A stretch of DNA of 64,000 nt from Candidatus Rokuibacteriota bacterium (lineage in GTDB: Bacteria; Methylomirabilota; Methylomirabilia; Rokubacteriales; CSP1-6): the NCBI GenBank assembly GCA_003220495.1, contig QHSP01000021.1, forward strand, positions 1-64,000, in the 5' to 3' direction. The position numbers were made by a program, and so were the translations under genes. Below the pieces are notes generated by a model. It saw only the letters and a program-made list of their open reading frames with translations. It did not search any database and had not been told where the DNA came from. How positions within the stretch are numbered: the stretch's first letter is position 1; each line of letters begins with the position of its first letter. This document shows, in pieces, positions 1 through 64,000 of the stretch.

Positions 1-2
1 AG

Positions 3-86
3 ATCATCGAGACGCTCGGCACGCCCTACGGCCTGCTGGGCCGCGCGGTGCTCGAGCAGATGACGCTCTCCCAAGGAGGCGGGTGA
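3..86 (+). CDS. C-terminal end of an unidentified upstream protein (partial)
   Basis: An open frame enters from the left edge and ends at TGA, encoding the last 27 residues of a protein finishing in LSQGGG. Its stop shares one base with the ATG of the alcohol dehydrogenase that follows, so the two are probably co-transcribed and translationally coupled. The AAGGAGG ribosome binding site of the next gene lies inside these last codons. The fragment is too short to assign a family. Confidence 0.55.
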   Translation: MIETLGTPYGLLGRAVLEQMTLSQGGG

Positions 87-1177
87 TGAAAGCCGCGATC
101 CTCTACAAAGCCAACACGCCGCTCGAGGTCGTCGACGTGCAGCAGCAGGGCGCCCAGACCGGCGAGGCGCGCGTCCGGGTGAAAGCCGCGGGCGTCTGCC
201 ACAGCGACTGGCACATCATGAACGGCGACTGGACCCTGCCGTTGCCGATGGTGCTCGGGCACGAAGCGGCCGGCATCGTCGAGGACGTCGGCGCCGGCGT
301 CACCAATGTCAAGCCCGGCGATCACGTGATCTTCTCCTTCCGCCCGCAGTGCGGCCGCTGCCTCTACTGCTCGATCGGACGGTCGATCCTCTGCGACGGC
401 CACCAGACCGCGCGCTGGATGATGCTCGACGGCACCTGCCGCCTCAAGCGCGACGGCCAGGACATCTTCCAGATGGCGCGCATCGGCACCTTCGCCGAAT
501 CGGTCGTCTGCCCGGCGGAGATGCTGGTGCCGATCCGCAAGGAGATGCCCTGGCCGCAGGCGGCGCTGATGGGCTGCTGCGTGCCGACGGGCGTGGGCGC
601 CGTGACCCGGTGCGCGCAGGTGGAAGCCGGCGCGTCGGTCGTCGTGATCGGCTGCGGCGGGGTGGGCCTCAACGTCGTCCAGGGCGCGCGGCTGGCGGGC
701 GCCCGACTGATCGTCGCCTGCGATCTCCTCGACAACAAGCTCGAGTACGCGCGCGAGTTCGGCGCCACGCACACGATCAACGCCAGCCGCCAGAACGTGG
801 TCGACACCGTCCGCGGCTTGACCGGCGGCCGAGGCGCCGACTACGCCTTCGACGCGATCGGCGGCGAGGCGACGACCTTGCAGATCCTCGACTCGATCCG
901 GCCGGGCGGCACCGCGGTCATCGTCGGCATGGCGGCGATGAACGTGCGGGCGCCGATCACGCCTTACATGATGGCCCTCCAGGAAAAGACGATCCGCGGC
1001 ACGATGTACGGCTCGGTGCGCCCGAACATCGACTTCCCGCGGCTGGTCGATCTGTACCTGGACGGCCGGCTGAAGATCGATCAGCTGGTGAGCCGCACGT
1101 ACCGGCTCGAGGAGATCAACGAGGGGTTCACGGCGCTACGCACCGGGCAGGTGGCGCGCGGGGTCGTCGTGTTCTAG
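86..1177 (+). CDS. Zinc-dependent alcohol dehydrogenase (MDR superfamily)
   Basis: This 363-residue protein is a medium-chain zinc alcohol dehydrogenase, oxidising an alcohol or the reverse with NAD(P). The catalytic zinc ligands are visible as C38 (VCHSD), H59-E60 (GHE) and a Cys at 164/165. The structural zinc site has the usual spacing, C89-x2-C92-x2-C95-x7-C103. The Rossmann glycines are in GCGGVG at about 189-194. Length and the QCGRC lobe fit the class III and NDMA-dependent branch, but the substrate cannot be told. The ATG at 86 is preferred over the GTG three bases upstream because AAGGAGG sits six bases before it. Confidence 0.9.
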   Translation: MKAAILYKANTPLEVVDVQQQGAQTGEARVRVKAAGVCHSDWHIMNGDWTLPLPMVLGHEAAGIVEDVGAGVTNVKPGDHVIFSFRPQCGRCLYCSIGRSILCDGHQTARWMMLDGTCRLKRDGQDIFQMARIGTFAESVVCPAEMLVPIRKEMPWPQAALMGCCVPTGVGAVTRCAQVEAGASVVVIGCGGVGLNVVQGARLAGARLIVACDLLDNKLEYAREFGATHTINASRQNVVDTVRGLTGGRGADYAFDAIGGEATTLQILDSIRPGGTAVIVGMAAMNVRAPITPYMMALQEKTIRGTMYGSVRPNIDFPRLVDLYLDGRLKIDQLVSRTYRLEEINEGFTALRTGQVARGVVVF

Positions 1178-1191
1178 GGAGCGTTCCGCCC

Positions 1192-2013
1192 ATGCCCCTG
1201 TTGAGACGAATCCTCGAGGAACCGCCGTTTCGGTTACTCACGTACCTTGTCGTGAAGCACTTCGCCACGTCGATACGAACCATCGACCGCTGGGGAGCGG
1301 TGGGCCGCCCGCACTACCTTGCGGGCGTGCTGGGGGCGGCCGACCAGGCGTTACGCGAGAACGTCAAGGAGATCTCGGTCTTCGAGTTCGGCGTCGCGGG
1401 GGGCAACGGGCTCGTCGCGCTCCAGACCTACGCCGACGCGGTGGAGCGGGAAACCGAGGTCAAGATCCGCGTCTTCGGCTTCGACACGGGCGTGGGACTC
1501 CCCGAACCCTCGAAGGACTACCGCGACCACCCCGATCAGTGGCGGGTCGGTGACTACGAGATGGACGTCCCGACGTTGAAGCGACGACTGACCAGGCGAA
1601 CCGAGCTCCGTCTCGGCAATATCAGGGAAACCGTGCCCCGTTTTGTTTCGGAAACCAACCCGCCGATGGGCTTCATCGCGTGCGATGTCGATCTCTACTC
1701 GTCGACGACCGAGATTCTACGACTGCTGTCGCTGCCCGGAAAGAGAATGCTCCGGCGGGTCTTCATGTATTTCGACGACATCGACGGCGTGGTCAACCAC
1801 CGGTTCGCCGGCGAGTTGCTCGCGATTCAGGAGTTCAACGACGCGAACCGTCTCGTCAAGATAGACGCGTGGCGGGGTGTGGAGAGGGAGAGGGTCTTCA
1901 TCGATCGACCGTGGCTCAAGAAGATGTTCATTGCTCACGATCTCGAGGCCATCAACAAGGCGGTTCTCGACCGTCCCCCGTTTCGTGACTTCGGTCTGGG
2001 CACCCGACCGTAG
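1192..2013 (+). CDS. TylF/macrocin-like class I SAM-dependent methyltransferase
   Basis: The 273-residue product has a class I methyltransferase glycine loop (FEFGVAGGNG, about residues 64-73). An acidic segment follows (ACDVDLYSSTTEIL, 163-176), and then a strand ending in YFDDID (193-198). This order resembles the TylF/MycF O-methyltransferase family, in which the acidic residues bind a divalent metal and SAM. The substrate is unknown. The gene starts 14 bases after the dehydrogenase stop and probably shares its mRNA. Its third-position GC looks lower than that of its neighbours, so it may have been acquired horizontally. A general SAM-binding family with a different acceptor is also possible. 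Confidence 0.62.
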   Translation: MPLLRRILEEPPFRLLTYLVVKHFATSIRTIDRWGAVGRPHYLAGVLGAADQALRENVKEISVFEFGVAGGNGLVALQTYADAVERETEVKIRVFGFDTGVGLPEPSKDYRDHPDQWRVGDYEMDVPTLKRRLTRRTELRLGNIRETVPRFVSETNPPMGFIACDVDLYSSTTEILRLLSLPGKRMLRRVFMYFDDIDGVVNHRFAGELLAIQEFNDANRLVKIDAWRGVERERVFIDRPWLKKMFIAHDLEAINKAVLDRPPFRDFGLGTRP

Positions 2014-2035
2014 TTGAACAGCCCTCGCGGCGCGG

Positions 2036-2494
2036 CTAGCCCTTCAGCATCTCCTCGGCGACCCGCTTGACCTCCGCCGCGTCGACCTGGCCCTTGTGCG
2101 TCTTCATGACGTCGCCGATCAGACGGCCGACTTGCTTGGCGTCGGCGATCTTGAGCGCGTCGAGGCGCTCGCGGACGAGCGCCCGCACTGCCGCTTCGTC
2201 CATGCCCTTCGGCAGGTAGCGCTCGCAGAACTCGAGCTCGAAGCGGAGCTGCGCGACGTGCGCGGCCCCGCGCTCGCCGACCTTCTCGAATTCGGGGAGC
2301 GCTTTCTGGAGCTGCTTGCGGTAGGCGCCGATCACGTCGAGCACGAGCGCGTCGTCGACCGTGCCCGAGAAGCCCTTGGCCGTCCGGCGCTCGCCGATCT
2401 TCGACTTGATCATGCGCACCACGTCGGACGTGCGCGTGTCCTTGTCCTTGATCGCCTTCGTCAGCGTGTCGTTCAGCGTCTGCTCGAGTGCCAT
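2036..2494 (-). CDS. GatB/YqeY domain protein
   Basis: The 152-residue product matches YqeY in length and character: a charged N-terminal helical part (LNDTLTKAIKDKD, then RMIKSKIGER) and a C-terminal three-helix part related to the tail of GatB. YqeY proteins are thought to have a tRNA- or amidotransferase-linked role, but no reaction is established. The start at 2494 has GGAGGT four bases upstream, and an in-frame extension further upstream lacks such a site. It follows the DppC-like permease by about 100 bases on the same strand and converges with the methyltransferase gene, leaving only 22 bases between the stops. Confidence 0.85.
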   Translation of the reverse strand: MALEQTLNDTLTKAIKDKDTRTSDVVRMIKSKIGERRTAKGFSGTVDDALVLDVIGAYRKQLQKALPEFEKVGERGAAHVAQLRFELEFCERYLPKGMDEAAVRALVRERLDALKIADAKQVGRLIGDVMKTHKGQVDAAEVKRVAEEMLKG

Positions 2495-2598
2495 GGCACC
2501 TCCAGTGCCCGTTTGATGGGGCCCAGGCTCGCCCGATTTTCGCAGGCGCGCCTCGGACGGCGGGGCCCCAGCCCGGCGACGTCCTGCGGCTCGCACGA

Positions 2599-3447
2599 CT
2601 ACTGTACGCGTAACCGGGGGTCCAGCACGTCACGAAGACCGTCGCCCAGGAGGTTCAGGCTCAGCCCGGAGACCGTGAGCGCCAGACCGGGGAAGAGACT
2701 CACCCAGAACGCCTCGCGGATCACGTTCTTGCCGCTGGCGATCACGTTGCCCCACGACGGGACGTACGGCGGGACGCCGACACCGAGGAAGCCCAGGATG
2801 GCCTCGGCCAGGATCGCGTAGGCGAAGATGAAGCTCGCCTGCACGAGCAGCGGCCCCACACAGTTCGGCAGGATGTGACGGAACGCGATCGAGAGGTCGC
2901 GGCGCCCGAGCGCCCGGGCGGCCTGGACGTAGTCGAGCTCGCGCAGGCTCAGCACGGTGCTCCGGATCAGCATGGCCGTGCGCGGCGTGTAGACGACCGA
3001 GAGCGCGAAGATGACGTTGCCGACGCCGGGACCGCGCGCGGCCATGAGGGCGATCGCCAGCAGGATCGCCGGGAAGGCCATCAGGCCATCCATGACGCGC
3101 ATCAGCGCCATGTCGACGCGGCGGTAGTAGCCGGCGATCAGCCCGATCACGATGCCCCAGAGCGAGGTCAGGATCATCGTCGTCGCCCCGACGAGCAGAG
3201 AGACCTGAGCGCCGTGCAGGACCAGGCTGTACACGTCGCGCCCGAACTCGTCCGTGCCGAGGAAGTTCGCCGCGCTCGGCGCCTTCAAGCGCTGGGCCGG
3301 GTTGAGCCGGCGGGGGTCGTGGGTCGAGATGACTCCGGCGAGCAGCGCGGCGAGGATCACGACCGTCAGGATCGCCGCGCCGAAGGCGATGTTGCGATTC
3401 CGCGCGGCGTACCGACGCCACGTCGGCCGAGCGCCGAGATCAGCCAT
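2599..3447 (-). CDS. dppC: Peptide ABC transporter permease, DppC/OppC type
   Basis: A 282-residue inner-membrane permease with an N-terminal membrane segment (about 21-40). It has the LGTDEFGRDV signature of the DppC/OppC family (63-72) and a cytoplasmic EAA-type coupling loop (YVQAARALGRRDLSIAFRHI, 173-192) that docks on the ATPases. The start overlaps the stop of the DppB-like gene by eight bases, so translation is coupled. Its partners are that permease and the two substrate-binding proteins upstream. The ATP-binding subunits are not in this window. Members of this family import dipeptides, oligopeptides, nickel or glutathione, and the sequence does not decide which. Confidence 0.9.
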   Translation of the reverse strand: MADLGARPTWRRYAARNRNIAFGAAILTVVILAALLAGVISTHDPRRLNPAQRLKAPSAANFLGTDEFGRDVYSLVLHGAQVSLLVGATTMILTSLWGIVIGLIAGYYRRVDMALMRVMDGLMAFPAILLAIALMAARGPGVGNVIFALSVVYTPRTAMLIRSTVLSLRELDYVQAARALGRRDLSIAFRHILPNCVGPLLVQASFIFAYAILAEAILGFLGVGVPPYVPSWGNVIASGKNVIREAFWVSLFPGLALTVSGLSLNLLGDGLRDVLDPRLRVQ

Positions 3448-4384
3448 AGCGGATCCGCGGGTCGATGAAGACGTAGAGCACGTCGACCGCGAGATTGATC
3501 AGCACGTACGCCGTCGCGGTGACCAGGATCACGCCCTGCACGACCGGGTAGTCGCGGCGCAGCACCGCCGAGATGATCAGGCGCCCGAGCCCGGGAATGT
3601 TGAAGACGATCTCGGTCACAACGGCGCCGCCGATCAGGATCGCCATCGTGATGCCGATGACGGTGACGACCGGGACGAGCGCGTTGCGGAACGCGTGCAC
3701 CCACATGACCGACCGCTGCGAGACGCCCTTCGCCCGCGCCGTTCGGATGTAGTCCTGCTGCAGCGCCTCCAGCATGCACGACCGGCTGATGCGCGCGATC
3801 AGCGCCGACTGGTTGAAGCCGAGAGAGACGGCCGGCAGCACCATGTACCGGAGCGCCGCAACCGGGTCCGCCAGGATCGACGCGTAGCCGGCCGCCGGCA
3901 GCCAGCCCAGGCGGACCGCGAAGAGGTAGATGAAGTTCAGCGAGAGCCAGAAGCCCGGCACGCACACGCCGAGCAGCGAGGTCAGCATCAGCGCGCGGTC
4001 CCAGAGCGAGCCCTGGTAGGCGGCGGCGATGATCCCCGAGGGCACGCCGATCACGACGGCGACGAGGAGCGCCGCGAAGGTCAGCACGAGGGTCGGCTCG
4101 GCCCGCTCCAGGAGCGCCGTGACCACCGGGCGGTCGAGGAAGTACGACTGGCCGAGGTCGCCGCGCAGGATGCGCGCGTAGAACTTGAAAAGCTGCTCGT
4201 GCAGTGGGCGATCGAGGCCGAGGGCCTGGCGGGTCGCCTGGATCTGGGCGGGGGTCGCGTCCGGGCCCAGCATGACGCTCACGGGGTCGCCGGGAATCAG
4301 ATGAATCAGCAGGAAGACGACGGTGACGACGACCGCCAGCACCGGCACGAGCGTCAGGAGCCGTCGGATCAGGTACGCCGTCAC
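3440..4384 (-). CDS. dppB: Peptide ABC transporter permease, DppB/OppB type
   Basis: A 314-residue polytopic membrane protein beginning MTAYLIRRLLTLVPVL, which is typical of DppB/OppB. It carries HLIPGDPV near residue 28 and an EAA coupling loop (DYIRTARAKGVSQRSVMWVH, 211-230). It pairs with the DppC-like protein to form the membrane channel of a peptide-type importer. The start is GTG without a clear Shine-Dalgarno sequence. A strong 10-bp hairpin lies between this gene and the upstream substrate-binding protein gene, which would lower permease expression relative to the binding protein. Confidence 0.9.
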   Translation of the reverse strand: MTAYLIRRLLTLVPVLAVVVTVVFLLIHLIPGDPVSVMLGPDATPAQIQATRQALGLDRPLHEQLFKFYARILRGDLGQSYFLDRPVVTALLERAEPTLVLTFAALLVAVVIGVPSGIIAAAYQGSLWDRALMLTSLLGVCVPGFWLSLNFIYLFAVRLGWLPAAGYASILADPVAALRYMVLPAVSLGFNQSALIARISRSCMLEALQQDYIRTARAKGVSQRSVMWVHAFRNALVPVVTVIGITMAILIGGAVVTEIVFNIPGLGRLIISAVLRRDYPVVQGVILVTATAYVLINLAVDVLYVFIDPRIRYG

Positions 4385-4399
4385 GCGCTATGGCGGGCC

Positions 4400-4423
4400 G
4401 GCGCCGTCCATGAGGACGGCGCC
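4400..4423 (-). terminator. Intra-operon hairpin between binding protein and permease genes
   Basis: GGCGCCGTCC and its exact complement flank a four-base loop, giving a perfect 10-bp GC-rich stem. No U-run follows it. It lies 16 bases after the stop of the substrate-binding protein gene and 16 bases before the permease start. This is a usual place for attenuating or RNA-stabilising stems in binding-protein transporter operons, where far more binding protein than permease is needed. That role is inferred from position. Confidence 0.6.
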
Positions 4424-4438
4424 CGCGGCCTCAGGCCG

Positions 4439-6004
4439 TTACTTCTCGACCCAGACGTTGGCGAACCGGACCCGCTGCGTCTTCTCGTCGAAGCCCTTCG
4501 TCGTGTTGCGGATCGCACGAAGCCCGGCGAGGTCGCCGTAGCGGATCATCGGCACCTTCTCGTAGACCTGCCGGGTCTGCTGCTCCCACATCGCCATGCG
4601 CTTTTTGGGATCGATCTCTCGGGCCATCTCCGCCTGGAGCTTCAGGATGTCCTCGTCGGTTGTCCAGCCCGGCCAGTTCGCAGTGAGAAAGTTCACGTGG
4701 GCCGGGTCGTAGATGGCGCCGATGCCGGTGGTGAACGCGTCGTACTCCTTCGAGTTGTTCCGCCGCTTGACCAGGGTGGCCCAGTCGACGACTTGTAAAT
4801 CGATGGTGAATCCGACGTCCTCGAGCTGCTGCTTGGTCAGCAGCGCGAAGTCGTACATCCACTTGTACTCCTGCGTGGTCATGAAGCGAACCGGCTCTTT
4901 TTTGTAGCCGGCCTCCTGCAGGAGCCGCCTGGCCTTCTCCTTGTTCCGCTCGTTCCACGGCAGGCCCGAGAGCTTCGTGTGCCACGCGGCGATCTCGGTC
5001 ATGATCAGGCTCGAATCCATCCGGTAGAACTCGCTGTGGCCGCCGGCCACGTTCTTCATGATCGGCTCGATGTCGATCGCCGCCTGCCAGGCCTGGCGCA
5101 GCTTCTGATTCGTCATCAGGCCTTCCTTTTTGTTGAGAACCGCGACGAGCCAGCCGTTGCCTTTGGCCACGATCGGGCGCAGGCCCGGGTTCTTCTTCAG
5201 CCGATCGTAGGCATCGAGGTTCAGGTCGTCGGCGAAGTCGAGCTCACCCGTCTCCACCTGGGCGACGCGCGTGGCCACCTCGGGCACCGGCTGCCAGCGG
5301 ATCTCGTCGAGATACGCGGTCTTGCCGCCGCCGAACCCGTTGGGAGCCTCGTTGCGCGACCTGTACTCGTCGAACCGCACCATGCGGATGTGCTGGTCGG
5401 GCTTCCATTCGGCGAGCTTGAACGGGCCCGTTCCCACGAATTCGGTCGCCTTCACCTCGGGCGCGAACTTCTCGGCGATCTCCTTCGGGTAGATGGCGCC
5501 GAAGTTGTTCGGCACCGCCAGCGAGATCAGCACGATCGCCGACTTCTCCTTCAGCTTCATCTCGACCGTGTATTTGTCGAGGGCCTTCCACTCGGCGACC
5601 TGGGCGAACAGGGCCTTGCCGTAGACTGACTGCTTGCCCCAGCGCGCCAGCGAGGCGACGACGTCTTCCGAGATCATCTCCTTGCCGTTATGAAACTTGA
5701 CGCCCTGCCGGAGCTTGAAGGTGTACGTGAGGCTGTCCTTGCTCACCGAGTGACTCTCCGCCAGCATCGGGATCGGGCGGTTGGTCGCGTCGAGGGTGTA
5801 GAGCCCTTCGTAGATGTGATTGCCCAGCGTTTCGGTGATCGTCGCGGTCGTCCAATGGACGTCGAGGGACGGGGGCTCGCCGAGGATCCCCACCCGGAGC
5901 GCGCCACCCTTCTTCTGCGCCTCGGCGGTGAGGGTATTCAGGCCCAAGAGCGCCAGCGACGCCAAAGCGAGCAGCACCGCCCGGCGATACGGCTTCAGCG
6001 ACAT
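4439..6004 (-). CDS. Peptide-type ABC transporter substrate-binding protein (copy 1)
   Basis: A 521-residue family 5 extracellular solute-binding protein (DppA/OppA class). It has a Sec signal peptide with a likely cut after AEA at residue 29. LKEKSAIVLI, a GTGPFKL segment (191-197) and the two-lobe layout are typical. The start at 6004 has GGAGGT six bases upstream; a longer in-frame N-terminus would bury the signal peptide. It is a tandem duplicate of the next gene upstream: both are 521 residues and my hand alignment gives 54 differences over the 491 mature residues, about 89% identity. Differences cluster at 272-284 and 431-443, probably near the ligand pocket. Confidence 0.93.
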   Translation of the reverse strand: MSLKPYRRAVLLALASLALLGLNTLTAEAQKKGGALRVGILGEPPSLDVHWTTATITETLGNHIYEGLYTLDATNRPIPMLAESHSVSKDSLTYTFKLRQGVKFHNGKEMISEDVVASLARWGKQSVYGKALFAQVAEWKALDKYTVEMKLKEKSAIVLISLAVPNNFGAIYPKEIAEKFAPEVKATEFVGTGPFKLAEWKPDQHIRMVRFDEYRSRNEAPNGFGGGKTAYLDEIRWQPVPEVATRVAQVETGELDFADDLNLDAYDRLKKNPGLRPIVAKGNGWLVAVLNKKEGLMTNQKLRQAWQAAIDIEPIMKNVAGGHSEFYRMDSSLIMTEIAAWHTKLSGLPWNERNKEKARRLLQEAGYKKEPVRFMTTQEYKWMYDFALLTKQQLEDVGFTIDLQVVDWATLVKRRNNSKEYDAFTTGIGAIYDPAHVNFLTANWPGWTTDEDILKLQAEMAREIDPKKRMAMWEQQTRQVYEKVPMIRYGDLAGLRAIRNTTKGFDEKTQRVRFANVWVEK

Positions 6005-6035
6005 GCGCGACCTCCGGCTCGTTGACCCCACCGCG

Positions 6036-7601
6036 CTACTTCTCGACCCACACGTTGTAGAAGCGGATGCGCTCGGTCTTCTCGTTGAAGCCCTTGGTCG
6101 TGTTGCGGATGGCGCGAAGTCCGAAGAGATCGCCGTAGCGGATGACCGGCACCTTCTCGTAGAACTGCCGGGTCTGCTGCTCCCACAGCGCCATGCGCTT
6201 CTTGGGGTCGGTCTCGCGCGCCAGCTCGGCCTGGAGCTTCAGGATGTCCTCGTCGGTGGTCCAGCCCGGCCAGCTCGGTGTGAGAAAGGCTGGGTGGGTC
6301 GGGTCGTAGAAGGCGCCGATGCCGGTGGTGAAGGCGTCGTACTCCTTCGAGTTGTTCCGCCGCTTCACCAGGGTGGCCCAGTCGACCACCTGTAAATCGA
6401 TGTTGAACCCGACATCCTCGAGCTGCTGCTTGCTCAGCAGCGCGAAGTCGTACATCCACTTGTACTCCTGCGTCGTCATGAAGCGGATCGGCTCGTTCTT
6501 GTAGCCGGCCTCCTGCAGGAGCTTCTTGGCTTTGGTCTTGTTCCGCTCATTCCACGGCAGACCTGAGAGCTTCGTGTGCCACGCGGTGATCTCGACCATC
6601 GCCAGGCTCGAGTCCATCCGGTAGAATTCGGAGTGACCGCCCGCCACGTTCTTCATGATCGGCTCGATGTCGATCGCCGCCTGCCACGCCTGGCGGAGCT
6701 TCTGATTCGTCATCAGGCCCTCCTTCTTATTGAGGACCGCGACGAGCCAGTAGTAGGGCTTCGAGACGAGCGGGCGCAGATTTGAGTTCTTCTTCAGCCG
6801 GTCGTAGGCATCGAGGTTCAGATCATCGGCGAAATCCAGCTCACCCGTCTCGACCTGGGCCACGCGTGTGGCCACTTCCGGCACCGGCTGCCAGCGGACC
6901 TCGTCCAGATAGGCGGTCTTGCCTCCGCCGTAGCCGTTCGGCGCCTCGTTGCGCGACTTGTAGTCGTCGAACCGGACCATGCGGATGTACTGGTCGGGCT
7001 TCCACTCGGCGAGCTTGAAGGGGCCCGTCCCGACGTACTCCGTCGCCTTGACCTCGGGCGCGAACTTCTCGGCGATCTCCTTGGGATAGATGGCGCCGAA
7101 GTTGTTGGGCACCGCGAGCGAGATCAGCACGATCGCCGATTTCTCCTTCAGCTTCATCTCGGCGGTGTACTTGTCGAGCGCCTTCCACTCGGCCACCTGG
7201 GCGAAGAGCGCCTTGCCGTAGATCGACTGCTTACCCCAACGGGCGAGCGAGGCGACGACGTCCTCGGAGGTCATCTCCTTGCCGTTGTGGAACTTCACGC
7301 CCTGGCGGAGCTTGAAGGTGTAGACGAGGCCGTCCTTGCTCACGGTGTGGCTCTCGGCCAGCATCGGGATCGGACGGTTCGCGCTATCGAGGCTGTAAAG
7401 CCCCTCGTAGATGTGGTTCGTCAGCGTCTCGGTGATGCTGGCGGTCGTCCAGTGCGCGTCGAGCGACGGCGGCTCCCCGAGGTTGCCGACCTTGAGGACG
7501 CCACCCTTCTTCTGGGCCTCAGCGGTGAGCGCGCTCCCGGCGACCAGCACGAGAGCCGCCAGAACGAGCGACACGTATCTGCGACTCAGGCTCGATGACA
7601 T
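6036..7601 (-). CDS. Peptide-type ABC transporter substrate-binding protein (copy 2)
   Basis: The first gene of the peptide-transporter operon encodes a second 521-residue family 5 solute-binding protein with a signal peptide ending near AEA-QKKGG. The ATG at 7601 is chosen because GGAGG lies five bases upstream; a GTG two codons earlier would overlap that site. It is nearly identical to copy 1, only 31 bases downstream. It carries LVSKPYYWLVA where copy 1 has IVAKGNGWLVA, and FYDPTHPAFLTPSW against IYDPAHVNFLTANW. These contrasts suggest a shared permease with two related specificities. The actual ligands are unknown. Confidence 0.93.
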   Translation of the reverse strand: MSSSLSRRYVSLVLAALVLVAGSALTAEAQKKGGVLKVGNLGEPPSLDAHWTTASITETLTNHIYEGLYSLDSANRPIPMLAESHTVSKDGLVYTFKLRQGVKFHNGKEMTSEDVVASLARWGKQSIYGKALFAQVAEWKALDKYTAEMKLKEKSAIVLISLAVPNNFGAIYPKEIAEKFAPEVKATEYVGTGPFKLAEWKPDQYIRMVRFDDYKSRNEAPNGYGGGKTAYLDEVRWQPVPEVATRVAQVETGELDFADDLNLDAYDRLKKNSNLRPLVSKPYYWLVAVLNKKEGLMTNQKLRQAWQAAIDIEPIMKNVAGGHSEFYRMDSSLAMVEITAWHTKLSGLPWNERNKTKAKKLLQEAGYKNEPIRFMTTQEYKWMYDFALLSKQQLEDVGFNIDLQVVDWATLVKRRNNSKEYDAFTTGIGAFYDPTHPAFLTPSWPGWTTDEDILKLQAELARETDPKKRMALWEQQTRQFYEKVPVIRYGDLFGLRAIRNTTKGFNEKTERIRFYNVWVEK

Positions 7602-7809
7602 GTCCACCTCCCGATAGTGGGTGAGTCAATCTATCACAGGCCGGCCGGCGCGCTTCGGGCGTGCCGCGGAGCATCTGGCCTCCTCCCGTCGCAATCGCCC
7701 TCACGCGACGCGCGGGTGGCCTCGTGCTCGTGACGCTCGCGGCGCTACCGACTCGTCCCGGGCTCTGGTAGGTGGCGAGGAAGGGGATCGGCGCCGCGGC
7801 GCCGGGCTG

Positions 7810-8313
7810 TCAGGGGGTCACGAAGCGGTAGTAGCCTCGCGGCGGGACCGACATGCTCCGTGAGTCGTCGACGAGCGATTGCCGGGGCAATCTCAGAACG
7901 CCCCATGGCGTGACTCGAAGCTGGCCGTCGAGCTCGAACCGTGCGCGAACGCTCCAGAGATACTGGGTGTCGCTCTCGAGCGGCGTCTCGACGGTGTGCT
8001 CGGGCATGGAGAGCGCGCTTCTCGCATAGACGAGCTCGTCGGGATAGACGTCCTGATATCCGGAGTGATCGCCCACCCCTCGCCAGATTCGCAGATCGTA
8101 CGTCACGTGCCGCACGCGACTCACCCAGCCCCCCCGATCGGCGTCAAGATCCGTCGGTCGCGGAAATGACTCCCACCGAAGCGCTGGCTGCAAGGACTGC
8201 AGCTTGGGAGCGAGGTTGTAGGGCTCCGGAGACAGAGGCCGGAGCCCGGCGACCTCGAGTGGCCGCGCGCACGCCACGAGGGACAGCAACAGGATAGGAA
8301 CGAGCCAGCGCAT
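7810..8313 (-). CDS. Hypothetical lipoprotein
   Basis: A roughly 167-residue protein with a short hydrophobic leader ending in the lipobox LVAC at about residues 13-16, so it is probably a lipid-anchored envelope protein. The rest is rich in Arg, Trp and Tyr, for example LRWESFPRPTD and YLWSVRARFELDGQ. The latter resembles one strand pair of an Ig or fibronectin-like fold, but I do not recognise a family. The start lies a few bases after the stop of the upstream lipoprotein gene, so the two form a pair. GTG at 8316 is an alternative start. Confidence 0.7.
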   Translation of the reverse strand: MRWLVPILLLSLVACARPLEVAGLRPLSPEPYNLAPKLQSLQPALRWESFPRPTDLDADRGGWVSRVRHVTYDLRIWRGVGDHSGYQDVYPDELVYARSALSMPEHTVETPLESDTQYLWSVRARFELDGQLRVTPWGVLRLPRQSLVDDSRSMSVPPRGYYRFVTP

Positions 8314-8317
8314 CACA

Positions 8318-9166
8318 TCAACGCTTGCGCTCGGATGGAAACGGAACGAGCAGGAAGACTTCCTCCACGATCTTCTCGGCGACGACCGCCGAGGCGCGAT
8401 CGAGATCGCCCTGCAACAGCTCCACGTCGTCCAGCCACTCGGTCAAGGTCCGGCCTTTGCCGCCCGAGTACGTGAGCGAGTGCGTGTAGATCTCCGCATC
8501 GTCATCCGTCCGTATCAGCCTCGTCCTCACCGTCATGACGAGCGAGAGGCTCGGATCGATCTCCGCGGTGCGACCGCGTAACGACAACTCCATCACGCTG
8601 ATCTCGAGGACGGTTCGCACCCCTTCCTGGACCAACGACCGATACTCGGCCCGTTCATCGACGGTCCGCGGGCCTCGCTCGGCCAGCACGAGGAACGTGC
8701 CCGACGTCTGCTCGCGACCGGTCGCGGCCACTCGATGCATGAGGTCATCCTGGATCTTCCGAGCCGACAAGCTCCGGCCGACGGCGGCCACTCGCGCCTC
8801 GACCTTGGCGGCGGACTCGGCCGTGACGCTGCCGACGATGCTGCCGCCGACCGCCCCGACGGGCAGGAGGAAGGTGCTGGCCACGAGACCGATCGGCCCT
8901 CCGAGCGCGCCACCCCCGAGCGTGTACGCGGCACCCAACAGCGCCCCCCTCGCGGCACCCTGGCGGGCGCCCTTCGCCGGGCCGTCCACGATCTCGAACT
9001 TCGGCGGGAAGTGTCCGGACGTCAGCGCTACCGTTGCCAGCCCCAACCGGACGTCCTCGCCAGGTGGTTGAGGAAGGAGACGAGCCGTCGTGGTTGGTCC
9101 CGCACAGCCCACCTGGACGGCGACGGCGAGGAGGAGGGCAGCGGCGAGTGCCTGGCGGATCAGCAT
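8318..9166 (-). CDS. Hypothetical lipoprotein with glycine-zipper segment
   Basis: The 282-residue product has a lipoprotein signal peptide (lipobox VGC near residue 21). A central Gly/Ala-rich hydrophobic stretch (GALLGAAYTLGGGALGG and onward, about residues 75-115) resembles glycine-zipper membrane segments. The C-terminal half is soluble-looking, with alternating strand and helix. No enzyme motif is visible. It is the first gene of a two-gene operon with the lipoprotein downstream, whose start overlaps its stop region. A membrane-perturbing or scaffold role in the outer membrane is possible but not shown. Confidence 0.68.
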   Translation of the reverse strand: MLIRQALAAALLLAVAVQVGCAGPTTTARLLPQPPGEDVRLGLATVALTSGHFPPKFEIVDGPAKGARQGAARGALLGAAYTLGGGALGGPIGLVASTFLLPVGAVGGSIVGSVTAESAAKVEARVAAVGRSLSARKIQDDLMHRVAATGREQTSGTFLVLAERGPRTVDERAEYRSLVQEGVRTVLEISVMELSLRGRTAEIDPSLSLVMTVRTRLIRTDDDAEIYTHSLTYSGGKGRTLTEWLDDVELLQGDLDRASAVVAEKIVEEVFLLVPFPSERKR

Positions 9167-9229
9167 GCGCGTGGCGGGTTGGTGCGGTCCGGGAAACGGA
9201 TGGATCCGCTTCGCCGAGCGAAGGAACCA

Positions 9230-9300
9230 ATAGAAAACACCATAGCGATTATAAACCCTGAATAATATACACGTTATATAACTTGTATGTCGTCTGGTGG
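9230..9300 (-). promoter_or_regulatory. AT-rich promoter-like patch with a TATAAT box
   Basis: This is one of the few clearly AT-rich stretches in the window. On the minus strand it contains a perfect TATAAT (9253 to 9248) about 80 bases upstream of the glycine-zipper lipoprotein start, with no good TTGACA at 17 bases. TATATAAC and TATATTATTC repeats surround it. It lies after the RND pump gene, so it is probably the promoter of the lipoprotein pair. The assignment rests only on the -10 match and on base composition. Confidence 0.4.
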
Positions 9301-9409
9301 GCCTGTCGTGCGAGTTCCCTCACCCACTCGATCGTGACGAATTCGATGCCATTCTCGCGACTAACACCCCTCGGGTGGATCGTCGCGACGCACCCGCGGC
9401 GGAAGAACA

Positions 9410-12400
9410 CTAGGCGGCGGGGGCCCGTCGGGCACGGGTGGTGCCACCGACCAGGCGGGCGCGGAACGCGCTCACCGACCGCTGCGCGCCCTCCATGTAG
9501 GTGTAGAGCACCGGCGTGATGTAGAGGGTCAGGAGCTGGGAGACGAGCAGGCCGCCCACGACCGCCAGGCCGAGCGCGCGCCGGGCGTCGGCGCCCGCGC
9601 CAATGCCGAGCGCGATCGGCAGGGTGCCGAGGAGCGCGGCCATGGTCGTCATCATGATCGGCCGGAATCGGAGCAGGCAGCCCCTGTAGATGGCGTCGAG
9701 CGGCGTCGCGCCCGCGCGCTCGGCTTCCAGCGCGAAGTCGATCATCATGATCGCGTTCTTCTTGACGATGCCGACGAGCATGATGATGCCGACGAAGCCA
9801 TAGATGTTGAGCTCGGTGCGGAAGAGCAGCAGGGTGAGGAGCGCGCCGACGCCGGCCGACGGCAGGCCCGACAGGATCGTCAGCGGGTGGATGAAGCTCT
9901 CGTAGAGGATGCCGAGCACCAGATAGATCACCAGCACCGTGACGATCAGCAGGACGCCCTGGCCTTTCAGCGAGGACTGGAACGCCTGCGCGGTCCCCTG
10001 GAAGCTCCCAACGATCGTGGCGGGCATCTGCAGATCGCGCTGGGCCCTGGTGACCTCGGCCACCGCATCGCTGAGCGAGACGTTCGGCGCCAGGTTGAAC
10101 GAGATCGTCACGGCCGGGAGCTGGCCGAGGTGCGTGATGGTCAGCGGCCCGATGGTCGGCGTCAGGCGCGCCACCGAGGAGAGCGGGACGAGCCGGCCCG
10201 ACTGGGCGCGTATGTACAGCAGGGAAAGCTCCGTGGGATCGCGCTGGTACCGAGGATCCAGCTCGAGGATGACCCAGTACTGGTTGGTCGGCGTGTAGAT
10301 CGTCGAGACCTGGCGCGAGCCGTACCCGCTGTAGAGCGCGTTCTCGATCTGCTCGGCGCTGACGCCGAGCGCCGAGGCCTTGTCGCGGTCGATGTCGACG
10401 GTGATCTGCGGGCTCGTGATCTGCAAGTCGGTGTTGACGTCCTGGAACCCCGGAAGCGTGCGCATCTTGTCGAAGACGATCGGCGCCCAGCGATAGAGCT
10501 CCTGGAGATCCGGCGCCTGGAGCGTGTACTGGTAGAGCGCCTTGGTCAGGTTGCCGCCGATCCGGATCGTCGGGAGATTCTGCGGATACACGCGGAAGCC
10601 CGGGATCGCCGCGAGCTTGGGCCGAAGGTCCTCGATGATCTTGTCGGCCGGCGGGCGCTGGTCGCGCGGCTTGAGCCGCATGAAGATGCGCCCGGTGTTG
10701 GGCACGACGTTGATCGTGGAGGCGCCGATCGAGGACATGATCTGGTCGATGTAGGGCTGCTTCAGCACGATCGCGGCCGCGGCCCGCTGCTTGTCCGTCA
10801 TCGCGTCGAACGAGATGTCCTGCGAGGCCTCGGTGAACGCGAAGATCTGCCCGGTATCTTCGGTCGGGATGAAGCCCTTGGGAATGATGACGAAGAGCCA
10901 GGCGGTCAGCACGAACGTCAAGAGCATCACGGCCATCGTCAGGCGCCGGTGGCGCAGGGTCCACAGGAGCGTCCGGTCGTACGTCCGGAGCATGCCGTCG
11001 AAGAAGCGCTCGGACGCGACGTAGAGTCGCCCGTGCGACTGGCCCGGCGGTTTCAGGAACCGGCTGCAGGCCATGGGCGTGAGCGTGAGCGAGACGAAAC
11101 CCGACACGAGCACGGCGGCGGTGATGACCACCGCGAACTCGTGGAGGAGCCGCCCCATGACCCCGCCCATGAACAGCACCGGGATGAAGACCGCGGCCAG
11201 CGAGAGGGTCATCGACAGGATGGTGAACCCGATCTCCTTGGCGCCGATCAGCGCGGCCTCGCGGCCGCTCTTGCCCGCTTCCATGTGGCGCACGATGTTC
11301 TCGAGCATGACGACGGCGTCGTCGACGACGAACCCGACGCAGAGCGTGAGCGCCATCAGGGAAATGATGTCGATCGTGTAACCGAGCAGGTACATGACGG
11401 CGAAGGTGCCGACGATCGACAGCGGAACGGCGAGGCTCGGGATGATCGTCGCCGACACATTTCTCAAGAACAGGAAGATGACGAGCACGACCAGGCCGAT
11501 CGCCAGTGCCAGGGTGAACTCGACGTCGTGGACCGACTCGCGGATCGCGACCGAGCGGTCGTAGAGGACGTTCAGGTTCACCGCGGCCGGCAGCTCCTGA
11601 CGGAAGCGAGGCAGGAGGGCGCGGATCGAGTCGACGACCTCGACGCTGTTCGTGCCGGGCTGGCGCTGGATTGCGAGGATCACGGCGCGCTCGTCGTTGT
11701 ACCAGCTGGCGACCTTGTCGGTCTGCACGCCGTCGATCACGCGCCCGAGCTCCTCGAGCCGCACCGGCGAGCCGTTGCGGTACGCCACGATCAGCGGCCG
11801 GAAGGCCTCGGCATTCTGCAGCTGGCCGGTCGCCATGACGTTGAACATCTGATGCGCGCCGTAGAGCGTGCCGGTCGGGATATTGACGTTGCTGCGGCCG
11901 AGCGCCTGCTGGACTTCGTCGATGCCGATGCCGCGGGTCGTCAGCGCGCGGGGATCGAGCTGGACCCGGACCGCGTACTTCTGGGAGCCGAACACCTGCA
12001 CCTGCGCGACGCCGGTGATCGTGGAGATGCGCTGGGCGAGGTTCGTCTGCGCGTACTCGTCGACCGTGTAGAGCGGCAAGGTGGGCGAGCTCAGCGCCAG
12101 GTAGAGCACCGGCTGGTCGGCCGGGTTCACCTTCTGGTAGGTCGGCGGGGTCGGCATCCCGGGCGGCAGCAGCGGCGCCGACTTCGCGATCATCGCCTGC
12201 ACGTCCTGCGCGGCGGCATCGATGTTCCGGTCGAGGCTGAACTGAATCGTGATCTGCGTGAGCCCGAGCGCGCTCGACGACGTCATCGAGTCGATGCCCG
12301 CGATCGTCGTGAACTGCTTCTCGAGCGGTGTGGCCACCGCGGAGGCCATCGTCTCGGGGCTGGCGCCCGGCAGCGCGGCCGCGACCTGGATCGTCGGGAA

Positions 12401-12520
12401 GTCGATGTTGGGCAGATCGCTCACGGGCAGGAGCCGGAAGCCCATGATGCCGAACAACAAGATCGCGCCCATCAGGAGCGTGGTGAGGACCGGCCGCCGG
12501 ATGAAGAGCTCGGTGTTCAT
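9410..12520 (-). CDS. RND family multidrug efflux permease (MdtB/MdtC/AcrB-like)
   Basis: At 1036 residues this is a full-length hydrophobe/amphiphile RND pump. It starts MNTELFIRRPVLTTLLMG, and FPTIQVAAALPGASPETM is the usual first porter-domain entry. TM4 carries the proton-relay Asp pair in GFVVDDAVVMLENI. The C-terminal half repeats the pattern (LYITPVLYTYME). It would export drugs, dyes or metabolites across the envelope with the adaptor encoded just upstream and an outer-membrane channel not seen here. The ATG overlaps the adaptor stop by four bases. The MdtBC-like tone is a judgement from the N-terminus; the substrate range is unknown. Confidence 0.95.
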   Translation of the reverse strand: MNTELFIRRPVLTTLLMGAILLFGIMGFRLLPVSDLPNIDFPTIQVAAALPGASPETMASAVATPLEKQFTTIAGIDSMTSSSALGLTQITIQFSLDRNIDAAAQDVQAMIAKSAPLLPPGMPTPPTYQKVNPADQPVLYLALSSPTLPLYTVDEYAQTNLAQRISTITGVAQVQVFGSQKYAVRVQLDPRALTTRGIGIDEVQQALGRSNVNIPTGTLYGAHQMFNVMATGQLQNAEAFRPLIVAYRNGSPVRLEELGRVIDGVQTDKVASWYNDERAVILAIQRQPGTNSVEVVDSIRALLPRFRQELPAAVNLNVLYDRSVAIRESVHDVEFTLALAIGLVVLVIFLFLRNVSATIIPSLAVPLSIVGTFAVMYLLGYTIDIISLMALTLCVGFVVDDAVVMLENIVRHMEAGKSGREAALIGAKEIGFTILSMTLSLAAVFIPVLFMGGVMGRLLHEFAVVITAAVLVSGFVSLTLTPMACSRFLKPPGQSHGRLYVASERFFDGMLRTYDRTLLWTLRHRRLTMAVMLLTFVLTAWLFVIIPKGFIPTEDTGQIFAFTEASQDISFDAMTDKQRAAAAIVLKQPYIDQIMSSIGASTINVVPNTGRIFMRLKPRDQRPPADKIIEDLRPKLAAIPGFRVYPQNLPTIRIGGNLTKALYQYTLQAPDLQELYRWAPIVFDKMRTLPGFQDVNTDLQITSPQITVDIDRDKASALGVSAEQIENALYSGYGSRQVSTIYTPTNQYWVILELDPRYQRDPTELSLLYIRAQSGRLVPLSSVARLTPTIGPLTITHLGQLPAVTISFNLAPNVSLSDAVAEVTRAQRDLQMPATIVGSFQGTAQAFQSSLKGQGVLLIVTVLVIYLVLGILYESFIHPLTILSGLPSAGVGALLTLLLFRTELNIYGFVGIIMLVGIVKKNAIMMIDFALEAERAGATPLDAIYRGCLLRFRPIMMTTMAALLGTLPIALGIGAGADARRALGLAVVGGLLVSQLLTLYITPVLYTYMEGAQRSVSAFRARLVGGTTRARRAPAA

Positions 12521-13716
12521 GACGCCTTGGGTGGGCGGGGCTCGATGCGGGCCCCCGGCACCAGCCGGAGCTGGCCGTCGACCACGACGCGCTCCGCCGG
12601 CGTCAAGCCCTTCTCCACGATCGTCTCGGCGCCGAGCCGCACACCGGGCGTGACCAGGCGCGATTCGACCGTCTGGTCCGGCTTCACGACGAAGACGTAG
12701 GGGCCCTGCTGGCCCGGCTGGATCGCCTGCGAGGGCACGACGATCGCGGTGCGGCTCGTGATGACCATCGACACGTCGAGGAACTGACCCGGCCAGAGGA
12801 CGTTGTCCTGGTTGGCGAACGTGGCCTTGAGCTGGATCGTCCCGGTCGTCTGATCCACGGCGTTGTTCACGAACGTGAGCTCGCCGGTCGCGAGCGTCTC
12901 CTGCTGGCGAGGCAGCCGCGCGTGGACCCTGAGCGCGCCGGCCGCGCGGTACTTCTTGATGTCGGTCAGGTGCTGCTCGGGCACCGCGAACGACACGTAG
13001 ATCGGATGGATCTGGTTGATCACGACGATCGGGTTGTCGTCGTTGGCCTTCAGGATGTTGCCGTTCTGGACGAGCAGGTTGCCCGTGCGGCCCTCGATCG
13101 GCGCGCGGATCGTCGTGTAGCCGACCTGGAGCCGGGCGTTGTCGACGTTGGCCTGCGCCGCCTGGAGGGCCGCCCGCGCGTTCTCGACCGCCGCGCGATC
13201 GGCTTCCACCGTCGCCTCCATCGCCGTCATGTTGGTGTTGAGCTGGTCGTACTGCTCGCGCGCGATCAGCTCCTTGGCCACGAGCTCCCGGTAGCGCCGC
13301 TCCTGCACTCGCGCGTTCGCGAGCTGGGCGGTGTCGCGCTCGACGGCGGCCTGGGCCTGGCGCACCTCGGCCTGGCGCTGGCCCAGCGCCGCCTCGGTCT
13401 GGCGCAGCGCCGCCTCGAAGGGCCGCGGATCGATCACGAAGAGCAGGTCGCCCTTGTGGACGTCCTGTCCTTCCTTGAAGCGCACCTCGACGAGCTGCCC
13501 GTTGATCTGCGACTTGATGCCGACCGTCGTGTAGGCCTGCGCGTTGCCGACGGCGGTGAGCTGCACCGGAATGATCTTCTCGATGACCTCGCCCACCGTG
13601 ACGGGCACGGGCGGAAGCTGGACCCGCGCCTTGCCGGCGGCGTTGTCCGAGCACGCGGCGAGAGCCAGGATGGCGACGATCGCCCACGCCGCGGCGGCCA
13701 GGTGACGGGCGATCAT
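12517..13716 (-). CDS. RND efflux periplasmic adaptor (membrane fusion protein)
   Basis: A 399-residue HlyD/AcrA-type adaptor. It has a lipoprotein signal with lipobox LAAC near residue 22. A biotinyl-lipoyl-like half (SQINGQLVEVRFKEGQDVHK) follows, then a long alpha-hairpin of heptads (about 100-200, rich in QAEVRQAQAAVERD) and a barrel with LNVLVIDP-type turns. The family links the RND pump to an outer-membrane channel. The gene is coupled by four-base overlaps both to the MarR gene upstream and to the pump downstream, so the three form one operon. Confidence 0.93.
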   Translation of the reverse strand: MIARHLAAAAWAIVAILALAACSDNAAGKARVQLPPVPVTVGEVIEKIIPVQLTAVGNAQAYTTVGIKSQINGQLVEVRFKEGQDVHKGDLLFVIDPRPFEAALRQTEAALGQRQAEVRQAQAAVERDTAQLANARVQERRYRELVAKELIAREQYDQLNTNMTAMEATVEADRAAVENARAALQAAQANVDNARLQVGYTTIRAPIEGRTGNLLVQNGNILKANDDNPIVVINQIHPIYVSFAVPEQHLTDIKKYRAAGALRVHARLPRQQETLATGELTFVNNAVDQTTGTIQLKATFANQDNVLWPGQFLDVSMVITSRTAIVVPSQAIQPGQQGPYVFVVKPDQTVESRLVTPGVRLGAETIVEKGLTPAERVVVDGQLRLVPGARIEPRPPKAS

Positions 13717-14213
13717 GCGCTCGCCTTCCGCCCGCGCGGCGAGCGCGCGTCGTCTTGCGGCGCGCTGTCGGCGGCGTCGACCAGCGCCACCAACCCGGTG
13801 AGCACCCGCCGTCGATCGTCGGCGGACATCCGCGCGAGCACGCGCTCCATGCCCCGCAGGCGGATCGCCTCGAGCTCCTCGACGAGCGCCTTGCCCGCGC
13901 GCGTCAGATCCAGCACGTAGACACGGCGATCGGCCGGATGATCACCGCGGATCACGAGTCCTTTTTCCTCCAGACGATCCACGATGTGGGTGACCGCGGG
14001 CAGGGTCACTCCGAAGGCCTTGGCGACGTCGCCCATGTGCGAGCCCGGGCGCTCGGCGAGCCGGAAGAGCACCTGCGACTGCGCGTAGGTGAGATCGAGG
14101 TCGGACGCCCGTTGCCAGAGGAGCTGCCGGAAGATCGTGCCGCCCAGGGAGTTGAGCAGCTCGAGCATCTGATGCGCCTCGCTCGTCGTCGACCGCTTCG
14201 TCTTGGCTCGCAT
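13713..14213 (-). CDS. MarR family transcriptional regulator of the RND operon
   Basis: A 166-residue winged-helix protein with the MarR core: LTYAQSQVLFRLAERPGSHM, a recognition helix region (GVTLPAVTHIVDRLEEKGLV) and the wing (RGDHPADRRVYVLDLT). The first gene of the marR-adaptor-pump operon, it most likely represses its own promoter and is released by small phenolic or drug-like ligands, as is known for MarR family members. Operon position and four-base coupling to the adaptor support this. A candidate operator lies just upstream. Confidence 0.92.
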   Translation of the reverse strand: MRAKTKRSTTSEAHQMLELLNSLGGTIFRQLLWQRASDLDLTYAQSQVLFRLAERPGSHMGDVAKAFGVTLPAVTHIVDRLEEKGLVIRGDHPADRRVYVLDLTRAGKALVEELEAIRLRGMERVLARMSADDRRRVLTGLVALVDAADSAPQDDARSPRGRKASA

Positions 14214-14235
14214 ACCTTTCGCCCGTGATCCTTTG

Positions 14236-14249
14236 ACTAGCTTAATAGT
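14236..14249 (-). promoter_or_regulatory. Candidate MarR operator
   Basis: The only AT-rich stretch between the HAD gene stop and the MarR start contains ACTA-N6-TAGT, a small inverted repeat about 22 bases upstream of the MarR start. MarR proteins commonly bind AT-rich inverted repeats overlapping their own promoters, so this is a reasonable operator. The repeat is short and no clear -35/-10 pair can be defined. Confidence 0.35.
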
Positions 14250-14939
14250 TTACCTGATAAAGGGACTGCGAGGGAACTCGCCGCCGGAAGCCGCGCTCGC
14301 GATGAGCCGGGGAAGCGCGCGCATGTCCTCGAAGACCACCGTGTGTGGACCCTCGAGCGAGCGCCGCGGAGCGAGGCCTCCCGCATAGCCGAAGGCGCGC
14401 ATGCCGGCGGCCCGGGCGGCTTCGACGCCGTAGCGGCTGTCCTCGACGACGACGCAGCCGGCGGGCGGGATTCCCATGCGGCTCGCCGCGTGCAGGAACA
14501 GATCCGGGGCCGGCTTGCCCCGCGCGACTTCGCTGGCACTGAAGATCCGGCCGGCGAACCGCTCGTAGAGCCCGGTGAGTCCCAGGGTGAAGCGAATCTT
14601 CTCGTGCGTCCCGCTCGACGCGACGCACGTCGGGACCGCGATGGCGTCGAGCGCCTCGAGAATCCCCGGCACGGGCTCGAGCTCGGCCGCGAACGCCTCG
14701 CGGTAGAGGTGGCGAAAGGGCTCTTCCCAGCTGGCCGGCAGCCGACGACCCAGGTGCGTCTCGATCTCGCGGGTCATCTCTTCGTCACTGCGCCCCATGA
14801 ACCGCTCGATGACCTCCGCCTCGGTCATCCGCCAGCCGAGCTCGGCGAGCACGAGCACGTCGATCCGCACGGCGATGCGCTCGGTGTCCACGAGCACCCC
14901 GTCGCAATCGAAGATCACGAGCGAGATCGGAGCGCTCAC
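14250..14939 (-). CDS. HAD superfamily hydrolase (beta-phosphoglucomutase/phosphatase-like)
   Basis: This 229-residue HAD hydrolase shows all four motifs: I, DCDGVLVDTE with nucleophile D11 and acid/base D13; II, ASSGT; III, the Lys of GKPAPD; IV, VVEDSRYG. A helical cap sits between motif I and II, as in the PGM/phosphonatase subfamily. It would dephosphorylate or isomerise a small phosphorylated metabolite; the substrate is not evident. The start is GTG without a clear ribosome site. It lies upstream of, and in the same direction as, the MarR-efflux operon, but with only 36 bases between them a link is uncertain. Confidence 0.9.
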   Translation of the reverse strand: MSAPISLVIFDCDGVLVDTERIAVRIDVLVLAELGWRMTEAEVIERFMGRSDEEMTREIETHLGRRLPASWEEPFRHLYREAFAAELEPVPGILEALDAIAVPTCVASSGTHEKIRFTLGLTGLYERFAGRIFSASEVARGKPAPDLFLHAASRMGIPPAGCVVVEDSRYGVEAARAAGMRAFGYAGGLAPRRSLEGPHTVVFEDMRALPRLIASAASGGEFPRSPFIR

Positions 14940-14975
14940 TCTAGCCGAGTGAGATTCGACTGGCCGGCACGAGGC

Positions 14976-15443
14976 TCAGTGGGTGCCGCCGAGCTTGCGG
15001 TGATCCCAGGAGACGATGCGGGTCGGCGTGAAGCGGAGCACGACGCGTTTGGGCGCTTGCTGGAGGACGCCGGCCCGCGCCTCCGCCGAGAGCTCGGCGC
15101 CGGTGTAGCGGGCCATCAGCCGCATGCCGAATTCGCCCACGCGCGTGGGGTCGCGCTCGATCGTCACGTCGCACTCGAGCATGGCGCCGCGCAGCTCGCC
15201 GTAGACGTCGCGGCCGGCCTCGAGCTGGACGGTTGCGCGCCCGTCGCGCTCGACGTTGCGGACCTTCTGAGACTTGCCGTACGTCCAGGCCAGCAGCGTG
15301 TTGCCGTCGCGGACGTACCACAGCGGCATCAGGTGCGGCCGCCCGCCCGGTCCGAGGGTCGCGCACGTCAGCACGCGCTCCTCGTCGAGGAACCGGTGCA
15401 GCTCCGGCTCCGACATGGTGATGGCGCTGCGCCGGGACGGCAT
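14976..15443 (-). CDS. Pyridoxamine 5'-phosphate oxidase-like (split-barrel) protein
   Basis: A 155-residue protein of the flavin-binding split-barrel fold. The opening LATLGP-like strand appears here as VLTCATLGPGGRPHLMPLWY. KSQKVRNVERDGRATVQLE and a C-terminal strand with RFTPTRIVSWDHRK follow, matching FMN- or F420-dependent PNPOx-like enzymes. It is probably a small reductase or oxidase rather than the true vitamin B6 enzyme, which is longer. The ATG lies two bases after the stop of the hydroxyacid dehydrogenase gene, so they are co-transcribed. MSEPEL nine codons later is an alternative start. Confidence 0.8.
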   Translation of the reverse strand: MPSRRSAITMSEPELHRFLDEERVLTCATLGPGGRPHLMPLWYVRDGNTLLAWTYGKSQKVRNVERDGRATVQLEAGRDVYGELRGAMLECDVTIERDPTRVGEFGMRLMARYTGAELSAEARAGVLQQAPKRVVLRFTPTRIVSWDHRKLGGTH

Positions 15444-15445
15444 CG

Positions 15446-16384
15446 TCAGTATCCCCGCTCGCGGTCGACCACGTGTCGAAGCGGGCGGCCGGCGAGATAG
15501 CGGACGAGGTTGTCGTTGAAGACGGGCGCGATCTCGTCGGGCGTGCTCGGCCCCGAGATGTGCGGCGTCACGACGACGTTGTCGAGCTTCCACAGCGGGT
15601 GGCTCGGCGGCAGCGGCTCGCGATCGAAGACGTCCAGGACGGCGCCCGCGATCTGACGTCGCTCGAGCGCCGCCAGCAAGACCGCCTCGTCGACCACGGC
15701 GCCGCGCGCGATGTTGATGAGCCAGGCACTCGGCTTCATGGCATCCAGCGCGGCGGCGCCGATGATCCCGCGGGTCTCGGTGGTGAGGGGCAGGAGCACG
15801 ACGACGAAGTCGGCCTCGCCGAGCGCGCGCGCCATCGAGCTGACCGGATACACGCGGGCGGCTTCTCGCACGGGGCGGCCGCGACGCGTGACACCGAGCA
15901 CGCGCATGCCGAGCCCTCGCGCCGCCCGCGCGATGTCCCGCCCGATGTCGCCGAGCCCGACGATGGTCAGGGTCTTGCCGAACAGGCGGTCGGGGAGCAC
16001 GTGGTCGAGCCAGCGCCGCTGCCGCTGGGCGTCTCGATAGACGCGCATCCGCTGCGTCACCCACGAGCACCAGGCGATCACGTACTCGGCCATCCACGGC
16101 CCGAAGATGCCGGGTGCGCGCGTGACCTGTACCCCGGCCGGCAGCTCGGGCACCAGCGCCCAGTCGACCCCGGCGCCCATCACCTGGAGCCATTTGAGGC
16201 GTCCGGCCTTCGCGTAGAGCTGGGGCGGGAATTTCCAGGCGTAGAGGATTTCGGCCTCAGAGATCGGCTCGACGGCCTCGCGCGGCGTGGCGGCCGTGCG
16301 GACGAGCGCGCCCCGCTTCGGGACGCGCATGAGCTCCGCGTAGCGCGGATCGGCGTGGTAGACGAGAACGGTCGGGCGCGTCAC
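15446..16384 (-). CDS. D-2-hydroxyacid dehydrogenase (NAD-dependent)
   Basis: A 312-residue member of the D-isomer 2-hydroxyacid dehydrogenase family. It has the NAD-binding glycine motif GLGDIGRDIARAA, the catalytic Arg in NIARGAVVDEAVL and Glu in VFDREPLPPSHPL. The catalytic His is in VTPHISG. These interconvert 2-oxoacids and D-2-hydroxyacids. The start is GTG, overlapping the end of a 22-codon mini-ORF by four bases, and no good Shine-Dalgarno sits immediately before it. It is followed two bases later by the PNPOx-like gene. The exact substrate cannot be read from the sequence. Confidence 0.9.
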   Translation of the reverse strand: MTRPTVLVYHADPRYAELMRVPKRGALVRTAATPREAVEPISEAEILYAWKFPPQLYAKAGRLKWLQVMGAGVDWALVPELPAGVQVTRAPGIFGPWMAEYVIAWCSWVTQRMRVYRDAQRQRRWLDHVLPDRLFGKTLTIVGLGDIGRDIARAARGLGMRVLGVTRRGRPVREAARVYPVSSMARALGEADFVVVLLPLTTETRGIIGAAALDAMKPSAWLINIARGAVVDEAVLLAALERRQIAGAVLDVFDREPLPPSHPLWKLDNVVVTPHISGPSTPDEIAPVFNDNLVRYLAGRPLRHVVDRERGY

Positions 16385-16449
16385 CGGCGGGGCGTGTCCT
16401 CCGCCGAGGACTCGACGTCGCCGGTGCCGCCGATCACCAGGACCTGCAC
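16381..16449 (-). CDS. Possible 22-residue mini-ORF coupled to both neighbours
   Basis: A GTG directly follows the TAG of the AsnC-domain gene and opens a frame reading VQVLVIGGTGDVE and onward for 22 codons. It stops at a TGA that overlaps the GTG of the hydroxyacid dehydrogenase by four bases. The opening resembles the start of a Rossmann-fold protein, so it could be a remnant of a lost gene. It could also be a short coupling peptide that delivers ribosomes to a dehydrogenase start lacking its own binding site. Nothing proves that it is translated. Confidence 0.3.
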   Translation of the reverse strand: MQVLVIGGTGDVESSAEDTPRR

Positions 16450-16719
16450 CTAGCCGATCGCCACCGCGAGACACGTCGTGGTTCGCGTGACTCCGTCGAT
16501 CGAGCCGATCTCGTCGGTGACGAGCCGGCCGACGGCGTCGAGCGTCGGGCCCTCGACCACGGCGATGAAGTCGAACGGGCCCGTGACCGCGTCGAGGTTG
16601 GCGACCGTCGAGTCGCTCCCCTCGATCGCCGCCAGCTCTTTCTTGACGGCCTTCGTCTTGCCCGGCGCGGTCTCGATCAGCACGTACGCCCGCATCTTCT
16701 TCGATCCGGCTTTCGTCAT
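16450..16719 (-). CDS. Stand-alone AsnC/Lrp ligand-binding domain (internal start)
   Basis: From an internal ATG preceded by a strong GGAGGT site, this frame encodes 89 residues. They match the C-terminal RAM/AsnC domain of Lrp-family regulators (RAYVLIETAPGKTKAV, then GPFDFIAVVEG) and have no DNA-binding helix-turn-helix. Such short proteins bind amino acids and may form mixed oligomers with full Lrp proteins. The same frame is open upstream into the DUF488 domain, so the protein may be made alone, as the end of a fusion, or both. The ribosome site favours independent synthesis. Confidence 0.82.
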   Translation of the reverse strand: MTKAGSKKMRAYVLIETAPGKTKAVKKELAAIEGSDSTVANLDAVTGPFDFIAVVEGPTLDAVGRLVTDEIGSIDGVTRTTTCLAVAIG

Positions 16720-17127
16720 CTCGCACCTCCCGTGGGCGCCCGTCGAAGTGGCTTGGGCGCGGGCCCGCTCCGGCGTGACGCGGGGTGAGTCTAGCAGATA
16801 GGCGCGCAGCAGCGACCGGTGACAGTGGCTCTCGTCGGGACAGCCGCAGAAGAGGGTGACCGTGCCGGCCTTCGCGGCGGCGCGGACCTGCGCCAGCGGC
16901 GCTTGGGCCTCCGGACGCGCGAGTCCGGCGAGATACCGCCGCGTGTATTCCGCCCAATCGATCTCGCCGCCGCGGAACGCCCGCAGCAGGGGAAGGATCG
17001 GGCCCAGCTCCTTGAGCCAGACATCCACGCGGCTCTTGCGGATGCCGCGTGGCCAGAGGCGCATGATGAGGACGCGGGTGCCGTCCGAGTCGCTGGGCGG
17101 ATCGTAGATGCGCTTGGCGGCGATCAC
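16450..17127 (-). CDS. DUF488 family protein, open in frame into the AsnC domain
   Basis: A GTG overlapping the ChaN-like gene stop by four bases opens a 225-codon frame. Residues 1-112 are DUF488: RVLIMRLWPRGIRKSRVDVW, then RYLAGLARPE and TLFCGCPDESHCHRSLL, a Cys/His-rich end typical of the YeaO-like branch. DUF488 proteins normally stop about there. Here no stop occurs: a roughly 24-residue Arg/Ala linker continues straight into the AsnC/RAM domain (137-225). The nearest stop, TAG after YLL, is one frame off. Either this is a true DUF488-AsnC fusion or the DUF488 gene lost its stop through a small indel. Confidence 0.72.
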   Translation of the reverse strand: MIAAKRIYDPPSDSDGTRVLIMRLWPRGIRKSRVDVWLKELGPILPLLRAFRGGEIDWAEYTRRYLAGLARPEAQAPLAQVRAAAKAGTVTLFCGCPDESHCHRSLLRAYLLDSPRVTPERARAQATSTGAHGRCEMTKAGSKKMRAYVLIETAPGKTKAVKKELAAIEGSDSTVANLDAVTGPFDFIAVVEGPTLDAVGRLVTDEIGSIDGVTRTTTCLAVAIG

Positions 17128-18146
17128 TTCCCGATCGTCTCCGTCTCCGTCGCCTTCTTGAGCTTCTCGCACGGATCGGCGTCGTCGACCTTCGGCGTGA
17201 ACCAGACGTAGTCGAAGGGGAGCGCGTCGCTCCCGAAGGCCTTCGCGTAGTCGCCGGGCTTCACGGCCGCCGCGTCCACCTCGACGAACGCGACGCTCGC
17301 GATCGAGGCGTCCGGCGCCTGGCGCGCCAGGTGCACGGGAACCCCGCGGTCGCGCCGGACGTGCCCGGCGCCCGCGATGAGCACGGCGCCGTCCCGCTGC
17401 CCGGCGCGCGCCAGGCTCGCGGCGATGCGCGCGTCGCGCGCCCACTGGATGTCCGCCATGCGATCGATCGCGTTGTCCGGAATCTGGCCGCAGTGCGATT
17501 CGCGAAGCTCGTGGGTCATCGCGAGCCGCGCCTCCGGCGACGGCTCGGCGAGGCGCAGCTGCGTCGTGAGCGTCGGACCGAGTCCGGGAAGACCGTTCCG
17601 GCGGACGGCGTCGGTGGCCGCGCGCGAGAGGTTCGTGGCGACGATCGGCACGCTCGCGTCGAGGGCCGCCTGCGCGATCGGCTGGTAGAGACGCCACTCG
17701 GGCCAGCCCGAGCGGGACCAGTTCACGGCGTCGCCGAGCCCCGCGGCGTCCTTGGGGCTGCGCGCCAGATAGCGCGCGATCGCCGGCGCCTCGTCGGTGG
17801 CGAGCATCTCGAATCCGAGCGCCGGGCGCCGCCCCGCTTCGACCATCGCACGGACCAGCTTCGCCTGCAGCGCATGGTGATCCGCGTTGTCGTGCCGCTC
17901 TCCGAGCAGCACGAACCGGCTCGCGACCAGCCGCGCCACCAGCGCATCCTCGCCGATGAACGCCCCCGCCTTCACGTCCCAGATCCGCCCGACGAGCGGA
18001 TGCGCTCGCTCCACCGGACTCTCCCACTCGATCTGTCCCCCCTTCGCGCACCCCGCGACAACCAGGGCAAGAGCAACGAGAAAGCCTGCGTGAAGAACGA
18101 GACGGTTCGACACGAAACTCGACCGGAAACGCACTCTTGTCCTCAT
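17124..18146 (-). CDS. ChaN-like (haem-binding uptake/Tiki fold) lipoprotein
   Basis: A 340-residue protein with a lipoprotein signal (lipobox AGC near residue 33) and the DUF399/ChaN pattern: FVLLGERHDNADHHALQ, GFEMLATDEAPAI, LIAGAGHVRRDRGVP. The His and Glu residues in these segments coincide with the haem- or metal-binding and Tiki-like catalytic positions. ChaN family proteins are linked to iron-haem uptake. Its 5' leader contains one of the long hairpin elements, which ends 28 bases before the ATG. The start lacks a clear Shine-Dalgarno sequence. Confidence 0.82.
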   Translation of the reverse strand: MRTRVRFRSSFVSNRLVLHAGFLVALALVVAGCAKGGQIEWESPVERAHPLVGRIWDVKAGAFIGEDALVARLVASRFVLLGERHDNADHHALQAKLVRAMVEAGRRPALGFEMLATDEAPAIARYLARSPKDAAGLGDAVNWSRSGWPEWRLYQPIAQAALDASVPIVATNLSRAATDAVRRNGLPGLGPTLTTQLRLAEPSPEARLAMTHELRESHCGQIPDNAIDRMADIQWARDARIAASLARAGQRDGAVLIAGAGHVRRDRGVPVHLARQAPDASIASVAFVEVDAAAVKPGDYAKAFGSDALPFDYVWFTPKVDDADPCEKLKKATETETIGK

Positions 18147-18173
18147 GCGTGTGAGCTAAGCACCGCGAGCGGC

Positions 18174-18328
18174 CCGGTGGGGGCGCGGGGCGTGGGCCGG
18201 TGGGGGGAGGGGCGCGGCGAAGTGGGACCCCCTCGTCCCGTCCGCGGCTCGAAGAGCCGCGAATCGGGCGAGCGGGTGACGCAGCCGCGCCCCTCCCCCC
18301 ACCGGCCCACGCCCCGCGCCCTCACCGG
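18174..18328 (-). repeat. Long hairpin element, copy 1
   Basis: A 155-nt inverted-repeat element. Arms of 45 bases (18174-18218 and 18284-18328) pair perfectly except for one G-T position. They enclose the 68-nt core shared with two other loci (18219-18286). The core itself folds, with a stem of GCGGCTC and GAGCCGC around GAA, flanked by CTCG/CGAG and CCCG/CGGG pairs. It lies 16 bases after the SDR stop and 28 bases before the ChaN-like start, so it would be in the RNA of both. It could act as a terminator, processing signal or mobile palindrome. Confidence 0.85.
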
Positions 18329-18344
18329 ACTTCACCGCGGAGCC

Positions 18345-19136
18345 TCATTGCGAAGCGCCAAGTGATCCCTCGGGAGTCGTCACGGTGAGCCCGGCGTCGA
18401 TGATGAGAGTTTGCCCCGTGACCCAGCGCGCCTCGTCGCTGGCCAGGTAGACGGCGCCCCAGCCGATGTCCCACCCGGTCCCCTCGGTGCCGAGCGGGCT
18501 CGCGCGGCGCCGCCTCTCGCGCGCTTCGCTCCCGAGATCCTGAACCATCGGCGTCCACACCGGCCCCGGCGCGATCGCGTTGACACGAATGCCCTTCGGG
18601 CCGAGCTGAACGGCGACCGAGCGCACGAAGCCGATCACACCCGCCTTGGCGGTCGCGTACGCGGTGCGGCCGTAGCCGCGCAGCCCCGCGATCGACGACA
18701 CGCAGATCACGGCGCCAGCGCCGCGGCGAGTCATCGCGGGCACGGCGGCCTGCGTGGCGAGGAACATCGACTTGAGGTCCACCGCGATGACGCGGTCCCA
18801 TTCTTCTTCGGTGGTGTCGAGCAAGCCCTTCCGCGACTCGATGCCCACGTTGTTGTGCAGGATGTCGACGCCGCCCCAGCGATCCACGGCGGCCCTGACC
18901 ATGGCGGCGCACTCGGCGGCGCGCGTGACGTCGGCGGCGTGCGCCGTCGCCTCGCCGCCCTCGGCGCGAATCGCCCCGACGGTTTCCTCGGCGCGTTCCT
19001 TCATCTGATCGACGCAGAACACCTTGGCGCCCTCGCGCGCGAAGAGGATGGCCGTGGCCTTGCCGTTGCCCAGGCCCGGGCCGCGCGACCCGGCGCCGGT
19101 AATGATCGCGATCTTGCCGTTCAGGCGGCCGCTCAT
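18345..19136 (-). CDS. Short-chain dehydrogenase/reductase
   Basis: A 263-residue classical SDR. It has the cofactor glycines in TGAGSRGPGLGNG (a slightly extended loop), HNNVG in place of NNAG, and the catalytic Ser in VSSIAG. The Tyr/Lys pair is in YATAKAG, and the C-terminal loop is PGPVWTPM. It oxidises or reduces a hydroxyl/keto group with NAD(P). The longer glycine loop and WDIGWGAVYLASDEARWVTG end resemble SDRs annotated near CoA-ester degradation, but the substrate is undetermined. Its ATG lies seven bases after the Lhr helicase stop. A long hairpin element follows its own stop. Confidence 0.9.
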   Translation of the reverse strand: MSGRLNGKIAIITGAGSRGPGLGNGKATAILFAREGAKVFCVDQMKERAEETVGAIRAEGGEATAHAADVTRAAECAAMVRAAVDRWGGVDILHNNVGIESRKGLLDTTEEEWDRVIAVDLKSMFLATQAAVPAMTRRGAGAVICVSSIAGLRGYGRTAYATAKAGVIGFVRSVAVQLGPKGIRVNAIAPGPVWTPMVQDLGSEARERRRRASPLGTEGTGWDIGWGAVYLASDEARWVTGQTLIIDAGLTVTTPEGSLGASQ

Positions 19137-19143
19137 CGAGCGC

Positions 19144-22100
19144 TCACTTCACGGACCGCGGACCGGGATAGCCGTCCCACGACAGGCGGCTTCCGTCGGC
19201 GCTGAACCCCGCCGCCACGAGCGGCTCGAAGATCGCGCTGCCGCGCACGGGGCTTCCATTCCAGGCCGTAATCTCGAGGCGACGTACCGGCCTCATCAAG
19301 ATCGGACGGTCCATCAGCGACTGGAGCGCGGCGATCACGCCCGGCAGGTCGACGTCCTCCCAGCCGGCGAGCGGCGTGAGCTCTCGACCATGGCCCTCGG
19401 CGAGCAGCCGCGGCCGGCCCTGGCGAAACACGAGCCAGTTCTGCGGCAGCCGGGGCGCCGACACGCGTGAGCCGTCCAGCCGCGACAGGGCGAAGATGCG
19501 GCCCCACAGATTCGCCGGGTCGATCATGTTGACCAGCACGTGCGGCTCGGCACGCCGCGCCGGCGCGTCGAGATCGCCGAGCGCCTCGGCCAGCGCGTAC
19601 TGCTCGCCCGAGAGCCCGGCGACGAAGTAGCCGCGCACGACCTCGCCGCCGTACTCCATGCGGAGCAGCGTGTGACGGAGCGTCGCCCAGTCGCCCTGGG
19701 CGAGCTCGCGGGCGACGAGGCCGTAGCGGGCGAGCAGGAGCTGGGCGCGCGCTTCCTCGCGCTCCTCCGGAGAGAGTCGCTCGTCGTCTCCGAGCACGCT
19801 CCAGCGTCCGATCACCGGCAGCCGCGGCAGCACGCCGCGCGCCTGACCTCGCCGCCTGCGGCGCTGAGGCCCGCCGTCCGGCGCGCGTCGGGGCGGCGTC
19901 ATGCCGGCGACGATCGCGCTGAAGGTATCGGGCGTCACCATCCCCGCCCAGAAGAGCTCCCAGAGCGCGGCCAGCACCTCGGGTGTGGCGAGCCCGGTCG
20001 CCCGCGCGAGGTCCTGGGCGAACGAGGCGCCCCGGAGCTGGAGATGCAGGAAGACGTTCTTGATGCGCGCTTCCATCTCGGGCGGCGCCGCCGAGCCTTC
20101 GCGGAGCCAGCCGACGTTTTCTCGCAGGGCGGCGCCCACGCGCGTCGAGCGGCCACGGTCGCTTCCGGCGCGATCGAACACCGTCCAGACCATCTCGCCG
20201 GCGAGCCCGAGGCGATCCAGCCACTCGCGCTCGTAGTTCTCCACGCGCCCGGGCAGGAGGTCTTGCTCCCAGACGCGCACCGGCAGATCTTCGCCCTGCA
20301 AGAGCTCGAGCGCGGCGAGAACACCGGGCGGCCCGATCAGGCGATGGTCGGGATGTAGATGATGGCGACGGAGCAGGAAGGCCGAGAACTGCTCGGCCGA
20401 GGCCACGCGCCGCGGGACACGGCGCGCGTGGACTTGCCGTCGCTGGATCTCGTCGAGGACCGCGACGTGGACGAATTGGGGCGCCGCCGTGTCGGCCAGG
20501 TAGCTGCCCTGGCGAACGAGACCGCGCGCCGCCAGCCGCTCGAGCGCGCTCGTCGCGGTCTCGAGGGCCAGACCGTAGCGCTCCGCGAGCCAGGCCGCGG
20601 TCACCGGCCCCCGCGTCCGCAGAAGGCGAAGCGCGAGCCGCTCGAGCCCATCGGCGCTTTCGAGCGACCGGTAGAGCGTGGCATCGGTGGCGCCCACCCA
20701 CGCGCGGCGTCCGCTCGCGAAGTCGAGCGCGATGATCCGCCGCTCCTCGGCAAGCGCCCCGATCAGCGAGGGGGCGTCCGCCACCACGCGCGCGGCGATC
20801 TCCTCGTCGGACAGGTCACCGAGATCGTCGAGGATCCCCGCCAGCTCGTTCGCGTCCCGCGCGCGCCGCTCCGGCGCCGTCTTCTGCAGCTCCGCCTCGA
20901 CCGCCGCGACGATCTCCGGCCTGAGCGGGCCCGGCGCCACGGACCACGCCTTGCGCATGGTGACCGCGTCGCTCCGTCGCTCCTCGGCGTGGCCCGCGCC
21001 CAGGTACGCCCAGTCCCACGCGAGCAGCAGCGGATAGACGAACGGCGACGGCAGCGGTGTGTCCACGTGCCGGCGCCACATCTCGCCGTCGTGCAGGCGC
21101 TCGAGCAGGCGGCGCAGGCGCGTGGCGTCGAGCGCGTCGTGGAAGCACTCGCGGAGCGTCTCGGCCACGATCGGGAACTCCGCCTGGCCGCCGACCGACT
21201 CGAGCAGCGCGTCGGCCTTGAGCCGCTGGAGGTAGGCGGGCGTGCGCTGGCCCCAGGACATGCGCGGGATGAAGAGCGCGCGGATCGCGCAGTGACGGAA
21301 CCGCGTGGCGAAGAGCGGCGTGCCGATCAGCGCCTTGCCGAGGAGCGTGTCGACCTCCTCGGGCGCCACGAACGTCACCAGGCGCTCGGGAGCGGGCGGC
21401 ACCTGGCCCGGCGCGAACGACAGGAGAATGCCGTCGTCCACGTGGCTCGCCTCGGCCACGAGGCCGACACGCCGGAGCTTCTCCTTCAGGACCATGCCCC
21501 ACGCGCCGTTGACCTTCATGCCGAAGACCGAGTGGATCATGGCGTGGCGGCCACCCATCTCGTCGGAGAACGACTCGACGACGATCCCCTGGTCGTCCGG
21601 CACACCGTCGAGCACCTCGCCGGCCTTCACGAGCCAGGCGTGCATCGCCGAGGCCGCGCGCGCGTCGAGACCGCACGTGGTCGCCGCCCACTCGGCGAAG
21701 TCGGGCCGGTCCAGGCGCTCGGCGGCGTCGCGACGCAGTCGCCCGACGGCGGTCCCCAGCTCCCACGAGCGCGAGGGATGCTCGCCCTTCCAGAACGGGA
21801 TCGTCGGTGACATGCCCTGCGCGTCCTCGACCAGCACGCGATCGGCGCGTACTTTGACGATCTTCCAGGAGTGCGAGCCGAGCAGAAACACGTCGCCGGG
21901 GAGGCTCTCGGTCACGAACTCTTCGTCCAGCGTGCCGACCTTCAGATCGGTTTCGGCGACGAAGACGTCGTAGAGGCCGTTGTCGGGAATCGTGCCGCCC
22001 GAGGTGAGCGCCAGGAACCGGCTGCCCCGGCGCGCGTGCAGGCGGTCGTTCACCTGGTCCCACAGAATCCGCGGCGCGGCGCCCTTGACCTCGGCCGGAA

Positions 22101-23475
22101 GCGGCTCGGCGAGCGATCGGATGACCGCGACGAGCGTGTCGCGCTCGAGGTCGCGATAGGGCGCGGCGTTGCGCAGGCGCGCGTACAGGGCATCGACCGT
22201 CAACGACTCGGCGGCGACCGCCGCGACGATCTGCTGGGCGAGCACGTCGAGCGGTGCGTCGGGCATCACGACCTGATCCAGGTGGCGCTCATGGATGGAG
22301 CGCACGACCGCCGCGGCCTCGAGCAGCTCCTCGCCCTTGGTCACGACGATGCGCCCCTTCGAGGTGCGGCTGAGCAGGTGGCCCGCGCGGCCGACCCGCT
22401 GGAGGGCGGCCGCGATGTTGCGCGGCGACTGGAGCTGCACGACCAGATCGATCGCGCCGACGTCGATCCCGAGCTCGAGGGACGACGTGGCGACGAGCGC
22501 GCGCAGCTCGCCCTCCTTCAGCCGGTTCTCGGCCTCGAGCCGGGCGCGGCGAGAGAGCGAGCCGTGGTGCGCCGCGACGCGGCCGTCGGGAATCCGGTCG
22601 TTCAGGTCCCGTGCCAGGCGCTCCGCGGCGCGACGACTCTGCGCGAAGACCAGGGTCGTGCGGTGCGCCCGGACCAGCTCGGCGATCTGCTGCAGCGCGG
22701 CTTCCCAGATCGTGTCGCTCGGCGTCGTCAGGAAGTCATCCACGGGCGCGATCACCTGAAGATCGAGGTCGCGCGCGAAGCCGGCGTCGACGGTCATCGC
22801 GTCCGTGGCGGTGGCGCCGGTCAGGAACGAGCGCGCGGACTCGATGGGGCTCACCGTCGCCGAGCAGCCGATCCGCTGCGGGCGGCTGGCGGGATCGCGC
22901 GCCTCGACGAGCGCCTGGAGGCGTTCGAGCGAGAGCGCCAGATGGGCGCCGCGCTTGGATCCCATCAGCGCGTGGATCTCGTCCACGATCAGGAAGCGGG
23001 TGTGGGCGAGCGCCGGGCGGAATCGTTCGCTGGTGAGCAGGATGAACAGCGACTCCGGCGTCGTGATCAGCACGTGCGGGGGCCGCCGCGTCATCGCCTG
23101 CCGCTGTGCGGCCAGGGTGTCGCCCGTGCGCACGGCCACGCGGATCTCCGGCAGCGTCAGCGCCTGGCCGGCGGCGGCGGCGCGAATCCCGGCCAGGGGC
23201 GCTCGAAGATTTTTCTCGATGTCGTTGTTGAGCGCGCGGAGCGGCGAGACGTACACCACGTAGACGCGGTCCTCGAGCTGACGGTCGAGGCCGAGCCGGC
23301 AGAGATGGTCGAGGGCCCACAGGAACGCGGCCAGCGTCTTGCCCGATCCTGTCGGCGCGACGATCAGCGTGTCGCGGCCGGAGGCGATCGCGTCCCAGCC
23401 CTCGCGCTGAGCGCGGGTCGCCTCGGCGAACGTGTCATCGAACCAGCGGCGGACGAAGGGGAGGAAGTCGGCCAT
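19144..23475 (-). CDS. lhr: Lhr-type DEAD/DEAH ATP-dependent helicase
   Basis: The largest gene of the window encodes a 1443-residue Lhr family helicase. It shows Walker A APTGSGKT (40-47), motif Ib TTPESL (138-143) and Walker B DEIH (165-168). Motif IV-VI features are present too: LVATSSLELGIDVG, then QRVGRAGH. A long C-terminal Lhr-specific part with winged-helix and beta-barrel segments follows (LAERYGLALETATSALERLA, GEQYALAEAL). Lhr proteins act in DNA repair as 3'-5' translocases on RNA-DNA hybrids. It appears to lead an operon with the SDR downstream. Length is close to that of E. coli Lhr. Confidence 0.95.
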   Translation of the reverse strand: MADFLPFVRRWFDDTFAEATRAQREGWDAIASGRDTLIVAPTGSGKTLAAFLWALDHLCRLGLDRQLEDRVYVVYVSPLRALNNDIEKNLRAPLAGIRAAAAGQALTLPEIRVAVRTGDTLAAQRQAMTRRPPHVLITTPESLFILLTSERFRPALAHTRFLIVDEIHALMGSKRGAHLALSLERLQALVEARDPASRPQRIGCSATVSPIESARSFLTGATATDAMTVDAGFARDLDLQVIAPVDDFLTTPSDTIWEAALQQIAELVRAHRTTLVFAQSRRAAERLARDLNDRIPDGRVAAHHGSLSRRARLEAENRLKEGELRALVATSSLELGIDVGAIDLVVQLQSPRNIAAALQRVGRAGHLLSRTSKGRIVVTKGEELLEAAAVVRSIHERHLDQVVMPDAPLDVLAQQIVAAVAAESLTVDALYARLRNAAPYRDLERDTLVAVIRSLAEPLPAEVKGAAPRILWDQVNDRLHARRGSRFLALTSGGTIPDNGLYDVFVAETDLKVGTLDEEFVTESLPGDVFLLGSHSWKIVKVRADRVLVEDAQGMSPTIPFWKGEHPSRSWELGTAVGRLRRDAAERLDRPDFAEWAATTCGLDARAASAMHAWLVKAGEVLDGVPDDQGIVVESFSDEMGGRHAMIHSVFGMKVNGAWGMVLKEKLRRVGLVAEASHVDDGILLSFAPGQVPPAPERLVTFVAPEEVDTLLGKALIGTPLFATRFRHCAIRALFIPRMSWGQRTPAYLQRLKADALLESVGGQAEFPIVAETLRECFHDALDATRLRRLLERLHDGEMWRRHVDTPLPSPFVYPLLLAWDWAYLGAGHAEERRSDAVTMRKAWSVAPGPLRPEIVAAVEAELQKTAPERRARDANELAGILDDLGDLSDEEIAARVVADAPSLIGALAEERRIIALDFASGRRAWVGATDATLYRSLESADGLERLALRLLRTRGPVTAAWLAERYGLALETATSALERLAARGLVRQGSYLADTAAPQFVHVAVLDEIQRRQVHARRVPRRVASAEQFSAFLLRRHHLHPDHRLIGPPGVLAALELLQGEDLPVRVWEQDLLPGRVENYEREWLDRLGLAGEMVWTVFDRAGSDRGRSTRVGAALRENVGWLREGSAAPPEMEARIKNVFLHLQLRGASFAQDLARATGLATPEVLAALWELFWAGMVTPDTFSAIVAGMTPPRRAPDGGPQRRRRRGQARGVLPRLPVIGRWSVLGDDERLSPEEREEARAQLLLARYGLVARELAQGDWATLRHTLLRMEYGGEVVRGYFVAGLSGEQYALAEALGDLDAPARRAEPHVLVNMIDPANLWGRIFALSRLDGSRVSAPRLPQNWLVFRQGRPRLLAEGHGRELTPLAGWEDVDLPGVIAALQSLMDRPILMRPVRRLEITAWNGSPVRGSAIFEPLVAAGFSADGSRLSWDGYPGPRSVK

Positions 23476-23493
23476 TCAACCGAATTCTACGCC

Positions 23494-24360
23494 TCAGCGG
23501 AAGCCCATCTGACGCAGGAGCAGGCGGCTCAGGGTGGTGCCCGGGTCCTCGAGCTCGGCGAGGATCGAGAAGTGGTGATGCCCGGGCATGTCGAGCGCCT
23601 GGCACGGGAGCCGCCTGGTCCGCCACACCGCGGCCAGCTCCTCGCCTTGACGGTGATACTCCGGCCCTTCGAGCCCACCGACGGCGAGCAGGAGCGGCCC
23701 GGAGCGCGGCGGCGGGCAGTGCGCCGGGCTCAGCTGGCGGGCCGACTCGCGCGTGAGCTTCAGAACCTCGTTGAGGTACGAAAGGCGGATCGGCTCCAGA
23801 TCGTAGAGCCCGCTGATGCCGCAGCCGGCCTTGATGACGTCGGCGGGCAGTCCGGCGAAGGCGCTCCAGTCGGTCGACATCAGCATGGCCGCCAGATGGC
23901 CGCCCGCGGAGTGGCCCGACACGAAGATCCGGCTCGGATCGCCTCCGAACGAGGCGGCGTGGCGGTGGACCCAGACGATCGAGGCGCGACACTGGCGCAC
24001 GAGCTCGTCCATGTCGACCGTCGGAATCAGCGCGTAGTTGATCACGACGACGGCGGCGCCCGACGGCTGGAAGGCGCGCGCGACGAAGCTCGAGTCGGAC
24101 TTGTCCAGGCGATGCCAGTACCCGCCGTGCACGAACACGTGGACCGGGGCGGGCCCGTTGCGCGCGGGGAAGACATCGAGGCGCTCGCCGGGATGCGCGC
24201 CGTAGGCGAGGTCCAGCCGGCAGTCGAGCGTGGCGCGCGTCTCGGCGCTGGCGATCGCGTACCGCGAGAGCCATTCGGCGCTGTCGGTGACCTTCTCGCG
24301 GTTGTTGTACTCGGCGTCGAGCGCCTGCTGGTCGTACTCGCGAAACACACTCTTGGCCAT
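23494..24360 (-). CDS. Alpha/beta hydrolase, arylformamidase-like
   Basis: A 288-residue alpha/beta hydrolase of the hormone-sensitive-lipase/kynurenine-formamidase type. It has the oxyanion HGGYW, the nucleophile elbow GHSAGG and a C-terminal catalytic His in GHHHFS. The N-terminus (ALDAEYNNREKV) is the one usually seen in arylformamidase-like proteins. It may hydrolyse N-formylkynurenine or another small amide or ester. MAKS at 24360 is preferred as start by family length, though a GTG seven codons upstream is possible. A long hairpin element lies in its upstream region. Confidence 0.85.
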   Translation of the reverse strand: MAKSVFREYDQQALDAEYNNREKVTDSAEWLSRYAIASAETRATLDCRLDLAYGAHPGERLDVFPARNGPAPVHVFVHGGYWHRLDKSDSSFVARAFQPSGAAVVVINYALIPTVDMDELVRQCRASIVWVHRHAASFGGDPSRIFVSGHSAGGHLAAMLMSTDWSAFAGLPADVIKAGCGISGLYDLEPIRLSYLNEVLKLTRESARQLSPAHCPPPRSGPLLLAVGGLEGPEYHRQGEELAAVWRTRRLPCQALDMPGHHHFSILAELEDPGTTLSRLLLRQMGFR

Positions 24361-24477
24361 CACCCGGCCGCCTGCCTGCACGCGTAGCCGCGCATCATCC
24401 GCCGCGACTATGCCCGCCTCGTAGAGCCACTGTCAATCACGCCAACGTCGGGTGCCGGTACTACGTCACGCTGACGC

Positions 24478-24647
24478 CGGCACGGGCTCCGGCCGGTGGG
24501 GCGAGGGGGGCCCCGGCGACGCGGCCGTGCGGAGTGGGACCCCCTCGTCCCGCCCGCAGCTCGAAGAGCTGCGATTCGGGCGAGCGGGTGACGGAGCCGG
24601 CCGCGTCGCCGGGGCCCCCCTCGCCCCACCGGCCGGAGCCCGTGCCG
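24478..24647 (-). repeat. Long hairpin element, copy 2 (longest perfect arms)
   Basis: A 170-nt element with perfectly complementary 50-base arms (24478-24527 and 24598-24647) around the shared core (24531-24598). Compared with copy 1, the core stem carries A-T instead of G-C at one pair (GCAGCTC/GAGCTGC against GCGGCTC/GAGCCGC), which keeps pairing. The arm shares an 18-nt block with copy 1, with one mismatch (24491-24508), but is otherwise different. It starts 12 bases after the stop of the FMN-binding-like gene and lies about 117 bases before the hydrolase start. Confidence 0.87.
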
Positions 24648-24659
24648 ATTTCCCGTGGC

Positions 24660-25253
24660 TTAGCGCAGAAGCATCGCAGCGCCGGACGGGCGGATGCCGT
24701 ACTCGTAGAGGAGAGCGGCGCGGCGGACGAGGTTGGCGACGACCTCGCCGTAGAACTGGGTCATCGAGTTGCTTCGAGCGCGCGCCAGGCGGTCGGACAG
24801 GGCAAAGCGGCTCTGGCTGTCGTGGCCGACCCAGTCTTGAGTGAACTGCCCGTCGATGAGCGGCTTGACCCACGGATAGGTCTCCTCGGTCAGCTCGACG
24901 ACACTGGCGCCGCGCACCTTGCCGTCGGGGCCGAACGCGGTGGCGACCCGGACACTGCCGTGGATCGTCGCCTCGCCGATGAAGACGAGCGAACCGACCA
25001 TCCGTTCCTGGTCGTCGCGCCCCACGTAAAAGCGATAGAAGTCCTCCTCCGGTGTCCAGCCCGACGCTTGCCTGATCGCGGCCTTCTCCTTCTCGCTCAA
25101 GCGCACCTCGCGCACGAAGAAGCGACGCGCTCCCGGCAGGAGCGACACCACCGCGTCGCGGTCGTTCACGAGCACGACCGGTGGAGTCAGATGGGCCAGC
25201 GCTGGGCTCGCGAGCGCGAGGGCCAGCGCCAGCGCGACGACGATGTGTCTCAT
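24660..25253 (-). CDS. Exported protein, possible FMN-binding-like domain
   Basis: A 197-residue protein with a clear Sec signal peptide (cut after ALA, about residue 20). The middle (FYVGRDDQERMVGSLVFIG, then VRVATAFGPDGKVRGASVVE) resembles the beta-strand pattern of periplasmic FMN-binding domains such as those of NqrC/RnfG, but I see no certain flavin-attachment motif. It is coupled by a four-base overlap to the membrane protein upstream and belongs to the porin cluster. It may carry electrons in the periplasm; this is tentative. Confidence 0.62.
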   Translation of the reverse strand: MRHIVVALALALALASPALAHLTPPVVLVNDRDAVVSLLPGARRFFVREVRLSEKEKAAIRQASGWTPEEDFYRFYVGRDDQERMVGSLVFIGEATIHGSVRVATAFGPDGKVRGASVVELTEETYPWVKPLIDGQFTQDWVGHDSQSRFALSDRLARARSNSMTQFYGEVVANLVRRAALLYEYGIRPSGAAMLLR

Positions 25254-25810
25254 GCGGATCTCTCCTTCTGGAGCCAGAGCTCGTACAGGGCGATCAGGGT
25301 GATCAGCGTGTAGCCGAGCGCGAAGAGACTGCCCCCGGCGATGACGAGACACGACAGGGGCGACCACACGAAGCGTGTGAGCCACATCCCACCGATGTCG
25401 ATGAGGGTGCCGACGAACGGGAGGGCCAGGATCACGGACTTGAGTCGCTCGCCGAGCGACGAGAACAGGAAGATGAGCCCGAGCAGCCCGGCGATCAAGG
25501 TCTGTCCGAACAGATGCGTGTGGCTGGTCTGGATCAGGAGCGGTGTCCTGATCCAGACCTTGGCCGCGCTGCTGATGTCGCCGATGCTGATCTCCTTCTC
25601 GGCCGACTGGTGCTGGCCGTGGCCGCTCGGACCGAGGGAGGTCATGGGCATCTCGCGCGCGAAGCTCGCCTGCACGTCGGCCGGCGTCAGGCCCACCGCC
25701 GTGGCCGCCTGAGCCATGGCCGCGATGGCGCCGCACCCGATGCCCAGCAAATAGAGCGTGCAGAAAATCTTCGCGCTGACCGGAAGCCGTGAGAGTCGGA
25801 TGCCCAGCAT
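25250..25810 (-). CDS. Multi-pass membrane protein of the porin cluster
   Basis: A 186-residue protein with a first membrane segment (about 13-35) and a periplasmic-looking loop with His residues (SGHGQHQ). Three further membrane segments follow (about 100-120, 125-145, 155-175), with TSHTHLFGQTL at the start of the second. The His-rich loop and HTH pair could bind haem or a metal, but no family is recognised. Its start is 13 bases downstream of the porin stop, and its stop overlaps the next gene, so it belongs to the same operon. Confidence 0.65.
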   Translation of the reverse strand: MLGIRLSRLPVSAKIFCTLYLLGIGCGAIAAMAQAATAVGLTPADVQASFAREMPMTSLGPSGHGQHQSAEKEISIGDISSAAKVWIRTPLLIQTSHTHLFGQTLIAGLLGLIFLFSSLGERLKSVILALPFVGTLIDIGGMWLTRFVWSPLSCLVIAGGSLFALGYTLITLIALYELWLQKERSA

Positions 25811-25823
25811 ATGGATCTGCTCC

Positions 25824-27368
25824 TCAGAAATTCACGTTGACCTGGAGCTGCACCTGGTGGCTCATGTCGCTGCCCTCGAGGATCGCCGAATTCGGCCTGC
25901 TGTCCGAGAAGGCGTTGCGGGTCGAGTAGTTCAACCGGTACTCGAGCTTCACGTTGACCCAGTCGATCGGCATCAGGCTGCGCGTGAAGAAGACGCCGGT
26001 GGGCTTGAGGCCCGGGATCAGCCGAGAGAGGTGGAACACCGGCGCGATCGTGAACGAGTGGAGCTCTTGCCGCACACCGGTGCGGCTCGCGTCGTAATCG
26101 TTGAAGTATCCGTAGCGCGTCGTGAGGCCCAGCCACTTCTCCATCTCGTAGTAGCCCAGGACGTAGAAGCCGAGCCAGTTGCGGTCCTCGCCGATACGCG
26201 GCGGCATGCCCACGGGCCGGCCGACGGTGCGCGTGCTCACGTTGTCTTCACCGCCGTAGACGAACTCGCCCGCGAACAGCAGCTGGCGGGTGGGCTGCCA
26301 CACCACATCGATGTCGATGACCCAGCGCGGATCGCTGTTGTTGTCGGCCTGCTCGGGTCCCCAGAAGGCGCCGACGCCGAAGTTGAGGATCCCGTCTCGC
26401 GAGATGGGGGTGAAGCCGATGCGGCCGCCGAAGCTCTTGTCCTTGTTGTTGTCGTCGAATGGATCGTGCGTGGTCTCGCTCTCCCAGCGGTTCACGACCC
26501 AGGCCTGCGCGTCGAGCCACGGCGCGAACTGGTAGGCGAAGGTGAAGCCGGTACCCCGCTGGGGCCGCCCGTACTGGAAGACCTCCGAGGTGGTCGCCGT
26601 GAGATTCAGGATCTCGTCGTGGCGCTCGAAGCCGAACGGCAGGTCGAAGCGGGCCAGCGAGATCGCCAGGCCGTTGCCGATCGGCGCGACGACCGTCAGG
26701 TTGAACTTGTCGAGCGTCACCTCCACCGTCGGCGCCTCGGCGCCGAAGCGCTCGCAGGCGGTGCCGGGCGGGCAGCCCATGCGATTGGCGGTGCCCGGAT
26801 CGATCAGATGGCTGTGCGTGTCGTTGTGGCTCTCGATCTCCACGGCGGCGCCGGCGTGGAGCCAGTCGGCGAACGACTTGCTGACCCCGAAGCCGAATTT
26901 GTCGAAGCGGAAGTTGAGGCTGCCCGGCTGCGACTGGGACTGCGCGCCGCCGGCGAATTCCGGCACGATCTGGGTCTGCGTGCTGAAGCTGGCGGATCCG
27001 ACGAAGAACCCGGTGAAACGGAAGCCACCGATCTCCGGCTTGGGCAGCCCGATCGTTTGCAGGATGTTGTCGCGGAGCTCGATCTCCTTCTCGGCCGGCG
27101 CCGTCACCTGCGCGCTGATCGAGCTCGCGGGCGCCGTGGGCGGCGCGGCCACCGCTGGAGTGACCACGGCTGGAGGAACGACTGCCGCCGGGGCCACTCG
27201 CGGCTGTCCGGCTTGTTCGAGCCGGTTCAGCCGCTCGTTGAGACGACGGATTTCTTCCCTGAGCGCTTGCGCTTCCTCGGCGCTGAGCCCCTGGGCGCGC
27301 GCCGCGCTCGGACAGAGCGCGGCAGCCAGGGCGCACGCGAGGACAGCGATAGTAATGAGGGCTCGCAT
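25824..27368 (-). CDS. Outer-membrane beta-barrel porin with N-terminal coiled coil
   Basis: The 514-residue product has a signal peptide (cut after ARA, near residue 26) and a short coiled coil (AEEAQALREEIRRLNERLNR, about 29-48). A Pro/Val-rich linker follows, then a long run of amphipathic strands ending in VQLQVNVNF, the terminal Phe recognised by the barrel assembly machinery. It resembles phosphate-selective or BBP2-type porins. The ATG at 27368 has GGAGG five bases upstream. It leads an operon with the membrane protein and FMN-binding-like protein, which suggests uptake of a ligand for respiratory or metal use. Confidence 0.85.
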   Translation of the reverse strand: MRALITIAVLACALAAALCPSAARAQGLSAEEAQALREEIRRLNERLNRLEQAGQPRVAPAAVVPPAVVTPAVAAPPTAPASSISAQVTAPAEKEIELRDNILQTIGLPKPEIGGFRFTGFFVGSASFSTQTQIVPEFAGGAQSQSQPGSLNFRFDKFGFGVSKSFADWLHAGAAVEIESHNDTHSHLIDPGTANRMGCPPGTACERFGAEAPTVEVTLDKFNLTVVAPIGNGLAISLARFDLPFGFERHDEILNLTATTSEVFQYGRPQRGTGFTFAYQFAPWLDAQAWVVNRWESETTHDPFDDNNKDKSFGGRIGFTPISRDGILNFGVGAFWGPEQADNNSDPRWVIDIDVVWQPTRQLLFAGEFVYGGEDNVSTRTVGRPVGMPPRIGEDRNWLGFYVLGYYEMEKWLGLTTRYGYFNDYDASRTGVRQELHSFTIAPVFHLSRLIPGLKPTGVFFTRSLMPIDWVNVKLEYRLNYSTRNAFSDSRPNSAILEGSDMSHQVQLQVNVNF

Positions 27369-27482
27369 GCCCACCTCCTGTGCATGGTGAGAGACCGGCC
27401 CCGGGATCTCGCTCCACGTGGGCGCGCGTTCGTGGGACGGACGGCGCCCGTGGAGGGCGAGACCGGGTTGTCTAGCTCGCGG

Positions 27483-27791
27483 TCAGGAGGTCGGAGTGGG
27501 TGGGGCGCGGCCGCGGGATACGGCTGGAGCGACGCTCGGGGGCGCGAGGAACGCCGCGGTGAGCCACGGAGTCGAGACGTCCGCAACGGCGGCGAACGCG
27601 ACGGGGTGGGTCTCGAGCGTACCCGCGCGCTCGCCGTTGGCGGCGAACGGGCACTCGTCCTTGACGTGCTCAGGCTCGAAGAAATGGTGGACGAGGTGGG
27701 GCGCCTGCGTCGCGAGGAACGCCACGAAGGCGCCGGCGAAGAGCAGGCTCGCGCGGCGACGCCACGCGCCAGGGTGCGCCACGGCCACCAT
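27483..27791 (-). CDS. Small membrane protein with His/Cys-rich loop
   Basis: About 102 residues from the ATG at 27791, which has GGCAGGA just upstream. A Trp/Arg-rich start is followed by one hydrophobic segment (LLFAGAFVAFLATQ). Next comes HLVHHFFEPEHVKDECPF, clustering five His and one Cys, and then an Ala/Pro tail. Small proteins of this kind (DUF2946-like) often accompany copper or TonB-type outer-membrane genes, but I cannot assign it firmly. It lies upstream of the porin gene, about 115 bases away, and is divergent from the monooxygenase gene. Confidence 0.5.
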   Translation of the reverse strand: MVAVAHPGAWRRRASLLFAGAFVAFLATQAPHLVHHFFEPEHVKDECPFAANGERAGTLETHPVAFAAVADVSTPWLTAAFLAPPSVAPAVSRGRAPPTPTS

Positions 27792-27883
27792 ATCCTGCCT
27801 GTACCCCGGATCGCGCGAAGACTGCAAGCGCAAAACAGGGGAGCGGCTCCGGAAGCGCGCCGACAGGCCTTAGAATCGAGGCG

Positions 27884-30139
27884 ATGAGGATCGTCTCGAT
27901 CGGGGGCGGCCCGGCCGGGCTCTACTTCAGCCTGCTCATGAAGAAGTCGGATCCCGCCCACGACATCACCGTCGTCGAGCGCAACCGGCCCGACGACACC
28001 TTCGGATTCGGCGTCGTGTTCTCGGACGCGACGCTCGAGCACGTGGCCGAGGCCGATCGCCAGAGCCACGCCGAGATCACCAGCCACTTCGCCCACTGGG
28101 ACGATATCGACATCCACTACCGCGGCCAGGTCCTGACCTCGGCCGGCCACGGCTTCGCCGGCATGTCGCGCCAGCTCCTGCTCGACATCCTGCAGCGGCG
28201 CTGCGCTGAGCTCGGGGTGAGGCTCGAGTTCCAGCGCGAGGTCGGCGACCTGACCGAGTACGCCGACGCCGACCTCGTGCTGGGCGCCGACGGCGTGAAC
28301 AGCATCGTACGGACCCGCTACGCCGATTACTTCCGGCCGCAGATCGACTGGCGACCCAACAAGTTCGTCTGGCTCGGCACGACGTTTCCGTACCCGGCGT
28401 TCACGTTTCTGTTCAAGGAGAGCGCGCACGGCCTCTGGCGCGTCCACGCCTATCGCTACGACGCCTCGATGTCCACGTTCATCCTGGAAACGACCGAGGA
28501 GACCTGGCGGCGCGCGGGTCTCGATCAGGCCGATGAGGACCAGACCCTGGCCTTCTGCGAGCGGCTCTTCGCCGAGGAGCTCCAGGGCCACCGGCTCCTG
28601 AAGAACCGGTCGCTCTGGCGCAGCTTCCCGACGGTCCGCAACGGATGCTGGCGCTACCGGAACGTCGTGCTGGTGGGCGACGCGGCGCACACGGCCCACT
28701 TCTCGATCGGCTCGGGGACGAAGCTCGCGATCGAGGACGCGATCGCGCTGGCGCGCGCGCTCCAGCACCACGGTCAGGTCGAGAAGGCGCTGGCGGCCTA
28801 CGAAGAGGATCGGCGGCCGGAGGTCGAGCGCCTCCAGCGCGCCGCGCAGGTGAGCCTGGAGTGGTTCGAGGAGGCCGAGCACTATCACGGTCGCCTCGAA
28901 CCCCTCCAGTTCGCGATGAGCCTCCTGACGCGAAGCCTCCGCGTGACCCACGAAAATCTGAGAACCCGCGATCCGAGCTTCGTGAGCGCGGTCGACCGAT
29001 GGTTTGCCTCGCAGGCCGAGCAGCAAAGCAAGGTCGTGGTCCCCGCGCCGCCTCCGCCGCCTCCGATGTTCACCCCGTTCCGCCTGCGCGAAATGCTGCT
29101 CTCGAACCGCGTCGTGGTCTCGCCGATGTGCCAGTACTCGGCCGAGGACGGGACGCCCGGCGACTGGCATCTGGTGAACCTGGGCTCGCGCGCGGTCGGA
29201 GGCGCGGCGCTCGTCATGGCGGAGATGACCGACGTGAGCCGCGACGGGCGGATCACGCCCGGCTGCACCGGCATGTACAAGGCCGAGCACGTCGGGGCCT
29301 GGAAGCGCATCGTCGATTTCGTCCACGCCGCGAGCCCCGCGCGGATCGCGCTCCAGCTCGGCCACGCCGGTCGCAAGGGCTCGACCCGACTCATGTGGGA
29401 AGGAATGGACGAGCCGCTCTCCGAGGGCAACTGGCCTCTGCTCTCCGCGTCGGCGCTCCCGTATCATCCCTACAGCCAGGTGCCGAAGGCGATGGACCGT
29501 GAGGACCTGCAGCGCGTGCGTGACGAGTTCGTCGGCGCCGCCCGCATGGCGCAGCAAGCGGGTTTCGACATGCTCGAGCTCCACATGGCGCACGGCTATC
29601 TCCTGGCGAGCTTCATCTCGCCCTTGACGAACGTCAGGACCGACGACTACGGAGGCTCGGCGGCCAACCGCGCGCGGTATCCGCTCGAGATCTTCGACGC
29701 GGTCCGGAAAGTCTGGCCTTCCGGCCGGCCGATGTCCGTGAAGATCTCGGCGACCGACTGGGCCGAGGGCGGTCTCGATTTCGACGAGGCCGTGGGCTTC
29801 GTGCGCAAGCTCCGCGAGCACGGGTGCGACATCGTCACGGTCTCGACCGGTCAGACGGTGCCCGATCAGGCGCCCCAGTACGGTCGCCTTTACCAGACGC
29901 CGTTCAGCGCCCGCATCCGTTGCGAGGCCGGGATTCCGACGATGACAGTGGGCGGCATCGCCTCCTACGACGACGTGAACAGCATCCTGGCGGCGGGCCG
30001 CGCCGATCTCTGCGTGCTCGCCCGCGGCCATCTCTACGATCCCTACTGGACGCGGCACGCCGCGTACGAGCAGGGATGGGACCTGCCGTGGCCGGACCAG
30101 TACGTCTCGGTCAAGGGCTTCACCCCACGGCTCGACTGA
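27884..30139 (+). CDS. Bifunctional 2-aminobenzoyl-CoA/salicylyl-CoA monooxygenase-reductase
   Basis: A 751-residue two-domain flavoenzyme. Residues 1-385 are a group A FAD monooxygenase: GGGPAGL at 7-13, GADGVNS, then GDAAHTAHFSIGSG. After a Pro-rich linker (about 386-396) comes an Old Yellow Enzyme TIM barrel that binds FMN (SPMCQYSAEDG, HLVNLGSRAVGG, LELHMAHGYLLASF). This fusion is known from anthraniloyl-CoA monooxygenase/reductase of aerobic CoA-dependent anthranilate degradation and from salicylyl-CoA 5-hydroxylases. It would hydroxylate and then reduce an aromatic CoA ester. The enolase-type gene follows on the same strand. The CoA ligase for the substrate is not adjacent. Confidence 0.88.
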   Translation: MRIVSIGGGPAGLYFSLLMKKSDPAHDITVVERNRPDDTFGFGVVFSDATLEHVAEADRQSHAEITSHFAHWDDIDIHYRGQVLTSAGHGFAGMSRQLLLDILQRRCAELGVRLEFQREVGDLTEYADADLVLGADGVNSIVRTRYADYFRPQIDWRPNKFVWLGTTFPYPAFTFLFKESAHGLWRVHAYRYDASMSTFILETTEETWRRAGLDQADEDQTLAFCERLFAEELQGHRLLKNRSLWRSFPTVRNGCWRYRNVVLVGDAAHTAHFSIGSGTKLAIEDAIALARALQHHGQVEKALAAYEEDRRPEVERLQRAAQVSLEWFEEAEHYHGRLEPLQFAMSLLTRSLRVTHENLRTRDPSFVSAVDRWFASQAEQQSKVVVPAPPPPPPMFTPFRLREMLLSNRVVVSPMCQYSAEDGTPGDWHLVNLGSRAVGGAALVMAEMTDVSRDGRITPGCTGMYKAEHVGAWKRIVDFVHAASPARIALQLGHAGRKGSTRLMWEGMDEPLSEGNWPLLSASALPYHPYSQVPKAMDREDLQRVRDEFVGAARMAQQAGFDMLELHMAHGYLLASFISPLTNVRTDDYGGSAANRARYPLEIFDAVRKVWPSGRPMSVKISATDWAEGGLDFDEAVGFVRKLREHGCDIVTVSTGQTVPDQAPQYGRLYQTPFSARIRCEAGIPTMTVGGIASYDDVNSILAAGRADLCVLARGHLYDPYWTRHAAYEQGWDLPWPDQYVSVKGFTPRLD

Positions 30140-30197
30140 TGTCGACTATGAGGCAGTTCGCGGCCGCCGGCCGAGGCGCGACTATGAAAGGACCGAC

Positions 30198-31370
30198 ATG
30201 AAGATCACCGGGATCGAGACGTTCGTGGTGTCAAACGGCTTCACGCCGCCGCGGCCGTGGTGTTTCTGCGCGGTCCGCACCGACGCGGGGCTCACGGGTT
30301 ACAGCGAGTTCGGCTCGGACGGCATCACGCGCGGCCTGGTCGGCCTCGTGCAAGACCTCGGTCATCGTCTGATCGGGAAGGACCCGACGGCGGTCGAGAA
30401 GCATTACATCGATCTCTACCGCGCCGTCCGCCAGGCGCCGTACGGCGCGACCCAGCAGGCGATCGCGGGGATCGAGCTCGCGCTGTGGGACCTCGCCGGC
30501 AAGGCGCTGAACGTGCCGGTCTACAAGCTCATGGGCGGACCGCACCGCGAGCGCCAGTGGGTGTACTGGTCGCACCTCGCGACCTACCGCGCGAACAACT
30601 GGAAGCTGCTCGGCGTGAAGCCGCTCAAAACCGTCCAGGATCTGGCCGACGCGGCGCGCGAGGCGCCCGCGCGCGGCTACACCGCGTTCAAGACCAACAT
30701 CATCTGGCCCGGCGAGCCCGCGCGTGCCATCTCGCAGGGCCGGCTCGGGCCGCACGACCAGGTGGCGACGCGCGACATCGTGAAGCAGGCGGTGGCCCAG
30801 ATCGCGGCGATGCGTGACGCTGTCGGCCCCGACGTCGGCATCTGCCTCGACATCAACGTGAACTTCAAACCGAGCGAGGCCATTCGCGTGGGCCGCGCGC
30901 TCGAGCCCTACGATCTCTTCTGGCTCGAGATCGACAACCAGGACCCGCACGCGCTGGCTCAGCTGAAGTCGTCCGTCCGCGCGCCGATCTGCTCGGGCGA
31001 GCAGCTGCAGACGATTCGACAGTACCGGCCCTACTTCGAGCTCCACGCGATGGACGTCGTGAAGGTCGACGTGCAGTGGCAGGGCTTCTCGGCGGCGAAG
31101 AAGGTGGCCGACCTCGCCGAGACGTTCGAGCTGAACATCGCGCCCCACAACTACAACGGCCATCTCAGCACCTTCCAGAGCCTCAACCTCTGCGCCTCGG
31201 TGTCCAACGTGCGGATCATGGAGAGCGACCCGGAGCAGACGCCCTATCGCGACGAGCTCTTCACGGCGCTGCCGGAGATCGCGAGCGGCCACATGAAGAT
31301 CCCGACGGCGCCGGGCTGGGGCACGGAGCTCAACGAGAAGGCGGCGAAGAAGTACGAGTGGACGGGCTAG
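30198..31370 (+). CDS. Enolase-superfamily enzyme (mandelate racemase/muconate lactonizing type)
   Basis: The 390-residue product has the MR/MLE layout: an N-terminal alpha+beta cap and a barrel with three metal ligands, Asp in CLDINVN (about 218), Glu in WLEIDN (about 243) and Glu in SGEQL (about 269). A likely base His follows in APHNYNGHLST. It would abstract an alpha-proton from a carboxylate, as in sugar-acid dehydratases or lactonizing enzymes. AAAGGA precedes the ATG. It follows the monooxygenase by 58 bases and may belong to the same aromatic or sugar-acid pathway. Confidence 0.88.
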   Translation: MKITGIETFVVSNGFTPPRPWCFCAVRTDAGLTGYSEFGSDGITRGLVGLVQDLGHRLIGKDPTAVEKHYIDLYRAVRQAPYGATQQAIAGIELALWDLAGKALNVPVYKLMGGPHRERQWVYWSHLATYRANNWKLLGVKPLKTVQDLADAAREAPARGYTAFKTNIIWPGEPARAISQGRLGPHDQVATRDIVKQAVAQIAAMRDAVGPDVGICLDINVNFKPSEAIRVGRALEPYDLFWLEIDNQDPHALAQLKSSVRAPICSGEQLQTIRQYRPYFELHAMDVVKVDVQWQGFSAAKKVADLAETFELNIAPHNYNGHLSTFQSLNLCASVSNVRIMESDPEQTPYRDELFTALPEIASGHMKIPTAPGWGTELNEKAAKKYEWTG

Positions 31371-31382
31371 GTCACCGACTGC

Positions 31383-32801
31383 TCACGGGAAGATGCCGAG
31401 CTCGAGATAGGTCGCCGCAACCTTCTTCAGCGCGTTGAGGAACGCCGCGGTCCGGAGATCGCCGGCCCGCGTGAACTTCCACAGCTCGTGGATCTGGTGA
31501 TAGGCGCTGATCATCGTCTCCTCGAGCCCGGAGTTGACCAGGTCGATCTCGTCGGCGCCGCGCACGATCTTCAGCCGTTCCTCCGACGGGAAGACCCGCC
31601 CGGTCGCCTTTTCGATGGCCGAGAGCATGCGATCGAAGGCCGCCTCCTCGAAGCGCTTCCCGACCCGGCCGAAGCGGACGTGCGAGAGGTTCTTGATCCA
31701 CTCGAAGTACGACACCGTGACGCCGCCGGCGTTCAGATAGATGTCGGGCACGATCAGGACGCCGCGCTCGAGCAGGATCTTCTCGGCCTCGGCGGTCGTC
31801 GGGCCGTTCGCCGCTTCGGCGACGATCTTCGCCCGGATCTTTGGCGCGTTGTCACGGGTGAGCTGGCCTTCGAGCGCCGCCGGGATCAAGATGTCGCAGT
31901 CGGCCTCGAGCGTCAGATTGGTCGGCGTGATGTTCCGCGCGCCCGGGAAGTTCACGATCGAGCGTGTTTCCTTCTGGAACTGGAGCACCGAGTCGACGTC
32001 GAGCCCTTCCTCGCGGTAGATGCCGCCTTCGCGCTCTGAGAGACCGACGATGAGGCAGCCCGCCTCCTGACAGAACTTCGCGGTGTGATAGCCGACGTTA
32101 CCGAGCCCCTGCACGATGACGCGCTTGCCCTCGAGGCCGCGCGAGAGTCCAAGCGCCTTCATGTCGTCGGCCTGATCGCACACTTCGCGAAGCCCGAAGA
32201 AGACGCCGCGACCCGTCGCCTCGACCCGGCCGCGGACGCCGCCCTGAGTGACAGGCTTTCCGGTCACGCAGGCCATGGCGTCGATCGCGCCGGGATAGAA
32301 CGCCGAGTAGGTGTCGTAGATCCACGCCATCTCACGCGGTCCGGTTCCGTAGTCGGGTGCCGGAACGTCGATGCCGGCGCCGATGAAGTTCTTCTTGATG
32401 AGCTCGGCCGTGTAGCGCCGCGTGATCTGCTCGAGCTCCTGCACCGTGTACTTCTTGGTATCGATCCGGACGCCGCCCTTGGCGCCGCCGAACGGTACGT
32501 CGACGATCGCGCACTTGTAGGTCATCAGCGCCGCCAGCGCCTTGATCTCGTCCTCGTCGACCGTCGGGGCGTACCGGATGCCGCCCTTGACGGGCACGCG
32601 ATGGTGGCTGTGCTGCGCCCGCCAGGCGGAGATGACCTCGTAGCCGCCGTTTCGCCGGATCGGAAACTGAATGGCGTAGACGGAGTTGCAGACCTTGATC
32701 TGATCGAGGAGGCCCTGCGGATAGTCGGTGAGCGCAGCCGCCTTGTCGAAGTATATGTTGACCGTCTCGAAGAAGCCGGGGCCCGACTGCGCTGGCGCCA
32801 T
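31383..32801 (-). CDS. Glutamate dehydrogenase (Glu/Leu/Phe/Val family)
   Basis: A 472-residue amino-acid dehydrogenase. It has the substrate region [11 protein letters not shown], the catalytic Lys context [11 protein letters not shown] and [12 protein letters not shown] for NAD(P) binding. EAANGPTT and [12 protein letters not shown] are typical of GDH. It interconverts glutamate and 2-oxoglutarate plus ammonia. The ATG at 32801 has GGAGGT six bases upstream; a longer in-frame start is unlikely. It converges with the enolase-type gene and is divergent from the NTF2-like gene, so the 160-base gap holds both promoters. Confidence 0.94.
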
Positions 32802-32963
32802 GTCAGCACCTCCCGTAGAGGATCTTCGCACGCCGATGCCGTGGGCGCGTAGGACGACGTGAGGGGTGGCGGTCACCGTGACGAGGCGGTATCGTCACCG
32901 AGGGCGGATAGACACGGTCGATCGTCGTGCGACAGGGCCGATCGACGGAATGAGGAGACGAGC
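32802..32963. promoter_or_regulatory. Divergent promoter region, GDH and NTF2-like genes
   Basis: The 162 bases between the two divergent starts hold both ribosome sites and no gene. An 11-base inverted repeat, GTCAC-C-GTGAC, sits at 32872-32882 and could bind a regulator. No convincing -35/-10 pair was found for either gene. Confidence 0.35.
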
Positions 32964-33350
32964 ATGGAGCGCGAGAAGCTCGCGGACCTGGTGATCCGGT
33001 TCACCCAGGCATTCAATCGAGACGACCTGGACGGCGTGATGTCGTTCATGGCCGAGGATGCGGTGTACGACGAGTTCACGGGCACGATCAATCGCGGCAG
33101 CGCGGCGATCCGGGCGGCGTTCGTCCCCCAATTCCGTGGCGACTACGGCAAGATGCGCTTCAACACCGAAGACCTCTTCGTGGACGCCGCGACGGGCAAG
33201 GCCCTGATCCGCTGGCAGTGCACTCTCGAGACCAAGCGCGGCCCGGCGGCGTGGCGAGGACTCGACATCATCCACGTCGTGAACGGCCGCATCACGGAGA
33301 AGCTGACCTACGCCAAGGCGAAGGTCCCACTCCTGGGAGAAATCGCATGA
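32964..33350 (+). CDS. NTF2-like / SnoaL-like protein
   Basis: A 128-residue protein of the nuclear transport factor 2 fold: a first helix FTQAFNRDDLDGVMSFM, then AEDAVYDEFTGTINRG, a curved sheet and WRGLDIIHVVNGRITEKLTY. This fold includes small polyketide cyclases, isomerases and binding proteins; no catalytic set is certain here. The ATG has GAGGAG five bases before it. Its stop overlaps the start of the DJ-1-like gene by four bases, so both are made from one mRNA. Confidence 0.85.
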   Translation: MEREKLADLVIRFTQAFNRDDLDGVMSFMAEDAVYDEFTGTINRGSAAIRAAFVPQFRGDYGKMRFNTEDLFVDAATGKALIRWQCTLETKRGPAAWRGLDIIHVVNGRITEKLTYAKAKVPLLGEIA

Positions 33351-33982
33351 GCAGCGTGCCGTCCCCTCAGCGTGTCGCCGTCGCGCTCTTCGAGGGCTTC
33401 ACCGTCCTCGACGTGTACGGCCCCGTCCAGGCCTTCGCCTCGTGTCGGACCGTTCAGCCCGACGGCACCCGGCGCCCCATGTTCGAGATCTTTTCGATGG
33501 CGAGCGAGGCCGGAAAGGTGAAGGCGGGCGAGGGGCCCGCGACCTGGGCCGAGTGGAGCTTCGAGAAGGCCCCCGACTACGACATTCTCCTGATTCCCGG
33601 CGGCTTCGGCTCTCGAAAGGCCGTGGCCGACCAGGCCTTCCTCGAGCGCCTCGCCGCCGCGAGCCAGCGCGCCCGCATCACGACGACGGTGTGTACCGGC
33701 TCGGCGCTACTCGCGCGCACCGGCTTGCTCGACGGCCGGCCCGCGACTTCGAACAAGATCGCCTGGGATTGGGTGACCCAGCAAGGTCCGCGCGTCCTCT
33801 GGAAGCGCAAGGCGCGCTGGGTCGACGACGGCAACGTGCTGACCTCGTCCGGCGTCTCGGCGGGAATCGACATGGCGCTGAGCCTGATCGCGCGCCTGCA
33901 CGGCCGCGAGATGGCGCTGACCTCGGCGCGCAACATGGAGTACGTGTGGCGCGAGGGGGCGGAGGACGATCCGTTCGCGTGA
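33347..33982 (+). CDS. DJ-1/PfpI family protein
   Basis: A 211-residue protein of the class I glutamine-amidotransferase-like fold. It has an N-terminal strand with FEGFTVLDVYGPVQAF (D22), LLIPGGFGSRK and the nucleophile elbow VCTGSALLA with C116. It resembles isonitrile hydratase-like and transcription-regulator DJ-1 proteins without a DNA-binding domain, and GVSAGIDMALSL is typical of that branch. The reaction is unknown. It is coupled to the NTF2-like protein upstream. Confidence 0.88.
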   Translation: MSSVPSPQRVAVALFEGFTVLDVYGPVQAFASCRTVQPDGTRRPMFEIFSMASEAGKVKAGEGPATWAEWSFEKAPDYDILLIPGGFGSRKAVADQAFLERLAAASQRARITTTVCTGSALLARTGLLDGRPATSNKIAWDWVTQQGPRVLWKRKARWVDDGNVLTSSGVSAGIDMALSLIARLHGREMALTSARNMEYVWREGAEDDPFA

Positions 33983-34044
33983 GGCGAGGTGACTCTCGAC
34001 CGCAGCGTCCGCGATACGAGACCCTCGGGTTGAATACGTTGGAA

Positions 34045-35001
34045 TCAGGCGCCGGTGATCCAGCGCGCCGACCGCGCGTAGTGTGGCCCGCGGTCCCCAG
34101 ACTCGCGCTGGCGCGCCATCTCGGCCAGCCGGCGCTCCTTCTCCGGCGTCCGCTCCGGGATCTGCTCCTGCGCGTCGCGCAAGTGCGCGTCGTAGTCCCG
34201 CCCGACCGGACAAACGTCCACGCAACGCGTACACCCGGAGTAGACACCTACACCCCGCAAGATCGACTGCCAGCTCATGAACGACTCCTTCGACTTCAGG
34301 AGCGCGAGCTGTTCTTCACGCGAAGACGTCATGAGGCGCTCGACGTGCCCCATCAGGTAAGTAAACCCGTAGGGCGACGCGAGCGGGGCGCAGCGCTCCT
34401 TGTCGAGCCTCCACTGGCCGATCGCGTCGGCGGGGCAGGCGAGAAGGCAGCGGCCGCAGGCTTCACCGAGGCACAAGGCTTCGGCGAGCGGGCGATCGGG
34501 CTCGAGCTCGGCGCTCGTGAGCACCGCGCCGAGCAAGACCCGCGGGCCGTACTCCGGCGTGAGCAGCATCAAGTTCAGGCCGAGCGTGCCGAGGCCGGCC
34601 TCGACGGCGGCGTGAGCGAGCGAGAGCGGGCCGCGCGTGTCACCCTTGGGGTCGTAGTGGCGCGGATCGAAGTGCACCGGCGGCACCGTGATCGACGGGA
34701 AGCCCGCGTCTTCCAGGAAATAGACGAGCTTCAGCTCGATCTCCTCGAGATCGGTCAGCACGAGCTCCGTCGAGTACTGCTTGTGCCGATCGTCGTGCCC
34801 CCGCAGCCGGTTGATCCCGGTGAGGAGCCGGCGCCCGAGGACGATGACCGACTTCGAGTCGTCGGCCGTGATGCGGCTCGGCGTTTGCGGGCGCGCGGGA
34901 TCGGGCGGATGATGATCCAGCACCTCGCCGCGGGCGATGCCGACCAGATCGGCGCCGAGCGCTTTCGCCTTGTCCTTGACGGCGGCGGCGGTGAGGCTCA
35001 C
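34045..35001 (-). CDS. QueG-like [4Fe-4S] reductase family protein (copy 1)
   Basis: A 318-residue protein with two ferredoxin-like cluster motifs, C177/C182-x2-C185-x3-C189-P and C257-x2-C260-x3-C264-P, and the LGTLGLN segment of the epoxyqueuosine reductase (QueG) family. True QueG makes queuosine in tRNA using cobalamin. This protein and its neighbour are shorter than usual QueG and occur in tandem, so another reductive role is likely. The GTG start overlaps the stop of the paralogue by four bases. Confidence 0.8.
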   Translation of the reverse strand: MSLTAAAVKDKAKALGADLVGIARGEVLDHHPPDPARPQTPSRITADDSKSVIVLGRRLLTGINRLRGHDDRHKQYSTELVLTDLEEIELKLVYFLEDAGFPSITVPPVHFDPRHYDPKGDTRGPLSLAHAAVEAGLGTLGLNLMLLTPEYGPRVLLGAVLTSAELEPDRPLAEALCLGEACGRCLLACPADAIGQWRLDKERCAPLASPYGFTYLMGHVERLMTSSREEQLALLKSKESFMSWQSILRGVGVYSGCTRCVDVCPVGRDYDAHLRDAQEQIPERTPEKERRLAEMARQRESGDRGPHYARSARWITGA

Positions 35002-35981
35002 GCCGTGGTCCCGGCGCGGCGGGCCGGCGGACGGTAGCCGTCCTCGCCGATCCAGCGAACGCGTCCGTCGGCCATGCCGCGGATCGGCTCGCCCCGTCTC
35101 CTGATGCCGAGCAGCTCACGTGCGCGCGCCACCTTCGCGTCGGTCTTCTCGGGGATCTCGCGCTGCGCCTCCTTCAGGAACCGGTTGTAGTCGTCGCCAA
35201 CGGGGCAGACGGCGAGACAGCGCGGACAATCGCCGAACGCGCCGACGACGCGCAGGAGCCCCTGCCAGATGCCGAACCACTCGTGGCCCGCGAGCGTCTC
35301 GAGCTTCGCGCGACCGCCGTCGGCGCCGACGAAGGCGCTGAAGACGCGCAAGATCGTCGAGAAGCCGAACTCCTGCGCGAAGGTTGCGCAGCGGCGCTTG
35401 TCGAGCCCCCAGTGCTGGACGGCATCGGGCGGGCAGGAGTAGAGGCAGCGCGAGCACGGCTCGCCGATGCAGAGCTGCTCCGTGAGCTTTCCGTCCGGCT
35501 CGAGCAGCGCGTCGGTGAGGACGACGGTCGTGTAGCACCGCGGCCCCGCTTCCTTGGTGAGCAGATTGAGCTCGAAGCCGATCGTGCCGAGCCCGGCTTC
35601 GATCGCCACGTGGCGCGTCGAGAGATAGCCGTAGCTGGCGCTCTTCATCTCCCAGACGGTCTCCTGCGCCGCCGTCTGGAACGCCCACTGGTCGTGCTCC
35701 TCGAGGAAACGCGCGATGCGGTAGCCGACGCGGTCCATCTCGCGCAGCACGAGCTGGTCGACGTGGTGGATGCACGCGTTGTCGCGCGCGCGGAACGCGC
35801 CGGCCGGGATGCGCTTGAAGAACGCGACGCAGCTCCGGATCTCGGGCGAGACGCGCGCCGGGATCTGCGGGTGCGTCGGATCGGGCGGATGGGCGTTGAG
35901 GACCGCGGCGTCAGCGATCCCGACGCCGTCGGCGCCGAGCTCGCGCGCTTTCGCTTTGACGATCTCGGCGGTCAGCGCCAT
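34998..35981 (-). CDS. QueG-like [4Fe-4S] reductase family protein (copy 2)
   Basis: A 327-residue paralogue of the next gene, sharing the N-terminal pattern LTAxxVKxKAxxLGADxVGIA, the LGTIGFE segment and paired iron-sulfur motifs (C171/C176-x2-C179-x3-C183 and C252-x2-C255-x3-C259). The start at 35981 was chosen because MALTAE aligns with the MSLTAA start of copy 1; an ATG four codons upstream is possible. The two copies are translationally coupled. Whether either binds cobalamin cannot be seen from the motifs. Confidence 0.8.
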   Translation of the reverse strand: MALTAEIVKAKARELGADGVGIADAAVLNAHPPDPTHPQIPARVSPEIRSCVAFFKRIPAGAFRARDNACIHHVDQLVLREMDRVGYRIARFLEEHDQWAFQTAAQETVWEMKSASYGYLSTRHVAIEAGLGTIGFELNLLTKEAGPRCYTTVVLTDALLEPDGKLTEQLCIGEPCSRCLYSCPPDAVQHWGLDKRRCATFAQEFGFSTILRVFSAFVGADGGRAKLETLAGHEWFGIWQGLLRVVGAFGDCPRCLAVCPVGDDYNRFLKEAQREIPEKTDAKVARARELLGIRRRGEPIRGMADGRVRWIGEDGYRPPARRAGTTA

Positions 35982-36058
35982 GCCGCCTATCATGGCATAG
36001 CTTGCGCTCGGCTCCCCACCTGGGCGAGACTGCCGGAAGAAGCGCCACGGAGGGAGCC

Positions 36059-36469
36059 ATGGACGAGCTGAAGGTCGTGCGCCTCGACGAGACCGAGGTC
36101 GTGAAGTTCGGGCCGGACGCGGTCTACCAGCTGATCCTCGGCGACGACGAGGGGACCACGCCGATCCGCACGGGCATCCAGACCTCGCAGCCCGGCTACG
36201 TGGCGCCCGTCCACTCGCATCCCTACATGGAAGTCCTCCATATCCTCGACGGCGTCGCCGAGGCGTGGATCGACGGCCGCGAGGACAGCAGAGTGACTTT
36301 GCGCAAGGGCGACACGATCGCCATCCCACCGCAAGTTCCGCACAGCTTCCGCGTCGTGGGGGACGAGGTGCTCCGGCTTCTCGGCACGCACACCTCGCCC
36401 AAGCGGATCGTCAACTACAAGGACGGCGCGAAGAGCGACGCCCGCGGCTATCGCGTTTACGAGTCCTGA
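36059..36469 (+). CDS. Cupin domain protein
   Basis: A 136-residue single-domain cupin. Motif 1 is PVHSHPYMEVLHILDGVAEAW, providing two His and one Glu as probable metal ligands. Motif 2 is PPQVPHSFRVVG with the third His. Such proteins bind a metal and act as small dioxygenases, isomerases or sensors; the substrate is unknown. GGAGGGAGCC directly precedes the ATG. It is divergent from the QueG-like pair across a 77-base gap and faces the LivH gene tail to tail. Confidence 0.87.
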   Translation: MDELKVVRLDETEVVKFGPDAVYQLILGDDEGTTPIRTGIQTSQPGYVAPVHSHPYMEVLHILDGVAEAWIDGREDSRVTLRKGDTIAIPPQVPHSFRVVGDEVLRLLGTHTSPKRIVNYKDGAKSDARGYRVYES

Positions 36470-36495
36470 GAACGGAGGCCGGTCACCGGCCGGGC

Positions 36496-37389
36496 TCAGA
36501 CTCGCTCGACGTCCGGCCGACCGAAGAGCCCCCACGGGCGCACGAAGAGCGTCGCGATCAGCACGAGGTACGACGCGACGTGGCTGAATCCGCCGCCGAC
36601 GATCGGATCGACGTAGCCTGCCACGAGTGACTCGAGGATTCCGACGGCGAAGGCGCCGATGATGGTGCCCGGCAGGCTGTCGAGGCCGCCGAGAATCACG
36701 ATCGGGAACACCTTGAAGCCCAGCAGCTCGATCCCGAACCCGCCGCCCGACACGAAGCTCCAGAGCGTGCCGGCCAGGACCGAGAGGACCCCGACCAGCG
36801 CCCACGTGATCGCGTAGTGCCGGTGCAGGTCGATCCCCACCGCCAGCGCGACCTGCTGATCGCTGGCGACCGCGCGCAGCGCGAGCCCGGTGCGACTGCC
36901 GTGGAAGAACCAGCTGAGCGCGGCGATGCACGCGGTGGCGATCGCGGCGGCGACGATCTTGTCGACCGAGAGCGGCACGCCGCCGACGACGAGCGGGTCC
37001 AGCGGAAACGGTGAGGCGATCCGCCCGGGGATACCGGCGAAGACGACGGTCGCGGCGCCTCGCAGGAGGATGCCGACGCCGAGAGTGAGCATGATCAGCG
37101 AGAGCAACGAGCTCTGCAGTAGCGGGCGCAGGACGATCCGGTTGAAGACGAGCGCCAGCGCCACCACGCCGGCGCAGCCGACGGCGACCGCCCCGCCGAG
37201 CCCGAGCCCGAACGTGTGGCTCGCGGCCGCGGCCGTCCGCGCGCCCAGCATGGTCCACTCGCCGACGGCGAAGTTGAGCATCCGAGAGGCCTTGTAGACG
37301 ACCACGAAGGCCAGCGCGACGAGGGCGTAGATCGATCCGGCCAGTGCGCCGTCGGCGACGAGAAACGCGAAATACGCCAGATCCGGCAT
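36496..37389 (-). CDS. Branched-chain amino acid ABC permease, second LivH-type
   Basis: A 297-residue LivH-type permease with about eight membrane segments. It has LVALAFVVVYKASRMLNFAVGE at the start, and ILGGLDSLPGTIIGAFAVGILE as the coupling-loop/GGLGS region typical of LivH. It is the last gene of the Liv operon, which already has its own LivH and LivM. It may therefore pair with LivM for a different substrate or with a permease elsewhere. Only a degenerate NTF2-like fragment separates it from livF. Confidence 0.87.
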   Translation of the reverse strand: MPDLAYFAFLVADGALAGSIYALVALAFVVVYKASRMLNFAVGEWTMLGARTAAAASHTFGLGLGGAVAVGCAGVVALALVFNRIVLRPLLQSSLLSLIMLTLGVGILLRGAATVVFAGIPGRIASPFPLDPLVVGGVPLSVDKIVAAAIATACIAALSWFFHGSRTGLALRAVASDQQVALAVGIDLHRHYAITWALVGVLSVLAGTLWSFVSGGGFGIELLGFKVFPIVILGGLDSLPGTIIGAFAVGILESLVAGYVDPIVGGGFSHVASYLVLIATLFVRPWGLFGRPDVERV

Positions 37390-37421
37390 CGCGGGAGTCG
37401 GCTAGGAGACCACCATGGACG

Positions 37422-37568
37422 TCACCAGGCCATCGTCGAATCGGTCTTCTCGAGCACGTTCGGCCAGCGGACGCTCGGGCTCAGCGCCGACAGGACGCGG
37501 TCGATCTCGCGCCGGTTGAACGCTCGGTAGAGACCCGAGCGCACCCGCACCTTGTCTTCGAAGGTCAC
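37422..37568 (-). pseudogene. Truncated NTF2/SnoaL-like gene fragment
   Basis: A GTG overlapping the livF stop by four bases opens a 48-residue frame, VTFEDKVRVRSGLYRAFNRR and onward to SVRWPNVLE. This matches the first third of SnoaL/NTF2-like proteins, where such a start is normally followed by about 80 more residues. Here it stops soon after the WPNVLE strand, and the remaining fold is absent in all frames before the LivH start. It is best read as a gene cut off when the second livH was joined to the operon. Confidence 0.5.
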
Positions 37569-38281
37569 GAGGCCTCGCCGGTTCCGAGATAGGCGCGCTG
37601 GATCTCCGGCGTGGCGAGCAGGTCGGCGCCGCGGCCCGAGAGGACGACCTGCCCGGTCTGGAGCACATAGGCGTGCGCGGCGCACTGAAGCGCCATCCGC
37701 GCGTTCTGCTCGACCAGCAGCACCGCCGTCCCTTCCGCGGTGAGCCGAGGAATGATCCGGAAGATCTCGCGCACGACGAGCGGCGCCAGGCCGAGCGACG
37801 GCTCGTCGAGCATCAGGAGCCGTGGGCCCGCCATCATCGCGCGACCGATGGCGAGCATCTGCTGCTCGCCGCCGCTGAGAGTCCCGGCCAGCTGACCTGC
37901 GCGATGCTCGAGCACTGGAAACAGCGCGAAGACGCGCTCCAGTCCCGCGGCCGTGCTCGGCCCGTCGCGCCGCGCGAAGCCGCCGATGCGGAGATTCTCG
38001 AGCACGGTCATACGCGCCAGCATCCCGCGTCCTTCGGGCACGTGGATGACGCGCCGGCGGACGATCTGATGGACGGGCAGCCCGACGAGATTCTCGCCGC
38101 GAAACCGCACAGCGCCTCGCCGCGGCCGCACGATGCCCGAGATCGCGCGAAGCAACGTCGACTTCCCCGCGCCATTGGCGCCAATGAGCGCGACGACCGC
38201 CGCCTCGGGAACAGACAAACTCACACCCTGAACCGCCCGTATCCGCCCATAGCTCACATGCAAATCCTCAACCTCGAGCAT
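37565..38281 (-). CDS. livF: Branched-chain amino acid ABC transporter ATPase LivF
   Basis: A 238-residue ATPase with Walker A GANGAGKS, signature LSGGEQQMLAIGRAMM and Walker B LLMLDEPSLGLAP, with the LVEQN switch His region typical of LivF. It energises uptake of branched-chain or related amino acids together with LivG. The start is set at MLEVEDLHVSYG by family comparison. The frame stays open upstream through the hairpin element, but that part is not protein-like. It follows the hairpin element and livG on the same strand. Confidence 0.93.
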   Translation of the reverse strand: MLEVEDLHVSYGRIRAVQGVSLSVPEAAVVALIGANGAGKSTLLRAISGIVRPRRGAVRFRGENLVGLPVHQIVRRRVIHVPEGRGMLARMTVLENLRIGGFARRDGPSTAAGLERVFALFPVLEHRAGQLAGTLSGGEQQMLAIGRAMMAGPRLLMLDEPSLGLAPLVVREIFRIIPRLTAEGTAVLLVEQNARMALQCAAHAYVLQTGQVVLSGRGADLLATPEIQRAYLGTGEAS

Positions 38282-38373
38282 CGGCGTACTAGGCTGCATG
38301 AATCGCGACCAGCGGCGACCGTGCATGTCTCGCGGGATGATCACGGCGCAAGATGACGTGGCTGGCGGACGGG

Positions 38374-38522
38374 GAGACGGGCGGGTGGCATCGGGCTGCC
38401 CCGAGGTCGGCGGGCGTAGTGGGACCCCCTCGTCCCGCTCGCAGCTCGAAGAGCTGCGATTCGGGCGAGCGGGTGACGCAGCCCGCCGACCTCGGGGCGG
38501 CCCGATGCCACCCGCCCGCCTC
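38374..38522 (-). repeat. Long hairpin element, copy 3 (inside the Liv operon)
   Basis: A 149-nt element with 42-base arms (38374-38415 and 38481-38522) matching except for one A-C mismatch and one T-G wobble. They surround the shared core (38416-38483). The core differs from copy 2 at only three of 68 positions by eye. Its arms have no clear relation to those of the other copies. It lies 22 bases after the livG stop and 92 bases before the livF start, so it interrupts an otherwise tight operon and should influence livF expression. Confidence 0.85.
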
Positions 38523-38544
38523 ACGCGCACGCCAAAGCCAAGAG

Positions 38545-39312
38545 CTATTCGCTGCCAAGATAAGCCTCGATAACACGCGGATCGCGCTGGACCGCAGCCG
38601 GCGACCCTTCGGCGATCTTCTGGCCGAAGTTGAGCACGGTGACGACGCGCGAGAGCTTCATCACGAGCGACATCTTGTGCTCGATCAACAGAATCGTCAC
38701 GCCGCGTTGGTTGACCTGCGCGATCAGCGCTTCGAGCTCGAGAGTCTCCGGTGTGTTCATCCCGGCCGACGGCTCGTCGAGGAGCAGCAGCTTCGGCGAG
38801 CTGGCGAGCGCGCGTGCGATCTCGAGCCGGCGCTGCTCGCCGTAGGGCAGCTCGACCGCGGGTCGTCCGGCTTTGCCCGCGAGCCTCACCAGCGCCAGGA
38901 TCTCTCCGGCTCGTTCACGCGCGCTCACTTCCGCGTGCGGCCGGCGGAACGGGACGCCGAGCAGCGGCGACAGGAGACCGCCGTGCGTCCGGCAGTGAAG
39001 CCCGAGCAGGACGTTCTCGAGCACCGTCATCGAGCCGAAGAGCCGGATGTTCTGGAAGGTCCGGCAAATGCCGAGCGTCGTGCGCCGATACGACGGCAGG
39101 CCGCTGATCTCCCCCCCATCGAAGCGGATGTGCCCGGCGTCCGGGCTCAGCGCGCCCGTCACGAGGTTGAAGAAGGTCGTCTTGCCGGCGCCGTTCGGTC
39201 CGATGATCGCGTGGATCCCGCCGGCCTCGACGCTCAGATCGAGGCCCGCGAGCACGAGGAGGCTCCCAAAGCTCCGGGACAGCCGGTCAACCGCGAGCAG
39301 CGGCTCGCTCAC
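38545..39312 (-). CDS. livG: Branched-chain amino acid ABC transporter ATPase LivG
   Basis: A 255-residue ATPase with Walker A GPNGAGKT, a LivG-type insert (GICRTFQNIRLFGSMTVLEN), signature PYGEQRRLEIARAL in place of the usual LSGGQ, and Walker B LLLLDEPSAGMN. It pairs with LivF. The start overlaps the livM stop by 26 bases. A long hairpin element follows 22 bases after its stop. Confidence 0.94.
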   Translation of the reverse strand: MSEPLLAVDRLSRSFGSLLVLAGLDLSVEAGGIHAIIGPNGAGKTTFFNLVTGALSPDAGHIRFDGGEISGLPSYRRTTLGICRTFQNIRLFGSMTVLENVLLGLHCRTHGGLLSPLLGVPFRRPHAEVSARERAGEILALVRLAGKAGRPAVELPYGEQRRLEIARALASSPKLLLLDEPSAGMNTPETLELEALIAQVNQRGVTILLIEHKMSLVMKLSRVVTVLNFGQKIAEGSPAAVQRDPRVIEAYLGSE

Positions 39313-40141
39313 TGCGTAGTGAGAGCCGGGCCAGCAGGGTCGTGTCGAGCAGGCCCTGCGGCCGGACGAGCATCATGGTCAGCACCAGGAGTCCGTAGAA
39401 GATCTCGCGCCAATCCTTCACCCACCGGAGAAGCTCGGGCAGGACGGAGAGGGTCGCGGCACCCACGACGGCGCCCCAGAAGCTCGCGAGGCCGCCGAAG
39501 ACCGCATAGAGCATCACGAAGAGCGATCGCCCGACGCCGAACGCCTCTGGGTCGATGAAGAGCGTGTAGTGGGCGTAGAGCGCACCCGCGAGCCCGGCGA
39601 TCACGCCGCCCGCCGTAAAGGCCGCGAGCTTCACGTAGGTCGAGTTCACGCCCATCGCCTCGGCGGCCGCCTCGTCGTCGCGCAGCGCCGCGAACGCGCG
39701 CCCCATGCGCGAGCCGCTCAGACGCGTGAAGAAGTAGCAGAGGACGATGAGCAGACCGAGCACGTGCCAGATGGTCGTCGCGGGTGGGATCCCGGCGAAG
39801 CCGCCGGGTCCGCCGAAGGCCGGCGCGTTCAAGAACAGCACGCGCACCATCTCGCCGAAGCCGAAGGTGACGAGCACCAGGTAGAGCCCGCGCAGGCGCA
39901 ACGCGGGGAATCCGACCGCGAGCCCGACGAGGCCGCCGACGAGCCCGCCGGCCGCCAGCGCCAGCGGAAACGGTACCCCGTGCTGCACGGTGAGGTAGGC
40001 CGCGGTGTAGGCGCCGAGCGCCATGAAGCCACCCTGGCCCGCGGAAAGCTGGCCCGCGGAGGCCGGCAGATAGAACGACAGCGCCATGATCACGTCGATG
40101 CCGGCGAAGATCAGGATCGAGACGGTATGATCCGACAGCAC
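39287..40141 (-). CDS. livM: Branched-chain amino acid ABC permease LivM
   Basis: A 284-residue LivM-type permease, with the family hallmark ASAGQLSAGQGGFMALGAY near residue 27 and a late coupling segment FGGLASFWGAVVGA. It forms the channel with LivH. The start is GTG seven bases after the LivH stop, and the 3' end overlaps livG. The order livH-livM-livG-livF is the classical one. Confidence 0.93.
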   Translation of the reverse strand: MLSDHTVSILIFAGIDVIMALSFYLPASAGQLSAGQGGFMALGAYTAAYLTVQHGVPFPLALAAGGLVGGLVGLAVGFPALRLRGLYLVLVTFGFGEMVRVLFLNAPAFGGPGGFAGIPPATTIWHVLGLLIVLCYFFTRLSGSRMGRAFAALRDDEAAAEAMGVNSTYVKLAAFTAGGVIAGLAGALYAHYTLFIDPEAFGVGRSLFVMLYAVFGGLASFWGAVVGAATLSVLPELLRWVKDWREIFYGLLVLTMMLVRPQGLLDTTLLARLSLRSERAAARG

Positions 40142-40148
40142 GATCGTC

Positions 40149-41018
40149 TCAGCCGGTCTGCAGCCGGGCGCCGAAGAGGCCGGTGGGACGCACCAGGAGA
40201 ATCAGGATCATCACCGCGAACGCGAACGCGTCCCGGTAGGAGGACGCGAGATAGGCGACGCTCATCACCTCGACGACGCCGATGATCAGGCCGCCGAGCA
40301 TCGCGCCCGTGACGTTGCCGAGGCCGCCGAGCAGCATGATCGCGAGCCCCTTGAGGCCGACCTTGACGCCGAAGAACGGGCTCAGCCCGGTGAAGTTCCA
40401 GGCGAGCAGCACGCCGGCCGCCCCGGCCAGCGCCGAAGCGATCGCGAACGTGATCACGATCGCGAAGGAGACGTTGATGCCCATGAGTCCGGCGACCGTC
40501 TGGTTCTCGGCGGTGGCGCGGATCGCCATGCCGGTCGGCGTCGAGCGCAGGAACACCTCGAGCAATCCCATCAAGACGACGGACGTGCCCAGGATCAGCA
40601 GCTGCAGCGTCGAGAGCGTCACCGGACCGAGCTCGAGCGACGCCGACGCGAAGGGCGCCGGGAAGGCCACCGGCTCGGCGCCGAAGATCTTCACCACGAC
40701 GTGCTGCAGCACGAGCCCGACGGCGATCGTGGTGATCAGCGGTGTGACGTGGCTTCCACGGTTGCGTACTGGGCGAAACGCGACGCGCTCGATGAGAACG
40801 CCGAGCGCGGCCGCCGCGAGCATGGCGCCTGCGAGGGTCACCCACGGCGGAAAGCCGGCGAGCGCCAGCACCAGTCCCACGTACGCGCCGACCATGAAGA
40901 CCTCGCCGTGGGCCAGATGCAGCAAGTTCAGTACGCCGAAGATGAGCGTGTAACCGATCGCGACGAGGGCGTAGGCGCCGCCGAGCATTAGCCCGTTGAC
41001 GAGCTGCTGGGCGAACAT
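40149..41018 (-). CDS. livH: Branched-chain amino acid ABC permease LivH
   Basis: A 289-residue LivH-type permease, starting MFAQQLVNGLMLGGAYALVAIGYTLIF, the usual opening. NLLHLAHGEVFMVGAYVG and LLGGLGNVTGAMLGGLIIG are further hallmarks. It is the first gene of the Liv permease operon. No binding protein is adjacent on this strand; two are encoded about 1.3-3.4 kb away on the other strand. No clear Shine-Dalgarno sequence precedes the chosen ATG. Confidence 0.92.
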   Translation of the reverse strand: MFAQQLVNGLMLGGAYALVAIGYTLIFGVLNLLHLAHGEVFMVGAYVGLVLALAGFPPWVTLAGAMLAAAALGVLIERVAFRPVRNRGSHVTPLITTIAVGLVLQHVVVKIFGAEPVAFPAPFASASLELGPVTLSTLQLLILGTSVVLMGLLEVFLRSTPTGMAIRATAENQTVAGLMGINVSFAIVITFAIASALAGAAGVLLAWNFTGLSPFFGVKVGLKGLAIMLLGGLGNVTGAMLGGLIIGVVEVMSVAYLASSYRDAFAFAVMILILLVRPTGLFGARLQTG

Positions 41019-41253
41019 TGGGCGCGATGATATCACCTGGATCAATGCCCGATCTGATCCCCCCTACGATGCGGGGCAGGGGGTTGCAGATCGCGGCAGG
41101 ACGCGGGATGACACGCGACGCGATCGACGACGTGCGAGAGTGCGCGACCGCCGTCGTGAAGAGGTTGCCGAGGCCGCCGCCGGGCACGGGCACGAGCGGA
41201 ATCAAGAGCCTGACGGCGGCCGCGGCAGCCCCGCTGGAGTGCCGCGGGCCCGT

Positions 41254-41718
41254 CTACCTCCGCCGGAGATCGCGGACGAAGACGTGCTGCGCGACGACGC
41301 TATTGGCCGTGATCTCGTCGGCGTAGATGGTCGACGCGGCCACTTCCGGTGCCTTGATCTCACCGCGGGTATCGTGGATCTTGACGTCCTTTGTCTGATG
41401 GATCTGGCCGAGCACCTGATCAGCCTCGATCCGGTTCGCATAGATCGTGTCGGCGCGAACCTGATGGGCCTTGATCTGGTCCGCGCTGAGCATCTGGGGC
41501 GTGGTCGGGACGCCCGGCGTGGCCGGCGGCGGCACCACCACGGTGGTCGACGACGGCGGCGGGGCCTGCGGCGGCGGCACGATCACCGTGGTCGACGGAG
41601 GCTGCGGTTGAGGCGTCACTTCGATGCGGACGTGGTCGGCCGACACCCACCCGATCGGGAGCGCGAGCGCGACGAGCCCAGCGATTGCGGCTGCTACCCG
41701 TGCACGACGTTTCGTCAT
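41254..41718 (-). CDS. Exported Pro-rich protein with short internal repeats
   Basis: A 154-residue exported protein: signal peptide (cut after VSA, near residue 27), then a Pro/Thr/Val linker (about 34-70) and a C-terminal half made of related 14-residue units. ADTIYANRIEADQV and ASTIYADEITANSV share the pattern A-x-TIYA-x-xI-x-A-x-xV, which suggests a small beta-helix or solenoid like those of bactofilin- or pentapeptide-type repeats. No known family is recognised. The ATG at 41718 has GGAGG seven bases before it. Confidence 0.6.
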   Translation of the reverse strand: MTKRRARVAAAIAGLVALALPIGWVSADHVRIEVTPQPQPPSTTVIVPPPQAPPPSSTTVVVPPPATPGVPTTPQMLSADQIKAHQVRADTIYANRIEADQVLGQIHQTKDVKIHDTRGEIKAPEVAASTIYADEITANSVVAQHVFVRDLRRR

Positions 41719-42053
41719 CACGTTTCCTCCTGATGTTTTGAGCCGCGGGAGCGGTTACCGCCCCCGATTTGGGATTTCGCGGTCATAGGGGAGCTGAGCC
41801 GGGCCAAGTACGGAGTCGAGCATCGACCGTGCCATCGCCCGATGGCCATCGGGCAAGTAGCGATTCTGTTTAGCGTTCGAGCCGCGATGGCCTGATCGCG
41901 CCACGGATCGGCCCGCGCAGCGCGCGACGGGCGCGTAAGAACGACGTACAAGAGCTACAGGGTCGTAAAAAATTACAGAGTAGAGGTTGACGTGGGCTGG
42001 GCGACGCCGGATCGTCAACTGGTCCGACCGCGCGGTTGCCGAGCGGCCAGGAT
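41719..42053. other. Gene-poor stretch with palindromes and GTCAAC repeats
   Basis: About 335 bases with no convincing gene, lower in GC than the surroundings. It holds an 18-base perfect palindrome GCCCGATGGCCATCGGGC (41837-41854). A second stem, GCCATCG/CGATGGC (41831-41846), overlaps it, so only one can form at a time. A run of A residues lies near 41970, and GTTGAC/GTCAAC occur at 41986 and 42014. It probably carries the promoter of the exported Pro-rich protein; I could not define it. Confidence 0.45.
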
Positions 42054-42236
42054 ATGTTAGGCGCGATGCTGCCCGCAGAAGTGCGGCTGAGGGCGCAGGA
42101 CGTGCGTGATGCGGCACGGAGACTCACCAAGCACAGCAGCCAATTGCGGGACCATGCGGACGTCCTGATGCGCGAGCCCGAAGCTGCAAGCGCTGCGCTA
42201 CGCGAGACGATGCAGCGGACGGCTTGGCGCGACTGA
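42054..42236 (+). CDS. Possible small helical protein
   Basis: A frame of about 60 residues, MLGAMLPAEVRLRAQDVRDA and onward, mostly amphipathic helix (RRLTKHSSQLRDHADVLMRE). The ATG at 42054 and one four codons later are both possible starts, and neither has a strong ribosome site. Third-position GC is lower than in the surrounding genes. It could be a small regulator of the adjacent transporter genes or a chance frame. Confidence 0.33.
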   Translation: MLGAMLPAEVRLRAQDVRDAARRLTKHSSQLRDHADVLMREPEAASAALRETMQRTAWRD

Positions 42237-42297
42237 CGAGGTTAGATCCAGCGTCAACGAACGGCAGCCGCCTCGCGCACCGGGTCAACCACCTGGA

Positions 42298-42324
42298 TTG
42301 ACAGGCCTCGGTCCGGCGTATTAC
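42298..42324 (+). promoter_or_regulatory. Promoter-like site upstream of the NMT1-like gene
   Basis: A perfect TTGACA (42298-42303) is followed 15 bases later by TATTAC, four of six bases of the -10 consensus. This would put the transcript start just before the ATG at 42340, giving an almost leaderless mRNA. The short spacing makes it weak evidence. GTCAA at 42284 and TTGAC at 42298 also form an inverted repeat over the -35 element, a possible operator. Confidence 0.4.
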
Positions 42325-42339
42325 CGTCGCCCAATTGTG

Positions 42340-43218
42340 ATGGACGCCTCCACGAAGATCCGTATCTTCCCCACCGGTATGCGGCTGCACGAGTGGATCG
42401 CGTTCGAGCAAGGCTACTTCCGCGAGCAGCGCCTCGATCCCGAGGTGTTGTGGGACGTCTACCTGGGTCAAATGAAGGCGTGGACCGGCGGCTACAAGGC
42501 CCGGCCGCAAGACCAGCCATTCCTCGAGGGAGCGCAGGCCATCGGCAACGCGTGCGCGTGGGGCAGCGTGTGCAACGCGGGCGCCGGCATGGGAAAGTTC
42601 GTGCCCGACGCATACGGCGTCGCGCGGCACGCGATCTACGTGCGTCCGGACTCGCGAATCCGACGCCCCGAGGACCTCGCCGGGGTGGCCGTCGCGGTCG
42701 GCCTGATGGCGGGCAGCCACTACAACGTTCCGTACCGTCTCGAGCGCTATCTGCCGCTCGCCGACATCAAGATCGAGCCCGTCGGAGGGTTCGGTCGGCG
42801 ACTCGACGCCCTGCTGAAGGGCGAGGTCGAGGCGGCGAGCCTGCTCGACCCGCAAATCTACATGGCCGAGGAGCTGGGCCTTCGGAGAATCCTCGGCGGC
42901 GAGTTCAACACGCTCTGGTGGGTGGACGAGGCGAGTGACCGAGACGTCCTGCGCCGCTATTTCACGGCGCTCGCGCGCGCCGACGAGGCGCTCGATCGCG
43001 ATCTCGCGCGCTATCTGCCGCTGTGGAAGCACTGCATCCCACCCGAGCTCGCCGATCGTCCGTGGCGCGTCGATCGCTGGGGCGCTGGTGAACGCTTCGT
43101 CTTCGCGGCCTACCCCCCCGAGAAGCTCGCGGAGGTCATGGCGGCGATCAATCGCTGGGGAATGGGGCGCGAGATGAAGGTGACGGAGCTCGAGCAGCTC
43201 GCGCTGTCGCTCGCGTGA
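42340..43218 (+). CDS. NMT1/THI5-like substrate-binding protein
   Basis: A 292-residue protein with the two-lobe pattern of NMT1/SsuA-type binding proteins: KIRIFPTGMRLHEWIAFEQG, a hinge segment VAVAVGLMAGSHYNVPYRLE, and LLKGEVEAASLLDPQIYMAEE. It lacks a clear signal peptide at the chosen start, so it is either exported by another route or a cytosolic relative such as a pyrimidine-precursor enzyme. It begins a plus-strand gene run that includes a LivK-like protein. No strong ribosome site precedes the ATG. Confidence 0.68.
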   Translation: MDASTKIRIFPTGMRLHEWIAFEQGYFREQRLDPEVLWDVYLGQMKAWTGGYKARPQDQPFLEGAQAIGNACAWGSVCNAGAGMGKFVPDAYGVARHAIYVRPDSRIRRPEDLAGVAVAVGLMAGSHYNVPYRLERYLPLADIKIEPVGGFGRRLDALLKGEVEAASLLDPQIYMAEELGLRRILGGEFNTLWWVDEASDRDVLRRYFTALARADEALDRDLARYLPLWKHCIPPELADRPWRVDRWGAGERFVFAAYPPEKLAEVMAAINRWGMGREMKVTELEQLALSLA

Positions 43219-43247
43219 GCAACTCGTAAATTGAGAGAGGAGCCGGC

Positions 43248-44426
43248 ATGATCCGGATGCGTCGTGGGGCTGTCGGCGGAGTCCTTCTGGTCGCGGTGCT
43301 GCTCTCGAGCCTGGCGACGACGGCCGTCGGAGCGAAGCTGGCGGGCGAGAAAGTGCGGCTCGGCGTCATCATGCCGCAGGCCGGCATCTTCGTGGACTGG
43401 GGACAGCACGGGCTGATCGGCGCCGAAATCGCGCGCGAGGAGATCAACGCGGCCGGCGGGATCGGCGGGCTCCCGCTCGAGCTCGTCATGGCCGACGACC
43501 GCGGTGACCCGAAGGAATCCGTCACGCTCACGCGTCGTCTGGCGCAGACCGATCGCGTCCTGATGATCCACGGCTCGATCTCGAGCTCGAGCGCCGGCGT
43601 GATGTACCCGCTCTCGGCGAGCCTGAAGGTGCCGATCGTCTCGCCGACCGCCGCCGCGCCGGGGCTCACCGACAAATTCCGACCGTGGGCCTACACGATG
43701 AATCCCGGCGCCGCCCGCGCGCTCGGGACCGGGCTCGCTGCCCTTCGCAAGCACCATCCGGAGGTCAAGAAGGCGACGGTGCTCTACAACCAGGCCGACG
43801 CCATCTCGAAGGCCGAGGCGACCGTCGTGATGCCGCCGACGTTCCAGCAGGCGAACGTCGAGCTCCTCGACACGATCACCTTCCAGACGGGCGACCTCGA
43901 CTTCAGCGCGCAGGTGACGCGCGCGCTCGCCCGGCAGCCGGACATGCTCTTCCTCGGCTCGGGATCCCGCGAGGCTGCGCTGGTCGCCAAGGAGGCGCGC
44001 AAGCAGGGCTTCAAGGGCCCGATCCAGGGCGGCGTGGCCACCGCGACGCCCGATCTGGTCACGCTCGGCGGCGACTCCGTCGAGGGCTGGTACACCACGA
44101 CCTACGCCTGGAACGAGCGCCCGACCCCGCGCATGCAGACGTTCGTGAAGAAGTTCCTCGAGCGCTCCGGCGGCAAGCGTCCCAACTCGTCCGGGCCCGC
44201 GATGTACGACCAGCTGTTCATCGCCAAGACGTGCATCGAGACGGCCGGCGTGACGAACAAGTCCGACGATCTCGACAGCGATCGGGACAAGCTCGCGAAG
44301 TGCTGGGCCGGACTCAAGAGCTACGACGGCGCGATCGGCGCGATCACGATGAACGAGCTCGGCGTGAACGTCGGGCAGATCTGGGCGCTCACGGTCAAAA
44401 AGGGCGTCTTCACGCTCTCCGAGTAG
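43248..44426 (+). CDS. Branched-chain amino acid ABC substrate-binding protein (LivK-like)
   Basis: A 392-residue periplasmic binding protein of the Peripla_BP_6 family with a signal peptide (cut after VGA, near residue 29). Typical segments are VRLGVIMPQAGIFVDWG, HGLIGAEIAREEINAAGGIG and the late GPAMYDQLFIAKTCIE. It probably feeds the Liv permease encoded on the other strand 2-7 kb away, or another permease. GAGAGGAG precedes the ATG. The ligand may be an amino acid or an aromatic acid, since this family also binds benzoates. Confidence 0.92.
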   Translation: MIRMRRGAVGGVLLVAVLLSSLATTAVGAKLAGEKVRLGVIMPQAGIFVDWGQHGLIGAEIAREEINAAGGIGGLPLELVMADDRGDPKESVTLTRRLAQTDRVLMIHGSISSSSAGVMYPLSASLKVPIVSPTAAAPGLTDKFRPWAYTMNPGAARALGTGLAALRKHHPEVKKATVLYNQADAISKAEATVVMPPTFQQANVELLDTITFQTGDLDFSAQVTRALARQPDMLFLGSGSREAALVAKEARKQGFKGPIQGGVATATPDLVTLGGDSVEGWYTTTYAWNERPTPRMQTFVKKFLERSGGKRPNSSGPAMYDQLFIAKTCIETAGVTNKSDDLDSDRDKLAKCWAGLKSYDGAIGAITMNELGVNVGQIWALTVKKGVFTLSE

Positions 44427-44432
44427 CGACGC

Positions 44433-45473
44433 GTGACGGTCTCGACGCTGCCGATCCTTCCCACGTCCGTCGTCGGCAGCTATGCGATCCCGGCCTGGCT
44501 CTGGGCCGCGTGGGAGAAAATCGAGGCCGGCGGCTTCGGCGCGATGGACGTCGCGGAGACCGAGAACGACGCGGTCGCCATCGCCGTGCGCGATCAGGAG
44601 CACGCCGGCCTCGACCTGATCTCCGACGGCGAGATGCGACGCCAGGGCTTCATCGTCTCGATCTTCAAGTACTTCCACGGGCTCCGGCCGATCGAGCCTC
44701 GCCGCAAGGTCGGCGTCCTCTCCTACGACGGCCACGTGTTCTACGAGCCGGTCGAGCGCCTGTCGGCGCCCGCCGGGCTCGGCACGCTCAAGGAGCTCGA
44801 CCATCTCCGGCAGGTGACCACGCGCCCGTTCAAGATCACCTTGCCGGGACCGCTCACCCTGGCGACGCAGATCACCAAGGGCGGACCCTACCGCGACCGT
44901 GCGGAGATCGCGGCCGACCTGGCGACGCTCATCAATCACGAGCTCAAGGCGCTCGCCGCCCGCGGGGCTCGCAACCTCCAGCTCGACGATGTGTACCAGA
45001 GCTTCATCATGGAGCCGAAGCGACTGGCCGAGCTCTACGACCGCTGCTTCGAAGGCGTCCTCGTCTCGCGGCGCTTCTGGCACATCTGCTTCGGGACGCT
45101 CGAAGGGTTCGGCTTCGGCGAGCGGACCTATCGGCCGCTGTTCCCGACGATCGCGAGCGCCTCGGCCGACCAGCTCGTCTTCGAGTTCGCCAATCGCGAG
45201 ATGGCCGAGAGCGAGCTCTGGCGCGAGTTCGACTGCCCCAAGGAGCTCGGCGCCGGCGTGCTCGATCTCAAGAACTTCTACGTCGAGAGCCCGGAGCTGG
45301 TGGCGCGGCGGATTCGCCGGATGCTCGAGAGCGTGCCGGCCGAGAAGCTGTGGATCAACCCGGACTGCGGCCTCGCGCGGCTGCCCCGCCATCTCGCCTT
45401 CGCCAAGCTGCAGGCCCTCGTCACCGGCACCAGAAAAGTCCGCGAGGAGCTGATCGGGCGTGCGGATACATGA
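44433..45473 (+). CDS. MetE-like (cobalamin-independent methyltransferase core) protein
   Basis: A 346-residue protein corresponding to the C-terminal catalytic half of MetE. Zinc ligands are visible as H217 and C219 (WHICFG), E251 (VFEF) and C312 (NPDCGL). The 61-residue gap between Glu and Cys equals that in E. coli MetE as I recall it. The N-terminal half of MetE, which helps bind folate, is absent. It may transfer a methyl group from a small donor or act in demethylation of an aromatic compound. Start GTG, six bases after the livK-like stop; it ends overlapping the ligase gene. Confidence 0.82.
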   Translation: MTVSTLPILPTSVVGSYAIPAWLWAAWEKIEAGGFGAMDVAETENDAVAIAVRDQEHAGLDLISDGEMRRQGFIVSIFKYFHGLRPIEPRRKVGVLSYDGHVFYEPVERLSAPAGLGTLKELDHLRQVTTRPFKITLPGPLTLATQITKGGPYRDRAEIAADLATLINHELKALAARGARNLQLDDVYQSFIMEPKRLAELYDRCFEGVLVSRRFWHICFGTLEGFGFGERTYRPLFPTIASASADQLVFEFANREMAESELWREFDCPKELGAGVLDLKNFYVESPELVARRIRRMLESVPAEKLWINPDCGLARLPRHLAFAKLQALVTGTRKVREELIGRADT

Positions 45474-46846
45474 AGCTCTACAAGCCCGAGGTCGAAGCCC
45501 AGAAGTTCTGGAACCCGTACACGCAGACGATGCCGAGGCCCGAGCTCGATCGGCTGCATCTCCGGAAGCTCCAGACCGTGATCGAGTACGCGTACGCGCG
45601 CAGCCCGATGTACCGCAAGCTCCTCGACCGCCACAAGGTCAAGCCCGAGCAGATCCGCACGATGGACGATTTCGTCAAGCGCCTGCCGTTCATCGACAAG
45701 AAGGAGATCCTCGACGCCCAGGCCGTCAGCCCGCCGTTCGGCGACGCGCTCGCCATCCCTGAAGACTTCTTCCAGCAGCGCTTCGCCACCTCCGGCTCGA
45801 CCGGCGCCCCGCTGCACATCCCGCTCACGTACCATTCGGCCGAGCTGTGGGGCGAGTCGTGGGTTTACGTCTACTGGGCCGCCGGGCTCCGCGCGCGCCA
45901 CACCTTCTACTTCCCGTACAACTGGGGGATCTTCGCCGCGTTCTGGTCGGCCTACATGGGCGTGCGCCGTCTGGGCGCTACCGTGGTCTCGGGCGGCGGG
46001 CTCGACAGCAAGGCGCGGCTGCGCCAGATCGAGCAGTACCGCCCGGACGTCATGCTGGCGACGCCGACCTACGCGCTCTATCTCGGCGAGACGGCGCGCG
46101 AGGTGGGGATGGATCTCGCCAAGACCTCGATCTCGCACGTGATCGTGGCGGGCGAGCCGGGCGGCAGCATTCCCGCGACGCGCCACGCGATCGAGGAGCT
46201 CTGGGGCGCCAGATGCTACGAGCTCTACGGCATCGCGGAGCTCGGCCCGACGAACCCGGGCTGCCCGCTCCGGGAGGGTGTGCACCTGTGCGAGGACTGG
46301 TATCACGCCCTCGTGGTCGACGAGTCCGGCGATCCCGTGCCGTACGGCGAGGTCGGCGAGCACATCGTCACGAGCTACATCCAGGACGGCCAGCCGCTGA
46401 TCAAATACCGGACGCACGACCTGGTTCGGTGGACGGATCGCCCGTGCGGCTGCGGCACGACGTGGCTCTACTATCCGGGCGGCGTGCTCGGCCGAACCGA
46501 CCACATGATCATCGTCAAGGGCGTCAACGTCTACCCGTCCGCGGTGGAAGCGCTGCTGCACCGGATCGCCGGCTTGTCCGAGCACTACGAAGTCCACGTC
46601 GACCGTGACGCGACCAACGACTTCGTGACCGTCAAGGCCGAGGCGCGGCCCGAGATCGACGCCGCGCGCTACGCGGGGCTCAGACAAGACGCGGAAGGCG
46701 TCTTCAAGTCGGTCATCGGCGTCTCGATCGCCGTCAGCGTGCAGGCTCCGGGCAGCCTGCCGCGCTACGAGCTGAAAGCCAAGCGCTTCTTCGACCACCG
46801 GCCGGCGGCGCACCGCTGGCAGCTCGCCGGCAGAGGTGACGCGTGA
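45470..46846 (+). CDS. Phenylacetate-CoA ligase-like AMP-forming enzyme
   Basis: A 458-residue member of the PaaK-like branch of adenylate-forming enzymes: phosphate loop TSGSTGAPLHIP (108-119), YELYGIAELGPTNPGC, KYRTHDLVRW and the C-terminal KGVNVYPSAVEALL. It also keeps CGCGTTWLYY, a Cys pair common in PaaK. It would activate an aromatic or other acid to its CoA thioester. Coupled to the MetE-like gene by a four-base overlap and to a small helical protein by another, it sits in an operon that also contains binding proteins and a peptidase. Confidence 0.9.
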   Translation: MKLYKPEVEAQKFWNPYTQTMPRPELDRLHLRKLQTVIEYAYARSPMYRKLLDRHKVKPEQIRTMDDFVKRLPFIDKKEILDAQAVSPPFGDALAIPEDFFQQRFATSGSTGAPLHIPLTYHSAELWGESWVYVYWAAGLRARHTFYFPYNWGIFAAFWSAYMGVRRLGATVVSGGGLDSKARLRQIEQYRPDVMLATPTYALYLGETAREVGMDLAKTSISHVIVAGEPGGSIPATRHAIEELWGARCYELYGIAELGPTNPGCPLREGVHLCEDWYHALVVDESGDPVPYGEVGEHIVTSYIQDGQPLIKYRTHDLVRWTDRPCGCGTTWLYYPGGVLGRTDHMIIVKGVNVYPSAVEALLHRIAGLSEHYEVHVDRDATNDFVTVKAEARPEIDAARYAGLRQDAEGVFKSVIGVSIAVSVQAPGSLPRYELKAKRFFDHRPAAHRWQLAGRGDA

Positions 46847-47025
46847 CGCGGGAAGAAACGCTCGAGCGGCTCCGCGACCTGCAGGTCCGCGTGCGGGAGC
46901 TCCGGCAGGCGAGCGACAACCCGGCGATCGAGCGCACGATGCAGCTCCTCGACCTCTACTGCCACATGGCCCGCTGGGAGCTCGGCGACGTCCGGGCGAT
47001 GAACCCGGAGGCGGAGTCGCGATGA
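46843..47025 (+). CDS. Small helical protein between ligase and peptidase genes
   Basis: A 60-residue, highly charged protein that should fold as two amphipathic helices (TLERLRDLQVRVRELRQAS, then ERTMQLLDLYCHMARWELGD) with a Cys and several Trp/Arg. Its GTG overlaps the ligase stop by four bases and its stop overlaps the peptidase ATG by four, so it is translated as part of the chain and is unlikely to be chance. It could be a subunit or stabiliser of either neighbour. No family is recognised. Confidence 0.62.
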   Translation: MTREETLERLRDLQVRVRELRQASDNPAIERTMQLLDLYCHMARWELGDVRAMNPEAESR

Positions 47026-48350
47026 TCGACTGGGTGGCTCTCGGCGACGAGACGGTCGACCTGCTGCGCCGCTATCTGATGATCGACACCACGAACCCGC
47101 CGGGCAACGAGATCGCCGGTGTCCGGTTCCTGGCGGAAGTCCTGGCCCGCGACGGGATCGAGAGCGAGACGATCGAGGCCGCACCCGGCCGGGCCAGTCT
47201 TCGCGCGAAGCTCGCGGGCGACGGCTCGCTCGGCGGCATCGTCCTGCACCATCACATCGACGTCGTGTACGCGGACCGCCGCTACTGGACGGTGGATCCG
47301 TTCGGCGGCGCGATCGCCGACGGCTATCTCTACGGCCGCGGCGCGATCGACATGAAATCGACGGGCATCCTGCACCTCGCCGCGCTGCTGGCGCTCAAGC
47401 GCGCCCGCGTGCCGCTCAAGCGCGACCTGGTGTTCCTGGCCACCGCCGACGAGGAAGCCGGCAGCGAGTACGGCGCCCAGTTCATCGCCGACCGACGGCG
47501 CGACTGGCTCGCCGGGGCCGAGTACGCCATCTCGGAGCTCGCGGTGATCCAGACGCATTCGAGCCTCAAGGCTCCGCTGGGCGCCATCGTGATCTCGGAG
47601 AAGACCGGGCTCGCGCTCGTGCTCACGGCCCGCGGCGAGCCCGGACACGGCTCGATGCCATGGCCCGACACCGCGCCGAACCGACTGGTGCGCGCGCTCA
47701 ACCGGCTGCTCGAGGCCGAGCGGCCGCCCCGCGTCCTGCCGGAAGTGCAGGAGTTCTTCACGCGGGTGGCGGGGCTGATGTGGGGCGAGAGCGGCGCCGG
47801 GTACGACGACCTCGATCGGAGCCTGCGCGATCCGGAGTTCCGCGCGCGCTTTCTGTCGAACCGCCAATACGCGGCGATGGTCCGGACGACGTTCGCGGTG
47901 ACGATGCTGCGCGGCAGCGAGAAGAGCAACGTCATCCCGCCCGAGGCCACCGCCCAGCTGGACTGCCGCATGCTGGCGGGGGACGATCCCGAGGAGATCG
48001 CCGCCTGGGTCCGCGGCGTGATCGCCGACGAGCACGTCCAGGTCTCGATCGCCCGGGAGCCGAAGATCCCGAACCTCTCGCCGCCGGACACCGAGCTCTA
48101 CAAGGCCATGGCCGACGCGCTGCGCCGGCGGGCGCCCGGGGTCGTGGTGGCGCCGATGATCCTGGTCGCCTTCACCGACAACTGGGTGTTCCGTCGGTGC
48201 GGGCTCCACGGCTACGGTTTCAGCCCGTTCATCGTCGACGAAGCCGAGGTTCAGCGGATCCACGGTAATGACGAGCGCATCTCGCTCGAGAACCTGCGCG
48301 AGAGCGCGCGGGTCTACACGGAGATGCTGATGAAGGTCGCGGGCGCGTAG
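47022..48350 (+). CDS. M20/M28-type metallopeptidase or deacylase
   Basis: A 442-residue M20-family enzyme with the metal and catalytic residues in place: HHHID (H78, D80), GRGAIDMKS (D110), TADEEAG (E144 and E145) and a C-terminal HGND. This family hydrolyses peptides, N-acyl amino acids or carbamates with two zinc ions. It follows the small helical protein and precedes a polysaccharide deacetylase, so the operon probably takes up and breaks down an amide- or acyl-linked compound. Confidence 0.93.
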   Translation: MIDWVALGDETVDLLRRYLMIDTTNPPGNEIAGVRFLAEVLARDGIESETIEAAPGRASLRAKLAGDGSLGGIVLHHHIDVVYADRRYWTVDPFGGAIADGYLYGRGAIDMKSTGILHLAALLALKRARVPLKRDLVFLATADEEAGSEYGAQFIADRRRDWLAGAEYAISELAVIQTHSSLKAPLGAIVISEKTGLALVLTARGEPGHGSMPWPDTAPNRLVRALNRLLEAERPPRVLPEVQEFFTRVAGLMWGESGAGYDDLDRSLRDPEFRARFLSNRQYAAMVRTTFAVTMLRGSEKSNVIPPEATAQLDCRMLAGDDPEEIAAWVRGVIADEHVQVSIAREPKIPNLSPPDTELYKAMADALRRRAPGVVVAPMILVAFTDNWVFRRCGLHGYGFSPFIVDEAEVQRIHGNDERISLENLRESARVYTEMLMKVAGA

Positions 48351-48385
48351 CCCGCCGGCCGAGTCGTGACCATACTGGAGGCGCC

Positions 48386-49207
48386 ATGAGCGAATCGATC
48401 AGGTGGAAGAACGGGGCGCGGTGCGCGGTCGCGCTCTCGTTCGACGTGGACGGCGAGAGCCCGTGGATTCATCGCGATCCCGCGCTGGCCGAGCGCCCCC
48501 TGCACATGGGCATGGGCGCCTACGGGCCGAAGACCGGCATGCCGCGCATCATGCGCGTGCTCGATCGCTACGACGTGAAGGTGTGCTTCTTCATTCCGGG
48601 CTGGATCGTCGAGCGCTATCCGGACATGGCGCGCGAAGCGCTGCGCCGCGGCCACGAGATCGGCCACCACGGCTATCTCCACGAGAAGCCCTTCTTCCTC
48701 TCGGGCCGCGAGGAGGAGGAAGCCCTGCTCGTGAAGAGCCTCGACATCTTCCAGAGCGTGCTCGGCGTGCGGCCGCGCGGCTCGCGGTCGCCGTCGTGCG
48801 ATCCGAGCAAGCACACGATGGAGCTTCTGCGAAAGCACGGCTTCGTCTACCACAGCAACGTGATGGACACCGACCTCCCGTACTGCCACAAGACGCCGTA
48901 CGGCGAGCTGGTCGAGCTGCCGACCTCGTGGGTCAATAACGACTGGGTGTACTTCGGGTTCAGCGCGGTGCCGCCGGTCGGCAACGGAATCTGGAGCCAG
49001 GAGGACGTCTTCGAGATCTGGAAGGAGGAGTTCGAGGGGGCGTACGAGGAGGGCGGATTCTTCAACCTGATGGGCCATCCTCAGGTGATCGGCCGCCCGT
49101 CGCGCATGCGGATGGTCGAACGGCTCATCCAGCACATCCTTGCCAAGAAGGACGTCTGGATTGCGCCGCCCATCGAGGTCGCCGAGCACTACCTGAGCCA
49201 GCGCTAG
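48386..49207 (+). CDS. Polysaccharide deacetylase (NodB homology) family protein
   Basis: A 273-residue NodB-fold protein. The first catalytic motif is LSFDVDGES (D20, D22), the second is GHEIGHHGYLHE (H94 and H98 for the metal), and RGSRSPS follows as motif 3. It lacks a signal peptide, so it is more likely a cytosolic amidohydrolase of the allantoinase-like branch than a cell-wall enzyme. GGAGG four bases upstream sets the start. Confidence 0.9.
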   Translation: MSESIRWKNGARCAVALSFDVDGESPWIHRDPALAERPLHMGMGAYGPKTGMPRIMRVLDRYDVKVCFFIPGWIVERYPDMAREALRRGHEIGHHGYLHEKPFFLSGREEEEALLVKSLDIFQSVLGVRPRGSRSPSCDPSKHTMELLRKHGFVYHSNVMDTDLPYCHKTPYGELVELPTSWVNNDWVYFGFSAVPPVGNGIWSQEDVFEIWKEEFEGAYEEGGFFNLMGHPQVIGRPSRMRMVERLIQHILAKKDVWIAPPIEVAEHYLSQR

Positions 49208-49680
49208 TGGCGGACGCGGGTCCCGCATTCCGGGAGCCGAGCCCGCTCGAGCGCGTCTTCAACCGCGCCTTCGGCGCCCTCGTCGGGCTGGGGCTCGCGC
49301 CGCGGGACTACTATCTCTTGCAGGTGAGGGGCCGGAAGTCGGGTCGCGTCTACGCGACGCCGGTCAGCCTCGTCACGCTTCACGGCGTGCGGTTCCTCGT
49401 CGCCCCCCGCGGGCGCACCCAGTGGGTGCGCAACGCGGAGGCCTCGAACGAAGTCGTCCTCAAGCGCGGATCGAGTCGCCGGCGATTCCGGGTGCGATCC
49501 CTTGCCGACGCCGACAAGCCGCCGGTGCTGCTCGCCTACCTCGAACGATACCGATCGGTCGTCCAGCGATACTTCCCGGTGTCCGCGGGCTCGCCCGCTC
49601 GCGCCTTTGCCGAGATCGCCGCGCGCTATCCGGTGTTCGAGCTCCTGCCGACCGACGACGCTGCTGCGACTCCAACGTGA
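49207..49680 (+). CDS. Ddn-like (deazaflavin or FMN split-barrel) oxidoreductase
   Basis: A 157-residue protein of the nitroreductase/DUF385 split-barrel family: LQVRGRKSGRVYATPVSLV and LVAPRGRTQWVRNAEASNEV match the family. Mycobacterial members use cofactor F420; whether this organism makes F420 is not visible here. The GTG shares one base with the preceding stop, showing tight coupling with the deacetylase. Confidence 0.82.
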   Translation: MADAGPAFREPSPLERVFNRAFGALVGLGLAPRDYYLLQVRGRKSGRVYATPVSLVTLHGVRFLVAPRGRTQWVRNAEASNEVVLKRGSSRRRFRVRSLADADKPPVLLAYLERYRSVVQRYFPVSAGSPARAFAEIAARYPVFELLPTDDAAATPT

Positions 49681-49689
49681 AGCGCTAGC

Positions 49690-50199
49690 ATGCCCGCCCT
49701 GTCGATCCGACGCGGCACGCGACGCGACGTGCCGGTGATCATCCGGCTGATCCACGGGCTCGCCGAGTACGAGCGGCTGGCCCACGAGGCCGTGGCCACC
49801 GCGAGCCAGATCCGGCGCCACGGCTTCGGGCGGCGGCGCTACTTCGAGACGCTCATCTGCCGGCGGGGCCGCGACCCCATCGGGTTCGCGCTCTACTTCT
49901 TCACGTACTCGACCTTCCTCGGGCGCCCGACCCTCTACCTGGAGGACCTGTTCGTGCTCCCCGAAGAGCGCGGGCGGGGCGCGGGCCGCGCGCTCCTCGG
50001 CGAGCTGGCGCGGATTGCGACGCGGCGCGGCTGCGGGCGGATGGAGTGGGCGGTCCTCGACTGGAACACGCCGTCGATCAGGTTCTACCAGAAGCTCGGC
50101 GCGAAGCTCCGCCGACAGTGGATCCTAACGCGGCTGACCGGCGCGCCGCTCAGCCGGCTTGCGCGTGGGTCCCGGCTTCGTCACGGTGGCCCACCATGA
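49690..50199 (+). CDS. GNAT family N-acetyltransferase
   Basis: A 169-residue acetyltransferase with the GNAT acetyl-CoA site LYLEDLFVLPEERGRGAGRA and the later LDWNTPSIRFYQKLGAK, both diagnostic. It resembles diamine/spermidine-type N-acetyltransferases. It is the last gene of the plus-strand run and the substrate is unknown. Confidence 0.92.
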   Translation: MPALSIRRGTRRDVPVIIRLIHGLAEYERLAHEAVATASQIRRHGFGRRRYFETLICRRGRDPIGFALYFFTYSTFLGRPTLYLEDLFVLPEERGRGAGRALLGELARIATRRGCGRMEWAVLDWNTPSIRFYQKLGAKLRRQWILTRLTGAPLSRLARGSRLRHGGPP

Positions 50200-50417
50200 T
50201 TCGTTTGGTCGTGATCAGGTTGGTGCGCTAAGTTTTTGGGCGTACAAGCGGCACCGTGTAGATGGCGTATGAGGCGGCTTTCCCGTTTGGCACGCACAAC
50301 CGTCGCGCGTGCCGCCTGTCCATTCGAAGAAAGAATATCCGACGTGCGAGAAGATGGAAATAACCAAGGTCGACAAGGCGCAGGAGGCTCGCAAGCACCG
50401 GCAGGGCGCTGGTGCTT
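50200..50417. other. Intergenic stretch without recognisable genes
   Basis: About 218 bases between the convergent GNAT and OYE genes. It holds only short, protein-unlike frames. No terminator stem with a U-run, tRNA or repeat was found. Base composition is more even than in the neighbours, which may reflect a lack of coding constraint. Confidence 0.5.
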
Positions 50418-51971
50418 TCAGATACGGCTAGGGACTGAGCCGCGCCCTTCACTCTCCGGCGCGCCGGCGGGCGGCGACCACGGCGGCGCGCTGAGACGTC
50501 GCTTTCCGTCGGCCGCGAGCCTGACCGCCGGATCGGCGGGCTCGAGCTGCCGATCCCAGAGCTTGCAGGTGACCTGCTTGTGGCGCTGGTCGAGGCCCTC
50601 GCAGTAGTTCGTGAACTCGCAGCGGCGCACCTCACCACCGTAGCCGAGCCGGATCTTCCTGAACCAGTCGGGGTCGGCGAGGGTCTGGCGGGCGGCGGCC
50701 ACGCAGTCCGCGTCGCCCCGCTCCAGAATCTGCTCGGCCTGCTCGAAGCTGGTGATGCCGCCGCTGGTGACGACCGGCGTCGAGCGCCCGGCCTCGTGGA
50801 TCGCGCGGCGGATCGCCGCCGCGAGCGGCACGTTGCGGCCGAACGGGCCGCGCGCGTCCGAGAGGACCGTCGGCATGCACTCGTAGCCCGACGCGCCGGT
50901 ATAGGGATAGACGGCCTCGCCGACTTTCGGCTGCTTGGCGTCCTCGAACCGCCCACCCTTGGAGACCGAGAGATAGTCGGCGCCGGCCTCGGCGAAGCGC
51001 ACCCCGAACCAGATCGCGTCGTCGAGGTCGCTGCCTCCCGCGACGACGTCGTCGCCCAGGTACCGGATGCCGACGACGTAGTCGTCGCCGACTCGCGCCC
51101 GCACGGCCGCGAGCACCTCGAGCGGGAGGCGGCCCCGGTTCTCTCGCGCGCCGCCATAGCCATCCGGCCTCGTGTTCAGGCGCGAGAGGAACGACGCCAT
51201 CGTGTAGGCGTGGGCGTAGTGCAGCTCGACGCCGTCGAAGCCCGCGTCGCGGGCGCGCCGCGCCGCCTCGGCGAAGAGCGGGGGCAGCACGCGCGGGAGC
51301 TCCCGGATGTGGGACAGGTGCGTGTCCCAGACACGCTCGCGATAGCCGTAGTCGAGGGCTTCGAGCTCGCGGTCGGTCAACACCGTCTCGAGGGTCGCGC
51401 GATCGGCGGCGAGCAGGTAGTCGCGCACGTCGTCCTCCTCGGCCTCGCGCCACCGCGGATCGTCGAGCCAGAGCGCGATCTGGCCGCGCAGCGAGTCGGT
51501 GATCTCGAGGTAGCGACCGAAGAAGCGTCCGGGCTCGGGCCGGCGCCGGACCGCAAGGAAGTCGAGGATCTGGATGAAGAGCCGCGTCCGGCCGTGGCTC
51601 CGCTCGCGGACCGTGTCGACGAGCGTGCGGAGCCCCGGGATGAACCGGTCGTCGCCGATGCGGAGCAGGGGACCGCTCGCGATGTCGCGGATGCCGGTCG
51701 CCTCGACGACGAGGACACCGGGCTGCCCCTCGGCGAACCGGGCGTACCACTCGAGGACCTCCGGCGTGACGAACCCGTCGGCGGTGGCGCGCCAGGGCAC
51801 CATCGCCGGCACCCACGTGCGCTCGGCGACGGCCAGCGCCCGCCCGATCTGGATGGGAGAGAACCAACGGGAGCGCGCGGCTTCCTCGCGGGTGGGCCAG
51901 CGCGCCGTTGGGAGCGAGTGACGAACGCGAGACGCCTGGTGTTCCAGTTTGTTTAAGCCTCGATTATCCAA
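50418..51971 (-). CDS. Old Yellow Enzyme-type NADH:flavin oxidoreductase, N-terminus uncertain
   Basis: A long OYE-family TIM barrel: RWFSPIQIGRAL, FDGVELHYAHAYTMASFLSR with the catalytic His context, and VTSGGITSFEQAEQILERG. At the C-terminus C-x5-C-x11-C (CEFTNYC and onward) replaces the four-cysteine cluster site of dienoyl-CoA reductases and is probably not a [4Fe-4S] site. The frame opens at a TTG at 51971, eight bases after the MarR stop, but its first 40 codons are AT-rich and the usual OYE start comes later, so the true start is unclear. It is downstream of MarR and RidA in one operon. Confidence 0.82.
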   Translation of the reverse strand: MDNRGLNKLEHQASRVRHSLPTARWPTREEAARSRWFSPIQIGRALAVAERTWVPAMVPWRATADGFVTPEVLEWYARFAEGQPGVLVVEATGIRDIASGPLLRIGDDRFIPGLRTLVDTVRERSHGRTRLFIQILDFLAVRRRPEPGRFFGRYLEITDSLRGQIALWLDDPRWREAEEDDVRDYLLAADRATLETVLTDRELEALDYGYRERVWDTHLSHIRELPRVLPPLFAEAARRARDAGFDGVELHYAHAYTMASFLSRLNTRPDGYGGARENRGRLPLEVLAAVRARVGDDYVVGIRYLGDDVVAGGSDLDDAIWFGVRFAEAGADYLSVSKGGRFEDAKQPKVGEAVYPYTGASGYECMPTVLSDARGPFGRNVPLAAAIRRAIHEAGRSTPVVTSGGITSFEQAEQILERGDADCVAAARQTLADPDWFRKIRLGYGGEVRRCEFTNYCEGLDQRHKQVTCKLWDRQLEPADPAVRLAADGKRRLSAPPWSPPAGAPESEGRGSVPSRI

Positions 51972-51978
51972 ATATAGC

Positions 51979-52440
51979 CTATCTCGGCCGCGGGGTCGCG
52001 CGCGACGACGCGCTCGCGCGCAGGCGATCGAGGAGCCGGCGGAGCGCGCGGAGATCGCGGGCCGGCACGCCGGCCAGGAGCGCGGCGAGCGCGCGGTGGT
52101 GGCGGCCCTGGGCCCGGCGCACGAGCTGGCGGCCCTTCGGGGTCAAGGTGAGACGGAAGGCGCGGCGGTCGGCCGGGTGGACGGCCCGCCGGACGAGCCC
52201 CTCGGCGTGGAGCCGGTCCACGATGCCCGTGAGATTGCCGGCGGTCACGAGGAGCCGGCGCGAGAGCTCGACGAACGTGAGCCCGTCGCGCTCCCGGTCG
52301 AGCTGGCTCAGGACGTCGAACTGCGGAAAGGTGCAGTGCGCGGCGACGGCGCGGCGCAGCTCGCGCTCGATCAGCGCGTAGCCGTGGAGCAGCCGCAGCC
52401 AGGTGCTGACCGCCAGGTGGCGGTCGGCGCTCCGCCTCAC
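51979..52440 (-). CDS. MarR family regulator
   Basis: A 153-residue winged-helix protein: CTFPQFDVLSQLDRERDGLT, LLVTAGNLTGIVDRLHAEGLV as recognition region, and RRAVHPADRRAFRLTLTPKG as wing. The GTG overlaps the RidA stop by four bases. It probably controls this OYE-RidA-SDR operon, as regulators of this family often sit inside the unit they regulate and respond to phenolic or fatty-acid ligands. Confidence 0.9.
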   Translation of the reverse strand: MRRSADRHLAVSTWLRLLHGYALIERELRRAVAAHCTFPQFDVLSQLDRERDGLTFVELSRRLLVTAGNLTGIVDRLHAEGLVRRAVHPADRRAFRLTLTPKGRQLVRRAQGRHHRALAALLAGVPARDLRALRRLLDRLRASASSRATPRPR

Positions 52441-52853
52441 TCGGCCAGGCAGGCGAAGCCGTCGATCTCGATCATGCAGCCCTCGGAGGCGTCGTAGAGA
52501 TCGCGCACGCCGACCAGGGTCATCGCCGGGTAGTGCTTGCCGAAGTATTCCCGGTAGACGACGCCGATCGGCTTGCCCTGGCGCTTGAACTCGCCGGCGT
52601 CGAGGACGTAGATCGTCAGCTTCACGACGTCGGTCAGCCGGCCGCCCGCGGCGGCGACGAGCGTCTTCAGGTTGTCGCACACCTGACGGAACTGGGCGAC
52701 CAGGTCGCCCTTGCCGACGACGCGGCCGTCGCGGTCCTTGGCGACCTGGCCGGCGAGAAAGAGCGTGCGGCCACCTCGCGTCTGGGCGGCGTGGGAGAAG
52801 CCCACCGGCTTCATGAGCTCCGGCGGATTGAGGAATTCGATCTCGCGTGCCAT
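52437..52853 (-). CDS. RidA (Rid/YjgF) family protein
   Basis: A 138-residue protein with the RidA fold: RTLFLAGQVAKDRDGRVVG, VAQFRQVCDNLKTLVAAAG and a catalytic-type region VGVRDLYDASEGCMIEIDGF. RidA deaminates reactive enamine/imine intermediates of amino-acid metabolism; this divergent member lacks the canonical RxPARSxV arginine segment, so it may act on another substrate. AGGAGG six bases upstream sets the start. It is coupled to the MarR gene. Confidence 0.88.
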   Translation of the reverse strand: MAREIEFLNPPELMKPVGFSHAAQTRGGRTLFLAGQVAKDRDGRVVGKGDLVAQFRQVCDNLKTLVAAAGGRLTDVVKLTIYVLDAGEFKRQGKPIGVVYREYFGKHYPAMTLVGVRDLYDASEGCMIEIDGFACLAE

Positions 52854-52873
52854 CGAGAACCTCCTGCGCAAAC

Positions 52874-53638
52874 CTATCGGCTTCCGTCCAGCACGATCGC
52901 TTCGCCGTTCGTCGCGTCGTCGCGGATCAGCTTCGCCGCCACCGCCGCGACTTCGGCCGGCTCGATGAGCCGCCCGCCGGGGTTGAGGCGCGCCATCGCC
53001 GCCACGGCCTCCTCGAACGATTTCCCGGTCCGCGCCGCGACGTTTCGCGCACCGTTCCAGACGATGTCGGTCGCCGCGAACCCCGGGCAGATGGCGTTCA
53101 CGGTCACGCCCTTGCCGGCGACCTCGGCCGCGAGCGCGCGCGTGAGGCCGACCAGCGCGTGCTTCGAGGCCGTGTACGCGGTGACGTACGGCGCGCCCAC
53201 GAGCCCGGCGAGTGAGGCGACGTTGATCACGCGTCCCCAGCGGCGCTCGAGCATCGCGGGCAGGACGGCGCGCGCGAGCAGATAGGGGGCGGTGGCGTTG
53301 ACTCGAAGGTGGCGCTCCCAGAGCGTCGTGTCGGTCTTGACGAACGGCGCCGACTCGGCGATGCCCGCGTTGTTGACGAGGACGTCGACCGGGCCGAGGC
53401 TCGCGGCGATCGAGGCGACACCCCGCGTGACGGCGCTCTCGTCGGTGACGTCCAGCACGAGCGGCATCGCCCGGACGCCGAGGCCGGCCACCGCGGCGGC
53501 CGTCGCCGCCACCTGGTCCGACGATCGCGCGACGACCGCGACGTGACAGCCTTCCCGGGCGAGCGCCAGCGCGATCTCACGACCGATGCCGCGGCCGGCG
53601 CCGGTGACGAGGGCGACCGGCTGCGCCGGCGCGCCCAT
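52874..53638 (-). CDS. Short-chain dehydrogenase/reductase, FabG-like
   Basis: A 254-residue SDR with TGAGRGIGREIA, NNAGIAES, catalytic Ser in NVASLAG and Tyr/Lys in AYTASKHA, and NAICPGFAATDI. It resembles 3-oxoacyl-reductases and hydroxyacyl-CoA dehydrogenases. It precedes RidA by 20 bases. The ATG at 53638 is favoured over the GTG one codon before; either way the start overlaps the stop of the small lipoprotein frame. Confidence 0.92.
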   Translation of the reverse strand: MGAPAQPVALVTGAGRGIGREIALALAREGCHVAVVARSSDQVAATAAAVAGLGVRAMPLVLDVTDESAVTRGVASIAASLGPVDVLVNNAGIAESAPFVKTDTTLWERHLRVNATAPYLLARAVLPAMLERRWGRVINVASLAGLVGAPYVTAYTASKHALVGLTRALAAEVAGKGVTVNAICPGFAATDIVWNGARNVAARTGKSFEEAVAAMARLNPGGRLIEPAEVAAVAAKLIRDDATNGEAIVLDGSR

Positions 53639-53844
53639 CACGGACTTTCCGCGCAGAACAGGAAGAAGAGAGGACGACTGCCCGACGCGTCGTCGCGCGA
53701 TGGGTCCGTCAAGCAGCGGACCCGCGGGGAACTGCTGTCGCGCGACGCACTGCCGCTCCGGCTGCTCGACGACGACGCGGACGTGCAGCCGGCGAGCGCG
53801 ACGAACATCACCAGCAGCGCGAGCGAGCGGCGTCGGCGATTCAT
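53638..53844 (-). CDS. Small Ser-rich lipoprotein
   Basis: A 68-residue frame, MNRRRRSLALLVMFVALAGC, giving a clean lipoprotein signal (lipobox LAGC), followed by a Ser-rich segment and a hydrophobic end LFFLFCAESP. It overlaps the SDR start, so it would be the first gene of the operon. A typical small lipoprotein is plausible; the lack of a strong ribosome site keeps confidence moderate. Confidence 0.5.
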   Translation of the reverse strand: MNRRRRSLALLVMFVALAGCTSASSSSSRSGSASRDSSSPRVRCLTDPSRDDASGSRPLFFLFCAESP

Positions 53845-53889
53845 GCGGCCATTCTATCCCGGGATCGGGTATATATAGCGTCGCGATTC
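53845..53889. promoter_or_regulatory. Divergent promoter with palindrome
   Basis: The gap between the small lipoprotein and the CoA-transferase gene contains a perfect ATCCCGGGAT palindrome (53856-53865) next to TATATATA (53870-53877). The AT run can serve as -10 box for either strand. The symmetric site between two divergent operons would suit a shared regulator such as the MarR protein of the minus-strand operon. It is inferred from position and symmetry only. Confidence 0.42.
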
Positions 53890-55158
53890 ATGCCGCGCGC
53901 GTTCGCCCGTTCCTCGCTCGCTGACGCGGTCGCCCGGCTCGGGCCGGCGATGAAGGTGCTCCTGCCGCCGGCGTGTGGAGAGCCGGCCGGGCTCGTCGCC
54001 GAGATCTGTCGCCAGTCGGCGCGGCTGCGCGACCTGACCTTGCTCGGCGGTATTCACCTCGGCGACTACCCGTGGGCGCGGCCGGAGCACGCGTCCCTCC
54101 GCTTCGCGACGTGGCACATGTCGCCTCGGCTCGAGGAGGCGCGCCGGCGCGGGCGCGTCGAGTTCGTCCCGATCCGCTACTTCGATCTCGTCACGCAGTT
54201 CGCGGCCGGCGGCGCCTGGGCGCCGGACTGCGTCCTGGTTCACTGCGCGCCGCCGGATGCGCGCGGCTATCTGAGCCTCGGCGTCTCGGTCAGCGTCGCG
54301 CTCCCGGCGGCGCGCCGGGCCCCCCTCGTGATCGCGCAGGTCAACCCGTCGATGCCGCGCACGCTCGGCAATGCGTGCCTCCATCGAAGCCAGATCGACT
54401 GTTGGGTCGAGGTCGACGAGCCGCTCATGCCCTATCCGCCGACCCCGATCGGCGACGTCGAGCGCGCCATCGGCGGCCACGTCGCCGGGCTCGTTCCCGA
54501 CGGCGCCACCGTCCAGGTCGGCGTCGGCGCGATCCCCCAGGCCGTGCTCGAGGCGCTGGGGAACCATCGCGACCTGGCGCTGCACTCGCTGCTGGTCGAC
54601 GCCTCGGTCGGCCTCGTGGAGCGCGGCGTCGTTACGAGCGCGCACAAGCGCGTTCACCGCGGGCGGATGGACATCGGCGAGGCGATGGGGACGCGGCGCC
54701 TCTTCGACTTCGTGCACGAAAACCCGGTCGTGAACATGGAGCCTTCCGGCTACGTTCACGATCCGGAAACGGTGGCGCAGCTCGATCGCTTCGTCGCGAT
54801 CAACTCCGCGCTCGAGATCGACCTGACGGGACAGGTGACGGCCGAGAGCCTGGGGCCGCGTCAGGTCGCCGGGATCGGCGGCCAGTTCGATTTCGTCCTC
54901 GGGGCCTCGCGCTCGCGCGGCGGCGCGGCGATCATCGCGCTGCCGTCGACGGGGCGCGACGGCGCCGTCTCGCGGATCGTCCCGTCGTTGCAGGCGGGCG
55001 CGGCCGTGACGAACCCACGCGCGCTCGCGGACTGGGTCGTGACGGAGCACGGCGCGGCGGCGCTGCGGGGAAAAGGGGAACGTGGACGGGCCGAGGCGCT
55101 CATCGCGGTCGCCCATCCCCGATTTCGGGAGGAGCTACTCCAGCGTGCTACTTCTTAG
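53890..55158 (+). CDS. Acetyl-CoA hydrolase/transferase family CoA-transferase
   Basis: A 422-residue protein of the Cat1/4-hydroxybutyrate CoA-transferase family: LLGGIHLGDYPWARPE, VGVGAIPQAVLEALG, and a late AINSALEIDLTGQVTAESLG with a conserved Glu. It moves CoA between acyl donors and carboxylates. It is divergent from the OYE-SDR operon, and its 3' end overlaps the selenoprotein gene on the other strand by 11 bases. The substrate is unknown. Confidence 0.92.
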   Translation: MPRAFARSSLADAVARLGPAMKVLLPPACGEPAGLVAEICRQSARLRDLTLLGGIHLGDYPWARPEHASLRFATWHMSPRLEEARRRGRVEFVPIRYFDLVTQFAAGGAWAPDCVLVHCAPPDARGYLSLGVSVSVALPAARRAPLVIAQVNPSMPRTLGNACLHRSQIDCWVEVDEPLMPYPPTPIGDVERAIGGHVAGLVPDGATVQVGVGAIPQAVLEALGNHRDLALHSLLVDASVGLVERGVVTSAHKRVHRGRMDIGEAMGTRRLFDFVHENPVVNMEPSGYVHDPETVAQLDRFVAINSALEIDLTGQVTAESLGPRQVAGIGGQFDFVLGASRSRGGAAIIALPSTGRDGAVSRIVPSLQAGAAVTNPRALADWVVTEHGAAALRGKGERGRAEALIAVAHPRFREELLQRATS

Positions 55159-55375
55159 CGGCGTCGATCTTCTCGAAGATCTCCTCGTCCGTCGGGAACC
55201 GGTACGTCGTCTCGTTCGTGTAGACGACGTCGTCGTTGATCGATACCTCGAAGATCCCGCTGTGCCCTTCCTTGAGAACCGCGGTGAGTCCGTACTTGGT
55301 CTTGATGGCGGCCTGCAAACTGGAGGCCTGAGGCAGGTAGTTTCACTCGCCGCAGTATCTGATCTGGATGTTCAT
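55148..55375 (-). CDS. SelW/Rdx family selenoprotein with in-frame UGA (Sec)
   Basis: From an ATG with GGAGGAGG five bases upstream, the frame reads MNIQIRYCGE, then TGA (55345-55343), then NYLPQASSLQAAIKTKYGL and onward to a TAG. With UGA read as selenocysteine it is a 75-residue Rdx-fold protein with C8-x2-U11. Both flanks match the SelW/SelT-like redox family: IRYC before the motif, NYLPQA after it, and GIFEVSIND..TYRFPTDEEIFEKI at the end. A standard scan splits it into fragments. It is a thioredoxin-like redox protein. It is divergent from the nucleoside hydrolase gene. Confidence 0.9.
55310..55328 (-). promoter_or_regulatory. Candidate bacterial SECIS stem-loop
   Basis: Nineteen bases after the UGA, GGCCT and its complement AGGCC enclose a nine-base loop, CCAGTTTGC. 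In bacterial selenoprotein mRNAs a stem with a small G/U-containing loop follows the UGA at about 16-37 bases, so position and loop fit. The stem is short and no lower stem is evident. It is a candidate only. Confidence 0.45.
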
Positions 55376-55440
55376 CCGAGCCTCCTCCCTGAAAGTGGAC
55401 CTTATTCTAATATGATGCGGGACGGTCGAGAGGAGATTCG
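55376..55440. promoter_or_regulatory. Divergent promoter region, selenoprotein and nucleoside hydrolase
   Basis: A short AT-rich centre carries TAGAAT on the minus strand (55409-55404), about 29 bases from the selenoprotein ATG, and TAATAT on the plus strand (55408-55413). Both are reasonable -10 boxes. No good -35 elements were found. Both genes have strong ribosome sites at the edges of this gap. Confidence 0.4.
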
Positions 55441-56370
55441 GTGACGCCAGTCCTGATCGATACCGATCCCGGAATCGACGATGCCCTGGCCCTTCTTTTC
55501 GCCTGGAACTCACCCGAGATCCTGGTGGAGGCGATCACGACGGTCGCCGGCAACGTCTCGCTGGACGCGGCGAGCACGAACCTCCTGCGCCTCCTCGCCC
55601 TTCGCCGGCCGGTTCCGCGACCGGTCGTGGCCGCCGGCGCCGCGGGCCCCCTCGCTCGGGCGCTGACGACCGCGACCCGCTACCACGGCGAGGACGGGCT
55701 AGGGGATCTGCCGGATTGGCCCCCGGTCGAGCGCCTGCCGCGGTCGCCCGGCGCCGTCGAGGTCATTCTCGAGGCGGCGCGCCGTCATGAGCGGGAGCTC
55801 ACGATCGTCGCGCTCGGGCCTCTGACCAACCTGGCGCTGGCGCTCAAGCAAGACGCGGCCGCCGTCGGACGAGTGGGACGGATCGTTGCGATGGGCGGCG
55901 CCGTCGACGTGCCCGGCAATGTGACGCCGACGGCTGAGTTCAACATGTCCGTCGACCCCGAGGCCGCGCACCGTGTCCTCGCCGCCGGGCTCCCGCTCGA
56001 GGTGGTTCCCCTTGACGCGACGCGCCAGGCGGTGCTGCCGCGCGCCGGGATGCGAGCGACGCTCGGCCGCTCGTCGGGGCCGCTCGCGTCGCGGATCCAG
56101 AGATTCAGCGAGCGCGGCTTCCGGATCGCCCACAGCGACGGCGCCCAGGGGATGGCGCTCCACGATCCGCTCGCCGTGGGACTCGCGGTCGACCCGTCGC
56201 TCGGCAAGTGGGAGGCGGTGCGCCTGGCCATCGGGCCCGACGGCGAGACGCTGCGCACGAGCGGAGCGCCGAATTGCCAGGTCGCGAAGGGCGTGGACAG
56301 CGACCGGTTCATCCGCTTGTTCCTGGATCGCCTGTGCCCACCGACAGCACCCCACGACGCGTCCTCGTAG
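55441..56370 (+). CDS. Inosine-uridine nucleoside hydrolase family
   Basis: A 309-residue nucleoside hydrolase with the calcium/ribose-binding motif DTDPGIDDALAL (7-18), VALGPLTNLALAL and the late HDPLAVG with the catalytic-type His. It cleaves nucleosides to base and ribose. GAGGAG and a GTG start are clear. The downstream ribokinase start lies inside its 3' end, which links ribose release to phosphorylation. Confidence 0.94.
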   Translation: MTPVLIDTDPGIDDALALLFAWNSPEILVEAITTVAGNVSLDAASTNLLRLLALRRPVPRPVVAAGAAGPLARALTTATRYHGEDGLGDLPDWPPVERLPRSPGAVEVILEAARRHERELTIVALGPLTNLALALKQDAAAVGRVGRIVAMGGAVDVPGNVTPTAEFNMSVDPEAAHRVLAAGLPLEVVPLDATRQAVLPRAGMRATLGRSSGPLASRIQRFSERGFRIAHSDGAQGMALHDPLAVGLAVDPSLGKWEAVRLAIGPDGETLRTSGAPNCQVAKGVDSDRFIRLFLDRLCPPTAPHDASS

Positions 56371-57272
56371 TCGGCTCGGCGAACGTCGACTTCACCGTCG
56401 CCGCGTCCCGGCTGCCCGGCGTCGGGGAGACGGTCAGCGGCGGCACCTTGCTCGTCAACCACGGAGGCAAGGGCGCGAACCAGGCTGTCGCCGCGCGTCG
56501 TCTGGGCACGGAGGTGCGCTTCATCGCGTGCGTCGGCGACGATGGCTCGGGTCGGGACATTCGTGCGGCGCTCCGTGCGGAAGGCATCGGCGTCGAGGGC
56601 GTGATGGTCACCGCCGAGGCGGCGACTGGCACGGCGCTCATCGTGGTCGACGGTCAGGGACGCAATCAGATCGTCGTCGCGCCCGGGGCGAACTGGCGCC
56701 TCTCGGTCGAGCACGTTCGCTCGCGCGCCGACGACTTCGCGTGGGCGCAGGTGGTCATGTGCCAGCTCGAGACGCCGCTCGAGACGCTCGAGTGGGCACT
56801 CGCGGAGGCGAGACGCCGGGGCCGCGTCACCATGTTGAACCCGGCGCCCGTCCGCGAGGGAATCCCGGACGCCGCGTGGCGACTCGTCGACTACCTGACG
56901 CCGAACGAGGGCGAGGCGGAGCGGCTCAGCGGTGTCGCGGTGCGGGACACCGGCTCGGCCGCGGCCGCGGGGCGGGCGCTGCGCGGCCGCGGCGTCGGGA
57001 CCGCGATCGTGACGCTCGGCGCCCAGGGCTCGCTCGCCTGCACGGCGGGGGGCGATATCGCCGTTCCGGCTTTCGCCGTCACGGCCGTCGATACGACCGC
57101 CGCCGGCGATGCCTTCAACGGCGCGCTCGGAGCGGCGCTTGCCGGCCGCGATACACTCCGGGACGCGCTGCGATTCGCCAGCGCGGCGGCCGCGATCGCG
57201 TGCACTCGACGCGGCGCTCAGCCGTCGCTGCCGACGCGTGCCGAGGTCGATCGGCTCCTGGAAGCGAAGTGA
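56334..57272 (+). CDS. rbsK: Ribokinase (PfkB family)
   Basis: A 312-residue sugar kinase starting at a GTG (VPTDSTPRRVLVVGSANVDF) that overlaps the nucleoside hydrolase by 37 bases. Signature 1 is HGGKGANQAVAARRLG (43-58); signature 2 is DTTAAGDAFNGALG near 252-265, in which the Asp is the catalytic base (family GAGD motif, here AAGD). It phosphorylates ribose or deoxyribose, completing a nucleoside salvage step. Confidence 0.93.
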   Translation: MPTDSTPRRVLVVGSANVDFTVAASRLPGVGETVSGGTLLVNHGGKGANQAVAARRLGTEVRFIACVGDDGSGRDIRAALRAEGIGVEGVMVTAEAATGTALIVVDGQGRNQIVVAPGANWRLSVEHVRSRADDFAWAQVVMCQLETPLETLEWALAEARRRGRVTMLNPAPVREGIPDAAWRLVDYLTPNEGEAERLSGVAVRDTGSAAAAGRALRGRGVGTAIVTLGAQGSLACTAGGDIAVPAFAVTAVDTTAAGDAFNGALGAALAGRDTLRDALRFASAAAAIACTRRGAQPSLPTRAEVDRLLEAK

Positions 57273-57320
57273 AGAGGACGTGCGTGTAGATAAGACGCGC
57301 GTAAACAGGGAGGTCCACCC

Positions 57321-58760
57321 GTGACGTACCGGATCGTGTTGGCGCTGGTGTTCGTCCTCGTCGTCGTGGGGTCGCGGTCGGCCGGCGGCGAGCCGCTCGC
57401 GCAGCAACCGGAGGTCGCCGCGGCGCTGCAAGTGCTGGACGCCTGGGTCGGCGCAGCCGTCGCGAGCCGCGCGGTGTCGGGCCTCGCGATCGGGATCGTC
57501 CACGATCAGGACGTGCTGTGGGCGAAGGGGTACGGCTTCGCCGACGTCGAGCGGAAGGTCACGGTCACGCCGGCGACCATGTTCCGGATCGCGTCGATCT
57601 CCAAGACCTTCACGGCGACGGCGATCATGCAGCTGCGCGATGCCGGCAAGCTCAAGCTGGACGAGCCGCTGACGACGTATCTACCGTCGTTCGCGTTCAA
57701 GAACGCGCACCCCGACGGTCCGACGATCACGATCCGGCACCTGCTGACGCACACCTCGGGGTTACCTCGTGAGCTGGCCGAGCCGCTCTGGAACGACCCG
57801 AAGGCGCTGACCCGCGACGAGGCGCTCCGGCTGCTCGGTCAGGCGGAGTCGATCTTCGCGGCCGAGCGGGAGTTCAAGTATTCCAATCTCGGCTTCGCGA
57901 TCCTCGGCGAGGTTGTCGCCGCCGTGTCCGGAGAGCCGTACGCGCAATACGTCGAGTCGCACATCCTGAAACCTCTGGGCATGGCCGCGACCCGCGTCAC
58001 GCCCCGCGCGGACACGCCGGGCCTCGCGACCGCCTACACGCTGCGCGGACCCGACAACTCGCGTGCGCCGATCGAGTTCGTGGACCTCGGCTGGTTCGGG
58101 CCGGCCGGAGGCCTCGCCTCGAGCGTGGACGACCTGGCGAAATTCATCGCGCTGCAGTTCCGCGACCGCGCGGTCGGTGGACCGCAGATCCTCAAGGGCT
58201 CGACGCTCCGCGAGATGCGGCGGCCGCAGTGGCTCCGTCCCGACTGGCAAACCGGTCAGGGTCTCGGCTTCGCCCTTCGCCGTGCGGAGGGCATTCTGCG
58301 CGTGGGGCACGGCGGGTTCCTGCCCGGCCAGTCGACCCTCATCTCCTTCGCGCCGGCCAGCAAGCTCGGGGTCGTGGTCCTGACCAACGCCGCCGGTGTG
58401 TCGCCGAGCCGCTTCGTCGATCAAGTGTACTCGACGCTCAACCCCGTGATCGTGCGCGCGACCGCGACGCCGCCGACGCCCGCGACTGCGCCGCCGGCGT
58501 GGCACACGTATGTCGGCACCTACGCCGGCCCCCGATGGCTCGAAGACCTCGAGATCATGATTCTCAACGGCCAGCTCACGATGGTGTCGCCGGGGTCGGA
58601 TACACCGTGGTCGGATCGCGTGGTCCTGCGCCCGGTGGGCGCCGACCTCTTCCGCATGCAAGGCGGCTGGGCGGCAGGCGAGCTCGCGAGATTCGAACTT
58701 GACGCGCAAGGACGCGTCGCGCGCCTCGTCGCCGGAAACATCCACTGGACGCGCAAATAA
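57321..58760 (+). CDS. Serine hydrolase of the beta-lactamase (class C/esterase) family
   Basis: A 479-residue exported protein: hydrophobic leader (residues 4-18) and the penicillin-recognising fold with S92-x-x-K95 (SISK), Y187-S-N189 and HGGFLPG as third motif. It also has a C-terminal domain of about 100 residues, GTYAGPRWLEDLEIMI and onward, common in esterases of this family. It could be a peptidase, esterase or transpeptidase-like enzyme; true lactamase action is not implied. GGGAGG eight bases upstream supports the GTG start. Confidence 0.92.
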   Translation: MTYRIVLALVFVLVVVGSRSAGGEPLAQQPEVAAALQVLDAWVGAAVASRAVSGLAIGIVHDQDVLWAKGYGFADVERKVTVTPATMFRIASISKTFTATAIMQLRDAGKLKLDEPLTTYLPSFAFKNAHPDGPTITIRHLLTHTSGLPRELAEPLWNDPKALTRDEALRLLGQAESIFAAEREFKYSNLGFAILGEVVAAVSGEPYAQYVESHILKPLGMAATRVTPRADTPGLATAYTLRGPDNSRAPIEFVDLGWFGPAGGLASSVDDLAKFIALQFRDRAVGGPQILKGSTLREMRRPQWLRPDWQTGQGLGFALRRAEGILRVGHGGFLPGQSTLISFAPASKLGVVVLTNAAGVSPSRFVDQVYSTLNPVIVRATATPPTPATAPPAWHTYVGTYAGPRWLEDLEIMILNGQLTMVSPGSDTPWSDRVVLRPVGADLFRMQGGWAAGELARFELDAQGRVARLVAGNIHWTRK

Positions 58761-58766
58761 CGCACC

Positions 58767-58803
58767 TGCCCTAACCCAACGCCGCCGGCGTTGGGTTAGG
58801 GCA
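58767..58803. terminator. Bidirectional hairpin between convergent genes
   Basis: TGCCCTAACCCAACGCC and its exact complement enclose GCC, a perfect 17-bp stem. It lies seven bases after the serine hydrolase stop and contains the TAA stop of the NagZ-like gene on the other strand. No strong U-run follows in either direction, but its position between convergent genes and its stability suggest a shared terminator. Confidence 0.72.
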
Positions 58804-59905
58804 AACGCGATCGTAGGGCGCGGACGCGGTCGATCGCGGCTTCGACGCGGGCTGGATCCAACGTGCCCTTGGCGAGAGCTCGGCGGATGGCGGCCAGCGC
58901 GAGCTGAGTCGCGGAGCTGCCGTCGGGCAGGCGGTCGTCGACGATCAGGAGCACGTCCACCCCGGCGTCGAGCGCCAGCACCGCCGCCTCGCCGATCCCG
59001 TACTGCCGCTCGATCGCGCCCATCCGGAGATCGTCGCTGACGACGACGCCCTTGAAGGCGAGCTCACCGCGGAGCAGCCCGTTGACCGTCGCGCGCGAGA
59101 GCGTCGCGGGATACTGCTCGTCGAGTCGCTTGTTGAAGACGTGGGCCGTCATCACGCTGTCGGCGGCTCCATCCGCGATCAACGCGCGATACGGCGCCAG
59201 CTCGAGCTCGGGCGATGCGGTGTCCGTCACGTCGGTGAACCCGAGGTGGGTGTCGTCGAAGCTCGAGCCGTGCCCCGGGAAGTGCTTCAGCGCGGTCAGC
59301 ACGCCCTCGGCGCGCAGCCCCTGAACGAAGGCGCGGGCGTGCTCGGTGACCTGCTGCGGGTTCGCGCCGAAGCTTCGCGCCGCGCCGACGATCACCGGGT
59401 TCGCCGGGTTGTAGCCGACGTCGACCACCGGCGCCAGATCCCAGTTGATGCCGACCGCCCGGAGCATCGCGCCGATCCGGCGCGCCTCCAGCTCGGTCAG
59501 GACGAAGTCGTTGCTCTCGCCGAGCTCCTGGGCGGAGAACGTCGCGGGCCAGCCGAATTTCGGAGCGAGGCGCATCACGTTGCCGCCCTCGGCGTCCACC
59601 GCGACGAGCAGCTTCCGGCTCGTGCAGGCCGCGGACTGTGTCGTGAGGGCGCCGGTGAGGCGGGTCAGCTGGTCGGAGTCGACGATGTTGCGGCCGAGGA
59701 GCAGCACGCCGCCGACCCGGAGCTCGCAGAGGAGCTTCGTCCGATCCGCGGTCTCGGTTACCTCGGTGCCACGAAAACCGACGAGCAACAGCGAGCCGAG
59801 CTCGCGCTCGAGCGCGGCGAGACGTGCGCCGTCGGGCGCGAGCGCGGCCCCGCAGCCGGCGGCGAGAAGGATGCCGAGGAGGCTAGCGGTGACGAGCCGC
59901 CGCAA
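58796..59905 (-). CDS. NagZ-like beta-N-acetylhexosaminidase (GH3) lipoprotein
   Basis: A 369-residue glycoside hydrolase family 3 protein with a lipoprotein signal (AAGC near residue 18). KHFPGHG (207-213) provides the acid/base His region and SDDLRMG the nucleophile D291. It would remove N-acetylglucosamine from peptidoglycan fragments or another amino sugar. The start is TTG with GGAG seven bases before it, overlapping the BtpA gene by 23 bases. Its stop lies inside the terminator stem. Confidence 0.9.
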   Translation of the reverse strand: MRRLVTASLLGILLAAGCGAALAPDGARLAALERELGSLLLVGFRGTEVTETADRTKLLCELRVGGVLLLGRNIVDSDQLTRLTGALTTQSAACTSRKLLVAVDAEGGNVMRLAPKFGWPATFSAQELGESNDFVLTELEARRIGAMLRAVGINWDLAPVVDVGYNPANPVIVGAARSFGANPQQVTEHARAFVQGLRAEGVLTALKHFPGHGSSFDDTHLGFTDVTDTASPELELAPYRALIADGAADSVMTAHVFNKRLDEQYPATLSRATVNGLLRGELAFKGVVVSDDLRMGAIERQYGIGEAAVLALDAGVDVLLIVDDRLPDGSSATQLALAAIRRALAKGTLDPARVEAAIDRVRALRSRLP

Positions 59906-60665
59906 CGAGCTTCTCCACGCGCGCGCGCTCGACCGGCAGCCGGACGTCCCCGTTCCGCTTGACCGACGTGCCGACGATGACGCCGTCGGCCACCGACAGA
60001 AGCTCTGCGATCGTCTCGGCGGTGACCCCGCTGCCGATCAGGAGCGGCACGTCGGCGACGGCGCTCCGCACGCGCTTGACGTCGGTGAGCGGGGTCGCCT
60101 GGCCGGTCGCCGGGCCCGAGACGACCAGCGCGTCGGCCAGCCCGCGGTGCACGAGGTCGCGCGCGGTCTGGTCGAGGTCCACCGGTCCCAGCGGCACCGC
60201 GTGCTTGCCGCCGACGTCGGCGAAGATTGCGACGTCGACGCCGAGCAGGCGCCGATCGCGGAGCGTGCCATACGCGTCGGACTGGACGATGCCCTGGTCG
60301 GCGAGCACCGCGCCCGCATGGACGTTGACGCGAATGAACTCGGCGCCGACCGCCGCGGCCACCGCGAGCGCCGCGCGCGCGTCGTTCTTGAGCACGTTCA
60401 CGCCCAGGAGGATTCGCGGTAGCGCGTTCCGGACCTCGGCGGCGACGACGCTCATGGCCGCCACCGCGGCCGGCTCGACGCGCCCCGGCGTGAACGGCGC
60501 GTCGCCGAAATTCTCGACGAGCACCGCATCGGCGCCGCCCTCGACCAGGGCGTTGGCGTCCGCGAGCGCGGAGGCCACGACGCGGGACATCGACCCGTCC
60601 CATCGCGGACTCCCGGGCAGGGGAGGGAGGTGGACCATTCCGATGATCGTGCGCGCGAGACGCAT
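59883..60665 (-). CDS. BtpA/SgcQ family TIM-barrel protein
   Basis: A 260-residue protein of the BtpA family: IIGMVHLPPLPGSP at the N-terminus, ADAVLVENFGDAPF, AEFIRVNVHAGA and LLIGSGVTAET. BtpA stabilises photosystem I in cyanobacteria, but family members elsewhere have unknown roles. It is coupled with the NagZ-like gene by a 23-base overlap. The start has no strong ribosome site. Confidence 0.87.
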   Translation of the reverse strand: MRLARTIIGMVHLPPLPGSPRWDGSMSRVVASALADANALVEGGADAVLVENFGDAPFTPGRVEPAAVAAMSVVAAEVRNALPRILLGVNVLKNDARAALAVAAAVGAEFIRVNVHAGAVLADQGIVQSDAYGTLRDRRLLGVDVAIFADVGGKHAVPLGPVDLDQTARDLVHRGLADALVVSGPATGQATPLTDVKRVRSAVADVPLLIGSGVTAETIAELLSVADGVIVGTSVKRNGDVRLPVERARVEKLVAAARHR

Positions 60666-60688
60666 CAGCGGTAGCCTAGCATGCCGTC

Positions 60689-61183
60689 ATGAAGATCGAG
60701 TTTCGACCCGCGCGCTCCCAGGATCTTCCAGTTTTGCGACGCCTCATGCAGCTCTACCTCTACGACTTCGCCGCGATCGACGACTGGTCGATCGGCGACG
60801 ACGGTCTCTACGGCAACGCGCAGGTCATCGAGGGATTCTGGACGGATCCCCGGATGACGTCCTACCTCGTGCACGCCGACGGAGCGCTCGCCGGCTTCGC
60901 GCTGGTTCGCGACGGCGCCTACTTCGCGGGGGACGGCACCCGGGACATCAGCGAGTTCTTCGTCCTGCGGCGTCACCGCCGCCAGGGGATCGGCGCCGAG
61001 GTCGCCCGCCGGATGTTCGACGCCTTCCCCGGCAAGTGGGAGGTCACGCAGCTCACGCGGAACGTCGAGGCCCAGACGTTCTGGCGGCGCGTCATCGGCG
61101 AGTACACCCGAGGACGCTACGTCGAGCAGCCGCGGCCCGACGGTCGCGGCGTCATGCAGCGCTTCGACACCCGGTGCCGCTGA
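60689..61183 (+). CDS. GNAT family N-acetyltransferase
   Basis: A 164-residue acetyltransferase with EFFVLRRHRRQGIGAEVARR as acetyl-CoA pyrophosphate site and QTFWRRVIGEY near the end. The opening FRPARSQDLPVLRRLMQLY is typical of GNAT proteins. It is divergent from the BtpA gene across a short gap. Its acceptor is unknown. Confidence 0.91.
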   Translation: MKIEFRPARSQDLPVLRRLMQLYLYDFAAIDDWSIGDDGLYGNAQVIEGFWTDPRMTSYLVHADGALAGFALVRDGAYFAGDGTRDISEFFVLRRHRRQGIGAEVARRMFDAFPGKWEVTQLTRNVEAQTFWRRVIGEYTRGRYVEQPRPDGRGVMQRFDTRCR

Positions 61184-61294
61184 CGTCCGGGCCCGTCCCG
61201 GTGAGTTGTCCGCCGCGCCGGCGTCGGCTAAGGTGGCTCGATTTTGGAAGGGGAAGCGAATCCGGCCGCCCGCGTGGTCATCCTCACCGGCGGT

Positions 61295-61318
61295 TCTCGG
61301 GGACGTGAGGCCCCGAGA
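61295..61318. terminator. Possible terminator stem between convergent genes
   Basis: TCTCGGGG and CCCCGAGA enclose an eight-base loop in the roughly 200-base gap between the GNAT gene and the secretin gene, which converge. No U-run is present. The rest of the gap shows no gene. Confidence 0.33.
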
Positions 61319-61382
61319 GCTCGGCGCAGCGGGATCGCGGTCGTCGCGCTGAACGGCGCGGTCGCGGGGATGCCGCGCGCGT

Positions 61383-63743
61383 CTACGGCGTCGCGGGAGG
61401 CGGAGGTGGGCGCGGCGGCGCCGAGGTCGCCGGCAGGCGCGGCGCCCGCCGGAGCGCGTCCTCCAGATCCGGCGTGGCCCGGCGCATCTCGTTGGTGATC
61501 TTGGCCGCGTCGGTCGCGGTGCCGACCACGCGCGGCGTGATCAGGAGCAGCAGCTCCGTCTTCTCGATGCGCCGCTCGGTGAATTTGAAGAGATAGCCGA
61601 TCAGCGGGATGTCCTTGAGGAGCGGGATCCCGCGGTCGGTGGTGGTCAGCTTGTCCTGGATGAGGCCGCCCAGCACCAGCGTCTGGTTGTTCAGCAGCAC
61701 GACCGAGGTCTCCGCTTCGCGCTTGGTGAACGACGGCGAGTTCGTGGGCGGCACCGAGGCTCCGATCTGGTTCGCTTCCTGCTTCACGTCGATGGCGACG
61801 GTGCCTTGCTCGCCGATGCGCGGCGTGACGGTGAGGATCACGCCGGCGTCGCGGTACTCGACCGTCTGGTTGAGGCCGGCCGTGGTCGTGGTGTTGGTCG
61901 TGGTCGTCGTCGGTGTCGTCGTGGCGGCCGCCACCTGCCCGGTCGTCTGGCTGGTGACGATCGGCACCGAGGTCGACACGTTGATGATCGCCTTCTTGTT
62001 CTCCGAGGTCAGCACGTGCGGGTTCGAGACGATGTTGACCTTGTTCTCGCTCGCGAGCGCGTTGAGCATCGCGATGAACTGATCCGTCGCGAACGTGAAC
62101 GCCGTGAGGCCCTGACCGAAGGGCCCGAGGAGCGCGGCCGGGCCCGCGACGCCGCGAGGCAAGCTCATGAGCCCGCCGTCGGGGGACGGCGTCGTCGGCA
62201 GCGCGGGAGGCCCGGTGTTGGTGTTGACGAAGCCGAAGCGGCCCTCGCGCACGGCCCAGTCGATGCCGAGCCGCGTATCGTCGGTCAGCGTGATCTCGGC
62301 CACCAGCACCTCGATCAGCACCTGGCGCGGCATGCGGTCGAGCTGCTTGATCGTGTTCTCGATCTCCGTCCAGCTCCTCGGGAAGGTCGTCACGATCACC
62401 GCGTTGGTGACTTCGTCGGCGATGAAGCGCACCTGGCCTTCGGCCAGGACGTCGGGCGCGTTCGGGCCGAGCGGGGCCGCGGCGCCCGGCGGACCAAAGA
62501 GCGGGGGCGGCGCGGGTGGCGGCGGCGCTCCCGTGCGTCCGGGGGTCGTGGATGACGGGGCTGTCGACGAGGTGGTCGCGGAGCCGCTGTCGCGCGCGCC
62601 GTAGATCGCGTTCAGGGTCGTCGCGAGATCCTTCGACTTGGCATTCTCCGCGTAGTAGATGAACACGCGGCGCCCGCCGTAGATATTGACGTCGAGCTGC
62701 GAGACCAGCCGCTTGATCGTCTCGACCTCGTGCTTCTTGGCGTGCACGATCAGCGAGTTCGAGCGGCGCTCCGGGATGATCAGGGGGGCGCGCTCGACCG
62801 AGCCGCTCGGCTGCCCGGGCGCAGCCGGGGGCGCCGCCGCCCCAGGCGTCGGCGGCGCCGCCTGGGGCGCCGGCGGCGTGCCAGGAGCCGTCGCCCGGAC
62901 CCGACCGCTGGCGAAGAGCTGGGTGAGAATCGTCGCGAGCTCGGCGGCGTCGGCGTACGAGATCGGGATGATCTGCAGCTCTTCCTGCGCCACCTGCACG
63001 TCCACGAGGCGGATGATGTCGAGCAGGCGTGTGACGTTCGAGGCCGCGTCGGTGATGATGAGCACGTTCGTCTCGCGGTGCGCGATGAGCGTGCCCCGGG
63101 TCGAGATGAGCGGCCGCAGGAGCGCGCTGAGATCCGCGACCGACGAGTACTTGATCGGCACGATCTGCGTGATGATCTCGTCGGTGGTGCGGTTCGGGTC
63201 GGCCGTCGGGCCGACGATCGTCGGCACGGCGCGCTCGCGGGCGCCTTCGATTCGGACGATCTTGTAGAGATTCCCCGCCTTCACGGCGGTGAAGCCCTGG
63301 ACCTCGAGGATCGCCAGGAGGACGCCGAACACCTCTTCCTGCGCGATGCGGCCGGACGTTTGCACCGTCACCTTGCCGCGGACATCGGGCGCCAGCACGT
63401 AGTTGAAGCCGATGATCTCGCTCGCCGCCTGGATCACGGTCTCGATGTCGGCGTTGTCGAAATTGAGGACGACGAAGCGCCCTCGCTGAGCCGGCGGCAC
63501 GGGCGGGGCGGTCGGCGGCGGTGGCGTCGGCGGTTTCGGCGCGGCTTCGGGCACAGGCGACGGCGCGGGTGGCACCGTGCGCGGACCCACGGACGCCGGC
63601 GGCAGCGCCGGAGCCGGGGCCTGCCCGGGCGGGGGGGCCGTGATGAGCGGCTGAGGCGTCTCGGGCGGCTTGGCCCGCGGGCGCGGTGATGCGCAACCGG
63701 CGGCGACGACGAGGAGCAGCGGCGCGGCGACGAGGCGCTTCAT
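61383..63743 (-). CDS. gspD: Type II secretion system secretin (GspD-like)
   Basis: A 786-residue outer-membrane secretin. It has a lipoprotein signal (lipobox AGC near residue 18) and a Pro-rich spacer (about 24-90). N0/N1-type domains follow (FDNADIETVIQAASEIIGFN, then VDVQVAQEELQIIPISYA), with a Pro/Gly insert and a conserved barrel with KRIEKTELLLLITPRVV and LLKDIPLIGYLFKFTE. It forms the outer channel for folded proteins or pseudopilins. The ATG lies two bases after the stop of the upstream Pro-rich protein, so they are coupled. The extra insert around residues 430-470 is not usual. Confidence 0.92.
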   Translation of the reverse strand: MKRLVAAPLLLVVAAGCASPRPRAKPPETPQPLITAPPPGQAPAPALPPASVGPRTVPPAPSPVPEAAPKPPTPPPPTAPPVPPAQRGRFVVLNFDNADIETVIQAASEIIGFNYVLAPDVRGKVTVQTSGRIAQEEVFGVLLAILEVQGFTAVKAGNLYKIVRIEGARERAVPTIVGPTADPNRTTDEIITQIVPIKYSSVADLSALLRPLISTRGTLIAHRETNVLIITDAASNVTRLLDIIRLVDVQVAQEELQIIPISYADAAELATILTQLFASGRVRATAPGTPPAPQAAPPTPGAAAPPAAPGQPSGSVERAPLIIPERRSNSLIVHAKKHEVETIKRLVSQLDVNIYGGRRVFIYYAENAKSKDLATTLNAIYGARDSGSATTSSTAPSSTTPGRTGAPPPPAPPPLFGPPGAAAPLGPNAPDVLAEGQVRFIADEVTNAVIVTTFPRSWTEIENTIKQLDRMPRQVLIEVLVAEITLTDDTRLGIDWAVREGRFGFVNTNTGPPALPTTPSPDGGLMSLPRGVAGPAALLGPFGQGLTAFTFATDQFIAMLNALASENKVNIVSNPHVLTSENKKAIINVSTSVPIVTSQTTGQVAAATTTPTTTTTNTTTTAGLNQTVEYRDAGVILTVTPRIGEQGTVAIDVKQEANQIGASVPPTNSPSFTKREAETSVVLLNNQTLVLGGLIQDKLTTTDRGIPLLKDIPLIGYLFKFTERRIEKTELLLLITPRVVGTATDAAKITNEMRRATPDLEDALRRAPRLPATSAPPRPPPPPATP

Positions 63744-63744
63744 C

Positions 63745-63999
63745 CTATTGGCTCGGCACCGGGAGCGGCTGGCCCGACGGGTCCTGGGGAATCGGAGGCA
63801 TCCGGCGGCCGAGGCTCGGCGCGGGCCGCGGGAACGGCTGTCCACCGGGCCCGGGCTGCTGGATGGCCGGTGGCGGCGGCATCGGCTGGCCCGGGACCAC
63901 GGGAGTCCCGGACGGGGTAAAGGGCCGCGGTGAAGGCACCCCCGGGCCCGGTACCGGCATGAGGCCCTGATTCGGAAGCTGGCCGCCCGCCGGCGATTG
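63745..63999 (-). CDS. Pro/Gly-rich C-terminus of a protein upstream of the secretin (partial)
   Basis: The minus-strand frame entering from the right edge encodes a Pro/Gly/Gln-rich tail (for example QPMPPPPAIQQPGPGG) that ends in PVPSQ just before the secretin ATG. In type II secretion clusters the gene before gspD is often gspC, which can carry a Pro-rich segment, but too little is present to identify it. Its stop is separated from the secretin start by a single base. Confidence 0.6.
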   Translation of the reverse strand, partial: QSPAGGQLPNQGLMPVPGPGVPSPRPFTPSGTPVVPGQPMPPPPAIQQPGPGGQPFPRPAPSLGRRMPPIPQDPSGQPLPVPSQ

Positions 64000-64000
64000 G

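Follow-up and report, generated by a model that had tools for sequence, protein, structure and literature searches.

Small transposon-derived hairpins directly past genes in Rokubacteria, with arms that in one genus are probably recopied from each other

Several described systems come close to the long hairpins analysed here. REP/BIME elements and GTAG- or CGTC-tagged palindromes are multi-copy, lie past genes and often form inverted pairs (PMC3733652). MITEs of the IS1380 family are short and geneless. Template switching between inverted-repeat arms homogenises the arms and inverts the spacer (PMC8604942), and it occurs at quasipalindromes in E. coli (PMC7202029). A further proposal is that it gives rise to RNA stems and preserves them; if correction is directed by the 5' arm, the 5' side is predicted to be richer in G. 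Its own proponents called the main evidence for a role in stem maintenance circumstantial (PMC8794818). The origin and upkeep of long perfect stems are an open question.

The hairpins of this study are a family of small transposon-derived DNA repeats directly past genes in Rokubacteria (Candidatus Rokubacteria / Methylomirabilota). They share their multi-copy state, their position and their inverted pairs with REP/BIME and the tagged palindromes, but are much longer, occur in a genus without RAYT and have other ends. Like the IS1380-family MITEs they are short and geneless, and they have their CCCGGAYTATTCRTGAA ends and CTAG borders in common with an IS1380-family element of their own lineage; unlike such MITEs, they are almost wholly palindromic, have a conserved, covarying core and, within the genus, do not share their arms between copies. 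As in quasipalindrome correction (PMC7202029, PMC8604942, PMC8794818), an arm is rewritten from its partner, the spacer is inverted and multi-base changes are matched. Beyond it, we are dealing with a dispersed bacterial repeat family with arms of 40-50 bp and several events at orthologous sites.

Three copies lie in the window, by which we mean the whole stretch of 64,000 nt that was analysed (Table 1). The preliminary description had given them self-complementary arms of 45, 50 and 42 nt, and complementarity was indeed 98%, 100% (50/50) and 95% in copies 1, 2 and 3. Their fold energies were -151.5, -132.8 and -142.1 kcal/mol, far lower than those of dinucleotide shuffles (z = -13.5, -9.3 and -15.2). 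The shared 68-nt core differed at seven positions among the three copies, and the compensatory change reported in its stem (GCGGCTC..GAGCCGC / GCAGCTC..GAGCTGC) was found again. The 18-nt block said to be common to the arms of copies 1 and 2 is real, but contains one mismatch (GGCCGGTGGGGSGAGGGG). Apart from these three copies and one hairpin with a different core, 164 kb of the window contig contained no inverted repeat whose arms reached 22 bp.

Table 1. Hairpin copies in the window and the genes whose 3' ends adjoin them
Feature	Position	Strand	Remarks
Element copy 1	18174..18328	+	G-rich 5' arm 18174-18218, core 18219-18286, C-rich 3' arm 18284-18328
Conserved core of copy 1	18219..18286	+	AGTGGGACCCC...GGGTGACGCAGCC; G-T wobble tolerated by the fold of this strand
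Element copy 2	24478..24647	+	Arms 24478-24527 / 24598-24647, core 24533-24598
Element copy 3	38374..38522	+	Arms 38374-38415 / 38481-38522, core 38418-38483
Arm-correction tract GCCACCC, right arm of copy 3	38507..38513	+	GACAGGMCCC at this place in three orthologues
Gene with 3' end beside copy 1	18345..19136	-	Codon-model gene call; copy 1 lies 16 nt past the stop
Gene with 3' end beside copy 2	24660..25253	-	Codon-model gene call; copy 2 lies 12 nt past the stop
Gene with 3' end beside copy 3	38545..39312	-	Codon-model gene call; copy 3 lies 22 nt past the stop

The core was not limited to the window, as the preliminary description had considered it might be. The full core had 20 copies in the window's genome, 16 of them with matched arms of at least 38 bp; in one further copy (L021) the core was deleted and matched arms of at least 38 bp were still there. 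A covariance model of the core matched 30 places in one congener, 1-8 in five and none in two. Beyond the genus, two further genera of the family gave 12-15 matching places, and a class-level relative gave 5. Pattern matches in Arthrobacter lacked matching arms and were dismissed as chance. Going by the named records, all genus genomes used were metagenome assemblies.

Selection on the core fold, which had been claimed from the single compensatory change, held in an alignment of 102 copies. There, 96.4% of the cells paired and 27 of 35 core pairs had a double change. The covariation score was 0.438, compared with 0.127 in column shuffles and 0.05-0.08 when the partners were slid. On the modelled strand, core-1 wobbles were G-T rather than A-C in a ratio of 48:6 (P = 3e-9). 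Thus, the conserved feature appears to be the fold of the modelled strand, either as RNA or as single-stranded DNA. A conserved stem with asymmetric internal loops is also found in Rfam RNA families, but a search of Rfam gave no match at the gathering score in the window, and only weak, sub-threshold matches at chance level in 11 related loci.

By its sequence, the element belongs with an IS1380-type insertion sequence, of which it is a short, non-autonomous relative (MITE). Full-length elements were 214-220 bp long, bounded by CTAG|CCCGGAYTATTCRTGAA, almost entirely stem and devoid of coding capacity. In the clearest set, that of NC_groundwater_716, many copies had identical arms out to CTAG|CCCGGACTATTCACGAACGG ... 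GTTCATGAATAATCCGCG|CTAG. Ends like CCCGGAYTATTCRTGAA were common to the elements of about 215 bp and an IS1380-family transposon, and in several genomes the element end with CTAG outside it also bordered an IS1380-family transposase element. One such element (in L312) had CCCGGA(T/C)TAT(G/T)CGTGAA at each end and CTAG outside each. The transposase in L297 was identified by NF033539 (E = 8.6e-95) and PF13701 (1.8e-110); its true frame was 1712-2893, and the ORF at the end of the insertion sequence (L297:1497-2939) belonged to no Pfam family and was discarded. Most full-length elements, like the insertion sequence, had CTAG (or YTAR) on either side, as a short target-site duplication would give, although with a palindromic target a duplication is hard to tell from a terminal repeat. 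In these GC-rich genomes, CTAG is frequently the TAG stop codon of a gene. TAG stops were enriched beside core-1 elements both in other genera (33/42 against a background of 26/94) and in the genus (35/65 against 26/138). The shared ends, the CTAG borders and the TAG enrichment together make the family a MITE of an IS1380-type transposon, and the choice of CTAG as target explains its position past genes. Genes for IS1380 transposases were present in several congeners; none was found in the window's own genome. Within the genus, IS1380-type ends were retained only by older type-A copies. In L298 and L303 of another genome (G069), the IS1380-type end CTAGCCCGGACTATTCATGAACG leads into a long hairpin of a different kind, which has arms of about 45 bp and an unrelated interior.

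The preliminary description had suggested that the arms were made de novo at each site. This idea was not supported: in several other genera one arm sequence was common to the copies. It follows that the ancestral element, as reconstructed from these sequences, is an ordinary IS1380-type MITE and the locus-specific arms are derived in this genus; as a family, the element is not exotic. Arms sharing one sequence, which had been named as the mark of an ordinary transposon remnant, were thus found outside the genus and not inside it. Within the genus, the claim that arms are mostly unrelated between sites was borne out, and arms of about 40-50 bp were self-matched within a copy. Among 54 genus copies with a mean arm of 48 bp, 2407 arm positions were matched, 137 were mismatched and 70 were gap columns. 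The 5' arm had more G than C in 54/54, which is the skew predicted for template switching directed by the 5' arm (PMC8794818). Full core-1 arms showed no preference between G-T and A-C wobbles (43:40, P = 0.83). Pairing selection is therefore visible in the core and not in the core-1 arms. The arms of core-2 hairpins had an excess of G-T over A-C (46:18), and there pairing selection may add to copying. The idea that wobble counts prove all arms to be free of pairing selection was rejected; it holds for core 1 and fails for core 2.

Flank comparison showed that many copies occupy orthologous sites in congeners. Between L006 and L061, three indels (10 columns) and five substitutions were identical on both arms, with none unmatched. 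L089 and L036 differed by 11 matched indel columns, again with none unmatched, and one matched substitution. Most copies outside the genus still had an ancestral asymmetric loop, with GGGTGGC on the left and GACAGGMCCC on the right. The right box had been replaced by GCCACCC in L008 (window copy 3), L059 and L084; this is the perfect complement of the left box, which copy 3 retains as its old outer box GGGTGGC. The old asymmetric form was retained by the orthologues of L008 (L089, L036 and L035), of L059 (L034) and of L084 (L092). At these three sites, a multi-base change had turned one arm into the complement of the other relative to the uncorrected orthologues, as quasipalindrome correction does. 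L017 and L063 were also in the corrected, symmetric state and had no scored orthologue. The right arm followed the left in all five of the clearest symmetric copies. Outside the genus, only one of about 70 copies tallied was scored as symmetric only, in a tally based on fuzzy motif matching; the named orthologue cases were checked in alignments. The matched indels and the asymmetric-to-symmetric replacements support copying, as proposed earlier, and not separate point mutations as the process that keeps the arms matched. In the orthologues L005/L033 and L048/L090, arm likeness was indistinguishable from the chance likeness of G-rich arms. At four orthologous sites, the core was found in inverted orientation. 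In metagenome assemblies, a core can be flipped artificially between perfect arms that exceed the assembly k-mer in length, so we regard these inversions as weak evidence.

We consider it probable that the hairpins are old copies of an IS1380-type MITE, inserted at CTAG, whose arms in this genus are repeatedly recopied from each other. The ancestral element was a near-palindrome of about 215 bp, which had two asymmetric internal loops and whose arms were common to its copies. The shared ends, the CTAG borders and the TAG enrichment show that it inserts at CTAG, frequently at a TAG stop. Recopying would be simplest through a switch of template by the DNA polymerase inside the hairpin at replication; conversion between cruciform arms would leave an equal trace. 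With such recopying the arms would stay near-perfect mirrors, as the matched changes show, yet drift freely; the 5' side would turn G-rich and likeness between copies would fade. The core might escape recopying through selection on its fold, or through being renewed from copies elsewhere. Template switching is a known process, and the data fit its action on a repeat family. We rejected copying of the arms from native flank, of which there was a hint at one site; intergenic flanks diverge too fast for such a comparison.

An alternative is that selection for a very stable RNA hairpin, such as a terminator or a stabiliser of the mRNA 3' end, keeps the arms paired through ordinary compensatory mutation. 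Distances of the elements past the stop codon are mostly 0-50 nt, the core covaries strongly, and the 46:18 ratio in core-2 arms is what such selection would give. Orientation is also biased with respect to genes: among elements flanked by a gene 3' end on one side alone, right outnumbered left by 38:11 (core 1) and 22:6 (core 2). All eight element pairs less than 600 bp apart were in opposite orientation with their right sides outward. One such pair is at G000:C47:42221 (-) and 42503 (+), as though two convergent genes had one element apiece. Neighbours more than 600 bp apart did not share orientation, so the bias tracks gene ends, and replication direction was rejected as its cause. With this bias, the sense transcript of the adjoining gene does not read the strand whose fold looks selected, but its complement; the element may act against antisense transcription, or the fold may act as single-stranded DNA. 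Nevertheless, the location past stop codons already follows from CTAG targeting, and core-1 arms had no wobble preference (43:40). Where the two arms have matched indels of 4-5 nt, or a loop has been replaced in one step, the change is not one of point compensation, and a 45th matched pair would be unlikely to add a selectable gain to a stem of about -140 kcal/mol. Selection on an RNA hairpin as the keeper of the arms is quite improbable. As to a U-tract after the stem, no T-run was seen by eye in the flanks of the copies inspected, the three of the window among them. That the hairpins are REP/BIME elements mobilised by a RAYT (Y1) transposase is scarcely credible, although palindromic, intergenic repeats downstream of genes and in inverted pairs are all described for REPs (PMC3733652). 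Y1_Tnp was found in 0/9 genus genomes, for which reason we dropped a RAYT/REP identity. The unit is about 150-220 bp as opposed to the 20-40 bp of a REP, its ends match IS1380, and neither a GTAG nor a CGTC foot was seen at the base of the element.

A further possibility concerns the core itself. The orthologous sites of ten elements contained, in other species, nothing, the same core or either of two unrelated cores with equally matched arms. All nine genus genomes had places matching core 2, 10-48 in each, and 51/54 sampled copies had matched arms of at least 25 bp, also G-rich on the 5' side. Core 3 was matched exactly, as a pattern, 1-7 times in seven of these genomes. The cores differed at the L016 and L007 sites while the outer arms looked homologous by eye, which suggests, at the level of sequence, that cores were swapped between sites. 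The core might then be a mobile unit that enters existing palindromes or replaces their centres, with the arms as target sequence and sites common to different cores. Core 1, 2, 3 or none at orthologous sites agrees with this, as do L061, which has the core type of its own genome where L006, L048 and L090 have another variant in common, and L303, with its IS1380-type ends on an unrelated interior. On the other hand, the arms fall inside full-length elements with CTAG borders, the homology of the outer arms was judged by eye, and we know of no transposase that acts on a bare core. There were also no core-less long palindromes in 164 kb of the window genome, and insertion into pre-existing palindromes was rejected as a general rule. 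We regard a mobile core as unlikely. A modular arrangement can be put forward tentatively: the outer arms would be a persistent, self-matching site, and interchangeable cores would copy into palindrome centres between sites. It would include at least three core families in the genus and a fourth in another genus. If true, it would be a kind of mobility needing only hairpin-primed template switching.

Repeated recopying of the arms of old MITE copies, the reading we prefer, makes this family a natural test bed for the upkeep of long stems. Dozens of long stems evolve in parallel, and several orthologues show the states before and after a change. The wobble comparison separates selection (core) from copying (core-1 arms), and the system lends itself to measuring how fast, in which direction and over what tract length arms are copied. 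It is also a warning that covariation in a hairpin does not by itself prove an RNA function.

Some additional repeats were observed. On the window contig (G000 contig C120), a core-2 hairpin at 92546-92666 (L177:12547-12667) and a core-3 hairpin at 69563-69626 (L176) are oriented like the three window copies. At the site of the core-1 element L016 of the window genome, one other genome has three tandem units of about 181 bp, each with a core-2 hairpin (L164, G007:C60:59871-60353). A further genome (L163, G006:C66:12300-13600) has only a core-less hairpin of 17 bp there; the outer bases of this hairpin agree with the outer arm that the window-genome element has at the site. In the window itself, a direct repeat of 300 nt with 87% identity (4437-4736 / 6034-6333, 1597 nt apart) probably represents duplicated genes.
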